44,223 bases of DNA from the NCBI GenBank assembly GCA_023251255.1, contig JAHEZD010000046.1, forward strand, positions 1 to 44,223, read 5' to 3'. The position numbers and the translations under genes are program-made. Source of the stretch: Chitinophagaceae bacterium. GTDB taxonomy: Bacteria; Bacteroidota; Bacteroidia; Chitinophagales; Chitinophagaceae. Below, piece after piece: positions 1 to 44,223 of the stretch. The notes below the pieces were generated by a model. The model was not told the DNA's origin. It did not search any database and was given only the letters and a program-made list of their open reading frames with translations. Numbering within the stretch: position 1 is the first letter of the stretch; the number at the start of each line of letters is the position of its first letter.

Positions 1-3000
1 GCCGCTGAAGCTTCCGTCCCATGGGTTTGCATAGCCAACGGAGCTGAACAGCTTCTGTCCGTTCCTGTTGAATATTTCCACTGTGCACCCCGCATAGTAT
101 ACCAACTGGCCAATTTCCCACCTGTCATTGATGCCATCACCATTGGGGGAGAAGGCATTGGGAATCTCGGGCTCCTTGAGCAGGAACACCCTAACGGTGT
201 CCTCCTTGTAGCAGCCACCTAAATCTGTGACCCTTAATTGATAGAGCTGCTCTGCAGGCGGGGTGGAAATGGGGTTCAATATGGTGTCATAATTGAGGAA
301 GGTTAACGGTGTTGCAGGGGACACAGCTGTCCAGAGGAACTTCAGGTCCGTCCCCGAAGCCGTTGCCCTCAGTGTCACGCTATTGCCCTGCAGCACATAT
401 TGGTTGGGCCCTGCATCCATGACGGGGTAGGGGTGCACGGTGACGGGCTTGCTGACCGTCTTGCTCCTGCAGCCAAAGGCATCGGTATAGTAGTAGTCCA
501 CGTTGAATATGCCCGCGCTGGCATAGGTGTTGGTGGTGTTCTTGATGGAGGACGTATTGCCATCGGCAAAAGACCAGTTCCATGAAACGGCATTATTGGC
601 GGACTGCCCGGTGAACACGATGGCATCGCCGAGGCATACCTCGAATGGCAGTGCGGTGAAATCTGCCGGTGGCTCCGGATGTACGGCCGCAAGGCTGTGG
701 GTGGTGTCCTTCACGCAGCCATATTTGCTCGTAACGGTCAGTAATACCGTAAATGGTCCCGTGGTGCTGTAATGGTGCGTTGGATTGGTCAGGGACGAAC
801 CAGTGGCATCATTGGGATCACCAAAGTTCCAGGCGAAGGAAGGGTTTGCATCATCCGGAACTGTGGACAGATTGGTGAACGTGGCACCGCCATCTGGCAG
901 GCAGACGGATGCAGGCAAACTGAAGTCGGCAAATGGCCTGTTGTGCACAACGACCGTTTGCGGCAGGGAAGCCGTGCAGCTGTTGCTATTGGTTACCGTA
1001 AGCGTTACGGTATAGTTGCCGGGCGCATTAAAGGTATGGGCAGGGTTCTGCGCACTGCTTGTGGGCGCATCGCTGAAGTTCCAGTCCCAAGTCTGTATGG
1101 ATGCAGCATTGGGAGTGGAGTTGTCCGTAAAACTTATGCCGGTCCTCTCGCAGGTATTTGCCCCAACGGTGAATGCGGGAACGGGCAGTGGCATCACGGT
1201 GATGCTGGTGGTATCTGCATCCCTGCAGCCATTGGCAGCGGTATAGGTGGCAATAATGGGGAAAGTGCCCACGCCTGCTGCTGCAGGTGTAAATGTGGTA
1301 CCGGAAACACCCGTACCGGTATAGGTCCATGAACCGCTCATGCCAGTTGTCTCGGTTGCCTGCACGGGCACTGCGGCCGCGTTCAGGCACACGTTTGCCA
1401 TGGCAGCGATCACTGCATTGGGCAGCGGCTTGATGTTGATGGGAACTGAGGTGGTGGTGCTCGTGCACCCCTTGTCGCTGGTGACGGTAAGTGTCACGGT
1501 CTGGTTGCCGGTAACATAGTAGGGGTGCTTGGGGTTCTGCACCGTGGAGGTTCCTCCATCGCCGAATGTCCATGCCCACTGTGTCACGGTATTGCCGGTA
1601 CCTGCGGTGCTGGCATCGGTAAATTGCACGGTGTCCTTCAGGCAGGCAGATGCCGGTGCACTGATGATGGCAGTGGGCAATTGGTAAATGGTGGATGACA
1701 GGGCCTTTGTTTTCGTATCGGCACAGCCATAATGGGTATCAGTTACCACAAGTGAAACACTAAAAGGTCCTGTACTTGTATAGATATGTGAAGGGTTCTG
1801 TGCAGTGCTTGTATTGGGGTTTGAACCAGTTGAGTTTACAGGGTCACCAAAATTCCAAGCGTAACTGACGCCCGTTGTTGGTGTTGACAAATTGGTGAAC
1901 TGCATGCTTCCTCCCAAACATATCCCCGGAGGGGTCTGGAAATCGACCACAGGTTTTGCTATCACCACAATATTGGTGTCAACAGTGGTACTTGTGCAGT
2001 TTGCTGCATTTTTCACAAACAGTTTCACATTGAATGTGCCAGCGGTATTGTAGGTATGTGAAACAGGTGCGGTTGGGGATGTTCCGGTAACTACGGTTAC
2101 CGCTGAGCCATCACCCCAGTCCCAGTCCCATTCTACAGCGTTGCTTGTGGACTGATCAGTAAATGTTACAGAACTTCCAGCACAGATGGTATCGGCTGAT
2201 GCAACAAATTTTGCTTTAAGGTTATAAGAAAGATCAATGAACACACTGTCAATATTGGTACAGCCAACACTGTTCCTTGTTTCCAGTTTTGCCCAATAAG
2301 AAGTAACGCCTGAACTTAAAGGAGGGTAAGGATGTGGATTAGGAACAGGGTTAGGGGTTGATGCATTTCCATTGTACGCCGTGGCATCACCAAAATTCCA
2401 ATTGTATTGTTGTATAGTGGTTCCGTTAAGTGGTGTTGAAGTGTTATTGAAAGTTACAGAAGTGCTTCCGCATGAGCCGGGTGTGGCAGTGAATACAATG
2501 TCATCATGGCCTACTAGCACATCGATATTCTTTTCTGAGACTCCAGGGCAATCACTTGCAAAAGTTCCATAAGCTGTTGCTTTTAAATGGAAGGTTCCTT
2601 CCTGTGAAAAGGTATAGCTTACGGGGCAAGTGTATATATAAAATGTTTGCCCGTCTACAACGGTGGTTCCAGAATATTGGGCAGCAAAACCACTTGGATT
2701 GGATGTATTTGCTACTCTGGGACCTGTAACACTACCCAAGGGTGTAACAGGATTCGTTCCAGGATTCCATACGATACTATCCACTTTATATGGTAGGTAA
2801 GGTAACGCAATTTTAATGGTTACGGGATTGTTCTTGCAGGTTTTTATGACTGAAGTGGATGTATCTGTACCATACGGATTCTGTGCAATGTTAATGGCAG
2901 TTAGGTTTTTAATGGCCGTTCCTGCATTGTAGCCATAACTTTCCCCGTTACCAACTCCGTAAGCAATAGCATTGAAACCAATATCCGCAGATAGTGTATG

Positions 3001-6000
3001 GGGTACACCGGTCTTGACCCAGAATTTGGCAATAGAATAATTAGCATCTTGAGGATGGGGCCTAAATGCTTGGGCCATGGGCAACATGATAGTGCTAGCA
3101 GAAAAAGCGGTGCAGTTACCCGAACAAACTGATGCTGGAGCTACTGTGCCTGTATCAGCTACTGCCGCTCCATCTAGCTTGAAATTGGCTACACCGGATG
3201 TAGGAATAACTACATTGATATAGCTTGCACAATTGCCAATGGTGCCATTGGGTTGTGCGGGGCTTACTGGTGGACTTGCTGATGTACCCTTAAATTGAGA
3301 TGAATAAACAGTTGCTTTATTGATGGATTGCTGTACAGGGCTAAGTATAATCATTTCAGGATCACCATCTCCTTTACTGCCACCACTAGTTGTTGTACTG
3401 CCACCATTGGTATTGGCACATGAGCCTGCAGTGATGAACTGACTTACATTAATCGGCTTATCGCTCTCTATCAATAGAGGTTGATTGGATGAATATTGAT
3501 AATACAGGTTATTCACCAAGGTTGAGCTCGCCAATACGGTGCCGTTTACTTTTACTGTACTGGTTGCATCCTGGACATAAATCCTGAAATAGTTCCACTC
3601 CATCGTTTTTGTAGGAACAGTCAGGTACTTAGTTCCCCAAGCCACTGTTGGGAACATTTGCTGAATCAATTGGTCGGAACCCGAAGATGGTAAGCAGCTA
3701 CCAGAACTAACAAGTATGCGACCATTGCCACCAAATACGGCAATTTTCTTGTCGCAAGAAGTTTTTACGGTTGTACCAGATAAATCCAATCCAAGGGCCT
3801 TGCCTGTAGTGTCTCCATTATTGGCTGGGTTGCCAGTACCATGGATAAAACTCATGGCATTAAAAACCTGCCCCTTGTTTAATTTTATGGTTGGGGATTG
3901 AATGCCTTTCCTGTATTTTACTTGGTTGTCGGCATTATTGTCATTAAAAATTGTGCCATTGGAGCCTGGAATAGCATCAACAATATCATTGCTAGGTACA
4001 AATGTTATTTCCGTATTATCCTCCATTGCAATTACAAAGAAGAATGAATTGGGATTTGAGCTATTGGTATAGCCACCATAAGCCTGCACAGTATAGCTTG
4101 AATTCCATGTATTGGTAGGGAAAATCATGGCACCAGCTGCGGAATTCTTATTTGTATAGGTATGCAGAAAAACTGATACAGGCGTATTATTGTCACTATA
4201 AACATGAACACCTTTATTGCTTATTCCAGTAGCAAAAAGCCTAGCATCAGGAAGGTTTGATGCATTTGTAGCATCGCCGGCATCTCCAGTTGGAAACCCA
4301 TTAAACTCGTGGTAACTATTTGCTGGAATAGTAAATGTTTGGGAATAGCCTGCACTAGGAAGTTCTACATGCACAGTTGCAGGTTGGTCCAATGTAGTAA
4401 CGTAAACAGACATTTTTGCTTCATCTGCGTCACCAGCCGGCTGGTTCATTTTTTCTTGGTAACCAAAACCCAACCAAAAGTCTGTACCTGAATTGGTAAG
4501 TACATTAGGATCCTGGATTACGTTTCCATTAAGGAAAACAGTATCCTGGTTTGGAACGTATGTGCCACCTCCTGTATGCAATATATAACCGCTGAAAGAG
4601 CCATAAGTTCCTGTTGCCATCTGTACATAAATCTTCGTATTGGCCAATGTGCTGCCTGCATAGGCCAGGCTAGGAATGGTATATGCAAAAGGACCGCTTT
4701 GTGAAGTGGATATTTTGTAAGCCCCTCCCGCAGGTGCTGTGACTGTTAAGGTTCCTGCAGCAGGCGTAAGGTAGCTAGCCGATAGCGTGTACGACAAAAC
4801 AGGAGCTGTGCCAGCATAATTTACATTGCCAAAACTTAAAAGATTGGGTATAGCATTAATTACAGGTACAGGCCCAGTTGTGGTAAATGTTACTTCATTG
4901 CCATAACCCACGTCTACCGCATTTTTAGCGTATGCCCTCGCCTTGTAAGTTGTGTTGGGGGCCAATACTTTCAGAATGCTGCTGAAATCATTGCCATTCG
5001 TGCCATCAATGGTGAATGTAGCCCCTGTACCAGTTATTGTTGGGCTGCCGGTAGTGTTCCAGCAGACTCCTTTTTGTATAATGGCAATGCCGCCGCTGTC
5101 TATGTTCTGTCCTCCGCCATAAGCCCTGTTGGAAAATATGTTGGGGGAAACAATTGGTATGGTGGTCAATGTTGGCTTTACAGGGTTCAGGGTAAAGAAG
5201 TCCAATACCGCACCATAATAAACATTGCCATCCAGGGCCTTTACATAGGCCCTGGTATAATAATGGGTATTGCTTGGAGTCAAACCTGTAATGGTTGTAT
5301 TGAAGCTGCCAGTTAATGCAGGTTGGTTAATGGTCTTGGTGGGGGAATTGATATCAATTGTATTGGTGGTTCCCCAAATGACCCCACTGGAATGCAATGG
5401 CATGGATGGTGAAGGCAGGCCAAGGTTCACAGTTGAGTTTACATTGGCTGTATTGATGCCAGGGGTCACTGAATTGGTTGAAACTGTTGGTGCTGTACCT
5501 ATTGGGCCACTGACAATGATGTCATCTATGTAAAAACTGCCACCATCGGCATTGAAAAAACCTATCCGGCAAGGTCCGCTGAACGTGCCAGTATAACTAT
5601 AGCTGGTCATGCTGGAATTGCCTGCTGAGGAAAATGATTGGGTAGCATATGAAAATGCTGAAGGGACAGGGTTAGACGAACTATAAGTTGGCTGTGCTTC
5701 ATTTGTATTTGTATTGATACCAACAATTACCTTATTGCTTAAAGCTGCCCAAAATGTCACACTAACAACTGCTGCAGGAGAAGCAGGAGTAATAATATAG
5801 CCACTGCTGCTGAATTTAATGGAGTTGTACCTTGAGTGTTCCTTGTCCAGTTTTGACCCTGTATTGGAATTGGCCCTTGAATATAGCCATGTGCCTTTAT
5901 TGGGAACTGTGTTTAGGGCCGTACTGAAAGAGGAGGCACCCTGTACGCTCATGTAGCTCATGCTGCTGCTCATGGAAGTGCATGTTATAACAACGGAACC

Positions 6001-6165
6001 ACTGGTAGTGTTGCCAAATCCTGTTGTCCAAGCATCTTCTTCAAAACCTTCATTGATAACTTGGCCTTTCCCGAGGGTTGGGATTAGCGTCAGGAGAGAA
6101 AATGCCAATAAGCAAAAAAATGTGGGTACACCTTTAAACAACTGGGCTAGGTAGTTTTTTTTCAT
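1..6165 (-). CDS. Giant secreted multidomain surface protein with IgGFc-binding-like region, PKD repeats and T9SS sorting domain (C-terminus cut by window edge)
   Basis: The frame is open from an ATG at 6165 to the left edge (2055 codons, no stop seen in a manual scan). Residues 1-35 are a signal peptide (MKKNYLAQ, hydrophobic LLAFSLLTLIP). About 40-210 resembles a MAM/choice-of-anchor fold ending FYIDDIIV. About 215-430 is fibronectin-like (GVCWNT, PNTTYKARAYAKN). About 580-1090 resembles the IgGFc-binding N-terminal domain (SVYVTTLDQPATVHVELP, VFNAMSFIHGTGNP, KKIAVFGGNGRI). About 1220-1910 holds several PKD/Ig-like repeats (WNFGDP, WTFGDGG, TLTVTS). The last visible part, PNAFSPNGDGINDRWEIGQL then VEIFNRNGQKLFSS, is the gliding-motility/CHU_C type B signal for type IX secretion, so probably only 20-30 residues are missing. 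Likely role: cell-surface adhesin or matrix protein; the ligand is unknown. G+C rises sharply in the last 1.7 kb of the gene. Confidence 0.9.
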   Translation of the reverse strand, partial: MKKNYLAQLFKGVPTFFCLLAFSLLTLIPTLGKGQVINEGFEEDAWTTGFGNTTSGSVVITCTSMSSSMSYMSVQGASSFSTALNTVPNKGTWLYSRANSNTGSKLDKEHSRYNSIKFSSSGYIITPASPAAVVSVTFWAALSNKVIVGINTNTNEAQPTYSSSNPVPSAFSYATQSFSSAGNSSMTSYSYTGTFSGPCRIGFFNADGGSFYIDDIIVSGPIGTAPTVSTNSVTPGINTANVNSTVNLGLPSPSMPLHSSGVIWGTTNTIDINSPTKTINQPALTGSFNTTITGLTPSNTHYYTRAYVKALDGNVYYGAVLDFFTLNPVKPTLTTIPIVSPNIFSNRAYGGGQNIDSGGIAIIQKGVCWNTTGSPTITGTGATFTIDGTNGNDFSSILKVLAPNTTYKARAYAKNAVDVGYGNEVTFTTTGPVPVINAIPNLLSFGNVNYAGTAPVLSYTLSASYLTPAAGTLTVTAPAGGAYKISTSQSGPFAYTIPSLAYAGSTLANTKIYVQMATGTYGSFSGYILHTGGGTYVPNQDTVFLNGNVIQDPNVLTNSGTDFWLGFGYQEKMNQPAGDADEAKMSVYVTTLDQPATVHVELPSAGYSQTFTIPANSYHEFNGFPTGDAGDATNASNLPDARLFATGISNKGVHVYSDNNTPVSVFLHTYTNKNSAAGAMIFPTNTWNSSYTVQAYGGYTNSSNPNSFFFVIAMEDNTEITFVPSNDIVDAIPGSNGTIFNDNNADNQVKYRKGIQSPTIKLNKGQVFNAMSFIHGTGNPANNGDTTGKALGLDLSGTTVKTSCDKKIAVFGGNGRILVSSGSCLPSSGSDQLIQQMFPTVAWGTKYLTVPTKTMEWNYFRIYVQDATSTVKVNGTVLASSTLVNNLYYQYSSNQPLLIESDKPINVSQFITAGSCANTNGGSTTTSGGSKGDGDPEMIILSPVQQSINKATVYSSQFKGTSASPPVSPAQPNGTIGNCASYINVVIPTSGVANFKLDGAAVADTGTVAPASVCSGNCTAFSASTIMLPMAQAFRPHPQDANYSIAKFWVKTGVPHTLSADIGFNAIAYGVGNGESYGYNAGTAIKNLTAINIAQNPYGTDTSTSVIKTCKNNPVTIKIALPYLPYKVDSIVWNPGTNPVTPLGSVTGPRVANTSNPSGFAAQYSGTTVVDGQTFYIYTCPVSYTFSQEGTFHLKATAYGTFASDCPGVSEKNIDVLVGHDDIVFTATPGSCGSTSVTFNNTSTPLNGTTIQQYNWNFGDATAYNGNASTPNPVPNPHPYPPLSSGVTSYWAKLETRNSVGCTNIDSVFIDLSYNLKAKFVASADTICAGSSVTFTDQSTSNAVEWDWDWGDGSAVTVVTGTSPTAPVSHTYNTAGTFNVKLFVKNAANCTSTTVDTNIVVIAKPVVDFQTPPGICLGGSMQFTNLSTPTTGVSYAWNFGDPVNSTGSNPNTSTAQNPSHIYTSTGPFSVSLVVTDTHYGCADTKTKALSSTIYQLPTAIISAPASACLKDTVQFTDASTAGTGNTVTQWAWTFGDGGTSTVQNPKHPYYVTGNQTVTLTVTSDKGCTSTTTSVPINIKPLPNAVIAAMANVCLNAAAVPVQATETTGMSGSWTYTGTGVSGTTFTPAAAGVGTFPIIATYTAANGCRDADTTSITVMPLPVPAFTVGANTCERTGISFTDNSTPNAASIQTWDWNFSDAPTSSAQNPAHTFNAPGNYTVTLTVTNSNSCTASLPQTVVVHNRPFADFSLPASVCLPDGGATFTNLSTVPDDANPSFAWNFGDPNDATGSSLTNPTHHYSTTGPFTVLLTVTSKYGCVKDTTHSLAAVHPEPPADFTALPFEVCLGDAIVFTGQSANNAVSWNWSFADGNTSSIKNTTNTYASAGIFNVDYYYTDAFGCRSKTVSKPVTVHPYPVMDAGPNQYVLQGNSVTLRATASGTDLKFLWTAVSPATPLTFLNYDTILNPISTPPAEQLYQLRVTDLGGCYKEDTVRVFLLKEPEIPNAFSPNGDGINDRWEIGQLVYYAGCTVEIFNRNGQKLFSSVGYANPWDGSFSG

Positions 6166-6498
6166 ATACAGCAAGCAATTAAATAGCACGAGAATGATAA
6201 AATCAGGGGCAAGCTACTTTCTTGTAACCTCTTTGTTGCCTAGCTTTTCATCTATTTTTACGCAAACGATACCGATAACGTTTCCATTAAAACGGGCTAA
6301 TTGAATGCTTATTACTATGGTAGGGGCCATTTTTGCCTGCTCCTGAAAATTGCTTCCGTATGCTGCTGCTGTTTAATAGATTGGGCTGAACATCGTGGAA
6401 CACCATCGAATAACGGTGGATATAGGGCCGGACAAAGGCAGTACCTGCTCACATAAAATGGGAGCTATTTATGGGTTTTCCTGTTGAAGAGGGCCTTT
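6166..6498. other. Intergenic stretch upstream of the giant adhesin
   Basis: No gene is supported here. The stretch holds the 5' side of the adhesin gene (transcribed leftwards). No convincing Bacteroidota -33/-7 pair was found in it. Beyond it lies the MITE-like element and then infA. Confidence 0.5.
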
Positions 6499-6696
6499 AG
6501 AAGCTGTTTGAGTTAATTGTTTGATATTCCTTATCATGCCTTTATGGCTGTCCCGCATCCAATTGCGGGATTGGATCTTCCGCCATAGGTTACTGGCTAC
6601 GGCCGTAAAATCTGCCTTGTTTCGCTCCTGCCCGAATGTTCAGGCGGGCAAAAAATCGCAATAATGCAGGCTGAACAATTAACTCAAACAGCTTCT
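6499..6696. repeat. MITE-like element, copy 1 (198 bp, perfect 23-bp terminal inverted repeats)
   Basis: The left end AGAAGCTGTTTGAGTTAATT plus GTT at 6499-6521 is the exact reverse complement of 6674-6696. The interior, read on the minus strand, has GCCCGCC..TTCGGGCAGGAGCGAAACAAG, shared with copy 2 (18756-18977). It carries no ORF for a transposase. It lies directly upstream of infA and separates the ribosomal-protein operon from the adhesin gene. Confidence 0.8.
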
Positions 6697-6718
6697 TGGA
6701 ATATTTTTTTTGGGATTG

Positions 6719-6750
6719 TTTCATTTTTCAGCAATTCACTCCTATCTTCG
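6719..6750 (+). promoter_or_regulatory. Candidate Bacteroidota promoter of the infA-rplQ operon
   Basis: TATCTTCG at 6743-6750 matches the Bacteroidota -7 consensus TAnnTTTG at all but one position. TTTC at 6719-6722, 20 bp upstream, is a near match to the -33 TTTG. The infA start codon is 16 bp further on, implying a very short leader. It sits just outside the MITE-like element. Confidence 0.45.
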
Positions 6751-6765
6751 CAGCCCGAAAAAATT

Positions 6766-6984
6766 ATGTCGAAACAACAACTAATCAAACAGGACGGAGT
6801 TATTCTAGAAGCACTAAGCAATGCTATGTTCAGGGTGAGGTTGGAAAACGGACATGAAATTCTGGCTACCATATCTGGTAAAATGAGGATGCACTATATC
6901 AGGATCCTGCCGGGGGATAAAGTAGGGGTGGAAATGAGTCCTTATGACTTGACAAGGGGAAGAATCAATTTTAGGTATAAATAG
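6766..6984 (+). CDS. infA: Translation initiation factor IF-1
   Basis: A 72-residue protein starting [20 protein letters not shown], with the S1/OB-fold core [20 protein letters not shown] and the C-terminal [20 protein letters not shown] typical of IF-1, at the family's usual length. IF-1 binds the 30S A site and works with IF-2 and IF-3. The frame is open further upstream to 6664, but that extension lies in the inverted repeat of the MITE-like element and lacks IF-1 homology, so the ATG at 6766 is the start. It is the first gene of the ribosomal-protein run, with rpmJ 23 bp downstream. The secY/map genes that commonly precede infA are not present here. Confidence 0.97.
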
Positions 6985-7007
6985 CTTTTAGCAACAACAA
7001 ACTTTTT

Positions 7008-7124
7008 ATGAAAGTAAGAGCATCAATTAAAAAACGCAGTGTTGACTGTAAGATTGTTAAACGTGGAGGCAAGCTTTACGTAATTAACAAAAAGAATCCT
7101 CGTTTTAAACAAAGACAAGGATAA
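7008..7124 (+). CDS. rpmJ: 50S ribosomal protein L36
   Basis: A 38-residue basic protein, [20 protein letters not shown] and on to [12 protein letters not shown]. Length and sequence match bacterial L36. It has a single cysteine (C14), so it lacks the complete CCCH zinc ribbon of C+ L36 proteins and is of the zinc-independent kind. It lies between infA and rpsM in the conserved order, with 33 bp to rpsM. Confidence 0.97.
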
Positions 7125-7157
7125 TCCTTCATTAACACTCAAAATTCAAGATAGATT

Positions 7158-7538
7158 ATGGCACGTATTGCCGGTATAGACTTACCAAAAAACAAAAGAG
7201 GCGAAATAGGACTTACCTATATCTATGGTATTGGTCGTTCTACTGCTCAGGATATTTTGACAAGGGCTGGTATCAGCCTTGACAAGAAAGTGAATCAATG
7301 GAACGATGAGGAGCAAGCTGCCATCCGTAACATTATCAACGCTGAAATCAAGGTAGAAGGTGCTTTGCGTAGCGAAACCCAAATGAACATCAAACGTTTA
7401 TTGGACATCGCTTGCTACCGTGGTCTCCGTCACAGAAAAGGGTTGCCTGTTCGTGGCCAACGTACCAAAACTAACAGCCGTACAAGAAAAGGGAAACGCA
7501 AGACGGTTGCTGGTAAGAAGAAAGCACCTAAGAAATAG
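7158..7538 (+). CDS. rpsM: 30S ribosomal protein S13
   Basis: 126 residues beginning [20 protein letters not shown], with the helix-two-turn-helix region [14 protein letters not shown] and the C-terminal rRNA-binding stretch [20 protein letters not shown] followed by a Lys-rich tail. It is a 30S head protein that contacts 50S bridges and the P-site tRNA. Length is normal. A 130-bp spacer with a terminator-like hairpin separates it from rpsK. Confidence 0.98.
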
Positions 7539-7551
7539 GAAATTAACCTTT

Positions 7552-7578
7552 AAGCTCCCAGTCAAACACTGTGAGCTT
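7552..7578 (+). other. Hairpin followed by a T-rich run in the rpsM-rpsK spacer
   Basis: AAGCTCCCAGT (7552-7562) pairs with ACTGTGAGCTT (7568-7578) with one mismatch and a 5-nt loop. It is followed by TTGGTTTTTT. This resembles a weak intrinsic terminator or attenuator inside the operon. Confidence 0.5.
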
Positions 7579-7668
7579 TTGGTTTTTTATAAAACCGCTG
7601 GATAATCCTGAATTTTTCAGGGAAGGAGGCGGATATTTTTAGAAGATTACCTCAAACAACAAACAAAA

Positions 7669-8079
7669 ATGGCTAAACCAGTTAAGGCACAGAACAGTGC
7701 CAAAGCGGCTGCAAAGAAAAGGATCGTAAAGGTTGAAGCAGCAGGAGAAGCACGTATCAGTGCAACATTCAACAACATTATCGTGGCATTTACCAACAAG
7801 TCTGGTCAGGTTATCTCCTGGTCATCTGCTGGTAAAATGGGCTTTCGTGGTTCCAAGAAGAACACGCCTTATGCAGCACAGATGGCTGCAGCGGATGCTG
7901 CTAAAGTAGCATTGGATGCAGGGTTGAAAAGGGTGGATGTTTATGTAAAGGGCCCCGGTTCAGGACGTGAAGGTGCTATCCGCTCCATTTCCCAAAATGG
8001 TATCGAAGTGACTTCCATCAAGGACATCACACCTTTGCCGCACAACGGTTGCCGTCCTCCAAAGAAAAGAAGGGTATAG
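7669..8079 (+). CDS. rpsK: 30S ribosomal protein S11
   Basis: 136 residues. After a basic Ala/Lys-rich N-terminus ([17 protein letters not shown]) come the S11 signatures [40 protein letters not shown] and the C-terminal [20 protein letters not shown] followed by PKKRRV. It forms part of the 30S platform near the E-site codon. Length is normal for the family. Its place between rpsM and rpsD is conserved across bacteria. Confidence 0.98.
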
Positions 8080-8127
8080 TAATAGGTCCCAAAGCTCAAT
8101 GGAGCAAGGGGATTTATTGTATAATAG

Positions 8128-8170
8128 GGATGCGTCATTGATTTTTATGATTTTTAATGATGCCGCATCC
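8128..8170 (+). other. Bulged hairpin in the rpsK-rpsD spacer
   Basis: GGATGCG-TCATT (8128-8139) pairs with AATGA-TGC-CGCATCC (8156-8170), with a small bulge and an AT-rich loop. It ends 30 bp before the rpsD start. Candidate regulatory or RNA-processing structure. Confidence 0.45.
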
Positions 8171-8200
8171 ATTCAATAAAAAATCAGACATATATTAATT

Positions 8201-8806
8201 ATGGCACGTTACACCGGTCCTAAGACCAGAATCTGCAGAACTTTTGGTGAGCCAATTTTAGGCAACGCCAAATGGTTATCCAAAAACAGCAACCCTCCAG
8301 GTCAGCACGGAGGAACCAAAAAACGCAAAACACTTGGCGAATATGCCTTGCAGTTGCGCGAAAAACAAAAAGCCAAATACACTTACGGCTTGTTGGAGCG
8401 TCAGTTCCGTAAAACATTCGTGGAAGCTTCTAAAATGAAGGGTGTTAAGGGTGAAAACCTGATCAGATTGTTGGAAGCACGTTTGGACAACACTGTTTAT
8501 CGTATGGGACTGGCTGCTAGCCGCCCGGAAGCTAGGCAATTGGTTGCCCATAAGCACATCAGTGTGAATGGCGATGTGAGGAACATTCCTTCTTACTCCT
8601 GCAAACCGGGTGATGTTATTGCTTACCGTCCAAAGAGTGAGCATAATTCTTCCATCTTGGCTAAGAGCCGTGGCAAGAACCCTAAATTTGGTTGGATTGA
8701 TTGGAACGAAACTGAAAAGAAAGGTACATTCATCACCTACCCCGAAAGGGAACATGTTCCTGAGAACATTAAGGAACAGTTGATTGTAGAGTTGTACTCT
8801 AAATAA
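8201..8806 (+). CDS. rpsD: 30S ribosomal protein S4
   Basis: 201 residues starting MARYTGPKTRICRTFGEPIL. The N-terminal part has the conserved SNPPGQHGGTKKRKTLGEYA and LREKQKAKYTYGLLERQFRK. The S4 RNA-binding domain runs from about residue 92, including RLDNTVYRMGLAASRPEARQ. S4 is a primary 16S-binding assembly protein and, in other bacteria, the autogenous translational repressor of this (alpha) operon. No cysteine zinc finger is visible at the N-terminus. The 128-bp spacer to rpoA contains an inverted repeat. Confidence 0.98.
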   Translation: MARYTGPKTRICRTFGEPILGNAKWLSKNSNPPGQHGGTKKRKTLGEYALQLREKQKAKYTYGLLERQFRKTFVEASKMKGVKGENLIRLLEARLDNTVYRMGLAASRPEARQLVAHKHISVNGDVRNIPSYSCKPGDVIAYRPKSEHNSSILAKSRGKNPKFGWIDWNETEKKGTFITYPEREHVPENIKEQLIVELYSK

Positions 8807-8827
8807 AACGTGAGTCGTAAGTCGGAT

Positions 8828-8851
8828 ATCGCCAGTTCCTTAACTAGCGAT
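8828..8851 (+). other. Hairpin in the rpsD-rpoA spacer
   Basis: ATCGCCAGTT (8828-8837) pairs with AACTAGCGAT (8842-8851) with one mismatch and a 4-nt loop. An outer CGTGA...TCACG pairing extends it. Candidate S4-responsive or processing structure. Confidence 0.45.
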
Positions 8852-8934
8852 TTCCGGTTCACGATTTTTGGGTGTTCACAACTTTGAACGCTGGTATCAA
8901 AAAATTTCCACCACTAAAAATCGGAGAGTATAAA

Positions 8935-9936
8935 ATGGCCATTTTAAACTTCCAGAAGCCGGACAAAATTGTTCTACAGAAAGCGACTGAATTTGACGGA
9001 CAATTTGAATTTCGCCCGTTAGAGCCGGGTTACGGTTTAACTATCGGCAACGCTTTACGCCGTGTATTGCTCAACAGCCTTGAAGGCTATGCAATCACAG
9101 GTATCAAGATTGAAGGCGTTGATCATGAGTTTGCAACTATTAAGGGTATTACAGAAGACGTAACTGAAATTATCCTGAACCTGAAACAAGTAAGGTTCAA
9201 GAAAACAGTTGAACATGATGTAACCACCGAGAAAGTTACTTTGTCAATTAAAGGAAGCACTGAATTCAGTGCAGCCCAAATTGGTGAAGCCAGTCAGAGT
9301 TTCCAAGTAATGAACCCCGAACTGTCCATTTGTACAATGGACAATACTTCAAAGCTGGATATCGAATTGACCATTGCCAAAGGCCGTGGTTATGTACCTG
9401 CAGAAGACAATAAACAAAAGGACAGTGTATTTGGATACATCTCTATCGATTCTATCCACACGCCAATTGTTAATGTAAAATACTCCATTGAAAACTATCG
9501 TGTGGAACAGAGGACAGACTTTGAAAAGCTGATCCTTGATGTGGCTACAGATGGTACGGTTCATCCGGAAGAAGCAGTTAAACAGGCTTCCCGTATCCTT
9601 ATTCAACATTTGATGATCATCACCGATGAGAACATCACTTTTGATAACAGGGAAGACAAGAAAGAAGATGTGGTTGATGAACAAGTACTGCAATTGCGCA
9701 AAGTGCTGAAAACACCATTGGAGGATCTGGACCTTTCGGTTCGTGCATTCAATTGCTTGAAAGCAGCCAAGATCAATTCATTGAGCGAACTTGTTCAGTA
9801 CGAGCAGGAGGACCTGATGAAGTTCAGGAACTTCGGTCAGAAATCATTGTCTGAAATTGACCAAGTGCTGAACGAAAGGGGCTTGAGCTTTGGAATGGAC
9901 CTAGTGAAATTAGGGTTGGACAATTTGGATAATTAA
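8935..9936 (+). CDS. rpoA: DNA-directed RNA polymerase subunit alpha
   Basis: 333 residues starting MAILNFQKPDKIVLQKATEF. The N-terminal dimerisation domain includes FEFRPLEPGYGLTIGNALRR and VLLNSLEGYAITGIKIEGVD. The C-terminal domain (about 255-333) has LDLSVRAFNCLKAAKINSLS and DLMKFRNFGQKSLSEIDQVL for DNA and activator contacts. The frame is open to 8872, but the extra 21 residues do not belong to the family and lie in the hairpin-bearing spacer, so the ATG at 8935 is chosen. Normal length. rplQ follows after 124 bp. Confidence 0.97.
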   Translation: MAILNFQKPDKIVLQKATEFDGQFEFRPLEPGYGLTIGNALRRVLLNSLEGYAITGIKIEGVDHEFATIKGITEDVTEIILNLKQVRFKKTVEHDVTTEKVTLSIKGSTEFSAAQIGEASQSFQVMNPELSICTMDNTSKLDIELTIAKGRGYVPAEDNKQKDSVFGYISIDSIHTPIVNVKYSIENYRVEQRTDFEKLILDVATDGTVHPEEAVKQASRILIQHLMIITDENITFDNREDKKEDVVDEQVLQLRKVLKTPLEDLDLSVRAFNCLKAAKINSLSELVQYEQEDLMKFRNFGQKSLSEIDQVLNERGLSFGMDLVKLGLDNLDN

Positions 9937-9945
9937 TACAGTTCC

Positions 9946-9994
9946 AAGGGTTCAAATGTTTGAATGTTCCAACGTTCCAAATAGTTGAACCCTT
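9946..9994 (+). other. Long-looped hairpin in the rpoA-rplQ spacer
   Basis: AAGGGTTCAA (9946-9955) is the exact complement of TTGAACCCTT (9985-9994). The loop contains two GTTCCAA repeats. Function unknown. Confidence 0.5.
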
Positions 9995-10060
9995 AAAATT
10001 CGGAACCATTCATAACAGCTTATAATTCCTGACACGGTATAAGCTATAAAACAAACAGTC

Positions 10061-10597
10061 ATGCGTCACGGAGACAAAATCAACAATTTAGGCCGCAAGA
10101 AGGCACACAGGGAAGCATTGCTTAGCAACTTGGCTATCGCTTTGATTACCCACAAACGTATCGTAACTACATTGGCTAAGGCAAAAGCTTTGCGTACCTA
10201 TGTAGAACCTTTGTTGACCAAAACAAAGAAAGCAGATACAAAGGAAGCGATCAGCCACCAGCACAGGATCATCTTTAGCCACTTGCAGGACAAAGCTGCC
10301 ACTAAGGAACTGTTCACTGTTGTAGGGCCCAAAATTGCTAGCCGCCCAGGCGGTTATACAAGGATTATCAAATTGGGCATCCGCCCAGGTGATAATGCGG
10401 AGAAAGCAATGATCGAACTGGTTGACTTCAATGAAATCTATGGCAAGGGTATAGCTAAAGCCGCTGAACCTGCTAAGAAAACACGTAGGGCGGGTGCTGC
10501 GAAGAAAAAAGCTGAAACTGCTGCTGCCACAGAAGCTGCACCAGTAACTGAAGCTTCTGCTGAAGTAGCTACTGAAGAACCTAAAACAGAAGAATAA
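10061..10597 (+). CDS. rplQ: 50S ribosomal protein L17 with C-terminal extension
   Basis: 178 residues. Residues 1-115 match bacterial L17 ([20 protein letters not shown], then [20 protein letters not shown] and [20 protein letters not shown]). The remaining ~60 residues are a low-complexity Ala/Lys/Glu tail ([16 protein letters not shown]...EEPKTEE). Such tails are common in Bacteroidota L17 proteins. It is the last gene of the operon, closed by an intrinsic terminator at 10621-10652, and converges on the lanthipeptide locus. Confidence 0.97.
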
Positions 10598-10620
10598 CAA
10601 AAACTGTTATTGAAAAATAC

Positions 10621-10652
10621 AAAGGCAAGACTTTATGGTCTTGCCTTTTTTT
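10621..10652 (+). terminator. Intrinsic terminator after rplQ
   Basis: A perfect 11-bp stem, AAAGGCAAGAC (10621-10631) with GTCTTGCCTTT (10638-10648), with a 6-nt loop and a run of seven T. It lies between converging transcription units and may also serve the minus-strand lanC end. Confidence 0.9.
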
Positions 10653-10698
10653 GTGCACCAGCAACTTGCTGATGCTATTTGGGGGTTGGGGTTGGGGG

Positions 10699-11925
10699 TT
10701 ATAGTTGTGGCAGCAGGACCGTTCTTGTTTCTTGGGGGTTGTGTAAACGGAGGTAAAAATGGCCTGTACCGGCAATGCCCATCATTATGCCAGGTGTGTA
10801 CTGGGTACCGTTGAGCCCACTGGGCCAGGCCTCTCTTTTGTTCCTGTATTGCTGTATGCCAGCAATGCCTGCAGCCCTTGCTAGGTCAATATAGTGCTGC
10901 TGGTTACTTTGGAGCAGCACATCCGCATTTCCAGCTATTCCGTGGCACAGGGAGAAGTTGGTACTTGTTAACCCATTTGCAAGGTTATCAGCAACTGTAG
11001 TAGCGGTTGTTCGTAAAGCAATTTGTTCATCGGCCTTTAATTGGTGATCTGAGGTATGTTTTTGTGCATCCAATCTTGACAATGCAATACCCGGCGCACC
11101 ATGGCACCAAGCATTGCCACAGGAACATTTACCTGTTTGTGGCGATGCAACACCCTCACGGTAATCTGGCCAGTTCTGTTGTGAAGCGTCAAACTGTTGC
11201 TGTTCATATTTGAACCCACCTGCGGCAGCCGTATAATAGGTTTTGTTTCCCGTGACAGTGTACAACTGCAGTAAACCATTGGCAATGCCACTTGCCCCAT
11301 GTGAAAAACCAGTTAGGTTTTTATGGGATGGCACGGTTGCCCATGACCACTGATCCAATTGCTTATCAGCTTTATTGCAAAGCACATCCCCAAGTTGTAC
11401 GGCCATGTCCAGGTATTTGGGAATATTGAACCTTTCATAGAAATTCAATAGAACAGGGATGGTTCCGGCAACACCACTCACAACATCTATTTCATGGGAC
11501 CGGATAGTGGTGGTATTTATTTTGTCGAGTAGGTAAATGCCTTCTTTTACCCAGTCTTCCCTTTGCATACTATTGCCTGCATCCACCAGTGTGGATGCAA
11601 TGCCCGCCTTACCGGAGTAGAAGCCATGGTCGTGCGCATGGTGCATCGTGCCCCTGATCTGCTCAATGGTTCCCTCAATTGTTTTTTTCAGGAGCGCATC
11701 ATTGGTTTCCTTATACAGGCAAACAAGGAAATGTGCAATGCCCGAAGTGCCCGAATAGAAATCAGGACCAAAAGAACGGGTAACAACTTTGTATTCACCA
11801 TCCACAAGGTCAATCCAGTTACCGGTCCAGTTGCACTGCTTGTTATTGTGCCAGATACTGCTGTTCATCAAGCTTGTACCTATTTCCCAAGCTGTTTCAA
11901 GGAATATATTGTTGGTGTTGCTCAT
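10699..11925 (-). CDS. Stand-alone LanC-type lanthionine cyclase
   Basis: 408 residues with the seven Gly-rich turns of the LanC alpha/alpha barrel: YSGTSGIAHF (about 57), YSGKAGIAST (103), VVSGVAGTIP (148), FSHGASGIAN (207), WCHGAPGIAL (273), LCHGIAGNAD (326) and MMGIAGTGHF (381). The zinc ligands of this family are present: C274 in WCHG, then C327 and H328; H209 matches the active-site His. WCHGAPGIALSRL is closer to the cyclase half of LanM enzymes than to NisC. Such enzymes add Cys thiols to dehydroalanine or dehydrobutyrine. The start codon overlaps the stop of the HopA1-like gene by 4 bp, so the two are translationally coupled. Last gene of the operon. Confidence 0.93.
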   Translation of the reverse strand: MSNTNNIFLETAWEIGTSLMNSSIWHNNKQCNWTGNWIDLVDGEYKVVTRSFGPDFYSGTSGIAHFLVCLYKETNDALLKKTIEGTIEQIRGTMHHAHDHGFYSGKAGIASTLVDAGNSMQREDWVKEGIYLLDKINTTTIRSHEIDVVSGVAGTIPVLLNFYERFNIPKYLDMAVQLGDVLCNKADKQLDQWSWATVPSHKNLTGFSHGASGIANGLLQLYTVTGNKTYYTAAAGGFKYEQQQFDASQQNWPDYREGVASPQTGKCSCGNAWCHGAPGIALSRLDAQKHTSDHQLKADEQIALRTTATTVADNLANGLTSTNFSLCHGIAGNADVLLQSNQQHYIDLARAAGIAGIQQYRNKREAWPSGLNGTQYTPGIMMGIAGTGHFYLRLHNPQETRTVLLPQL

Positions 11926-12887
11926 ACTGTTTGGAATGGTTGTTTTGAACCCTTATTTAAAAATGGCCTGTTCAGGTCAATGCCATTATCGCTGAACATG
12001 TTCTTGATGGATGCCATACTTGACCTGGTATTTTTTTTACTTTGGTAGGCTGCAATGAGCGCCTTGGCCAATAAGGCCATCCTGTTCATGCCGAAACTTT
12101 CATTGGATAGGGGGTTTTCTGCAATGCCAATACCAGCAGTGTACTTGAAGGTGAACAACGGAACATCTTCCTGCAAGTGGCCTTCCAGTTCCTTTGCCAT
12201 ATTCTCCAGCAACCAACTGCAAACGGTATAATGCTTTTTGGAAATGTACAGTACGCAGGCATCCCTTCTCGAATACAATAAAGGGTTGTTCAGGCATTTG
12301 AAAAGAAAAGGGATATGGTAATAATTGAGCTGCCGGGTTACAGCTTTTACAAGCTTGGGCGCACCATCGCTATCAATGTTCCAGTATATGCGTAACATGC
12401 TGCTTTCGGGACTGAACATCTCATTGCTGTATACATAGTAAAAACCTTGTTGCAGTAGCCTGTCTTCCTTAGGAAGCAGAATGGTGATGGTTTGTTGGGG
12501 CATGGGCAAGTGGGCATGACCATTTTGTTGGTACTGGCCGGGGCCAATGATTTTTGAAAGGGGGCCTTTGCTTACCTCTATTAGGCCATTGGTCAATTGT
12601 TGCCGCACGGTCCACCCACCGTCTGTGAAACCTTTCGAGGAATTGTTTGCAGAAAGCCTGTCAATAAAGGCCTTGCTATCCTGTTCCATTATTGCGGGAA
12701 AATTTGGCATTCCCAACTGAAAGGAAATTTTCTTTGCATAGCATTCGGCGTAAAGTAGGGCCGTAAGCACATCAGCTTTGTCCGAATCCGTATAGGGATA
12801 ATCCTTTTTCCTGAAGCTGAACCTATCTGGAAACACATCCAGTTGCTTGGAGATATTCTTCAGTTCCTCTAATTGTTCTGTTTGCAT
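11922..12887 (-). CDS. HopA1-family protein, probable phospho-Ser/Thr lyase of a lanthipeptide synthetase (LanY-like)
   Basis: 321 residues. The C-terminal half carries the HopA1-family blocks: LRIYWNIDSDGA (165-176), PFLFKCLNNP then RRDACVLYIS (193-216), VPLFTFKYTAGIGIAENP (242-259), ESFGMNRMALLAKAL (263-277) and GIDLNRPFLNKGS (302-314). HopA1-type proteins act with an APH-type kinase in class V lanthipeptide and thioamitide pathways, where the lyase eliminates phosphate from phosphorylated Ser/Thr. No signal peptide or membrane segment is seen. It is 3 bp downstream of the kinase gene and overlaps the cyclase gene by 4 bp. The family call rests on recognised motifs; the lyase role is by analogy. 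Confidence 0.82.
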   Translation of the reverse strand: MQTEQLEELKNISKQLDVFPDRFSFRKKDYPYTDSDKADVLTALLYAECYAKKISFQLGMPNFPAIMEQDSKAFIDRLSANNSSKGFTDGGWTVRQQLTNGLIEVSKGPLSKIIGPGQYQQNGHAHLPMPQQTITILLPKEDRLLQQGFYYVYSNEMFSPESSMLRIYWNIDSDGAPKLVKAVTRQLNYYHIPFLFKCLNNPLLYSRRDACVLYISKKHYTVCSWLLENMAKELEGHLQEDVPLFTFKYTAGIGIAENPLSNESFGMNRMALLAKALIAAYQSKKNTRSSMASIKNMFSDNGIDLNRPFLNKGSKQPFQTV

Positions 12888-12890
12888 GGC

Positions 12891-13976
12891 TTATGGTTTG
12901 ATGCCCAATAAATGTGTCAGGGCCGCTTCTGGGTCCTTGAAGATGTTAAAGGCCAATTGCATGCAGCGCATGTTATTGGCTTGTATCCTGGGGTCGAATA
13001 CTACCCCCTCGATAGCAGTCTGCAATATCCTTGCTGCTGTGTATCTCATGACTTTGATAAGCCAGGTGGCCCTGCTTCCATTGACAAGGCCCTGCATGTA
13101 AGCATAGGTATGGAGGAAGCTATCTATGGAAGCCTGCATGTGTTCCAGTTCAAATGATTGGATACCGGCATGGAGTTGGTAACTGGTGGGTTGCTGGTTG
13201 TCAAATCCAAATATCCATGCGGCTATGTATGATTGCAGTAGGCCTGCCACATCCCAGCAGGGGTCACCAATATCGGCAAGCTCCCAATCAATCAATGTTA
13301 ACTGTGGACCTTCCTTCCCGTTCCCTATCAAAAAATTTACCCATTTGATGTCGCCATGTATAAAATGGGTTTTCTTCCACTCCAGCTTCAATTGCTGCAG
13401 TTCATTGCTCAATACCCCGTTCTGTTGAATAAGGGCAATGAACTTTCCATTTTCTGTATTGTTGGGAAAGAGATGATAGGCGTTGAAATCATTTAGTTGG
13501 AACACCCAAGGCAATTGGTGCGGGAATGCCATCGTTTCCTTTTTGCCAGTTAGGGGTTTATGGTAACCTGCAAGTAGCTTGGCCTGCCTGGCACCAAGTT
13601 CCACAGGGAATGTTTTTGTTTTTAGGTAATGGTCATGCAGGCTGGTAGTGTTAGGCTGCAATGTGGTGACCAATACATTGCGTTGGTCATCATAATCGAG
13701 CAGGGAAGGGATCCCTGTGGAGAAATCGGCAAAGCTCTTATGGCCATGCAATAATTGGTAGGCGCTGGCCTCCCTTTTTAAAACGGAGATGGATGTAGTG
13801 TCCGTACCGCATTGTTTAATGAACATCGAGGGGCCTGTGTTTACATGCACACGCAGTATATTGTTCCTGGTGGCGTGGGATTGCTGTGCCATATAATGCC
13901 CCTGCATGATGTTCCCTTCTTGCAGCAGCCCCCTTTCGGTCAGGTAGTAATGAACGTTCTGGTCTGTAAGCTTCAT
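12891..13976 (-). CDS. APH/choline-kinase-like phosphotransferase, probable Ser/Thr kinase of the lanthipeptide pathway (LanK-like)
   Basis: 361 residues with a protein-kinase-like fold. The candidate ATP-binding Lys is in MFIKQ (K54). The catalytic loop is HFIHGDIKWVNFLI with H207, D209 and N214, and the metal-binding segment is LTLIDWELADIGDPCWD (D230). This places it in the aminoglycoside phosphotransferase superfamily. Next to a HopA1-type lyase and a LanC cyclase, the likely reaction is phosphorylation of Ser/Thr in the upstream precursor rather than antibiotic resistance. It starts 70 bp after the precursor gene, behind a stem-loop, and is followed after 3 bp by the HopA1 gene. Confidence 0.85.
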   Translation of the reverse strand: MKLTDQNVHYYLTERGLLQEGNIMQGHYMAQQSHATRNNILRVHVNTGPSMFIKQCGTDTTSISVLKREASAYQLLHGHKSFADFSTGIPSLLDYDDQRNVLVTTLQPNTTSLHDHYLKTKTFPVELGARQAKLLAGYHKPLTGKKETMAFPHQLPWVFQLNDFNAYHLFPNNTENGKFIALIQQNGVLSNELQQLKLEWKKTHFIHGDIKWVNFLIGNGKEGPQLTLIDWELADIGDPCWDVAGLLQSYIAAWIFGFDNQQPTSYQLHAGIQSFELEHMQASIDSFLHTYAYMQGLVNGSRATWLIKVMRYTAARILQTAIEGVVFDPRIQANNMRCMQLAFNIFKDPEAALTHLLGIKP

Positions 13977-13991
13977 TTGTTTGGGTTTTAA

Positions 13992-14017
13992 ATGCAGGGC
14001 CTGGAAAGGCCCTGCAT
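13992..14017 (-). terminator. Stem-loop between the precursor gene and the modification enzymes
   Basis: An 11-bp perfect stem, ATGCAGGGCCT (13992-14002) with AGGCCCTGCAT (14007-14017), and a 4-nt loop. On the transcribed minus strand it is followed by TTTAAAACCC rather than a strong T run, so a partial terminator or mRNA stabiliser is more likely than a full stop. Such structures between structural and enzyme genes are known in lantibiotic operons. Confidence 0.7.
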
Positions 14018-14046
14018 GGGAAAAACAAAATGGTGGATACTGTTAC

Positions 14047-15165
14047 CTAGCAGATATATGGTATACCTGTGCAGGTAGTGATACATGAAATCACTGGTAC
14101 CGTAGGAAACCCACCCTGCACATTATTGGCCGTACCCTGAACCCCAGATGAGGCATTGGGACAGCTATGCACTGGTAGGTAGGTTGGGATGCACTGCGGG
14201 AAACTTGTAGGGCAACTGTTGGGATATATTGTTGGGAATACAGTCTGTGTTGGTGTTCCTTGTACTGCTTGCTGTTGCGCAGCGCAAATAAATGGCACAC
14301 CGGTACAGGTAACCACGCATGAAACTACAGGTACCGTTGGAAACCCACCTTCTACTTGGTTAGCCTGTAACAGACCATGTTGTTTTGGACCGCAGATGGC
14401 TGGTATAAGCGTATTCTGGCATACGAAAGGAATAGCTGTTACCTTTGGACAAAGCTGGGGCAAACTTGTAATTGGGGGGAATTGGCAATTGGGACCAATA
14501 GCTGTAGGGCATGATGAAATGATTTGCGTTGGTGCGTAGGCCTGTCCTGCCTGCAAATTGCCCGCTTGCTGCTGTGCTGCGCAAATAAATGGCACACCGG
14601 TACAGGTAACCACACAGGAAACAACAGGAATCGTTGGGAATCCAGCTTGGTCGTTCAGGTAGTTCGAGTAGATATCCCCCTGCAGGAATTTGGATTTCGG
14701 GTCACCCTTGCTTTCATTGTCAAAGGATGCATGCAGGGCAAGCATGGAGGAAAACTGGTTGTCATCAATGTCGCTTGCATTGGCAACAAGGCCACGGATA
14801 AAAAAGTGGTTCTGGTAGCTTGCATATTTCCATCCTAAAACCGGGACATTGATACCTATTTTGAAGCCTGCATCAAAACTGGTAATGTTGCCGCTTTTGG
14901 AAAAATTGGTGACGGTAATCTGGAGCTTGAACCTGCTGAATGGTTCCCAATCGAAGTTCACATTGTTTGTAAGCTTGAATGTTTTTGAAAAGGACCCAAC
15001 GGGGGAGTTAAAAGAAACCACTAGGGCTGCATAACCATCAACTACGTTAGGATAAGCACAGGCGCTACAGCCCATGAAGGTCGGTGTGCAGAAATGTGCA
15101 CCTGAAATACTGTCATAGCCAGCATACAGTTCGCCCTCTTCCACTTCTGTTAAAAGATTTGACAT
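14047..15165 (-). CDS. Large Cys-rich multi-module protein, candidate lanthipeptide precursor
   Basis: 372 residues from MSNLLTEVEEGELYAGYDSI. The frame is open to 15306, but MSN at 15165 gives an acidic leader-like start and is preferred. Residues 1-36 include FCTPTFMGCSAC. About 40-170 looks like one globular domain that I do not recognise. The C-terminal 200 residues contain three 21-residue modules at 175-195, 274-294 and 352-372 with core SCVVTCTGVPFIC (third: SCITTCTGIPYIC). Each is preceded by AGFPT or GGFPT, and the third ends exactly at the stop. Two Pro/Cys-rich segments (SCPT..PNC, SCPTSFPQC) lie between. It has 20 Cys and no signal peptide. As first gene of the kinase-lyase-cyclase operon it is the likely substrate. 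Alternative: a structural protein that is crosslinked rather than cut into peptides. Confidence 0.78.
   Translation of the reverse strand: MSNLLTEVEEGELYAGYDSISGAHFCTPTFMGCSACAYPNVVDGYAALVVSFNSPVGSFSKTFKLTNNVNFDWEPFSRFKLQITVTNFSKSGNITSFDAGFKIGINVPVLGWKYASYQNHFFIRGLVANASDIDDNQFSSMLALHASFDNESKGDPKSKFLQGDIYSNYLNDQAGFPTIPVVSCVVTCTGVPFICAAQQQAGNLQAGQAYAPTQIISSCPTAIGPNCQFPPITSLPQLCPKVTAIPFVCQNTLIPAICGPKQHGLLQANQVEGGFPTVPVVSCVVTCTGVPFICAAQQQAVQGTPTQTVFPTIYPNSCPTSFPQCIPTYLPVHSCPNASSGVQGTANNVQGGFPTVPVISCITTCTGIPYIC
14050..14643 (-). repeat. Three coding repeats for the SCxxTCTGxPxIC module
   Basis: The modules lie at 14581-14643, 14284-14346 and 14050-14112. The first two are close at DNA level, including the downstream AAQQQA codons (compare GCGCAAATAAATGGCACACC at 14279 and 14579), which points to recent duplication. 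The third is more diverged and ends the gene. Confidence 0.85.
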
Positions 15166-15791
15166 AAACGTTTTTTTTTGAATGTTGTACCTACTCTGTT
15201 CCGGCTTTTCGGTTTTCGCCGTTTGCCACGATGAAGCTTCATATCGGCAGGTCAAAATAACTTTATGCCGGTAGTTTGGAATAGCGTACAAACAACCAAT
15301 TTGCAAGCAGGTATTACTACCTGGTACAGCAGCGGGCTTTCCGCAATATGGATAGGTGAGAAGCAGTAATTATGAGGGCCTTGAAGAGGGTAGGTTAAAC
15401 TGGTAAACAATGTATTGTGTCATTGAAAATGAAGTAGAAGCCGTAATCCACAGTATGCCTATATTCCGGGGTTGCGGACTTTTTACAACCCTGAGTAATC
15501 GCAAGCAAGCACATTGAACCTGCCTGCCGTCAAAGGCAGGGATGACAGGTAACCACCAAGATCTCTAAGGGCACTAACTTGCCTACCGGCAGGCAGGGTT
15601 GAAAAACTACGTTTTTCCCTTTGTGAGCTTTGTGCCTTTGTGGTAAGTATAAAAAAATCATTTGTTTACAAATGGTTTCAACATCTTACACTAACTGTCA
15701 TTAGAAGTTTACCTGTTGCTAGGCATGGCTTGTTGAAGGGCTGCCGAAAGCGGCTTCCAAAAATGCTTCCGGAAAATCATAGCATTACAGG
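15166..15791. other. Intergenic region upstream of the lanthipeptide operon, with extragenic repeats
   Basis: No gene is supported. The part next to 15165 should hold the operon promoter. The best -7 look-alike is TTATTTTG on the minus strand (15260-15253), but no -33 TTTG lies at 19-21 bp, so I do not call it. 15511-15655 carries repeat-like sequence: AACCTGCCTGCC, the palindromic GCCTACCGGCAGGC and a stretch ending CTTTGTGCCTTTGTGGT that recalls other CACAAAG-type repeats. Confidence 0.5.
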
Positions 15792-16463
15792 TTAGTAAAT
15801 AAGCTCGTAAATATTGTGTTTCACGGCAAACAACACGAGACCGGCCGTATTGTGGCAACCAATTTTGGCCATGAGGTTATTGCGGTGGCCCTCTGTGGTA
15901 CGCACACTTATAAAAAGTTTGGCAGCAATCTCCGCATTGCTTTTTTCATTGCAGATAAGTAGCAGGACCTCTTTTTCCCTTGCTGAAAGGTCAATGGGAA
16001 TATTGTCGATGTTCGTAACGGAACGGTCCTTTTTATTGTTGTTGTTCTGGATGGCCTTCAGTACCTGTGCATTAATGTAGAAATCCCTTTTGTGTACGGT
16101 TTCAATGGCATTCACCAGTTCCTCCTTGTCGCAGTTCTTGAAAAGGTAACCACTGGCCCCGGCATCGATCATCCGCGCAATCAATCGTTCACGCGCATGT
16201 ATGGACAGTACAATTGTTTTGATGGTGGGGTAACTGTTTCGTATGGCAGCATTCAGCGCCACACCGTCCATACCGGGCATCTCCATGTCCATGAGTATGA
16301 TATCAGGACCCGGGACAGTGCCTTTCAATTGCTCAAGGCAATCAATCCCGTTCTCCGCAGCAAAAACCAGTTGGAACCCTTTAATGGATTTGATCAACGT
16401 GGCCAAGCTTTGCAGGAACAGTTTCTGGTCATCAACCAGGGCTATGCGTATGGGGTTCGTCAT
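15792..16463 (-). CDS. NarL/LuxR-family response regulator
   Basis: 223 residues. The receiver domain (1-120) has acidic D11/D12, phosphoacceptor D59 in IILMDMEMPGMDG, and K109 in GYLFKN. The LuxR-type helix-turn-helix (about 158-220) reads LSAREKEVLLLICNEKSNAE, then TTEGHRNNLMAKIGC. It is the last gene of a four-gene minus-strand operon, 17 bp after the cognate kinase. The lanthipeptide operon begins 627 bp further in the same direction, so it is a candidate regulator of that locus by proximity only. Confidence 0.93.
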   Translation of the reverse strand: MTNPIRIALVDDQKLFLQSLATLIKSIKGFQLVFAAENGIDCLEQLKGTVPGPDIILMDMEMPGMDGVALNAAIRNSYPTIKTIVLSIHARERLIARMIDAGASGYLFKNCDKEELVNAIETVHKRDFYINAQVLKAIQNNNNKKDRSVTNIDNIPIDLSAREKEVLLLICNEKSNAEIAAKLFISVRTTEGHRNNLMAKIGCHNTAGLVLFAVKHNIYELIY

Positions 16464-16480
16464 GGGTCAACATCGTTTTT

Positions 16481-17254
16481 TCAAAGCGTTACTTGGATAT
16501 CCATGCCAAAGCCCTTGCCGTTCATTGGCAACATACTGGACCTGGCTCCGATCATGTTCAACCTGCTTTCTATGTTCTGCATTCCCATTCCGCTCTTGCT
16601 GATGGTAGCTGGAAGGCCAATACCATCGTCAGTATATTTCATGAGCAGGATGCCGTTTTCCATGGAAAAACAAATGGCAATGTTCATGGCCCCGGCATGT
16701 TTGATGGTATTGTTGATAAGTTCGGCCAATACCCTGTACAGCGCCAGGGAGGAAACATCATCCAGCGCAAAATTAGTTTCTTGTATGGTAGAGCGGAGGT
16801 CGATATTTAGTTGCTTTGATTGGTTCACACTTGCACAAAGGTCCTCAATGGCATCCAGGAAACCATAGGCACCCGTTCTTAAAGGCGACAGGTTGTGCGA
16901 AATGTTCCTTACATCGGTGATTACCTTGTCAATAATGGGCTTGCACTGATGGAGGGAGGAGGTTTGTTGTTCATGTAACGGCTCCCCGTTTGGGGAATTT
17001 TCAATGATCATGCGTAATGAGGAAAGGGCCGAACCCACTTCATCGTGCAGGTCCATGCCTATGCGCTTCCGCTCTTCCTCCTGCGATTGGATGATGGCTG
17101 TTAAAAGGTCTTTCTGGTGCTGTGTTTCAGCCTCACTTAATTTAAGTTGCTGCAGTGTAAGCCGCTTTTGGTACCTTAAGTAAAACAGTACAATGGCCAC
17201 AGCAATCAATAATGAAAAGCACATGCCTGCAATCACCAATAAGTAAGGGTTCAT
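16481..17254 (-). CDS. NarL-type sensor histidine kinase (HisKA_3)
   Basis: 257 residues with one N-terminal membrane helix (about 4-25, YLLVIAGMCFSLLIAVAIVL). The HisKA_3 dimerisation box is EEERKRIGMDLHDEVGSALS with phospho-His H70. The ATPase has N-box LAELINNTIKHAG, G1-like TDDGIGLP and G2-like GMGMQNIESR. No periplasmic sensor domain is present, so sensing probably depends on the upstream multi-pass membrane protein, whose stop overlaps this start by 4 bp. It pairs with the response regulator 17 bp downstream. Confidence 0.93.
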   Translation of the reverse strand: MNPYLLVIAGMCFSLLIAVAIVLFYLRYQKRLTLQQLKLSEAETQHQKDLLTAIIQSQEEERKRIGMDLHDEVGSALSSLRMIIENSPNGEPLHEQQTSSLHQCKPIIDKVITDVRNISHNLSPLRTGAYGFLDAIEDLCASVNQSKQLNIDLRSTIQETNFALDDVSSLALYRVLAELINNTIKHAGAMNIAICFSMENGILLMKYTDDGIGLPATISKSGMGMQNIESRLNMIGARSSMLPMNGKGFGMDIQVTL

Positions 17255-17889
17255 TTGGGCGCTTTGTATTTAATGAAGGCAATCGAGAAAAAAATATACA
17301 TTACCATTACCAATATTGCATGAATAATCCATCCAATATCATATATCCATTGTGGGGCGGTTAAGAATTCAGGAAAAAGGAACAGGAACAATGACCCTGA
17401 GAAGTAAAGAAGGAAACCGACATTTATCCAAATCAACGCAACATTTTCTTTCAGGCTGGGCAAATTTGCACCTAGTAACTTATAAAATAGAAATAAACAA
17501 TAAACAATTGTAACCACTGTTTCAAATGAAAGGGTATAGCTATTGAACCTGAGGAAACCTTGCCATAATATTGTACTAGCTATTGCAAAAACAAAAAAAA
17601 CAAAAATCATTGGTACAATAACCTTTTCAATCTTTGTCGATGCCAAGGTTTTTTTATAAAATAATGAACAGAGAATAAACTCTGAAAGAGCAAAGACATG
17701 GAATACAGGCATATTATTAATTCCCCTATCAGCCAAAAGGTTGGATACACCATTGGTTATACCGGATATTAATGCAAACACCACAATTACCCTTAGATGA
17801 AAAGGGAGTTTTTTGAAATGCATAATACCCAGCACAATTGGAATCAATACCGTCAAGGGTACCACTGTTCCCAAAAAGAAAATCACCAT
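17251..17889 (-). CDS. Multi-pass membrane protein of the two-component operon
   Basis: 212 residues, almost entirely hydrophobic, with about seven predicted membrane segments (VIFFLGTVVPLTVLIPIVLG, VIVVFALISGITNGVSNLL, VIVPMIFVFFVFAIASTI and others). No catalytic motif is visible. A 4-bp overlap with the histidine kinase start suggests a shared complex, perhaps as the sensory input of the domain-poor kinase. I recognise this type from Bacteroidota two-component operons but not a specific family. Its start is 17 bp after the preceding hypothetical gene. Confidence 0.75.
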   Translation of the reverse strand: MVIFFLGTVVPLTVLIPIVLGIMHFKKLPFHLRVIVVFALISGITNGVSNLLADRGINNMPVFHVFALSEFILCSLFYKKTLASTKIEKVIVPMIFVFFVFAIASTILWQGFLRFNSYTLSFETVVTIVYCLFLFYKLLGANLPSLKENVALIWINVGFLLYFSGSLFLFLFPEFLTAPQWIYDIGWIIHAILVMVMYIFFSIAFIKYKAPK

Positions 17890-17906
17890 GCTACTTTATG
17901 TAAAGC

Positions 17907-18335
17907 TTATTTGGGAGAAGTTGGGGGGATTGGATCCCCAAACAATGAGCTGTCCACATCGCAATATCTTGGACAGGGCCTTGTCATATCATATATTGTA
18001 TAGAGATCTTCATCATTCTTCGATGGGATGGGCTTGATAATATCCCTTCCGTAGCCCAGTAGGTCGTTCTGTTCGGTGGCTACCAGTACCAGTTTGATGC
18101 TTCCAGGGTCCGTTGGGTCCGTTAGCCCGAAATACGCCCTTACCCCACCAGCTTTCTCCGATTCGGCCAAGGTCTTCACATCGTCAATGGGTATATAGAA
18201 TGCTTTCAGTGTTGTGTCTGGAGTGAAACCGTTTTCCAGGCACCATTTACGCCAGTTGGTGGTCCATTCCTTGGCATCGGTCAATGTAACGGGGTGGCAG
18301 GCTTTTAATAAGGGGGCATTCTCTTGGTCGCTCAT
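17907..18335 (-). CDS. Hypothetical soluble protein, first gene of the two-component operon
   Basis: 142 residues, MSDQENAPLLKACHPVTLTD to DVDSSLFGDPIPPTSPK. Hydrophilic, with no signal peptide or membrane helix. It contains four cysteines, including RPCPRYCD near the C-terminus. I do not recognise the family. The short spacing (17 bp) to the membrane-protein gene supports co-transcription with the kinase and regulator. Confidence 0.7.
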   Translation of the reverse strand: MSDQENAPLLKACHPVTLTDAKEWTTNWRKWCLENGFTPDTTLKAFYIPIDDVKTLAESEKAGGVRAYFGLTDPTDPGSIKLVLVATEQNDLLGYGRDIIKPIPSKNDEDLYTIYDMTRPCPRYCDVDSSLFGDPIPPTSPK

Positions 18336-18540
18336 AATTAGGTGTTTTGGTGTTGAAATAAAATTAGTAGGGCGTTAAAATAAGGAGTATAATTTTCAAA
18401 ATGCAATAAATGGCACCATTATTTTTCCTGTTCAACTTCTTTGATAGTCCCCCGTTTGTTAAATAACGCAAGTTGCAAGTTGGAAGCAAGGCTGCAAAAA
18501 GGGATTCCTTTATTGACAGGCAGCATTTCAAGCGTCCTTT

Positions 18541-18640
18541 TTGTGGTAATTTTTTCGTGGTAATTATTTTACCACAAAAAAACTACCACAAAATTGTGGT
18601 AAAATCCTTGTGGTCTTTAAATTACCACAGGAATTTCACT
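18541..18640. repeat. Cluster of GTGGTA / TACCAC inverted repeats
   Basis: About six copies of GTGGTA(A) or its complement occur in 100 bp. They can form nested hairpins, for example TACCACAA (18584-18591) with TTGTGGTA (18594-18601). No ORF spans it. It may be an extragenic palindromic element or an operator cluster. Confidence 0.6.
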
Positions 18641-18755
18641 ACAAATCTTCATCATAAAAATAGGTGCCTCATAGTAAGCATGGGCAGAGCGGACACAACA
18701 AGCATTGCCACCTGAACTGACAACCTTAAACGCTTACAAAAACTTTCTTTTTCTG

Positions 18756-18977
18756 AGAAGCTGTCTAAGATTATTTGATGGAATAATATGTTGATGATTT
18801 TTGCCCGCCTGACCATTCGGGCAGGAGCGAAACAAGACGGAGCCGATAGCCATCGGCTTTGCAGCCATAGTCTAACGCCTAAGGCGAAAAATCCAACGAA
18901 CCTGCCTGCCGGCAAAGGCAGGGTTGCAGCCAAAAAGCAACACATATTAGCCATTGAAATGATTTTAGACAGTTTCT
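18756..18977. repeat. MITE-like element, copy 2 (222 bp)
   Basis: The termini AGAAGCTGTCTAAGAT and ATTTTAGACAGTTTCT are imperfect inverted repeats. The interior CGGGCAGGAGCGAAACAAG matches copy 1 (minus strand). TTGCAGCCATAGTC and ACGCCTAAGGCGAAAAAT match copy 3 at 31879-32044. Confidence 0.75.
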
Positions 18978-19290
18978 GAGGCAAGCGGCCTAATCCGATT
19001 GGGGGAACCACTGAATTGAGTTTGGACAGCTTCCCTAGTGCCATTTTTGGGGCATCCCATTTGGGGAATAATTTCTTTTCAAAAAAACATGATCGAGGAA
19101 GCATATTGGGTCGTTTTGCTGAATACTTCCAAAAAGGGGCAGGCTTAGCCAGTCCAAGGCAACCATTTCCTACAATTAGTTTTGCTTTTAACTAGCAACT
19201 TGCGTTAAATAGCTGGATTGTTCAAAAATAATTGGCAACAGTTAAACACAAATTGGTTTTTTTTGCACGCAACAAATAATTGTATCCACC

Positions 19291-20391
19291 ATGGCCCATA
19301 AACAGCAACCTGCGATTTTACTTTTGGAAGACGGACATATTTTTTATGGCCAGGCTTTTGGCAAAATAGGTACCACCACGGGCGAACTCTGTTTCAATAC
19401 GGGCATGACCGGTTACCAGGAAGTGTTCACGGACCCAAGTTACACAGGGCAGGTGCTCATCATGAACAATGTGCATGTGGGCAATTATGGCGTGAAGGAC
19501 CTGGATGTGGAAAGCGGTTCCGTAAAGATCCGTGGCCTGATAGGCAGGAATTTGGAGGAGCAGTTCAGCCGCTTGCAGGCCAAGGGGTCCATGCAGGACT
19601 ATTTGGTAGACAACAACCTCGTGGCCATTGAAGGCGTTGATACTAGGGCACTGGTGGCCCATGTACGCACCAAGGGCGCCATGAACTGCATCATCTCTTC
19701 CGAGGTGCTGGATGAGGACCTGCTGAAGGCAGAACTGGCCAAATGCCCCAATATGGACGGACTGGAACTGGCCAGCACGGTAAGCACCCTGGAAGAATAT
19801 GAACTGGGCGATACCAATGCAAGTTTGAAAGTGGCCGTACTGGATTTCGGCATCAAGAAAAATATATTGAACTGCCTGGTGGAGCGTGGGGTACATGTAA
19901 GGGTGTACCCGGCAAAAACAGCTTTGAGCAGGTTGAAGGAATTCAGCCCCGATGGCTACTTCATTTCCAACGGTCCCGGCGACCCTGCAGCCATGCCCTA
20001 TGCCGTATCCACATTGAAGGGCATACTGGAAGAAAACAAACCCGTATTCGGCATCTGCTTGGGCCATCAATTGCTGGCACTGGCCAATGGAATACCCACC
20101 TTCAAAATGCACCATGGGCACAGGGGGTTGAACCATCCCGTAAAGAACATCATTACCGGCCTCTGTGAAATCACCACGCAGAACCACGGTTTTGGTGTGG
20201 ACCCAGTAGCGGTGCGCAACCACCCGAATGTGGAAGTGACCCACCTGAACCTGAACGATGAAAGCATAGAAGGCATACGCCTGAAAGACAGGCAGGCATT
20301 CAGTGTGCAGTACCATCCCGAAGCCACGCCCGGACCGCACGATAGCAGGTACCTGTTTGATGATTTTGTGGGCATGATGGGAAAGAACTAG
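19291..20391 (+). CDS. carA: Carbamoyl-phosphate synthase small subunit (glutaminase)
   Basis: 366 residues, the normal length. The N-terminal CPSase small-chain domain has EDGHIFYGQAFGKIGTTTGE and GMTGYQEVFTDPSYTGQ. The class I glutamine amidotransferase domain (about 185-366) has the nucleophile C256 in GICLGHQLLALANG and the His/Glu pair in YHPEATPGP. It supplies ammonia for carbamoyl phosphate in arginine and pyrimidine synthesis. carB is not in the window. A terminator follows at 20462. Confidence 0.97.
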   Translation: MAHKQQPAILLLEDGHIFYGQAFGKIGTTTGELCFNTGMTGYQEVFTDPSYTGQVLIMNNVHVGNYGVKDLDVESGSVKIRGLIGRNLEEQFSRLQAKGSMQDYLVDNNLVAIEGVDTRALVAHVRTKGAMNCIISSEVLDEDLLKAELAKCPNMDGLELASTVSTLEEYELGDTNASLKVAVLDFGIKKNILNCLVERGVHVRVYPAKTALSRLKEFSPDGYFISNGPGDPAAMPYAVSTLKGILEENKPVFGICLGHQLLALANGIPTFKMHHGHRGLNHPVKNIITGLCEITTQNHGFGVDPVAVRNHPNVEVTHLNLNDESIEGIRLKDRQAFSVQYHPEATPGPHDSRYLFDDFVGMMGKN

Positions 20392-20461
20392 GCCAATAAG
20401 CTGTGCCAATAGTTCCCTTTGGGTATTACTGAAATAATAACCAGAGCATATCTCAAAACAG

Positions 20462-20494
20462 AAAGACTGTCCAATAATAGGACGGTCTTTTTTA
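20462..20494 (+). terminator. Intrinsic terminator after carA
   Basis: AAAGACTGTCC (20462-20472) pairs with GGACGGTCTTT (20480-20490) with one G-T wobble and a 7-nt loop, and runs into TTTTTT. Confidence 0.85.
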
Positions 20495-20690
20495 TTGCTG
20501 TTCCCTTCCTTGTCATTCCATCCCACTTCACTTCTTGCCCCATACTACTTTTCACACCCATCAATTACATCCATTATAACGGTAGGGGAAAGGGGCAGGT
20601 CAGTTATGCATAAACAAGGATTGCAGGATTCCCGTTGTTGTACTACGTGCTAACACGCATAAAAAATCAGTAATCCTTCGCAGTTACCGC

Positions 20691-23600
20691 ATGCTCCGAT
20701 TCCCTAGTTTAGCACTGCGGGAAAAAGCCACCATCATGCCCTACCTGCAAGCTTTGAACCATCGGCACATCCTAAACCTGAATTCCATGCATCCATTACC
20801 AATCGTCCGTACCACCATGTTATCGTTGGTTCCCAACAAACTGGAACAAAAAACCTTATGCTCCTTCCAGCAAACGAAACGGCCATGGTTGCAGGTAATC
20901 ATGGCCATTATAGGTATACTCACCAGCATTGTAGCATTGGCCCAGGAGCGGCCAACCGTTGTGAACCAGCCAAGCCCCAATGCAAGCAGTTTGGGGGTGT
21001 ATGGCGAAATGCCCGTTTCCTATTTCACGGGCATCCCCAATATCTCCGTGCCGCTTTACCAGATAAAGGGCAAGCAGATCGGGTTGGGCCTTGACCTGTC
21101 CTACCACGCAGGTGGCACAAGGCCCGAGCAGCATCCCGGATGGACGGGACTTGGCTGGAACCTCAATGCAGGTGGCGCCATTACCCGCACAATCAAGGAC
21201 CTGCCGGACGAGATGTACCAATCGGCATTCCCCTATTCCGTTGGCATGACCGTTAATTCCTCCTTTGTTGGGGCGTCCGATTGGACCAGCAGCTCCTATT
21301 TAAGTGCTGCCTACATGTTGCAGAACGCCCCATTCAATGCCATTTCCAATGATACGGAGGCCGATGTATTCAGCTTCTCCTGCCAGGGCATCTCGGGCAT
21401 TTTCTTCTGCAATGGCAGTTCCTGCCTGGTGAGGAGCGATAGGCACCTGAAGGTGGAACGGCTGGTGCCACCACCCGAACTGGCCAACCCCAACAATACC
21501 TTCTTCCATACCCATGCATCCTTCATTCCACATGACCACCTGTCCAGTACCTTCTATGGGTTTATCATAACAGATGAGGACGGAACAAAATACCAGTTCG
21601 GTAGCCTGGAAAACGACAATGCTGTTGAGTATTCGGATGACATGTACAACAGCACGCCCGGCGAAAGGCTCTTCGCCAGTTCATGGATGCTCACCAAGAT
21701 AACTTCTGCCGATGGTACAGAAGCCATTGACCTGTCTTATGACCGCGGCCCCTTCATTACCAGTTTGTACAACTCGTACAGTGTCTCCTCAGTAGCAAGG
21801 CCCAACAGTTGCGGGTCCGCAACCAGTTGCAGTTCCCTCTCTGCCGGGGCAAGCAGGGGAGGCACCATCATTTCACCTGTTTACTTGAAGGGAATCGTTT
21901 CGGACAAGTTGAATGTCTCCATCGAGTTCAGCGCTTCGGAAAGTGGGGAACTGAAATATACCTACAACCAGTTACTGGTAAATCCGGATGGCTCCCCCGG
22001 CATATCCCTGCCCAATAATTTCAGTTCCTACCTGGACATAACGGATGATATACCCTACCTGCAAACAGGGGCAGTGCCACTCGGCCATACAGCAGCCGAA
22101 AGGTATGGCAGGATGATCTGGCTGAAACTGGATGAAATAAGGATCAAGAGCCTCTGCGATGGCTACCCCGTAAAAAGGGTATTCTTTTCCTATAGTGATG
22201 ACCCGGGGTCAAGGCTCTTTCTGAATGCCGTCAACATACATGGCCTCCACCGGCTGCATGCCTGGCAGTCCCCCGAACCTGTTTATGCCGCACTGCCAGT
22301 ACCAAGGGTCATTGACGATAATGCTCCCGAGATACAGTCCTACAATTTTGCGTACAATGCAACAGCCATACCCGATTACTTGACTTCCCTGACCGACCAC
22401 TGGGGATTTTCCAATGGCACCAGCTACCTGAACACAGGCTATCTTTCCGACAGGGCCCCGAATGCCCTATATGCCAAGGCTGGGGTGCTTGAAAAAATTG
22501 TTTACCCAACCGGTGGCTCCACCAATTTTGAATATGAAGCTAACAGTTACGGCACTTCCCTCAATGCCGCAAGGACATTGAACAGCCATGCGGGAGAGGC
22601 CGGAGGGCTCAGGATAAAAAAGATAAGCAATCGCGACAATACGGGCAGCGTGGTAACCAAGGAATACCTGTATGTAAAGGACTATCAATTGAACAGTGAC
22701 CCCGCATCACTTGGTTCCAGCGGCGTACTGGATATGGAGCCCAGGTACGAATTCAACATGGTGGGTGGGGAGATGCCCATGGGATGCACCATCAACTATT
22801 CAAACACCTCCAGCAACGCCATCATACCATTGACCACCAATAGCAGCGGCACGCATATATCCTATAGCGAGGTGGCGGAGAAGAACCCCGATGGCAGCTT
22901 CAATAGGTACTTCTTTACCAATCAGGACAATGGCTACAAGGATGAAGGCCCATCCAATACCGAAAATGCAACGGGCATTCCCTATGTGCCCTTCAACTCC
23001 AGGGAAATAGAAAGGGGCAAACTGTACAAGCAGGAACTGTTCAACAATCTTGGCACCCTATTGAAGCGCACCACCACCACTTATGGCAAGGTCGAGAGCG
23101 ATGCCGAGAACAGGTATGTTCCCAATTACAGCTATTCCCAAAAAACAATCTGCTCAAACAACGTCAGTGATTTCTTTACCACCGGCGTGGCCTATAAAAT
23201 CTTCTACTATGCGTTCCTGCCCGTTCAGGTAAGGGAAGAAGTGTTCGACAATGCACTCACCATGGAGAACACCACCACCATGCAGTACAACGGATCCTAC
23301 CTCAAGGTGGTGGAGAAAACGGCCACCAGCAGCGATGGTAAAACGGTGCGTACCACTTACAAGTACCCCTTCGATCTTCCAAAGACACCTGTGAAGACAT
23401 ACATGGTAAACAGCAACATCGTAGCAAAAGTGCTGGAGGAGGAGCAGTTCCTGGACAATGGGTCCATGGCTTTCAAGCGCAACAATTACGTACAGGGCAG
23501 CTACTATACGGTGGACCTTGCTTCGGTGGACATGCGCAAAGCTGGCAATCCCGAGGAAACCAGGCTCAGGATGCTGGGCTATGATGCGGAGGGCAACCTG

Positions 23601-24305
23601 CTGGCGGTGCAGAAAAGCGATGATATTGACTATGCCTATATATGGGACTATAAAAAGCAGCATCCAGTGGCCGAAGTGGCCAATGCTACTACCAATGATA
23701 TTGCCTATACCAGTTTCGAGTTCTGTGACGGCGGTGGCGGATGGCTCAGCTTCCTCGGCGACCAGTACTATGCATACGATGCCGTAAAAACCATGGCGCT
23801 CAACTGCCCAACAGGCTACCACTATGCCAATTTGGTGGCCTACAACAAAATGGGCATACTCATGTATCCCTACGCAGTGAAAACGGACCTGAACACTGCC
23901 AGGACCTACAAGGTCACCTATTGGGCAAAGAACGCCAGCATTGCTTTGTATGAAGCCGAATTGGACCGTGACAACCTCTACTACCTGCCCGGTGCCCAAT
24001 TGGCCACGCCCACCTTGAAATATACCAATATGTATGGCTGGTCACTGTACGAGTGCACATTTACTGGCAAGGATAAGGTCATGATAAGGGGCACGGGTTC
24101 CATTGACGAGTTAAGGCTGTACCCCGCCGATGCGTACATGACCACCTATACCTATTACCCACTGGTAGGCACCACTTCCGTTTGCGACAAGAATGATAGG
24201 GTCATTTTCTATGAATATGACGGTATGGGCAGGATGAAGCTACTGAAGGACGACAGGGGCAACATACTCAAGACATTCGAATACAAATACCAGCAGCCAC
24301 AATAA
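20691..24305 (+). CDS. RHS-repeat-type secreted protein, partner of the downstream RHS protein
   Basis: Up to 1204 residues. The frame begins at 20691, but the signal-peptide core WLQVIMAIIGILTSIVALAQ lies at about residues 66-85, so the true start may be a later ATG such as 20817; the longest frame is given. After the signal come the N-terminal block VYGEMPVSYFTGIPNISVPL and LDLSYHAGGTRPEQHPGWTG, and further on YD-type repeats. The C-terminal part has the motifs YAYIWDYKKQHPVAEVANAT, IAYTSFEF, IDELRLYPADAYMTTYTYYP and YYEYDGMGR-like FYEYDGMGRMKLLKDDRGNI, seen in Bacteroidota proteins encoded just before DUF6443 RHS proteins. It has no toxin-like tip. It lies 166 bp upstream of the second RHS gene in the same direction. 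Probably part of the same surface or secretion assembly. Confidence 0.85.
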   Translation: MLRFPSLALREKATIMPYLQALNHRHILNLNSMHPLPIVRTTMLSLVPNKLEQKTLCSFQQTKRPWLQVIMAIIGILTSIVALAQERPTVVNQPSPNASSLGVYGEMPVSYFTGIPNISVPLYQIKGKQIGLGLDLSYHAGGTRPEQHPGWTGLGWNLNAGGAITRTIKDLPDEMYQSAFPYSVGMTVNSSFVGASDWTSSSYLSAAYMLQNAPFNAISNDTEADVFSFSCQGISGIFFCNGSSCLVRSDRHLKVERLVPPPELANPNNTFFHTHASFIPHDHLSSTFYGFIITDEDGTKYQFGSLENDNAVEYSDDMYNSTPGERLFASSWMLTKITSADGTEAIDLSYDRGPFITSLYNSYSVSSVARPNSCGSATSCSSLSAGASRGGTIISPVYLKGIVSDKLNVSIEFSASESGELKYTYNQLLVNPDGSPGISLPNNFSSYLDITDDIPYLQTGAVPLGHTAAERYGRMIWLKLDEIRIKSLCDGYPVKRVFFSYSDDPGSRLFLNAVNIHGLHRLHAWQSPEPVYAALPVPRVIDDNAPEIQSYNFAYNATAIPDYLTSLTDHWGFSNGTSYLNTGYLSDRAPNALYAKAGVLEKIVYPTGGSTNFEYEANSYGTSLNAARTLNSHAGEAGGLRIKKISNRDNTGSVVTKEYLYVKDYQLNSDPASLGSSGVLDMEPRYEFNMVGGEMPMGCTINYSNTSSNAIIPLTTNSSGTHISYSEVAEKNPDGSFNRYFFTNQDNGYKDEGPSNTENATGIPYVPFNSREIERGKLYKQELFNNLGTLLKRTTTTYGKVESDAENRYVPNYSYSQKTICSNNVSDFFTTGVAYKIFYYAFLPVQVREEVFDNALTMENTTTMQYNGSYLKVVEKTATSSDGKTVRTTYKYPFDLPKTPVKTYMVNSNIVAKVLEEEQFLDNGSMAFKRNNYVQGSYYTVDLASVDMRKAGNPEETRLRMLGYDAEGNLLAVQKSDDIDYAYIWDYKKQHPVAEVANATTNDIAYTSFEFCDGGGGWLSFLGDQYYAYDAVKTMALNCPTGYHYANLVAYNKMGILMYPYAVKTDLNTARTYKVTYWAKNASIALYEAELDRDNLYYLPGAQLATPTLKYTNMYGWSLYECTFTGKDKVMIRGTGSIDELRLYPADAYMTTYTYYPLVGTTSVCDKNDRVIFYEYDGMGRMKLLKDDRGNILKTFEYKYQQPQ

Positions 24306-24350
24306 AATAATAATACCAATTATTCTTTGAAGCAGAAACCTACGAAGGAT

Positions 24351-24378
24351 GATGTCAGCCTGAGCTTGTCGAAGGCGG
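24351..24378 (+). repeat. TGTCAG-CTGAGCTTGTCGAAG extragenic repeat
   Basis: GATGTCAGCCTGAGCTTGTC followed by GAAGGCGG, between the two RHS genes. Related sequences occur in the 34188-34312 element, at 42112 and at 43787. Confidence 0.55.
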
Positions 24379-24471
24379 TAACTGGAAGTAATTCCATCTG
24401 TCAAGACGGCTTTGATTAACATTTGAACAATTAATACCAGTAGCCACTATAATATAAAAACAGACCCAATC

Positions 24472-27400
24472 ATGAGCAGAAAAATATTCAGGACCTGTTG
24501 CCTGTTGGCCATACTGCAGGGCTACATGCCCTTCCTTAACGGTCAGGTCACCAATAAGCCCATTGACGGTTCGCAGCCCCCGTCCCTCAATGTGGTGGGC
24601 GGCAGGCCCTCCGGTGCCTACCCATCAAACATGCTGGTAAACTATATAAAAACAAGGGAAGCCGTGGCACCCATTAACAGCCTCGCCACCTTCAACCTGC
24701 AGGACTATTTGCAGGTCAAGGAGCAATGGCAGTACCTCGACGGTTTGGGAAGGCCCCTTCAAATGGTCAACCGGCAGGCCACTCCCGGCAATAGCCCCAA
24801 GGACCTGGTAGCGCCCGTAACCTATGATGACTATGGCAGGGAAACCTTCAAGTACCTGCCCTATGCCCAGTTAATGGGAACCAATCAGGACAATGGGCAT
24901 TTCAAGAACGATCCCTTCTCCGATCTGGTAACCTACTATACCGATGGTGGCTACAACCAGAACGGCGGCACGGCCGGTGAACAGGCATTTTTCGGCAAGA
25001 CCGAATATGAAGGCTCCTCGCTCAACCGCGTTGCCAAGGTCTTTGCTCCCGGCAATAGTTGGGTGGGCACCCAGAACCAGATGGCCCCCAAGGCTGTCAG
25101 GATGGAATACCATTTGAACGCAACGGAAGATGCCGTAAGGATATGGCAGGTGTCCAATGACCCGCTAACCTACGACAACGAAGATATTGCCACCAATATA
25201 CCCGTCAGTACCTCCACCTACGGTCCGGCCCAATTGTTCAAGAACATTACCATTGATGAACAGGGTAGGAGCGTAATAGAATACAAGGACAAAGCAGGAC
25301 AGGTAATACTCAAGAAGGTTCAATTGGATGACGACATCTCCAACCAGCCCGCACATGCAGGCTGGCTCTGCACCTATTATGTGTACGATAATTTCGGGCA
25401 GGTCAGGTTCATCATCCCCCCAAAAGCGGTGGAGCAACTGGACATCAGTTATAGTTGGGACCTAACGGCCAATCCCGATATCATCAATGAGCTTTGTTTC
25501 CGTTACGAATACGATGCAAGGAACAGGATGCTGGCCAAGAAACTGCCCGGTGCAGGATGGGTCTACCTGGTAACCGATCCCCGTGACAGGCTCTCCTTCT
25601 CGCAGGATGCCAACATGCGCGTAAACAACCAATGGATGACCGTATTGTACGATGCTTTCAACAGGCCCATAGGCACCGGCATAACAACATTTGCAGGAAC
25701 CAGGACCGAACTCCAGTATGAAGTGGACAAATGGTTCAATCCAAACAGCACAGGCGGTGGCACGGTAAGTTTTGGCATACCCAATTCCACTGCCACTTAC
25801 GATATCCAGGTGCAGAACAACCCCATCCCCTCCACCAGCAGCTTTGTGGGGCTCACCCTCACGTATTTCGACAGCTATGCAGCCACGGCAAAAACATACA
25901 GTACCATAAACAATAACAAATTGGACGATGGGGGCAATAGTTTTGCCGAAGCCCTGCCCGCCATTGCCTATAACCAAATTAGGGGATTGGTAACGGTCAC
26001 AAAAACACGTGTACTCGAAAATCCCAGCAACCTGGCAGCGGGCGACTGGCTCGAGGCCGTATCCTTTTACGATGAAAAGGGCAGGCCCATACAGCAGCAG
26101 GCCGTCAATTACAAGAACGGCACAGATATCATCACTTCCCGCTACGATTTTTCCGGCAAGCTCCTCACTACCTACATGGTACACAGCAACCCCGAAGCCA
26201 GCAGTGCCTCCATCAGCCAGAAAACAAACCTCCTCTACGACCATGCAGGCCGGCTGCTGCAGGTAACCAAGACCCTGAACGATGACCCCGCCACCACAAG
26301 GCTCATTGTCAGGAACCAGTACGATGCCATGGGCCAGTTGCTGGTAAAGCAGCTCGGGCAGAAAAAGGATGCAGGCGGCACATTGCAAACGGCCCCCATG
26401 GAAACCCTCAACTACGGATACAATATCCGTGGCTGGCTCAAGTACATCAACAGGGACTACAATGCAGGCAATACGGAATCACCCAACTATAACCGCTGGT
26501 TCGGTATGGAACTGAGCTACGACCATGGCTTTGAGCACAACCAGTTCAATGGCAACATTGCAGGCATTACCTGGCGCAGCAAGGGCGATGGGGAACGAAG
26601 GGCCTACGGTTTCGGGTACGACAATGTGAACAGGCTCAACTTTGGCGACTTCAACCAGCGGGCAGGCAGCAACTGGGACAAATCGGCCAATATAGATTTC
26701 AGCATGCACATGGGCGAAGTGCAGAACATAGGCGGGGTTGATAAAATAGTGCATGCCTACGATGCTAACGGCAATATCCTGAAAATGTGGCAAATGGGCC
26801 TGAAGCTCACAGCCAGCAGCGTTATAGACAACCTTTCCTATAACTATGCCGATAACAGCAACAAGTTGCTCAATGTGCTGGATGCCGCCAACGACCCCAC
26901 TACCAAGTTGGGTGACTTCAGGACCTCGCAGCAGTACCTCAATGCCATTGGGGCACCAAAAGATGCAGGGGCAAGGGACTATAGATACGATTTGAACGGT
27001 AACCTGCTGGTTGACCTGAACAAGGACATCGTAAATGATAATGGTGACGGGGGCATCCTGTACAACCACCTCAACCTGCCATACAGTATAAACAGTAAGG
27101 AAAAAGGAACCGTAACCTATATCTACGATGCCGCAGGCAATAAACTGGAAAAACGCACTAGGGAAAGCACATCCACCAGCCCGGGCGATTACACCATTAC
27201 CTATACCAGCTACCTGGCAGGCTTCGTTTATGAACACAAGGACATAACACAGGGCTATTCGGCAAGCATCAATACGCCCCGGCTCCAGTACCTGCCCCAT
27301 GAGGAAGGGAAGATAAGGCCGCTGTTCAACAGTAGCAATGCCATCACCGGCTTTGCCTATGATTACTTCATCAAGGACCATTTGGGCAATGTGAGGGTGG

Positions 27401-29100
27401 TGCTCACCGACGAGCAGAAATCTGACCTTTACCGGGCAGGTTTCGAGGATGCCAATGCAAGCTTTGAAGGGCAGCTCTATACCAATTACATCAACCGGGT
27501 GGCCAGGCCCGCCTGCTTCCAGGGAGGTGATAGCAAAGTACAGTTCGTAGGTGCGGCAGCAGGCACAAGGAACAGCCCCGTAGTCAAAACGGTCATGGGG
27601 GCGGGCAAGGTACTCAAGGTAATGTCGGGCGACCATGTAACGGCAGCGGTACGTGCCATGTTCAGCACGGGTGCCAATAGCCAGGACCCCAATACCCTCA
27701 CGCCCATACAGGACCTGATACTGGCCATGTTCAGTCAGGGCATCGTCAGCACGGGTGCAGAGCATGGTGGCTTCACAACAGGCAATGGATCACTGCTGTC
27801 AACGGGCGTTGCGGACTTCCTGTCCACACAGCCCAATTACAGCAGCAGCAAGGCCTACCTGAACTGGATACTGCTGGACGAGGAACAGTTCAAGCTCGTA
27901 AGCAGCGGTTCAGGCTTCGAGTCCGTTGCCGAACAGGTGGCCATGGCACCGGAGGACTGCAACTCCACCGTGCTCATGCAGGCCAATGAAGGCCAGGGCA
28001 TTGACATAGAGAAGAACGGATACCTGTATATTTACGTGAGCAATACCAGCACCGACCATCCCGTGTATTTTGACGACCTGAACATATCGCATATAAGGGG
28101 GCCTTTACAGGAGGAGACGCATTATTATCCGTTCGGTCTGACGATGGCAGGGATATCCTCCAAGGCCGCAGGAGGAATGGAAAACAAAAAGAAATACCAG
28201 CAGTATGAATACAACAGCGATTTTGATATTAACCTCTATGAAAGCTTTTACCGTTCGCATGACCCTCAATTAGGAAGATGGTGGCAGATGGATCCAAAAC
28301 CTAAAAAATTTGAAAGCCCCTATACTACGATGGGAAATAATCCTATTTCTAATATTGATTTATTGGGAGATATATTCAGGGGTGTCAATAAAACTTCTGC
28401 CGATCGTACATTAAAGCTTTTGCAGCAGACGTTTAGTTGTATAGAGGGAGCCGATGCTTTGACGCAACTGTTTTCAATCAGTGATGATGGTGTAACATTT
28501 AATCGCATCAGTAGTGACGCATTTAAAAAAGCAATTGAAGGTTTGGACGAAGATGCACAAGCACTTGCTCAAGGCTATTATGATTTAATAACCTCTACCG
28601 AATTGAACTTTAGTGCTGTTATTAATTCTGATAATGGTGAAAAATTAGATTTTTCTCAAGCCAAAGAAATGAGTGACGATCAAAAGAAATCTCAGGCTGC
28701 ATGGTTCGCTCAATTTGATGGTGGTGCAACGCATCCTCGAGATTGGCGCAATGATGGAATTGTGGTAGCTATTGACCTTGCGTCAAAAGTAGTTTTGAAA
28801 GACGTAGAGGATTTAAATGGTAAAAGTGTAAATTATAAAATAACTCCAGAAGCAATCATGGCGCATGAGGCATTAGGGCATGGCCTTTCCTCACAATACA
28901 ACGCAACAATGTCACAGAAAGAAAGGCAAAAACTAAGTCAACAAAATGCTATTCAAGCAGAGAATTTATTTTATAGAGCAACAGGTACTCCTTTTTATCG
29001 TAACGGCGCAAATCACAATAAGAAGATTGTTGGTCAGGAAGTGCCAATGGATAAAAAAACAGCTACTGCGATACCCGCATATTTAAAACCAGCATTATGA
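24472..29100 (+). CDS. RHS polymorphic toxin-like protein with C-terminal HEALGH metallopeptidase-like domain
   Basis: 1542 residues. Signal peptide at 1-25 (LLAILQGYMPFLNGQ). DUF6443 follows: WQYLDGLGRPLQMVNRQATP and VTYDDYGRETFKYLP. YD/RHS repeats fill the middle (YDAAGNKLEKRTRE, YDANGNILKMW). The RHS core is at about 950-1300: YDYFIKDHLGNVRVVLTDEQ, THYYPFGLTMAGISSKAAGG, and SHDPQLGRWWQMDPKPKKFE then NPISNIDLLGD. The variable tip (about 1302-1542) contains HEALGH at 1465-1470, an HExxGH zinc motif, followed by QAENLFYRATGTPFYRNG, where E1497 could be the third ligand. The tip is much more AT-rich than the body. The stop overlaps the next gene by 4 bp. Toxic activity is inferred, not shown. 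Confidence 0.88.
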   Translation: MSRKIFRTCCLLAILQGYMPFLNGQVTNKPIDGSQPPSLNVVGGRPSGAYPSNMLVNYIKTREAVAPINSLATFNLQDYLQVKEQWQYLDGLGRPLQMVNRQATPGNSPKDLVAPVTYDDYGRETFKYLPYAQLMGTNQDNGHFKNDPFSDLVTYYTDGGYNQNGGTAGEQAFFGKTEYEGSSLNRVAKVFAPGNSWVGTQNQMAPKAVRMEYHLNATEDAVRIWQVSNDPLTYDNEDIATNIPVSTSTYGPAQLFKNITIDEQGRSVIEYKDKAGQVILKKVQLDDDISNQPAHAGWLCTYYVYDNFGQVRFIIPPKAVEQLDISYSWDLTANPDIINELCFRYEYDARNRMLAKKLPGAGWVYLVTDPRDRLSFSQDANMRVNNQWMTVLYDAFNRPIGTGITTFAGTRTELQYEVDKWFNPNSTGGGTVSFGIPNSTATYDIQVQNNPIPSTSSFVGLTLTYFDSYAATAKTYSTINNNKLDDGGNSFAEALPAIAYNQIRGLVTVTKTRVLENPSNLAAGDWLEAVSFYDEKGRPIQQQAVNYKNGTDIITSRYDFSGKLLTTYMVHSNPEASSASISQKTNLLYDHAGRLLQVTKTLNDDPATTRLIVRNQYDAMGQLLVKQLGQKKDAGGTLQTAPMETLNYGYNIRGWLKYINRDYNAGNTESPNYNRWFGMELSYDHGFEHNQFNGNIAGITWRSKGDGERRAYGFGYDNVNRLNFGDFNQRAGSNWDKSANIDFSMHMGEVQNIGGVDKIVHAYDANGNILKMWQMGLKLTASSVIDNLSYNYADNSNKLLNVLDAANDPTTKLGDFRTSQQYLNAIGAPKDAGARDYRYDLNGNLLVDLNKDIVNDNGDGGILYNHLNLPYSINSKEKGTVTYIYDAAGNKLEKRTRESTSTSPGDYTITYTSYLAGFVYEHKDITQGYSASINTPRLQYLPHEEGKIRPLFNSSNAITGFAYDYFIKDHLGNVRVVLTDEQKSDLYRAGFEDANASFEGQLYTNYINRVARPACFQGGDSKVQFVGAAAGTRNSPVVKTVMGAGKVLKVMSGDHVTAAVRAMFSTGANSQDPNTLTPIQDLILAMFSQGIVSTGAEHGGFTTGNGSLLSTGVADFLSTQPNYSSSKAYLNWILLDEEQFKLVSSGSGFESVAEQVAMAPEDCNSTVLMQANEGQGIDIEKNGYLYIYVSNTSTDHPVYFDDLNISHIRGPLQEETHYYPFGLTMAGISSKAAGGMENKKKYQQYEYNSDFDINLYESFYRSHDPQLGRWWQMDPKPKKFESPYTTMGNNPISNIDLLGDIFRGVNKTSADRTLKLLQQTFSCIEGADALTQLFSISDDGVTFNRISSDAFKKAIEGLDEDAQALAQGYYDLITSTELNFSAVINSDNGEKLDFSQAKEMSDDQKKSQAAWFAQFDGGATHPRDWRNDGIVVAIDLASKVVLKDVEDLNGKSVNYKITPEAIMAHEALGHGLSSQYNATMSQKERQKLSQQNAIQAENLFYRATGTPFYRNGANHNKKIVGQEVPMDKKTATAIPAYLKPAL

Positions 29101-29648
29101 TAAAAAAGACTATTCTCTATATATTTTCATTGTTAATTACGTCAGTGGTCTATGGTCAAATTAGCAGTGAGCAGAAGGTTTTGTCATATGGAGCTTTAGA
29201 TAGCTGCTTGTGGCAACTTGGTGACAAAATTGCCAAAGAAGTAAAAAATAAACATATTTCCTATTTTATGCATTTATATGAAGAAGTGGGCGAGGGGACC
29301 AGCTATTCTTTTATTTATTGGAAAGAAAAAGGGATAGCGCATAATACCATGTTGATAAGAACTTGGATTGATGGAAAAAGGGAAACAAAAAGATCAGATA
29401 GTCTTTTATTGAATGCTTTTAGTATTGATTCATTGTATGAAATAACTGGTCAAGTGAGCAGAGCGAAAGAGGATACTACCGTCTTTCTCCCTCATGAATC
29501 GTTTTATTCCGTTGAGTTGTTACATAATAAAAAGTACAGGAGGGTTACATTCAGCGATTCACAGTTAATACAGTTTGATAATAAATACATAGAGTATCTA
29601 AATAGGCTAATTCTATTTTTGCAACGAAAAGCAAACGAAATGCATTGA
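29097..29648 (+). CDS. Small secreted protein, candidate immunity protein to the RHS tip
   Basis: 183 residues with a clear signal peptide (MIKKTILYIFSLLITSVVYG then Q). The mature part is hydrophilic (SEQKVLSYGALDSCLWQLGD, then FIYWKEKGIAHNTMLIRTWI). I do not recognise a family. It overlaps the RHS stop by 4 bp and shares the low G+C of the RHS tip rather than that of the RHS body, so it probably moved with the tip. Immunity genes usually sit exactly here. The signal peptide suggests protection in the periplasm or at the surface. Alternative: an unrelated small exported protein. Confidence 0.7.
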   Translation: MIKKTILYIFSLLITSVVYGQISSEQKVLSYGALDSCLWQLGDKIAKEVKNKHISYFMHLYEEVGEGTSYSFIYWKEKGIAHNTMLIRTWIDGKRETKRSDSLLLNAFSIDSLYEITGQVSRAKEDTTVFLPHESFYSVELLHNKKYRRVTFSDSQLIQFDNKYIEYLNRLILFLQRKANEMH

Positions 29649-29946
29649 ATATAACTATGGACAATTCATTCAAAATCCTATAGTTTGCTGGTATTCCCAA
29701 CGCAATGCGCCACCAATAAACGTAGCCCTTATTGTGTCTTTTTGACCAACAGGATTAGCTGGTCATAAAGTTTAAAAGCGCATGCTTAACGATGAGTGGC
29801 ATAAGCAGCAGGGTAGCAACAAATGCCCTGCAAACAAAATGAAATACAATGGTTGGGATTTTTGCCATAATGAATAAGAAGCTTATATTGCTGTGACTCC
29901 TATAGAGCTACTATACTGCCCGCATTCCTTGCAAAAAACACCCAAG

Positions 29947-29990
29947 ATTATACCGACACTATACTGACATTATACTGATGTTATACTGAC
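29947..29990. repeat. 11-bp tandem array, 4 units (NTTATACTGAC)
   Basis: Four consecutive 11-bp units: ATTATACCGAC, ACTATACTGAC, ATTATACTGAT, GTTATACTGAC. A related ACTATACTGCC occurs about 40 bp upstream. Confidence 0.8.
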
Positions 29991-30172
29991 CTTCACCCGT
30001 ACCTCACCGTGGTATCACCTATACCTCACCCTACTCTTATCCAAAGTTCACAATGCCTTCATCCATATATATCCCTACCTTATGTCTATATGCACCTAAG
30101 CTATCTATTGATTTTCAATAAAAACCGGTTTGCAACTGGCTAACTAAGCTACCTTATAGTTTGTGCCATTCC

Positions 30173-30355
30173 CACACTCGAACACGGTCGAACACGGTAG
30201 GACACACTCGAACACGGTCGAACACGGTCGAACACGGTCGAACACGGTCGAACACGGTCGAACACTGTCGAACACAGTCGAACACGGTAGGACACGGTCG
30301 AACATCGTCGAACACGGTAGGACACACTCGAACATCACTAGGACACGGTCGAACA
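30173..30355. repeat. 10-bp tandem array, about 18 units (AACACGGTCG)
   Basis: The unit AACACGGTCG or a 1-3 base variant repeats in strict 10-bp phase with a single 1-bp slip near 30341. The pair AACACGGTAG GACACACTCG recurs as a block at 30191 and 30311, suggesting block duplication. There are no spacers, so it is not a CRISPR. Confidence 0.9.
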
Positions 30356-30546
30356 GCCGCTATAGGATCACCGAACGGGCACTGAACGATCACCGGACCA
30401 CCGTCGAGCAAAATATTCCAAGGGAAGGCAAAAACAGGCCCCTTTTATAATTGGCGCGTCCCTTACAGGATAAATGTCAAGCAGCGGCTTTTGTACAAAT
30501 CATCATCCTAAAAGCTTTTCCAGTACATTCGGTTTTATTTTAGTGT

Positions 30547-30969
30547 ATGAAAATAGCAATCATCAACGGCCCCAACCTGAACCTGCTGGGCACCCGTGAG
30601 CCGGGTGTGTATGGCAGCCAGACATTTGACCAGTACCTGGGCCATCTGGAAAAGGCCTTCCCCCATCTTGATTTCCATTATTACCAGAGCAATGTGGAAG
30701 GCGAGCTCATCAATGAACTGCAGACCGTGGGCTTCGAATACAACGGCATTGTGCTGAACCCAGGCGGCTATACCCATACCTCCGTGGCCATCGGCGATGC
30801 CATTGCCGCCATTACTGCCCCCGTTATTGAAGTGCATATCAGCAACGTGCATGCAAGGGAGGACTTCAGGAAAATATCGCATGTAGCTGCCAAGTGCAAG
30901 GGAAGCATCATAGGGTTGGGCCTGAAGGGATATGAACTGGCGGTTAGGTGGTTGTTGGAGAATAAGTGA
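30547..30969 (+). CDS. aroQ: 3-dehydroquinate dehydratase, type II
   Basis: 140 residues, the usual length of the dodecameric type II enzyme. MKIAIINGPNLNLLGTREPG carries the active-site Arg region, with the catalytic Tyr in VYGSQTF. Substrate-binding NPGGYTHTSVAIGDAI and the catalytic His region VIEVHISNVHAREDFR follow. It converts 3-dehydroquinate to 3-dehydroshikimate in the shikimate pathway. It is a single-gene unit; the terminator at 31124-31160 is shared with the converging aldolase gene. Confidence 0.96.
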   Translation: MKIAIINGPNLNLLGTREPGVYGSQTFDQYLGHLEKAFPHLDFHYYQSNVEGELINELQTVGFEYNGIVLNPGGYTHTSVAIGDAIAAITAPVIEVHISNVHAREDFRKISHVAAKCKGSIIGLGLKGYELAVRWLLENK

Positions 30970-30970
30970 G

Positions 30971-31016
30971 GAAGGGGTGGAAGGTGTAGGGTGGAAGGGG
31001 TAGAAGGTGTAAGGTG
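30971..31016. repeat. 23-bp direct tandem duplication, G-rich
   Basis: 30971-30993 and 30994-31016 are 23-bp copies differing at two positions (GAAGGGGTGGAAGGTGT / GAAGGGGTAGAAGGTGT start). They lie just after aroQ. Confidence 0.8.
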
Positions 31017-31123
31017 AGTGGATAATCGTGAAAGGTGCGTGAGGAGTAGTGAATAGTAAGTGGGGGAGATGCAGGAGTGGGGAAGTAGTATTATAAAGTG
31101 GATAAGGTAAAAAATACAGCAAA

Positions 31124-31160
31124 AGAAAATGCCTGAACTTAAAAAGTTCAGGCATTTTCT
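31124..31160. terminator. Bidirectional terminator between aroQ and the KDPG aldolase gene
   Basis: A perfect 17-bp stem: AGAAAATGCCTGAACTT (31124-31140) and AAGTTCAGGCATTTTCT (31144-31160), loop AAA. The A/T outer stem provides a T run on both strands. Confidence 0.9.
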
Positions 31161-31181
31161 ATGAAACCAGTTGATTTGAAT

Positions 31182-31829
31182 TTATTTGGCCAGGAAACTG
31201 AAACAGTTCTTCGCAATTTCAGTGATACTGTTCCAATCACCACTGTCCAAAGCCTCTTTCTTGAACAGTTGGCTGCCCATGCCCACAGCGGTTACGCCGG
31301 CACCGAACCATGCAGCAAAGCTTTCCTTGGTAGGCTCCACACCGCCGGTTACCATCAACTTCTGCTTGGGGAACACGGCCTTTACACCCTTCACGAACTT
31401 GGGCCCTACCACATCTCCCGGGAATATCTTCACCACTTCGCAGCCAGCAGTAGCGGCATCATAAATTTCCTTCACGGTCATGCAACCTGGCATATAGGGC
31501 ACTTTGCTCTGGTAGCAAACATCAAATACTTCTGCTGTATAGCAGGGCGATACCACAAAACTGGCACCAGCCTCTATGAATGCCGTGGCATCGGCAGCTT
31601 TCAGTACCGTACCAACACCCAATGTGTAGCCGGGGTAACTGGGCAGGCTTGCAGCCAGTACCTTGAAGGTTTCCAGGGCATTGGCACCCCTATTGGTAAA
31701 CTCGAAAACACGGATACCGCCCTTGTAGCAGGCATCGAAAACGTTCTTGCAGGTTTCAAGGTCTGCATTGTAGAAAACGGGCACCACTGGGCTATCTACC
31801 AGTTGCTGTATGGTTTGTTCCTGTGACAT
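31182..31829 (-). CDS. eda: Bifunctional KDPG/KHG aldolase
   Basis: 215 residues from MSQEQTIQQLVDSPVVPVFY (the frame opens 45 bp earlier, but this start fits the family). Class I aldolase features: catalytic Glu region GGIRVFEFTNRG, LGVGTVLKAADATAFIEAGA, SPCYTAEVF and the Schiff-base Lys in EVVKIFPGDVVGP, then VTGGVEPT for the phosphate site. It cleaves 2-keto-3-deoxy-6-phosphogluconate to pyruvate and glyceraldehyde 3-phosphate. With the KDG kinase gene at 33007 it would complete hexuronate breakdown, although the two are on opposite strands with a lipoprotein gene between. Confidence 0.93.
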   Translation of the reverse strand: MSQEQTIQQLVDSPVVPVFYNADLETCKNVFDACYKGGIRVFEFTNRGANALETFKVLAASLPSYPGYTLGVGTVLKAADATAFIEAGASFVVSPCYTAEVFDVCYQSKVPYMPGCMTVKEIYDAATAGCEVVKIFPGDVVGPKFVKGVKAVFPKQKLMVTGGVEPTKESFAAWFGAGVTAVGMGSQLFKKEALDSGDWNSITEIAKNCFSFLAK

Positions 31830-31878
31830 GTTGCTTGCTTTTGCTTTTATTGGTTTAAGGCGATAAAAATACAAACTA

Positions 31879-32044
31879 AGAAGCTGTTTGAGTTATTTAT
31901 TTCGAGTGGATTATGGATGTTTTTTTGAGTGAAACGAGGCGAATTTTGCAGCCATAGTCCGACGCCTAAGGCGAAAAATTCAACGAAGTTTCAGCCAAAC
32001 AAAACGCCATAAGCAATATCAAATAAATAATTCAAACAGCTTCT
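31879..32044. repeat. MITE-like element, copy 3 (166 bp)
   Basis: The 24-bp termini (31879-31902 and 32021-32044, starting AGAAGCTGTTTGAGTTATTT) are inverted repeats with one mismatch. The interior TTGCAGCCATAGTC and ACGCCTAAGGCGAAAAAT match copy 2. No ORF. It lies between the aldolase and lipoprotein genes. Confidence 0.8.
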
Positions 32045-32106
32045 GAAGCAACATTAAAAGATAAGATGCATCATGTGGCCGATGTTTTTACGCAAACGTG
32101 TCCAGC

Positions 32107-32532
32107 TTATAACCGGCTCACTTTTATAATGGCCGTTTTGTTGGCATTGTTCTGTGGCAGGCTGGGATAGGGCGTTACATCCAACAGTCTGAACCTGAAG
32201 CCCGCAATGGTGGTATCGTTGGGAACGGAGGGATAATTGACGGGGGTGTTCAATTGCACCTTATGCGTTACCTGATTGATGGTCAGGCTCATTTTTGCGG
32301 CAGCATAGCCTTGCCAGATGCAAAGGGCATTGATTGGGCAGCGGCTATCATTGACCGAATCCAGGCAATAAACAATGGTGGTGTCCCCATTGTATTTTTT
32401 GGTGGTGCAACTGTTTGCGGCAACCGCTACACTGTCAACGGAATAATAGGGACTGTTCGGGTCGACTTCGTCCTTCGAGCAGCCAACTACTGCGGTCATC
32501 AACACTAAGAAAGCTGGAATCAGGTATTTCAT
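32107..32532 (-). CDS. Small lipoprotein with DSRCPxxxxCxWxG motif
   Basis: 141 residues. Lipoprotein signal MKYLIPAFLVLMTAVVGCSK, with the lipidated Cys at 18. The mature protein has paired Cys and the block DSRCPINALCIWQGYAAAKM, a motif I know from Bacteroidota lipoproteins of unknown function, then a beta-rich C-terminal half (FRFRLLDVTPYPSLP). Probably anchored in the membrane facing the periplasm or the surface. No operon partner: it is 277 bp from the aldolase gene and divergent from the KDG kinase gene. Confidence 0.8.
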   Translation of the reverse strand: MKYLIPAFLVLMTAVVGCSKDEVDPNSPYYSVDSVAVAANSCTTKKYNGDTTIVYCLDSVNDSRCPINALCIWQGYAAAKMSLTINQVTHKVQLNTPVNYPSVPNDTTIAGFRFRLLDVTPYPSLPQNNANKTAIIKVSRL

Positions 32533-33006
32533 GGTAAGTAAATTTACCTTATTGACAGGTGAACAGGAAGAAGCATTGCAAAGAGTAGTGACCCATTTTG
32601 AACTATTGTCAAAGCCTGCCTTCGTCGGCCGGCTTGTCGAAACCGAACTAGAACTACGATAGAAACCGTTTTTGACAAAGCCATGCTTAACGGCGGATAA
32701 ACTGCCAATGACAGATGGTTTTACCGGGAACCTGCCTGTCGGCAGGTAGATTCAATGCCGATAGCTATCGGCAGTTTGTTTGCGGAGCAAGCATTGGTTA
32801 CTCAGGTTGACAATTCAACTATTCAAAATGGGCCACTCCTTTGCAAAGGAAATATTGCCGCCTCCCCAGCATCCACCGTTTACGCAATCGTATCCGTAAT
32901 TTCCCAAAATAAACTACCGCAAATAATGGTTTCTCTATAATTTTGCCACCCTTGCCTGCTTGCTTATTTACTGTCAAATTTTTATTAATTCAAACAATTT
33001 CAAGAG
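32533..33006. other. Divergent intergenic region with palindromic repeats
   Basis: No gene is supported. It contains a GCTTGTCGAAACC-type repeat (about 32630), CCTGCCTGTCGGCAGG (about 32730) and the palindrome GCCGATAGCTATCGGC (about 32757). The kdgK promoter candidate lies near its right end. Confidence 0.55.
32938..32945 (+). promoter_or_regulatory. Candidate -7 element upstream of the KDG kinase gene
   Basis: TAATTTTG is a perfect match to the Bacteroidota -7 consensus TAnnTTTG, 61 bp before the kdgK start. No clear -33 TTTG at the expected spacing, so support is partial. Confidence 0.4.
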
Positions 33007-34032
33007 ATGTCAAAAAAAGTTGTAACGCTAGGCGAAATCATGTTACGCCTTTCAACCCCGGATTTCAAGCGGTTTGTTCAAGCCGATACCTTCGACATTA
33101 CCTATGGTGGCGGCGAGGCCAACGTGTCTGCTGCCCTTTGTAACTATGGCCTCAACGGCACGTTCGTTTCAAAGGTGCCCAACAATCCCATTGGGCAAAG
33201 TGCCATCAACCATTTGCGCCGCTATGGCGTGGATACGCAGTTTGTGGCCCGTGGCGGTGACCGCTTGGGTATCTATTTCCTGGAAACAGGTGCTTCCATG
33301 AGGGCTTCCCAAGTGGTATATGACAGGGCAGGTGCTTCCATTGCCGATGTGGATGCAAGTGAATTTGATTGGGACAAAATCTTTGATGGTGCAGCATGGT
33401 TCCATACCACCGGCATCACACCCGCATTGAGCGATAAGGCTGCTGCCCTTACTTTGGCTGCATTGAAAGCTGCCAAGGCAAAAGGCATCACAACAAGTAT
33501 CGATTTGAATTTCCGCAAGAAATTATGGACAAAAGAAAAGGCCCGTGAAGTAATGACAGGTCTTTGTGAATTTGTCGATGTATGCATTGGCAACGAGGAA
33601 GATGCTGATTTGTGCCTTGGTTTCAAAGCTGCTAACACAGATGTTACCAAGGGGGAGCTAAACTTGGATGGTTTCAAAGACGTATTTGGACAAATGAAAG
33701 CTAAGTTCGGCTTCAAGTTCATTGCTTCTTCCCTACGCGAAAGCCATAGCGCTTCCGATAATGGCTGGAGTGCATTGGTATACGATGGAACCGATTTCTA
33801 CCATACCAAGGAATACAATGTGCGCATTGTGGACAGGGTAGGTAGTGGTGACAGCTTTGCAAGTGGCCTGATCTATGGTCTGGTTACCGGCATGAGCATG
33901 GCCGACGCAGCGGAGTTTGGCGTAGCCGCTTCTGCTTTGAAACATACCATTCCGGGCGACCTTAACCATGCTACCTTGGCAGAAGTGAAGGACCTGGTAA
34001 AGGGTGATGGCAGCGGACGTGTACAGCGTTAA
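33007..34032 (+). CDS. kdgK: PfkB-family sugar kinase, probable 2-keto-3-deoxygluconate kinase
   Basis: 341 residues. Ribokinase-fold features: KKVVTLGEIMLRLSTPDFKR, the Gly-Gly substrate motif YGGGEANVSAALCNYGLNG, SIDLNFRKKLWT and the catalytic-base motif RVGSGDSFASGLIYGL. Length and N-terminal GEIMLRLSTP fit KDG kinases. It would phosphorylate 2-keto-3-deoxygluconate to KDPG, the substrate of the aldolase encoded at 31182. The YhcH-family gene follows in the same direction after 348 bp with a terminator between, so it is a separate unit. Confidence 0.88.
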   Translation: MSKKVVTLGEIMLRLSTPDFKRFVQADTFDITYGGGEANVSAALCNYGLNGTFVSKVPNNPIGQSAINHLRRYGVDTQFVARGGDRLGIYFLETGASMRASQVVYDRAGASIADVDASEFDWDKIFDGAAWFHTTGITPALSDKAAALTLAALKAAKAKGITTSIDLNFRKKLWTKEKAREVMTGLCEFVDVCIGNEEDADLCLGFKAANTDVTKGELNLDGFKDVFGQMKAKFGFKFIASSLRESHSASDNGWSALVYDGTDFYHTKEYNVRIVDRVGSGDSFASGLIYGLVTGMSMADAAEFGVAASALKHTIPGDLNHATLAEVKDLVKGDGSGRVQR

Positions 34033-34093
34033 TTGGATAATGTGACGATTTGATAATTCGATAATGTGATCATATGCTAAAGTGCTAATAAAT

Positions 34094-34126
34094 AAAACCA
34101 TTCATTGTTACAATGAATGGTTTTTT
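34094..34126 (+). terminator. Intrinsic terminator after the KDG kinase gene
   Basis: AAAACCATTCATTGT (34094-34108) and ACAATGAATGGTTTT (34110-34124) are complementary, followed by TT. The inner few pairs must open to form a loop. Confidence 0.85.
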
Positions 34127-34187
34127 GCATACTGTAGCTAGGTATAACCTTATTTACTTTTCCTTTCTCCATAAAACCAATTAACTA

Positions 34188-34312
34188 ACTGATGTTACGC
34201 AAAATTTTAAATACTGATGTCAGGTTGAGCTTGTCGAAACCTGTTTCGAAACCAGATCGCCTTCGAGGGCCTCAGGCTGACATTATTCTCACAACCTTTG
34301 CGTAACATCAGT
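34188..34312. mobile_element. 125-bp non-coding element with perfect 16-bp terminal inverted repeats and flanking 13-bp direct repeats
   Basis: ACTGATGTTACGCAAA (34188-34203) is the exact reverse complement of 34297-34312. AACCAATTAACTA lies directly on both sides (34175-34187 and 34313-34325). The interior is an inverted TGTCAGGTTGAGCTTGTCGA / CCTCAGGCTGACA repeat. No ORF. The flanking repeat could be a target duplication or units of the tandem array in which the element sits. Confidence 0.75.
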
Positions 34313-34380
34313 AACCAATTAACTAATAAACCAATTAACCAGTTAACTAATAAACCAGTTAACTAATAAACCAATCAACC
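34313..34380. repeat. Degenerate tandem array (AACCAATTAACTAATA) abutting the YhcH start codon
   Basis: Four to five units of AACCA(A/G)TTAACTAATA or shortened forms, ending in AACC next to the ATG at 34381. A further unit lies left of the 125-bp element at 34175. Confidence 0.75.
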
Positions 34381-34836
34381 ATGATAGTAGACCACCTAAA
34401 CAACATAGACAAGTACGCCAGCCTCCATCCATTGTTTGCAGAAGCATTTGCGTACATCAAGGCGCAGGACCTTGTAAATGCAGAAATTGGCAAGTCGGAT
34501 ATTGCCGAAGGACTGAAAGCCATTTACTCCGATAAGAAAGGTATTACGGCAGCAGAAAGCGATGCGAAGTTTGAGTGCCATGATAAGCATATTGATATAC
34601 AAATATGCATCCGTGGCAATGAAACCATTGGCTACAAGCCAAGGAACACCTGCAAGGAGCAAAAAGGCGAATACAATGCAGAGAAGGACGTAGTTTTCTA
34701 CGCCGATGCCCCCGATATGTACTTCCAGTTAACGGATAGCCGTTTTGCCATCTTCTTCCCCGAAGATGTGCACAGCCCAATGATCAATGTGGATGACAAG
34801 GAAATAAAGAAGCTGGTAATCAAGGTGAAAATATAG
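34381..34836 (+). CDS. YhcH/YjgK/YiaL family (DUF386) protein
   Basis: 151 residues. Family features: MIVDHLNNIDKYASLHPLFA, SDAKFECHDKHIDIQICIRG (metal-site and substrate-pocket region), YNAEKDVVFYADAP and FAIFFPEDVHSPMI with conserved His. These cupin-fold proteins are linked to sugar-acid and sialic-acid catabolism, but their exact reactions are mostly uncertain. Near the KDG kinase and KDPG aldolase genes, a role in sugar-acid metabolism is plausible. The ATG follows a tandem repeat directly. Closed by the bidirectional terminator at 34898-34949. Confidence 0.9.
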   Translation: MIVDHLNNIDKYASLHPLFAEAFAYIKAQDLVNAEIGKSDIAEGLKAIYSDKKGITAAESDAKFECHDKHIDIQICIRGNETIGYKPRNTCKEQKGEYNAEKDVVFYADAPDMYFQLTDSRFAIFFPEDVHSPMINVDDKEIKKLVIKVKI

Positions 34837-34897
34837 CTAGCGCCCCCAATTATGGAGATGGAACAATTTTCCTTTCAATAGCACGGGGAAACAACAT

Positions 34898-34949
34898 ACC
34901 GATAAAAAGAAAGGCTTCAACCACGGTTGAAGCCTTTCTTTTTATCGGT
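34898..34949. terminator. Bidirectional terminator, 25-bp perfect stem
   Basis: 34898-34922 (ACCGATAAAAAGAAAGGCTT...) is the exact complement of 34925-34949, separated by 2 nt. A and T runs flank the GC core on both strands. It lies between the converging YhcH and TonB-receptor/OmpA genes. Confidence 0.92.
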
Positions 34950-34961
34950 TGAACTGGGTTC

Positions 34962-37900
34962 CTATTTCAGTTTCAGTACAACCCTTCTATTTTGTGCTTT
35001 GCCTGCTGCAGTGGCATTGTCGGCTACTGGTTGGCTGCTGCCCATACCAGTGGCTGTGATCCTGCTTGCCGCAATACCTTTCTTCACTATGTAATTCTTT
35101 ACTGCATTGGCCCGTGCTTGTGATAATGCAATATTTGCCTTTTCAGAACCGGTATTGTCAGTATGCCCTTCTACATCCAAGTTCAGGTTTGCATCATCTT
35201 TCAGTTCCTTGGATACTGCATCCAAAGCAGCATTGGATGATTTCTTCAAGATAGCACTGCCAGTTTCAAAAAGCACTGCCTTGGCAGCTACATCCACCTT
35301 CTTCTGTGTTTCCGCTTTCTTGTCTTCTGGGCAACCATTGTTAGCAATGGTACCGGGAACTGTGGGGCACTTGTCATAATCATCGTTCAGACCGTCACCA
35401 TCCGTATCTGGCACAGGGCAACCTTCATATTTAGCTGTACCGGGTTTGGTTGGGCATTTGTCCTTTGCATCTTCAATGCCATCGCCATCGGTATCGGGGC
35501 ATCCGCCAAAAATCCTCACACCAGCTACATCCGGGCATTTGTCTTCTGCATCGGTTACACCATCACCATCCTTATCTGGACATCCACCCAAAGACTTGAT
35601 ACCAGCGATTGTGGGGCATTTGTCTTCCTTATCTGGCACACCGTCACCATCGGTATCTTTTGGAGGCTCTACTTTAGGGGTGGGCACTACAACAACTGGT
35701 GCAATGGGAGCAGGTTTTGGTTTGGGTAAGGACTTGATATTGGTGAGGTCAAAGGCTAGGTTCGTGAACCAGTAACCACCATTGAACCCAAATTGGGTAG
35801 CATTGCGGCTATAGATAAAACGGTTATCGCTAGTGTTACCAAAATTCTTCAATTTGTCAGGGTAGATATCGCCAATATTGTTGGCCCCAACCGTGATGTT
35901 CATCCAGTAAATAGGGCGGTAGGACAAAGACATGTCGGTTACCACTTTAGGACTGAAATGTTCATCCAAAGCTGGATTGGTTGGGTCGTAAGTGTTTACG
36001 GAACCAAACCTTGTAAGGCGTGTAACCAAGGTTGCTTTACCTATACGGTAAGTTAAACCCAATGTTTGCTTGTTCTTAGGCTGGGCATCTTCAAAGCGCC
36101 CTTTTTCTTGCCTGTTAAAAAGAACGCCATTTGTTAATGCAGGATCAGCAGCAAGAACAGAAGAGGTTTTAATATCCTTCACTTCTGTTTTATTGAAATT
36201 CAATGCCAAGGTGATGTCTATGATTCCCTTGCCCAATTTCTGACCACCGTTTGAAGCAACAATGTCCAAACCTTTTGTTGAAGTTTTGATTGCATTAGTG
36301 AAAAAAGAAACAGAATTTACTTCCGGATAAGCAGCTAATAAACTTGTTACAAGTGGGCTGCTAGCTTTAGTAAAAGTTCCTGTCAATACAATCCTGTCCT
36401 TGATGTCTATCATGTAAGCATCTGCAGTAATGGTAATGTTCTTGCCTTGGAATGGTTTTGAAGTTATACCTACACTGTACTGCATTGATTTTTCTGGAGT
36501 AAGTTTAGGTATGCCAAATGATTGTGCCAAAGCACTTTCATTCTTAGCTGTCAAGTTTTGAACAGGAACCAGGGTAGTACCGTTAGATACAAATATGGTG
36601 GATACATTACTGAACAAACGTTGGTGCAATGACGGGGCCCTGAATCCATTGCTAACAGTGCCCCTGAAAGTTAATGCATCAACCACCTTGTAACGGAGTG
36701 ATAACTTGCCAGCGAAATTGTTGCCGAAATCACTATAGCGTTCAAAACGGCCAGCAGCATTAAACATGAAATGGTCATTTACATCACTTTCCACATCAAC
36801 AAATGCCGCACCAACTGCGCGGTTTTGGTCAACCGCAGAAACAGGTTGGAAACCAGGGAATACCTGGGAGCCACCAACTTTACCAGAAGATGGGTCATAA
36901 TTTTTCCAACTGGGATCTTCACCGGCCTTTATCTTATAGTTTTCAACCCTTACTTCGCCACCTACTGCCACGTTGAAGGATTTCAGGTTCATTTTCTTGC
37001 CGAAATCCTTTGTCATGGTGTAATTGGAAGTATTCTGACGGAAGTACAGGTCTCCAGCATAGAAATTTGTCTGTGCGTTTTTGCCCTGTGCATATTGGGA
37101 GGCATTGTTGGAATTGCTTACATCAAAGCGGAAGGAGTTGCCACCATAGGTAGTTCCTAAATCCCAGGCCCATCCTTTCCATTTGCCATCAAGGCCAACG
37201 GTAATGCTCCTGTCACGGATATTGGAGAGGATATGGGGAAGGAAACCATCTGGATACAGTTCAGCAATTACTTGTGTGGTCTGTTTTGGGTAACGGTAAA
37301 AGCCAGCAGCATCACCCAATCTATGACCAAAGATCGTATTGATGGTAAGGTTCAGGTTATCGCTTAAAGGAGCTCCCATATTGAAGCCGAACCCATAGTT
37401 GTCAACCTTGGCATTGCCCAGCAATAAATTGTTGTTGCGGTTGAAGCCCCTCTCAGTAACCAATTGATTGTCCAATGCTACATTGGTGGTATAGACAGTG
37501 CCTGTATATTCACCAACCCTGTTGGTGCCTTCCCTGAAACGGAAATCGGTGAAAAGGTCCAAGTAACCTTTTTTGCCCAATTGGATGGCATGGTTTGCAC
37601 TGATGGCCTTGGTTAGACCGTCACCAGCATACTGCTGACCAACATGCAGGTTGATATTTGTTTTCTTGAGGTCTTTTTTCAGTACCACATTGATCACACC
37701 GCCTATGGCATCGGAACCGTACTGCGATGCAGCACCATCCCTTAAAATTTCTATTTTGTCAATGGAGGAAACCGGAATGGAGTTCAGGTCCGTGCCTACG
37801 GAGCCACGGCCAATAGTGCCATTGAGGTTCAATAAGGCTGTATTGTAACGGCGGCGGCCATTCACCAGCACCAATACCTGGTCTGGTCCCAATCCACGCA

Positions 37901-38432
37901 AAGTGGCAGGGTCTATATGGTCAGTACCATCTGCAACTGTTTGGCGGGACGAGTTGAATGAAGGGGCCACAAAATTGATCATCTGCGTAGGCTCTACCTG
38001 CCCGGTCAATGCAAGTTCCTTTGCACTGAACACATCAACAGGGGCCACGGTTTGCGTATTTGAACGTTGTATGGTGGAACGGGTACCAACAACGGTTACC
38101 TGCTGCAGGTCCTGGTCCTTTGTAAGTTCAACATCAAGATTGTACACCTGACCAGCAGAAACGGTTACAGTAACAGTTTTCTTCTGGTGGCCAACATAAC
38201 TTACAACAACGGTGTAAGTGCCAGCCTTTACTTTGAGTTCGAATGCGCCAGTAGTATTGGTATGTGTGCCTTGGCCCTTGCCTTCCAATACAATGGATGC
38301 GCCTTCCAGTGTTTCCTTTGAATTTTTTACCGAACCTTTAATGGTGGCCATCTGTGCCATTGCAGCCTGGGCAAACAATGTGCAAAGAGTTGCCAATCCG
38401 AGGATGCGGAGCTTCGCAGCAAATTTTCTCAT
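34962..38432 (-). CDS. TonB-dependent receptor fused to TSP3 repeats and an OmpA peptidoglycan-binding domain
   Basis: 1156 residues in one uninterrupted frame. Signal peptide 1-26. A carboxypeptidase-regulatory-like domain (about 28-110) has IKGSVKNSKETLEGASIVLE. The plug (about 118-255) has DQVLVLVNGRRRYNT and IDKIEILRDGAASQYGSDAI. The barrel (about 256-900) includes GTVSNGFRAPSLHQRLFSNV and ends with YWFTNLAFDLTNIKSL. After a Pro-rich linker (902-925) come four thrombospondin type 3 calcium repeats (926-1035, DTDGDGVPDKEDKCP type). The OmpA C-terminal domain (1044-1156) has NLDVEGHTDNTGS, LSQARANAVKNYI and AQNRRVVLKLK. The expected product is an outer-membrane transporter that also grips peptidoglycan. 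No SusD-like partner is adjacent. Confidence 0.95.
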   Translation of the reverse strand: MRKFAAKLRILGLATLCTLFAQAAMAQMATIKGSVKNSKETLEGASIVLEGKGQGTHTNTTGAFELKVKAGTYTVVVSYVGHQKKTVTVTVSAGQVYNLDVELTKDQDLQQVTVVGTRSTIQRSNTQTVAPVDVFSAKELALTGQVEPTQMINFVAPSFNSSRQTVADGTDHIDPATLRGLGPDQVLVLVNGRRRYNTALLNLNGTIGRGSVGTDLNSIPVSSIDKIEILRDGAASQYGSDAIGGVINVVLKKDLKKTNINLHVGQQYAGDGLTKAISANHAIQLGKKGYLDLFTDFRFREGTNRVGEYTGTVYTTNVALDNQLVTERGFNRNNNLLLGNAKVDNYGFGFNMGAPLSDNLNLTINTIFGHRLGDAAGFYRYPKQTTQVIAELYPDGFLPHILSNIRDRSITVGLDGKWKGWAWDLGTTYGGNSFRFDVSNSNNASQYAQGKNAQTNFYAGDLYFRQNTSNYTMTKDFGKKMNLKSFNVAVGGEVRVENYKIKAGEDPSWKNYDPSSGKVGGSQVFPGFQPVSAVDQNRAVGAAFVDVESDVNDHFMFNAAGRFERYSDFGNNFAGKLSLRYKVVDALTFRGTVSNGFRAPSLHQRLFSNVSTIFVSNGTTLVPVQNLTAKNESALAQSFGIPKLTPEKSMQYSVGITSKPFQGKNITITADAYMIDIKDRIVLTGTFTKASSPLVTSLLAAYPEVNSVSFFTNAIKTSTKGLDIVASNGGQKLGKGIIDITLALNFNKTEVKDIKTSSVLAADPALTNGVLFNRQEKGRFEDAQPKNKQTLGLTYRIGKATLVTRLTRFGSVNTYDPTNPALDEHFSPKVVTDMSLSYRPIYWMNITVGANNIGDIYPDKLKNFGNTSDNRFIYSRNATQFGFNGGYWFTNLAFDLTNIKSLPKPKPAPIAPVVVVPTPKVEPPKDTDGDGVPDKEDKCPTIAGIKSLGGCPDKDGDGVTDAEDKCPDVAGVRIFGGCPDTDGDGIEDAKDKCPTKPGTAKYEGCPVPDTDGDGLNDDYDKCPTVPGTIANNGCPEDKKAETQKKVDVAAKAVLFETGSAILKKSSNAALDAVSKELKDDANLNLDVEGHTDNTGSEKANIALSQARANAVKNYIVKKGIAASRITATGMGSSQPVADNATAAGKAQNRRVVLKLK

Positions 38433-38695
38433 ATCAGTTAATTTAATTTAGAGATTGAAAAACAAACCTGTTAGAGGCTTGTTAAACTATCAGCAATATT
38501 ACAGAAGCAAGTGCAAAAACCGAAAGAAAAGATTTGGTGAACAATTTGGTACTTGGCCCGATTTTGAACGGTATTGTATCCACTATATGCATTTATCCAG
38601 CTAAGTTTGGTGCAGGTAAGCAGGTAATACTCAAACGGCTTCTTCGACCGGGCATAAATTAGTATATTGAAATATTTGCAGAAACAATCCTTTGT

Positions 38696-40423
38696 ATGAT
38701 GAAACCTATTTTTGTTGGTTTATTCGCCATTGCCGTATCCTCGGGCATATTTGGGCAGGAAAAGAAATGTGCATGGCTGGGTGCTGGCAAAACAGTGGAC
38801 CCATATAACTATCAACAAGTAAAATCTGCCACTTTCAAGCACGGGGCCGTATCCTGTGCACAGCCTTTGGCTGCGATGGTGGGCGCACAGACCATGAAAC
38901 TGGGGGGCAATGCCTTTGATGCATCAATTGCGGTACAATTGGCATTGGCTGTTGTTTATCCAGGGGCCGGTAACATTGGTGGCGGCGGTTTTTTGGTGGG
39001 GAGGAAAAGAACAGGGGAGCTTATCGGGATTGATTACAGGGAAACTGCTCCGTCAAAAGCAAATAGGGACATGTACCTTGATAAGGACGGTCATGCACAA
39101 ACAGTCCTTTCCCAAAATGGGCATTTGGCATCCGGTGTCCCTGGCACTGTGGCAGGGTTGTTTGAAACAATGAAATATGCAAAACTTCCCTTCAGGCAAT
39201 TGGTACAGCCAGCAATTGATTTGGCGGAATACGGTTTCGTGATTACAGAAAGGGAAGCCAATAACCTGAACACCAACCATGATGCTTTCATTAAATACAA
39301 TACTTCTTCCCCCGTATTCGTAAAGGTGACCAAATGGAAGGCAGGTGATACCCTGGTCCAAAAGGATCTGGCCAAAACATTGAGGGGTATCCGGGACAAT
39401 GGTGCAAAAGGGTTCTATGAAGGGGAAACTGCTAAGCTCCTGGTGCAGGAAATGAACAGGGGCAATGGTATCATAACCTTGGAGGACCTGAAAAACTATA
39501 GGGCAAAATGGAGAGCGCCCATCAAGTTTGATTACAAAGGATATAAAGTAATCGGTTTCCCCCCACCAAGCAGCGGCGGCATTATCCTGCTCCAATTGAT
39601 GAAGATGGTTTCCAAATATCCAATGGCATCCTACGGGTTCCAGAAACAGCAATCCGTGCAGTTGATGATAGAAGCAGAACGTAGGGCCTTTGCAGACCGC
39701 GAAGAACACTTGGGTGACCCCGACTTCTGGAAAGTGCCCCTCAAAACAATGAGCAGCGATACTTATATAGCCAATAGGATGAAGGATTATGACCCCAATA
39801 AGGCATCCAGGAGCAGTGATATAAAAGCAGGCGAGATAAAGGAAAGTGAGGAAACAACCCATATAAGTATCTATGATGCCGAAGGCAACATGGTAAGTGT
39901 TACCACTACTTTGAATGGCGGTTATGGCAGCAAGACCGTTGTGGCTGGTGCAGGTTTTTTATTGAACAATGAAATGGACGATTTCAGTGTGAAGCCCGGT
40001 GTGGCCAATATGTATGGAGCAGTAGGTGGGGATGCCAATGCTATCCAGCCCGGTAAAAGGATGCTGAGCAGCATGTGCCCAGTGGTGGTGCTGAAAAACA
40101 ACCAGCCATATATTGTTGCAGGTACGCCGGGCGGTACCACCATACCCACCTCCGTGTTCCAAACATTGATGAACTTACTGGAATTCAATATGACAGTGGC
40201 CGATGCCGTGAACAAACCCAAGTTCCACCACCAGCACCTGCCGGACCAAGTGGACATTGAGCCTGGCTTTTCATTGGATGTAAGGAAGCAATTGGAACTA
40301 ATGGGCTATAAAATGATGGAACGCAGTGCCATTGGCCGTACAGAAGTGGTACGCATTAATGGGAAAGGTAAAATAGAAGTGGCTGCAGATAGGAGGGGTG
40401 ATGATAGCGTGGCCGGGTATTGA
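38696..40423 (+). CDS. ggt: Gamma-glutamyltransferase
   Basis: 575 residues (ATG at 38696; a second ATG follows directly). Signal peptide MMKPIFVGLFAIAVSSGIFG. The large-subunit region has CAQPLAAMVGAQTMKLGGNA, IDYRETAP and SGVPGTVAGL. Autocleavage would occur before T387 in ESEETTHISIYDAEGNMVSV, making T387 the N-terminal nucleophile of the small subunit. GGYGSKTVVAGAGFLLNNEM, PGKRMLSSMCP and PGGTTIPT complete the active site. It hydrolyses or transpeptidates gamma-glutamyl compounds such as glutathione in the periplasm. It is a single gene, divergent from the TonB-receptor/OmpA gene across 263 bp. Confidence 0.96.
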   Translation: MMKPIFVGLFAIAVSSGIFGQEKKCAWLGAGKTVDPYNYQQVKSATFKHGAVSCAQPLAAMVGAQTMKLGGNAFDASIAVQLALAVVYPGAGNIGGGGFLVGRKRTGELIGIDYRETAPSKANRDMYLDKDGHAQTVLSQNGHLASGVPGTVAGLFETMKYAKLPFRQLVQPAIDLAEYGFVITEREANNLNTNHDAFIKYNTSSPVFVKVTKWKAGDTLVQKDLAKTLRGIRDNGAKGFYEGETAKLLVQEMNRGNGIITLEDLKNYRAKWRAPIKFDYKGYKVIGFPPPSSGGIILLQLMKMVSKYPMASYGFQKQQSVQLMIEAERRAFADREEHLGDPDFWKVPLKTMSSDTYIANRMKDYDPNKASRSSDIKAGEIKESEETTHISIYDAEGNMVSVTTTLNGGYGSKTVVAGAGFLLNNEMDDFSVKPGVANMYGAVGGDANAIQPGKRMLSSMCPVVVLKNNQPYIVAGTPGGTTIPTSVFQTLMNLLEFNMTVADAVNKPKFHHQHLPDQVDIEPGFSLDVRKQLELMGYKMMERSAIGRTEVVRINGKGKIEVAADRRGDDSVAGY

Positions 40424-41209
40424 TCTTGAAATGGCTGATTGTTGGTCACCAGTTGCCTAGAAACTGTGCAATTTGATTAGTGGGTAGTGATTCATTTTGA
40501 ATAGTTGAGTGTTTTGCTTCGCAAACAAAGCACATGGAGCCGGCAAGGCAGGGATGACACCCGATAGCATAGCCATCGGGTTAACCACCAAAACCTCTCA
40601 GAAACTGTCTAAAAACGATTCAGCATAATTCGTATTGCGGATAAATGGACAATCGCCACACTTGTATTATTTCGTAGGCGTTCATAGTGCCTGCGTCCCA
40701 CTGGGTTCCCGTCAAATATTGAACAACAGTTTCCCCTCCATTCACCATACTACCCATGGCAGGCCCCATCCCTGCCAAGCAGCATGGACCGCAATGCAAA
40801 AAGACAACGGACAGGATTGAAAATAAAATGCGACACAAAAAATGCGACATTTTAAAATGTCGCATTTTTTGTGTCGCATTTTATTTTCTTTTACCGTTGA
40901 TGGTGTTCGGGCTCTCCAACGAAACACAAAAATGCACGAACGCCTCAGTTGGCGTTTGAAACAAGGCGGAGCCGATAGGCATCGGCCTTGCAGGCATAAC
41001 CGGGTGTGCCTATGACGAAAAATCCAATCCCTCAAAATGAGGGACAGCCGAAAATTGACACATATTAACTATCCCACGAACCGGTTCCAGGAATTTCTTT
41101 ACCTACAAAAGCACCCTGCTTACCGCCCTTTTATTGTTAGTAGCCTAAACACGCTTTGGGTGGGCAGGCAGCCTATATAGTTTTGCTCCATCAAATTAAA
41201 ACAATGTGT
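40424..41209. other. Gene-free region with a 70-bp palindrome and MITE-related fragments
   Basis: No gene is supported in 786 bp. It contains AGAAACTGTCTAAAA (40598), which looks like a MITE terminus; GAAACAAGGCGGAGCCGATA (about 40958), like the interior of copy 2; and the palindrome at 40819-40888. No matching right terminus was found, so a degraded or interrupted copy is possible. Confidence 0.55.
40819..40888. repeat. Perfect 70-bp palindrome
   Basis: The sequence from GAAAATAAAATGCGACACAA to its mirror TTGTGTCGCATTTTATTTTC is self-complementary base by base about a centre between 40853 and 40854, with no spacer. The half-site itself holds two direct copies of AAAATGCGACA. Confidence 0.97.
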
Positions 41210-41959
41210 ATGAGCAAGGAATACAGGAACAATAACAGGAACCTTATTGGAGTGGTGCTGATTGCAGGCGGGCTTTTATTACTGGCCTATAAAATGGGGG
41301 CCCCTATTCCCGGTTGGATTTTTTCATGGCCTGCTATATTGATTTTCATCAGCCTTTTAATGGGGATCAGGCAGGGCTTCAGGAATATTGGCTGGTTGAT
41401 CATGTTGCTGGTAGGAAGTGTGGGACTTGCAAATAGGCTTTTCCCCGAACTGAACTTTGATGATTATATGGGGCCAATCATTGTCATCGGAATTGGTGCC
41501 TGGTTCCTGCTGAGGCCACGGCCCGACTTTAAACATGGAGGAAGGTTTGTAAAGGAATTCCGTAAGGACAAATGGGAAGAAACAACAACCGACCACACCC
41601 AGCACATAGAGAACGACAGTGAGTTTTTGCGTATCAGTTCGGTGTTCAGTGGTTTCAAGAGGACCATTATCAGCAAGCATTTTCAAGGTGGTGACATAAG
41701 CTGTGTTTTTGGTGGTGCGGAAGTTGATTTGTCGCAAGCCGATATACAAGGTATTGTGGTCATTAAGATTGAGCAGGTGTTTGGTGGCACAAAGCTCATT
41801 ATACCGCCACATTGGAAAATGGTGAATGAAATTGAAGGTGTATTCCACGGGGTAGACGACAGGAGGAACATGAACAATACAATAGTGGTTGACCCGAATA
41901 AGACCCTTGTGCTAAAAGGCTCCGTAGTATTTGGTGGTATTGATGTGAGGAGCTATTAG
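41210..41959 (+). CDS. LiaF-like membrane protein with C-terminal DUF2154-type domain
   Basis: About 249 residues from MSKEYRNNNRNLIGVVLIAG; ATG at 41204 is an alternative, and the frame extends to 41156. Four membrane segments (LIGVVLIAGGLLLLAY, WPAILIFISLLMGI, IGWLIMLLVGSVGLANRLF, GPIIVIGIGAWFLLR) are followed by a soluble C-terminal domain with repeating SSVFSGFKRTIIS, CVFGGAEVDLSQADI, EQVFGGTKLIIP and SVVFGGIDVRSY turns, typical of LiaF-like C-termini. Such proteins modulate envelope-stress kinases in Firmicutes. Here the gene lies ahead of a LytS/LytR pair, so it may be their membrane partner. Confidence 0.85.
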   Translation: MSKEYRNNNRNLIGVVLIAGGLLLLAYKMGAPIPGWIFSWPAILIFISLLMGIRQGFRNIGWLIMLLVGSVGLANRLFPELNFDDYMGPIIVIGIGAWFLLRPRPDFKHGGRFVKEFRKDKWEETTTDHTQHIENDSEFLRISSVFSGFKRTIISKHFQGGDISCVFGGAEVDLSQADIQGIVVIKIEQVFGGTKLIIPPHWKMVNEIEGVFHGVDDRRNMNNTIVVDPNKTLVLKGSVVFGGIDVRSY

Positions 41960-42111
41960 GGAGTAAGTGGTTAGGGGAATAGTAAGTTGGAAGAAACAAT
42001 GAAGCATGAATTTCAACAAAGGAACTGGACAAAGGAAGAAGGAGTTTGTATGGCCCCATTTTATCTCATTTCTCCTTATAAAAAAATATTTGGCTATCGG
42101 ATGAAAGAAAG

Positions 42112-42213
42112 TATGTCAGGTTGAGCTTAGTCGAAACCTTTTATCGAATTAAGATTTCGTTCATCATACTTCGACAGGTTGAAAATCCCGACTATTCGGG
42201 GCTCTGTATGACA
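42112..42213. repeat. Inverted TGTCAGGTTGAGCTT(A)GTCGAAACC extragenic repeat
   Basis: Left arm TATGTCAGGTTGAGCTTAGT at 42112. The right part has ACTTCGACAGGTTGAAAATC and ends CTGTATGACA. Related to the interior of the 34188-34312 element and to 24351 and 43787. Confidence 0.6.
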
Positions 42214-42272
42214 GCGACAAATGCTCATTACTTCCCTTCATCCGATAGTCAGTGAAAAATAAAAAAAGAACA

Positions 42273-42338
42273 ATGTTACCAGCAATTGCAATCTTATTGA
42301 GTTCGCTTTGTACAGCAATCCTGTATTTCATTCAATAA
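42273..42338 (+). CDS. Possible 21-residue membrane peptide
   Basis: ATG at 42273 reads MLPAIAILLSSLCTAILYFI then Q and TAA at 42336. Nearly all residues fit one membrane helix. An A-rich stretch (AAAAAAAGAACA) precedes the ATG. It lies 26 bp before the DUF4288 gene in the same direction. The frame is very short and could be chance; no known family. Confidence 0.3.
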   Translation: MLPAIAILLSSLCTAILYFIQ

Positions 42339-42364
42339 GCTATTAAAAAATAAAACCGCTGTTT

Positions 42365-42724
42365 ATGAAATGGTACTTGGCAAAAATTGTTTACCGCATA
42401 ATTTGTGGTGATGGTGGGCACACCCCGCAATTTGATGAGCAACTGCGATTGGTTTCGGCAGAAGATGACCTACATGCCTTTCAAAAGGCAAGGCTGATTG
42501 GCGAACGGGAACAGGACAGTTTCCTGAACAGCAATTCCAAGCCCGTGCAATGGCAGTTCATAGATGTAGCTGAGCTTCACCGTTTGGACAGCCTGATTGA
42601 TGGTGCCGAAATGTATTCACGTATCTGCGAAGAAGAGGACCCCGATCTGTACATTCGTAGCACCAAGCTGCGTGCCAACCATCTCTTTGAAAACAGTATG
42701 CACCGCAGTATTACTTTAAATTGA
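42365..42724 (+). CDS. DUF4288 domain protein
   Basis: 119 residues. MKWYLAKIVYRIICGDGGHT, then FDEQLRLVSAEDDLHAFQKA, IGEREQDSF, VQWQFIDVAELHRLDSLIDG and AEMYSRICEEEDPDLYIRST match DUF4288. Function unknown; soluble, no signal peptide. It is 7 bp upstream of the LytS-type kinase start, so the two are probably co-transcribed and may be translationally linked. Confidence 0.85.
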   Translation: MKWYLAKIVYRIICGDGGHTPQFDEQLRLVSAEDDLHAFQKARLIGEREQDSFLNSNSKPVQWQFIDVAELHRLDSLIDGAEMYSRICEEEDPDLYIRSTKLRANHLFENSMHRSITLN

Positions 42725-42731
42725 CCCATTC

Positions 42732-43772
42732 TTGGCAGCAGCATCTTTTCAGGACAAACGCTTCAAAGTTGCCTTCATCATTTGGTGGAGCACTTGGGCT
42801 GCTATGCAAATGGTGGTGCTGGTAGATTTCGGTGTGCCACGTTTGCAAGCTATTGTTGACAGTATCATTAGTAATGCATTGTTGGCTGCTGTTTGCTTGC
42901 TCATTAGCAATAATATGCGTTACTACTTGCCGAAGAAAGAGAAGTACTGGTATGTATTGGTAATCAGTTTGGTACTGAGTGCCTTGTGGCTATTGATTAT
43001 TAGGGTTGTGTTATGGATGGTTTACAAGCAGGATGCCCTATATATAAAACAGTTGTCCAATACCTCCAACATAAGGTATGCCATTGCATTTTTGATTACA
43101 GGTTCCATGGCCATGATGAACCTATTATGGCATACACAACGGGAACAGAAGCAAAGTGATGAAAGAAAAGCAGAAGCGGAACGTTTGACCAAAGAAGCAG
43201 AGCTTTTTAAATTAAGGCAACAATTGCAACCGCACTTCCTGTTCAATAGCCTGAATTCCATTTCTGCATTGACTGGTACACAGCCAGAAAAAGCAAGGCA
43301 TATGATCCAGCAACTATCAGACTTTTTAAGGGGCACTTTAAAGAAAGATGAACAGCAATGGAATACCTTGGAAGAAGAATTGGACTATTTGCAATTGTAC
43401 CTTGATATAGAGAAAGTAAGATTTGGTTACCGTTTGCAAACGCAGATAAACCTGGAAACCAATGTACTGCAAATGAAACTCCCATCCATGTTGCTGCAAC
43501 CAGTAGTGGAGAATGCCATCAAGTTCGGGCTCTATGATACTATTGGTGAAGTAACGATTTTGATTGAAGCAAAAGTGAGCAATGGGAATTTGGAAGTAAC
43601 CGTGCAGAACCCTTTTGATGCGGATACTTCGCAACCATTGCAAGGAACAGGTTTTGGTCTTGCATCCATTCAAAGGCGGCTGTTCTTATTATTTGCAAGG
43701 CAGGACTTATTGGGAACAGGAACAGCGGAGGGAAACTTTATTACAAAAATTGTTATACCCCAAGCTACATAA
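42732..43772 (+). CDS. LytS/YehU-type sensor histidine kinase
   Basis: 346 residues. The start is taken as TTG at 42732: an in-frame TAA lies at 42717, and the first ATG (codon 25) would cut into the first membrane helix. Four membrane segments (about 12-31, 41-60, 73-97, 115-134) lead into a linker and the His_kinase domain LRQQLQPHFLFNSLNSISAL with H168 in PHFLFN. The ATPase has LLQPVVENAIKFGL and GTGFGLASIQRRL. It should phosphorylate the LytTR regulator encoded 88 bp downstream. Confidence 0.93.
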   Translation: MAAASFQDKRFKVAFIIWWSTWAAMQMVVLVDFGVPRLQAIVDSIISNALLAAVCLLISNNMRYYLPKKEKYWYVLVISLVLSALWLLIIRVVLWMVYKQDALYIKQLSNTSNIRYAIAFLITGSMAMMNLLWHTQREQKQSDERKAEAERLTKEAELFKLRQQLQPHFLFNSLNSISALTGTQPEKARHMIQQLSDFLRGTLKKDEQQWNTLEEELDYLQLYLDIEKVRFGYRLQTQINLETNVLQMKLPSMLLQPVVENAIKFGLYDTIGEVTILIEAKVSNGNLEVTVQNPFDADTSQPLQGTGFGLASIQRRLFLLFARQDLLGTGTAEGNFITKIVIPQAT

Positions 43773-43786
43773 CAGTAGATTTTAGG

Positions 43787-43823
43787 ATGAGCTTGACTTT
43801 CGACAAGCTCAGGTTGACATACT
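43787..43823. repeat. GAGCTTG/CAAGCTC hairpin repeat between kinase and regulator
   Basis: GAGCTTG (43789-43795) pairs with CAAGCTC (43804-43810), followed by AGGTTGACATAC. This is a member of the same extragenic family as 24351 and 42112, placed between two genes expected to be co-transcribed. Confidence 0.6.
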
Positions 43824-43860
43824 TTTAAAATTGAACGCTCATCTTTTAGAATAAGTATCA

Positions 43861-44223
43861 ATGAAAGCAATAATCATAGACGATGAACCTTTGGCAAGGA
43901 TGATGGTAAAGGAATACCTTGAACCTTATACCAACATAGAATTGGTACAGGAATGCAATGATGGATTTGAAGGTGTAAAAGCCATCAACCAGCACCAACC
44001 AGATTTGATTTTCCTGGACATACAAATGCCCAAGATTACAGGCTTTGAGATGTTGGAATTGATAGATAACCCACCGCAGGTTATTTTCACCACTGCCTTT
44101 GAGGAATTTGCCATTAAAGCTTTTGAAGCACACGCTGTGGATTATTTATTGAAACCTTTTAGCAAGGAGCGTTTTGATAAGGCCATGAACAAACTGCTGC
44201 TTCAACAGAAGAATATGGTAGAA
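43861..44223 (+). CDS. LytTR-family response regulator (truncated by window end)
   Basis: 121 codons are visible, running off the right edge. The receiver domain MKAIIIDDEPLARMMVKEYL has acidic D8/D9, phosphoacceptor Asp in DLIFLDIQMPKITGFEM, TTAFEEFAIKAF and the conserved Lys in DYLLKPFSKERF. The LytTR DNA-binding domain is expected beyond the edge; its presence is inferred from the pairing with a LytS-type kinase and the characteristic AHAVDYLLKPF. Confidence 0.92.
   Translation, partial: MKAIIIDDEPLARMMVKEYLEPYTNIELVQECNDGFEGVKAINQHQPDLIFLDIQMPKITGFEMLELIDNPPQVIFTTAFEEFAIKAFEAHAVDYLLKPFSKERFDKAMNKLLLQQKNMVE

What the first reader, a model, noticed from the sequence alone, without database searches (positions are those of the whole stretch)
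10699..15165. Class V-like lanthipeptide locus that combines APH kinase, HopA1 lyase and a stand-alone LanC cyclase
Seen: four minus-strand genes with 70 bp, 3 bp and -4 bp spacing: Cys-rich modular protein, APH-superfamily kinase (HGDIKWVN), HopA1-like protein, and a LanC protein with complete zinc ligands (C274, C327, H328) and seven GxxG turns. Known: APH-type kinase plus HopA1-type lyase form the dehydration pair of class V lanthipeptides (lexapeptide, cacaoidin, pristinin) and thioamitides, while LanC is the cyclase of class I and, as a fused domain, class II. Inference: this is a hybrid synthetase, split over three proteins, with class V dehydration and LanM-like cyclisation, in a Bacteroidota host. 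I do not know of a characterised example.
Basis: partly seen in the sequence, partly recalled or inferred. Interest (0 to 1): 0.92.

Follow-up and report, generated by a model that had tools for sequence, protein, structure and literature searches.

The report
Giant multi-ring lanthipeptide precursor system
This stretch encodes three enzymes that probably stitch sulphur bridges into an unusually large, repetitive protein encoded next door; the enzyme trio is of a known type, but such giant many-ring substrates, shared by related bacteria, appear not to have been described.

Summary
In detail: four minus-strand genes at 10699-15165 encode a 372-aa Cys-rich repeat protein, an APH-type kinase, a HopA1-family lyase and a zinc LanC, with catalytic residues present. 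The enzyme trio is not new: kinase + HopA1 lyase + stand-alone LanC is class Vb lanthipeptide synthesis (SmoA/SmoC), so the 'uncharacterised hybrid' reading fails. The novelty is the substrate. In 36 of 36 Bacteroidota loci found, kinase-HopA1-LanC keep this order; in all 35 with upstream sequence a Cys/Thr-rich protein lies directly upstream of the kinase (complete ones 254-1119 aa, 12-89 Cys). The class V mining I could read took only ORFs under 110 aa. In two of three precursor kinds nearly every Cys has a Ser/Thr 2-6 residues before it; the three kinds match three groups of the enzyme tree; unlike leaders share one FLxGDIYxxY motif; a hairpin separates precursor from kinase in 34 of 36 gaps. 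Best reading: class Vb enzymes put many (methyl)lanthionine rings into giant multi-cassette precursors. Whether cassettes are then cut into peptides (a protease gene lies upstream of 19 of 25 type B/C precursors, none found for type A) or stay one stapled protein is open. No chemistry is shown here.

The parts
15188..15222 (-). DUF805b cis-regulatory RNA (Rfam RF02914) in the leader of the precursor mRNA, 23 bases before the ATG
   Evidence: 47.3 bits, gathering 35.6; a loose pattern of it is upstream of 10 of 10 type-A precursors that have 5' sequence
14047..15165 (-). giant multi-cassette precursor, 372 aa, 17 Cys and 34 Ser/Thr in the core (type A)
   Evidence: conserved directly upstream of the kinase in related loci; no Pfam or NCBIfam match
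14794..15069 (-). beta domain of the leader (protein residues 33-124)
   Evidence: AlphaFold2, mean pLDDT 63.8 over the leader, about 74-87 per ten-residue block in residues 21-120 of the model
14668..14688 (-). FLQGDIY motif (residues 160-166), proposed recognition motif
   Evidence: invariant G-D-I-Y in 10 aligned type-A leaders; the only stretch shared with type-C leaders
14581..14643 (-). cassette GFPTIPVVSCVVTCTGVPFIC, residues 175-195
   Evidence: DNA repeat family
14347..14580 (-). variable segment with 5 Cys and Q/A-rich linkers, residues 196-273
   Evidence: sequence printed
14284..14346 (-). cassette GFPTVPVVSCVVTCTGVPFIC, residues 274-294
14113..14283 (-). variable segment with 3 Cys and linkers, residues 295-351
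   Evidence: sequence printed
14050..14112 (-). cassette GFPTVPVISCITTCTGIPYIC ending at the last residue, 352-372
13992..14017 (-). hairpin, 11-bp stem, in the precursor-kinase gap; proposed attenuator
   Evidence: z -5.2; not reported as a terminator by the simple scan
12891..13976 (-). APH-superfamily kinase (LanK-like)
   Evidence: PF01636 8.4e-12; LxmK model NF038156 59.6 bits, below its cut-off of 315; H207, D209, N214, D230 kept in 42 of 42 rows
11922..12887 (-). HopA1-family lyase (LanY-like)
   Evidence: PF17914 1.2e-39; R166, K197, R207, Y214 in all 36 Bacteroidota rows
10699..11925 (-). zinc LanC cyclase
   Evidence: PF05147 3e-61; C274, C327, H328 in 37 of 38 rows, the other cut by a contig end

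Best explanation
A class Vb-type lanthipeptide operon whose substrate is a giant multi-cassette precursor. LanK phosphorylates Ser/Thr (mostly Thr) of the nearly uncharged core, LanY eliminates the phosphate to dehydroamino acids, and the zinc LanC adds the Cys that follows to make many (methyl)lanthionine rings per molecule. The enzymes are recruited by an FLxGDIYxxY motif at the end of a folded leader domain, and the hairpin behind the precursor gene keeps substrate above enzyme. Shown by sequence: families, catalytic residues, gene order, precursor conservation, Ser/Thr-before-Cys pattern, matching enzyme tree, shared motif, hairpin, cis RNA. Inferred: all chemistry, the ring pattern, the roles of motif and hairpin. 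Least certain: maturation. In types B and C a nearby S53/S8-type protease probably cuts linkers and gives several peptides per precursor. For the window (type A) no such protease was found nearby and no C39 exporter in the genome, so cutting or export would need unlinked genes, or the product stays whole.
For: 36 of 36 Bacteroidota loci keep kinase-HopA1-LanC; Cys-rich protein directly upstream in 35 of 35 with upstream sequence. Cys with Ser/Thr at -6..-2: type A 99.6% of 279, type B 99.7% of 639, against 65% and 63% in shuffles, 0 of 200 as high; distinct contexts 0.990 of 97 and 0.994 of 345; directional, 73/74 and 283/285 before against 74/99 and 226/348 after. Precursor types A, B, C each form one group of the enzyme tree, 99-100% support. 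Type-A and type-C leaders found only in HopA1-bearing genomes, one each of 298. Shared motif. Hairpin in 34 of 36 gaps at z below -3. Catalytic residues.
Against: No chemistry was shown. Type C has a weaker Ser/Thr-Cys pattern (84.9% against 56.5%) and no direction (124/148 before, 118/145 after). Repeats within and between relatives make the counts non-independent. No protease near type A and no C39 peptidase or pro-kumamolisin domain in the own genome. Type B cores have no leader in the same ORF. The tool warns of long branches meeting in the tree. The loci were found by HopA1 peptide patterns, so they are not an unbiased sample.
Confidence: 0.75

Rival explanations
1. Giant lanthiprotein: the same chemistry, but the core is not cut up; the whole 200-1100-residue repeat region stays as one thioether-stapled protein with a cell-associated, structural, sequestering or storage role.
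For: No protease found near any type-A locus and no C39 exporter in the own genome; long regular cores such as the 12-aa units of L007.
Against: S53-type genes upstream of 15 of 16 type-B and S8 genes upstream of 4 of 9 type-C precursors; low-complexity linkers, and AQAQ in the core of each of the 15 type-B precursors that have the protease but not in L037, which lacks it.
Confidence: 0.3
2. The Cys-rich protein is not the substrate but a metal-binding or disulphide-rich partner; a small unannotated peptide is modified instead.
For: One type-C protein gives a hit to a tandem CCCH zinc-finger model (2.6e-8), which I take for composition; the class V precursors known in print are small (PMC9486802).
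Against: Position and matching tree; directional Ser/Thr-Cys pattern in types A and B; leaders seen only in HopA1-bearing genomes of the sample. I did not search all loci for other small Cys-bearing ORFs.
Confidence: 0.05

Closest known systems
Class Vb lanthipeptide SmoA and its cyclase SmoC (Pei et al. 2022; paper not held, known here through PMC12328550 and PMC12291118)
   Same: Stand-alone kinase, HopA1-type lyase and LanC
   Different: The Smo precursor is, as recalled, short with one core and comes from an actinomycete; here the precursor has 372 aa with several cassettes, in Bacteroidota
Class Va lanthipeptides (cacaoidin, lexapeptide, pristinin)
   Same: LanK and LanY; lyase residues matching CaoY K219, R229, Y236, and probably R187
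   Different: Class Va has AviMeCys, LanD and LanX and no LanC
Multi-core RiPP precursors (microviridin/graspetides, cyanobactins)
   Same: Several cores in one precursor (abstract of PMC5934393 seen; cyanobactins cited in PMC13343206)
   Different: Other chemistry; a 2026 paper states multiple cores are not yet reported for lanthipeptides (PMC13343206, passage)
Class II LanM and prochlorosins
   Same: LanC is nearest to the LanM cyclase domain
   Different: LanM is a fused enzyme; prochlorosin diversity comes from many separate short precursors (recalled)

Membership tests
class Vb lanthipeptide synthetase (LanK/LanY/LanC) | stand-alone kinase of PF01636 | tested here: met
   8.4e-12, cut-off passed; the LxmK equivalog cut-off is not met, 59.6 against 315
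class Vb lanthipeptide synthetase (LanK/LanY/LanC) | HopA1-family lyase PF17914 with catalytic Arg/Lys/Arg/Tyr | tested here: met
   1.2e-39; residues kept
class Vb lanthipeptide synthetase (LanK/LanY/LanC) | LanC with zinc ligands | tested here: met
   3e-61; C274, C327, H328
class Vb lanthipeptide synthetase (LanK/LanY/LanC) | (Me)Lan-bearing product | not testable with these tools
   needs expression and mass spectrometry
class V precursor as mined in print | precursor ORF under 110 residues with C-terminal Cys and Ser/Thr | tested here: not met
   372 aa here, 254-1119 aa in complete relatives; criterion from PMC9486802 section 7
class Va lanthipeptides | no LanC; LanD flavoprotein and LanX present | tested here: not met
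   LanC is present. None of the 8 window proteins scanned is a flavoprotein; LanD and LanX were not sought in the rest of the genome
class II LanM synthetase | fused dehydratase-cyclase passing the LanM model | tested here: not met
   408-aa LanC alone, matching only the C-terminal part of the model, 278.5 bits against cut-off 304
multi-core RiPP precursor | several cores in one chain, released by proteolysis | tested here: inconclusive
   three 21-aa cassettes; release not testable; no protease found for type A

The most novel reading that the evidence does not exclude
A family of giant lanthionine substrates: repeat cores of up to 1100 residues carrying many thioether rings, either kept whole as stapled lanthiproteins or cut into many ringed peptides from one chain, made by a class Vb synthetase that in Kordia may be guided by a leader domain encoded as a separate protein. 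By the statement in PMC13343206 and my searches, either would be the first multi-cassette lanthipeptide substrate.
Probability: 0.6. Interest if true: 0.9.

Novelty: new variant of a known kind. Interest (0 to 1): 0.8.

Why it matters
If true, lanthipeptide synthetases act on precursors about two to ten times longer than the 110-residue limit used in the class V mining I could read, with up to tens of rings per chain. It would bring class V chemistry to Bacteroidota, give a multi-cassette lanthipeptide scaffold for engineering, and explain a gene family that size-limited mining misses. The leader motif and the separate leader domain of Kordia make testable models of substrate recognition.

Tried and rejected
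Rejected: 'no characterised precedent' (class Vb is in print). Rejected: export by a C39 transporter of the own genome (0 matches; the control rang in 8 of 14 genomes; the genome is 98% complete). Tandem Repeats Finder found no array in the precursor; spaced direct repeats appear instead. Foldseek searches of both leader models gave no match at E<=0.001. The window precursor has no related solved sequence and its leader no match among plasmids. A phylum sample of 395 genomes added no HopA1 beyond the own genome. Nine paper searches listed nothing on giant class V precursors; I read listings and passages only, and the library lacks most subscription papers, so absence is weak.

Counting notes: L033 and L006, and L048 and L007, are taken as the same contigs by length and content and counted once. 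L019 and L032 are cut by contig ends; L015 and L040 have under 800 bases upstream of the precursor. L008 and the Aliiroseovarius and Deinococcus loci are not in the precursor statistics. L036 had no recognised leader motif and was counted whole, as were all type-B proteins. The tree (34 rows) leaves out L030 and L044 (dropped by me), L008 and L042 (no clustered HopA1 row) and the five Cyanobacteria. The shuffler is a simple one of my own.
Full report
Observation. Pfam gives LanC, HopA1 and APH above cut-off and nothing for the Cys-rich protein. Zinc ligands and kinase motif are present. The HopA1 protein carries R166, K197, R207 and Y214; the last three have the spacing of CaoY K219, R229 and Y236, and R166 lies 31 residues before K197 where CaoY R187 lies 32 before K219 (CaoY numbers from passages of PMC9486802; alignment). 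In the 41-row HopA1 alignment all 36 Bacteroidota rows, the window included, keep the four; the five Cyanobacteria keep both Arg but not the Lys and Tyr in this alignment.

The trio is known. Passages of two papers say that class Vb lanthipeptides use stand-alone LanK (PF01636) and LanY (PF17914), with LanC as cyclase (PMC12291118; PMC12328550). In the plasmid collection the same split trio is annotated in Aliiroseovarius; in Deinococcus the 800-aa gene that holds the HopA1 match is annotated as a LanC family protein, so the two are probably fused there. The claim of an uncharacterised hybrid therefore fails.

Relatives. HopA1 is rare: 4 of 298 genomes of the order, the own one included, and of 395 sampled from the phylum only the own one. 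A pattern scan of one genome for each of 84,980 species gave 41 loci, 36 in Bacteroidota and 5 in Cyanobacteria. All 36 Bacteroidota loci have kinase, HopA1 and LanC in this order on one strand; in the five Cyanobacteria no LanC matched in the stretch. Directly upstream of the kinase lies a Cys-rich protein in all 35 Bacteroidota loci with upstream sequence (L032 begins at the kinase; L019 is cut at its 5' end). Complete ones run from 254 aa (L042) to 1119 aa (L033, 89 Cys).

Three kinds of precursor. Type A (window and L014-L023): a leader of about 160 residues, 30-44% identical to the window's, an LxGDIY motif, then cassettes such as FPTxPVxSCxxTCTGxPxIC with A/N/Q-rich linkers. Type B (16 loci: Kordia, three Hymenobacter, other Flavobacteriaceae, one Saprospiraceae, one unclassified Bacteroidia): no leader in the same ORF, GPTGTQGCT-like units in Kordia, AQAQ linkers in 15. 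In ten of these loci a separate small ORF upstream is a relative of the type-C leader; in L024, L026 and L052 it has FFQGDIYQQY and in L035 FFEGKIYQEY. Type C (9 loci: Spirosoma, Larkinella, Flavisolibacter, Arcicella, one Hymenobacter, Saprospiraceae): another leader ending in FLEGDIMQQY or similar, a Cys-rich core and mostly an F[ND]PY tail. Profile comparison of A and C leaders aligns only 23 columns, the motif stretch (prob 84.8, E 6.5e-6). The type-C leader is recognisable in a Deinococcus ORF just upstream of its kinase (prob 95.9) and weakly in L008 (prob 36.5). In Aliiroseovarius an 80-aa ORF in the same place has three similar units, so repeated cassettes may reach beyond Bacteroidota.

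Evidence that these are substrates. (i) Position and conservation. (ii) In types A and B nearly every Cys has Ser/Thr 2-6 residues before it: 99.6% of 279 and 99.7% of 639, against 65% and 63% in shuffled cores, 0 of 200 as high; distinct contexts counted once, 0.990 of 97 and 0.994 of 345. It is directional: 73 of 74 and 283 of 285 before, 74 of 99 and 226 of 348 after. In type B position -5 holds Ser/Thr in 61% of distinct contexts. Type C is weaker, 84.9% against 56.5%, without direction (124/148 and 118/145). (iii) A tree of the joined enzymes (34 rows) puts A, B and C each on one side of a branch with 99-100% support; the tool warns that long branches meet, so the deeper order is unsure. 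(iv) In 298 order genomes the A leader is in one and the C leader in one, both among the four with HopA1; small numbers. (v) A hairpin lies between precursor and kinase: z below -3 in 34 of 36 gaps, exceptions L030 and L039, with an unbroken stem of at least 10 bp in all 36. Such hairpins are recalled to keep precursor above enzyme in RiPP operons; the terminator scan does not list the window's. (vi) An Rfam cis-regulatory RNA, DUF805b, lies before the window precursor. Its clan reaches threshold in 3 of the 10 other type-A loci (L018, L022, L023) and in none of four type B/C loci searched; a loose pattern is upstream of 10 of 10 type-A precursors with 5' sequence, and once more in L021. What it senses I do not know.

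Maturation. A gene with subtilase and pro-kumamolisin matches (checked by Pfam in L006 and L024; its relatives by tblastn) lies upstream of the precursor in 15 of 16 type-B loci, and an S8 subtilase in 4 of 9 type-C loci. Each of those 15 type-B precursors has AQAQ; L037, without the protease, has none and has in that place a 420-aa protein with no Pfam match, which by eye resembles an aspartic protease; one type-C precursor, L036, has AQAQ once. Neither protease was found near type A, and the own genome has no pro-kumamolisin domain, no C39 peptidase, one LanC and one HopA1. For the window, cutting and export are open, and a stapled whole protein is a serious rival.

Structure. AlphaFold2 gives the type-A leader as an antiparallel beta meander plus two helices (mean pLDDT 63.8; the motif region is below 50) and the type-C leader as a smaller beta domain (77.1). 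Neither has a PDB match at E<=0.001. The alignments were shallow (10 and 12 rows).

Novelty. The survey of class V precursors I could read took only ORFs under 110 residues, and found two clear types, in actinobacteria and cyanobacteria, and a mixed third (PMC9486802 section 7); a 2025 review says class V is known only from actinobacteria (PMC12328550, passage). [quoted passage not shown] Nine paper searches listed nothing on giant class V precursors. Pei et al. 2022, which may list such clusters, could not be read. I file the enzymes as class Vb in kind and the system as a new variant because of its substrate.

Noticed in passing
L046, L047, L049, L051, L053 (Calothrix/Dulcicalothrix): Kinase-HopA1 pairs without LanC whose HopA1 lacks the catalytic Lys and Tyr columns of the Bacteroidota rows, followed by the same ~138-aa gene; perhaps a different activity, or misalignment.
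   Followed up: no
L011:6407-6649 (Aliiroseovarius crassostreae plasmid): 80-aa ORF before a split kinase-HopA1-LanC trio with three similar units (CVSVAFTAGC, CVSVLFTAGC, CGKVMFTAVC): a possible small multi-cassette precursor without a separate leader.
   Followed up: partly
L010:5880-6446 (Deinococcus sp. QL22 plasmid): ORF not in the listed annotation, just upstream of the kinase, with a type-C-like leader; an S8 peptidase gene follows the probable HopA1-LanC fusion.
   Followed up: partly
L021:6257-6281: Second copy of the DUF805b-like pattern, about 770 bases before the one at the precursor.
   Followed up: no
window 15792-17889, minus strand: LuxR-type response regulator, histidine kinase and a 212-aa unassigned protein upstream of the precursor; a link to the operon was not tested.
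   Followed up: no
window 6664-10597, plus strand: The operon lies convergently next to what by eye are ribosomal protein genes and rpoA (names recalled from sequence, not searched).
   Followed up: no
L009:11000-12750 (Runella rosea plasmid): HopA1 matches in two pieces and no LanC is annotated in the stretch; looks decayed.
   Followed up: no
L041 and L043: Two leader-bearing Cys-rich genes in tandem before the kinase.
   Followed up: no
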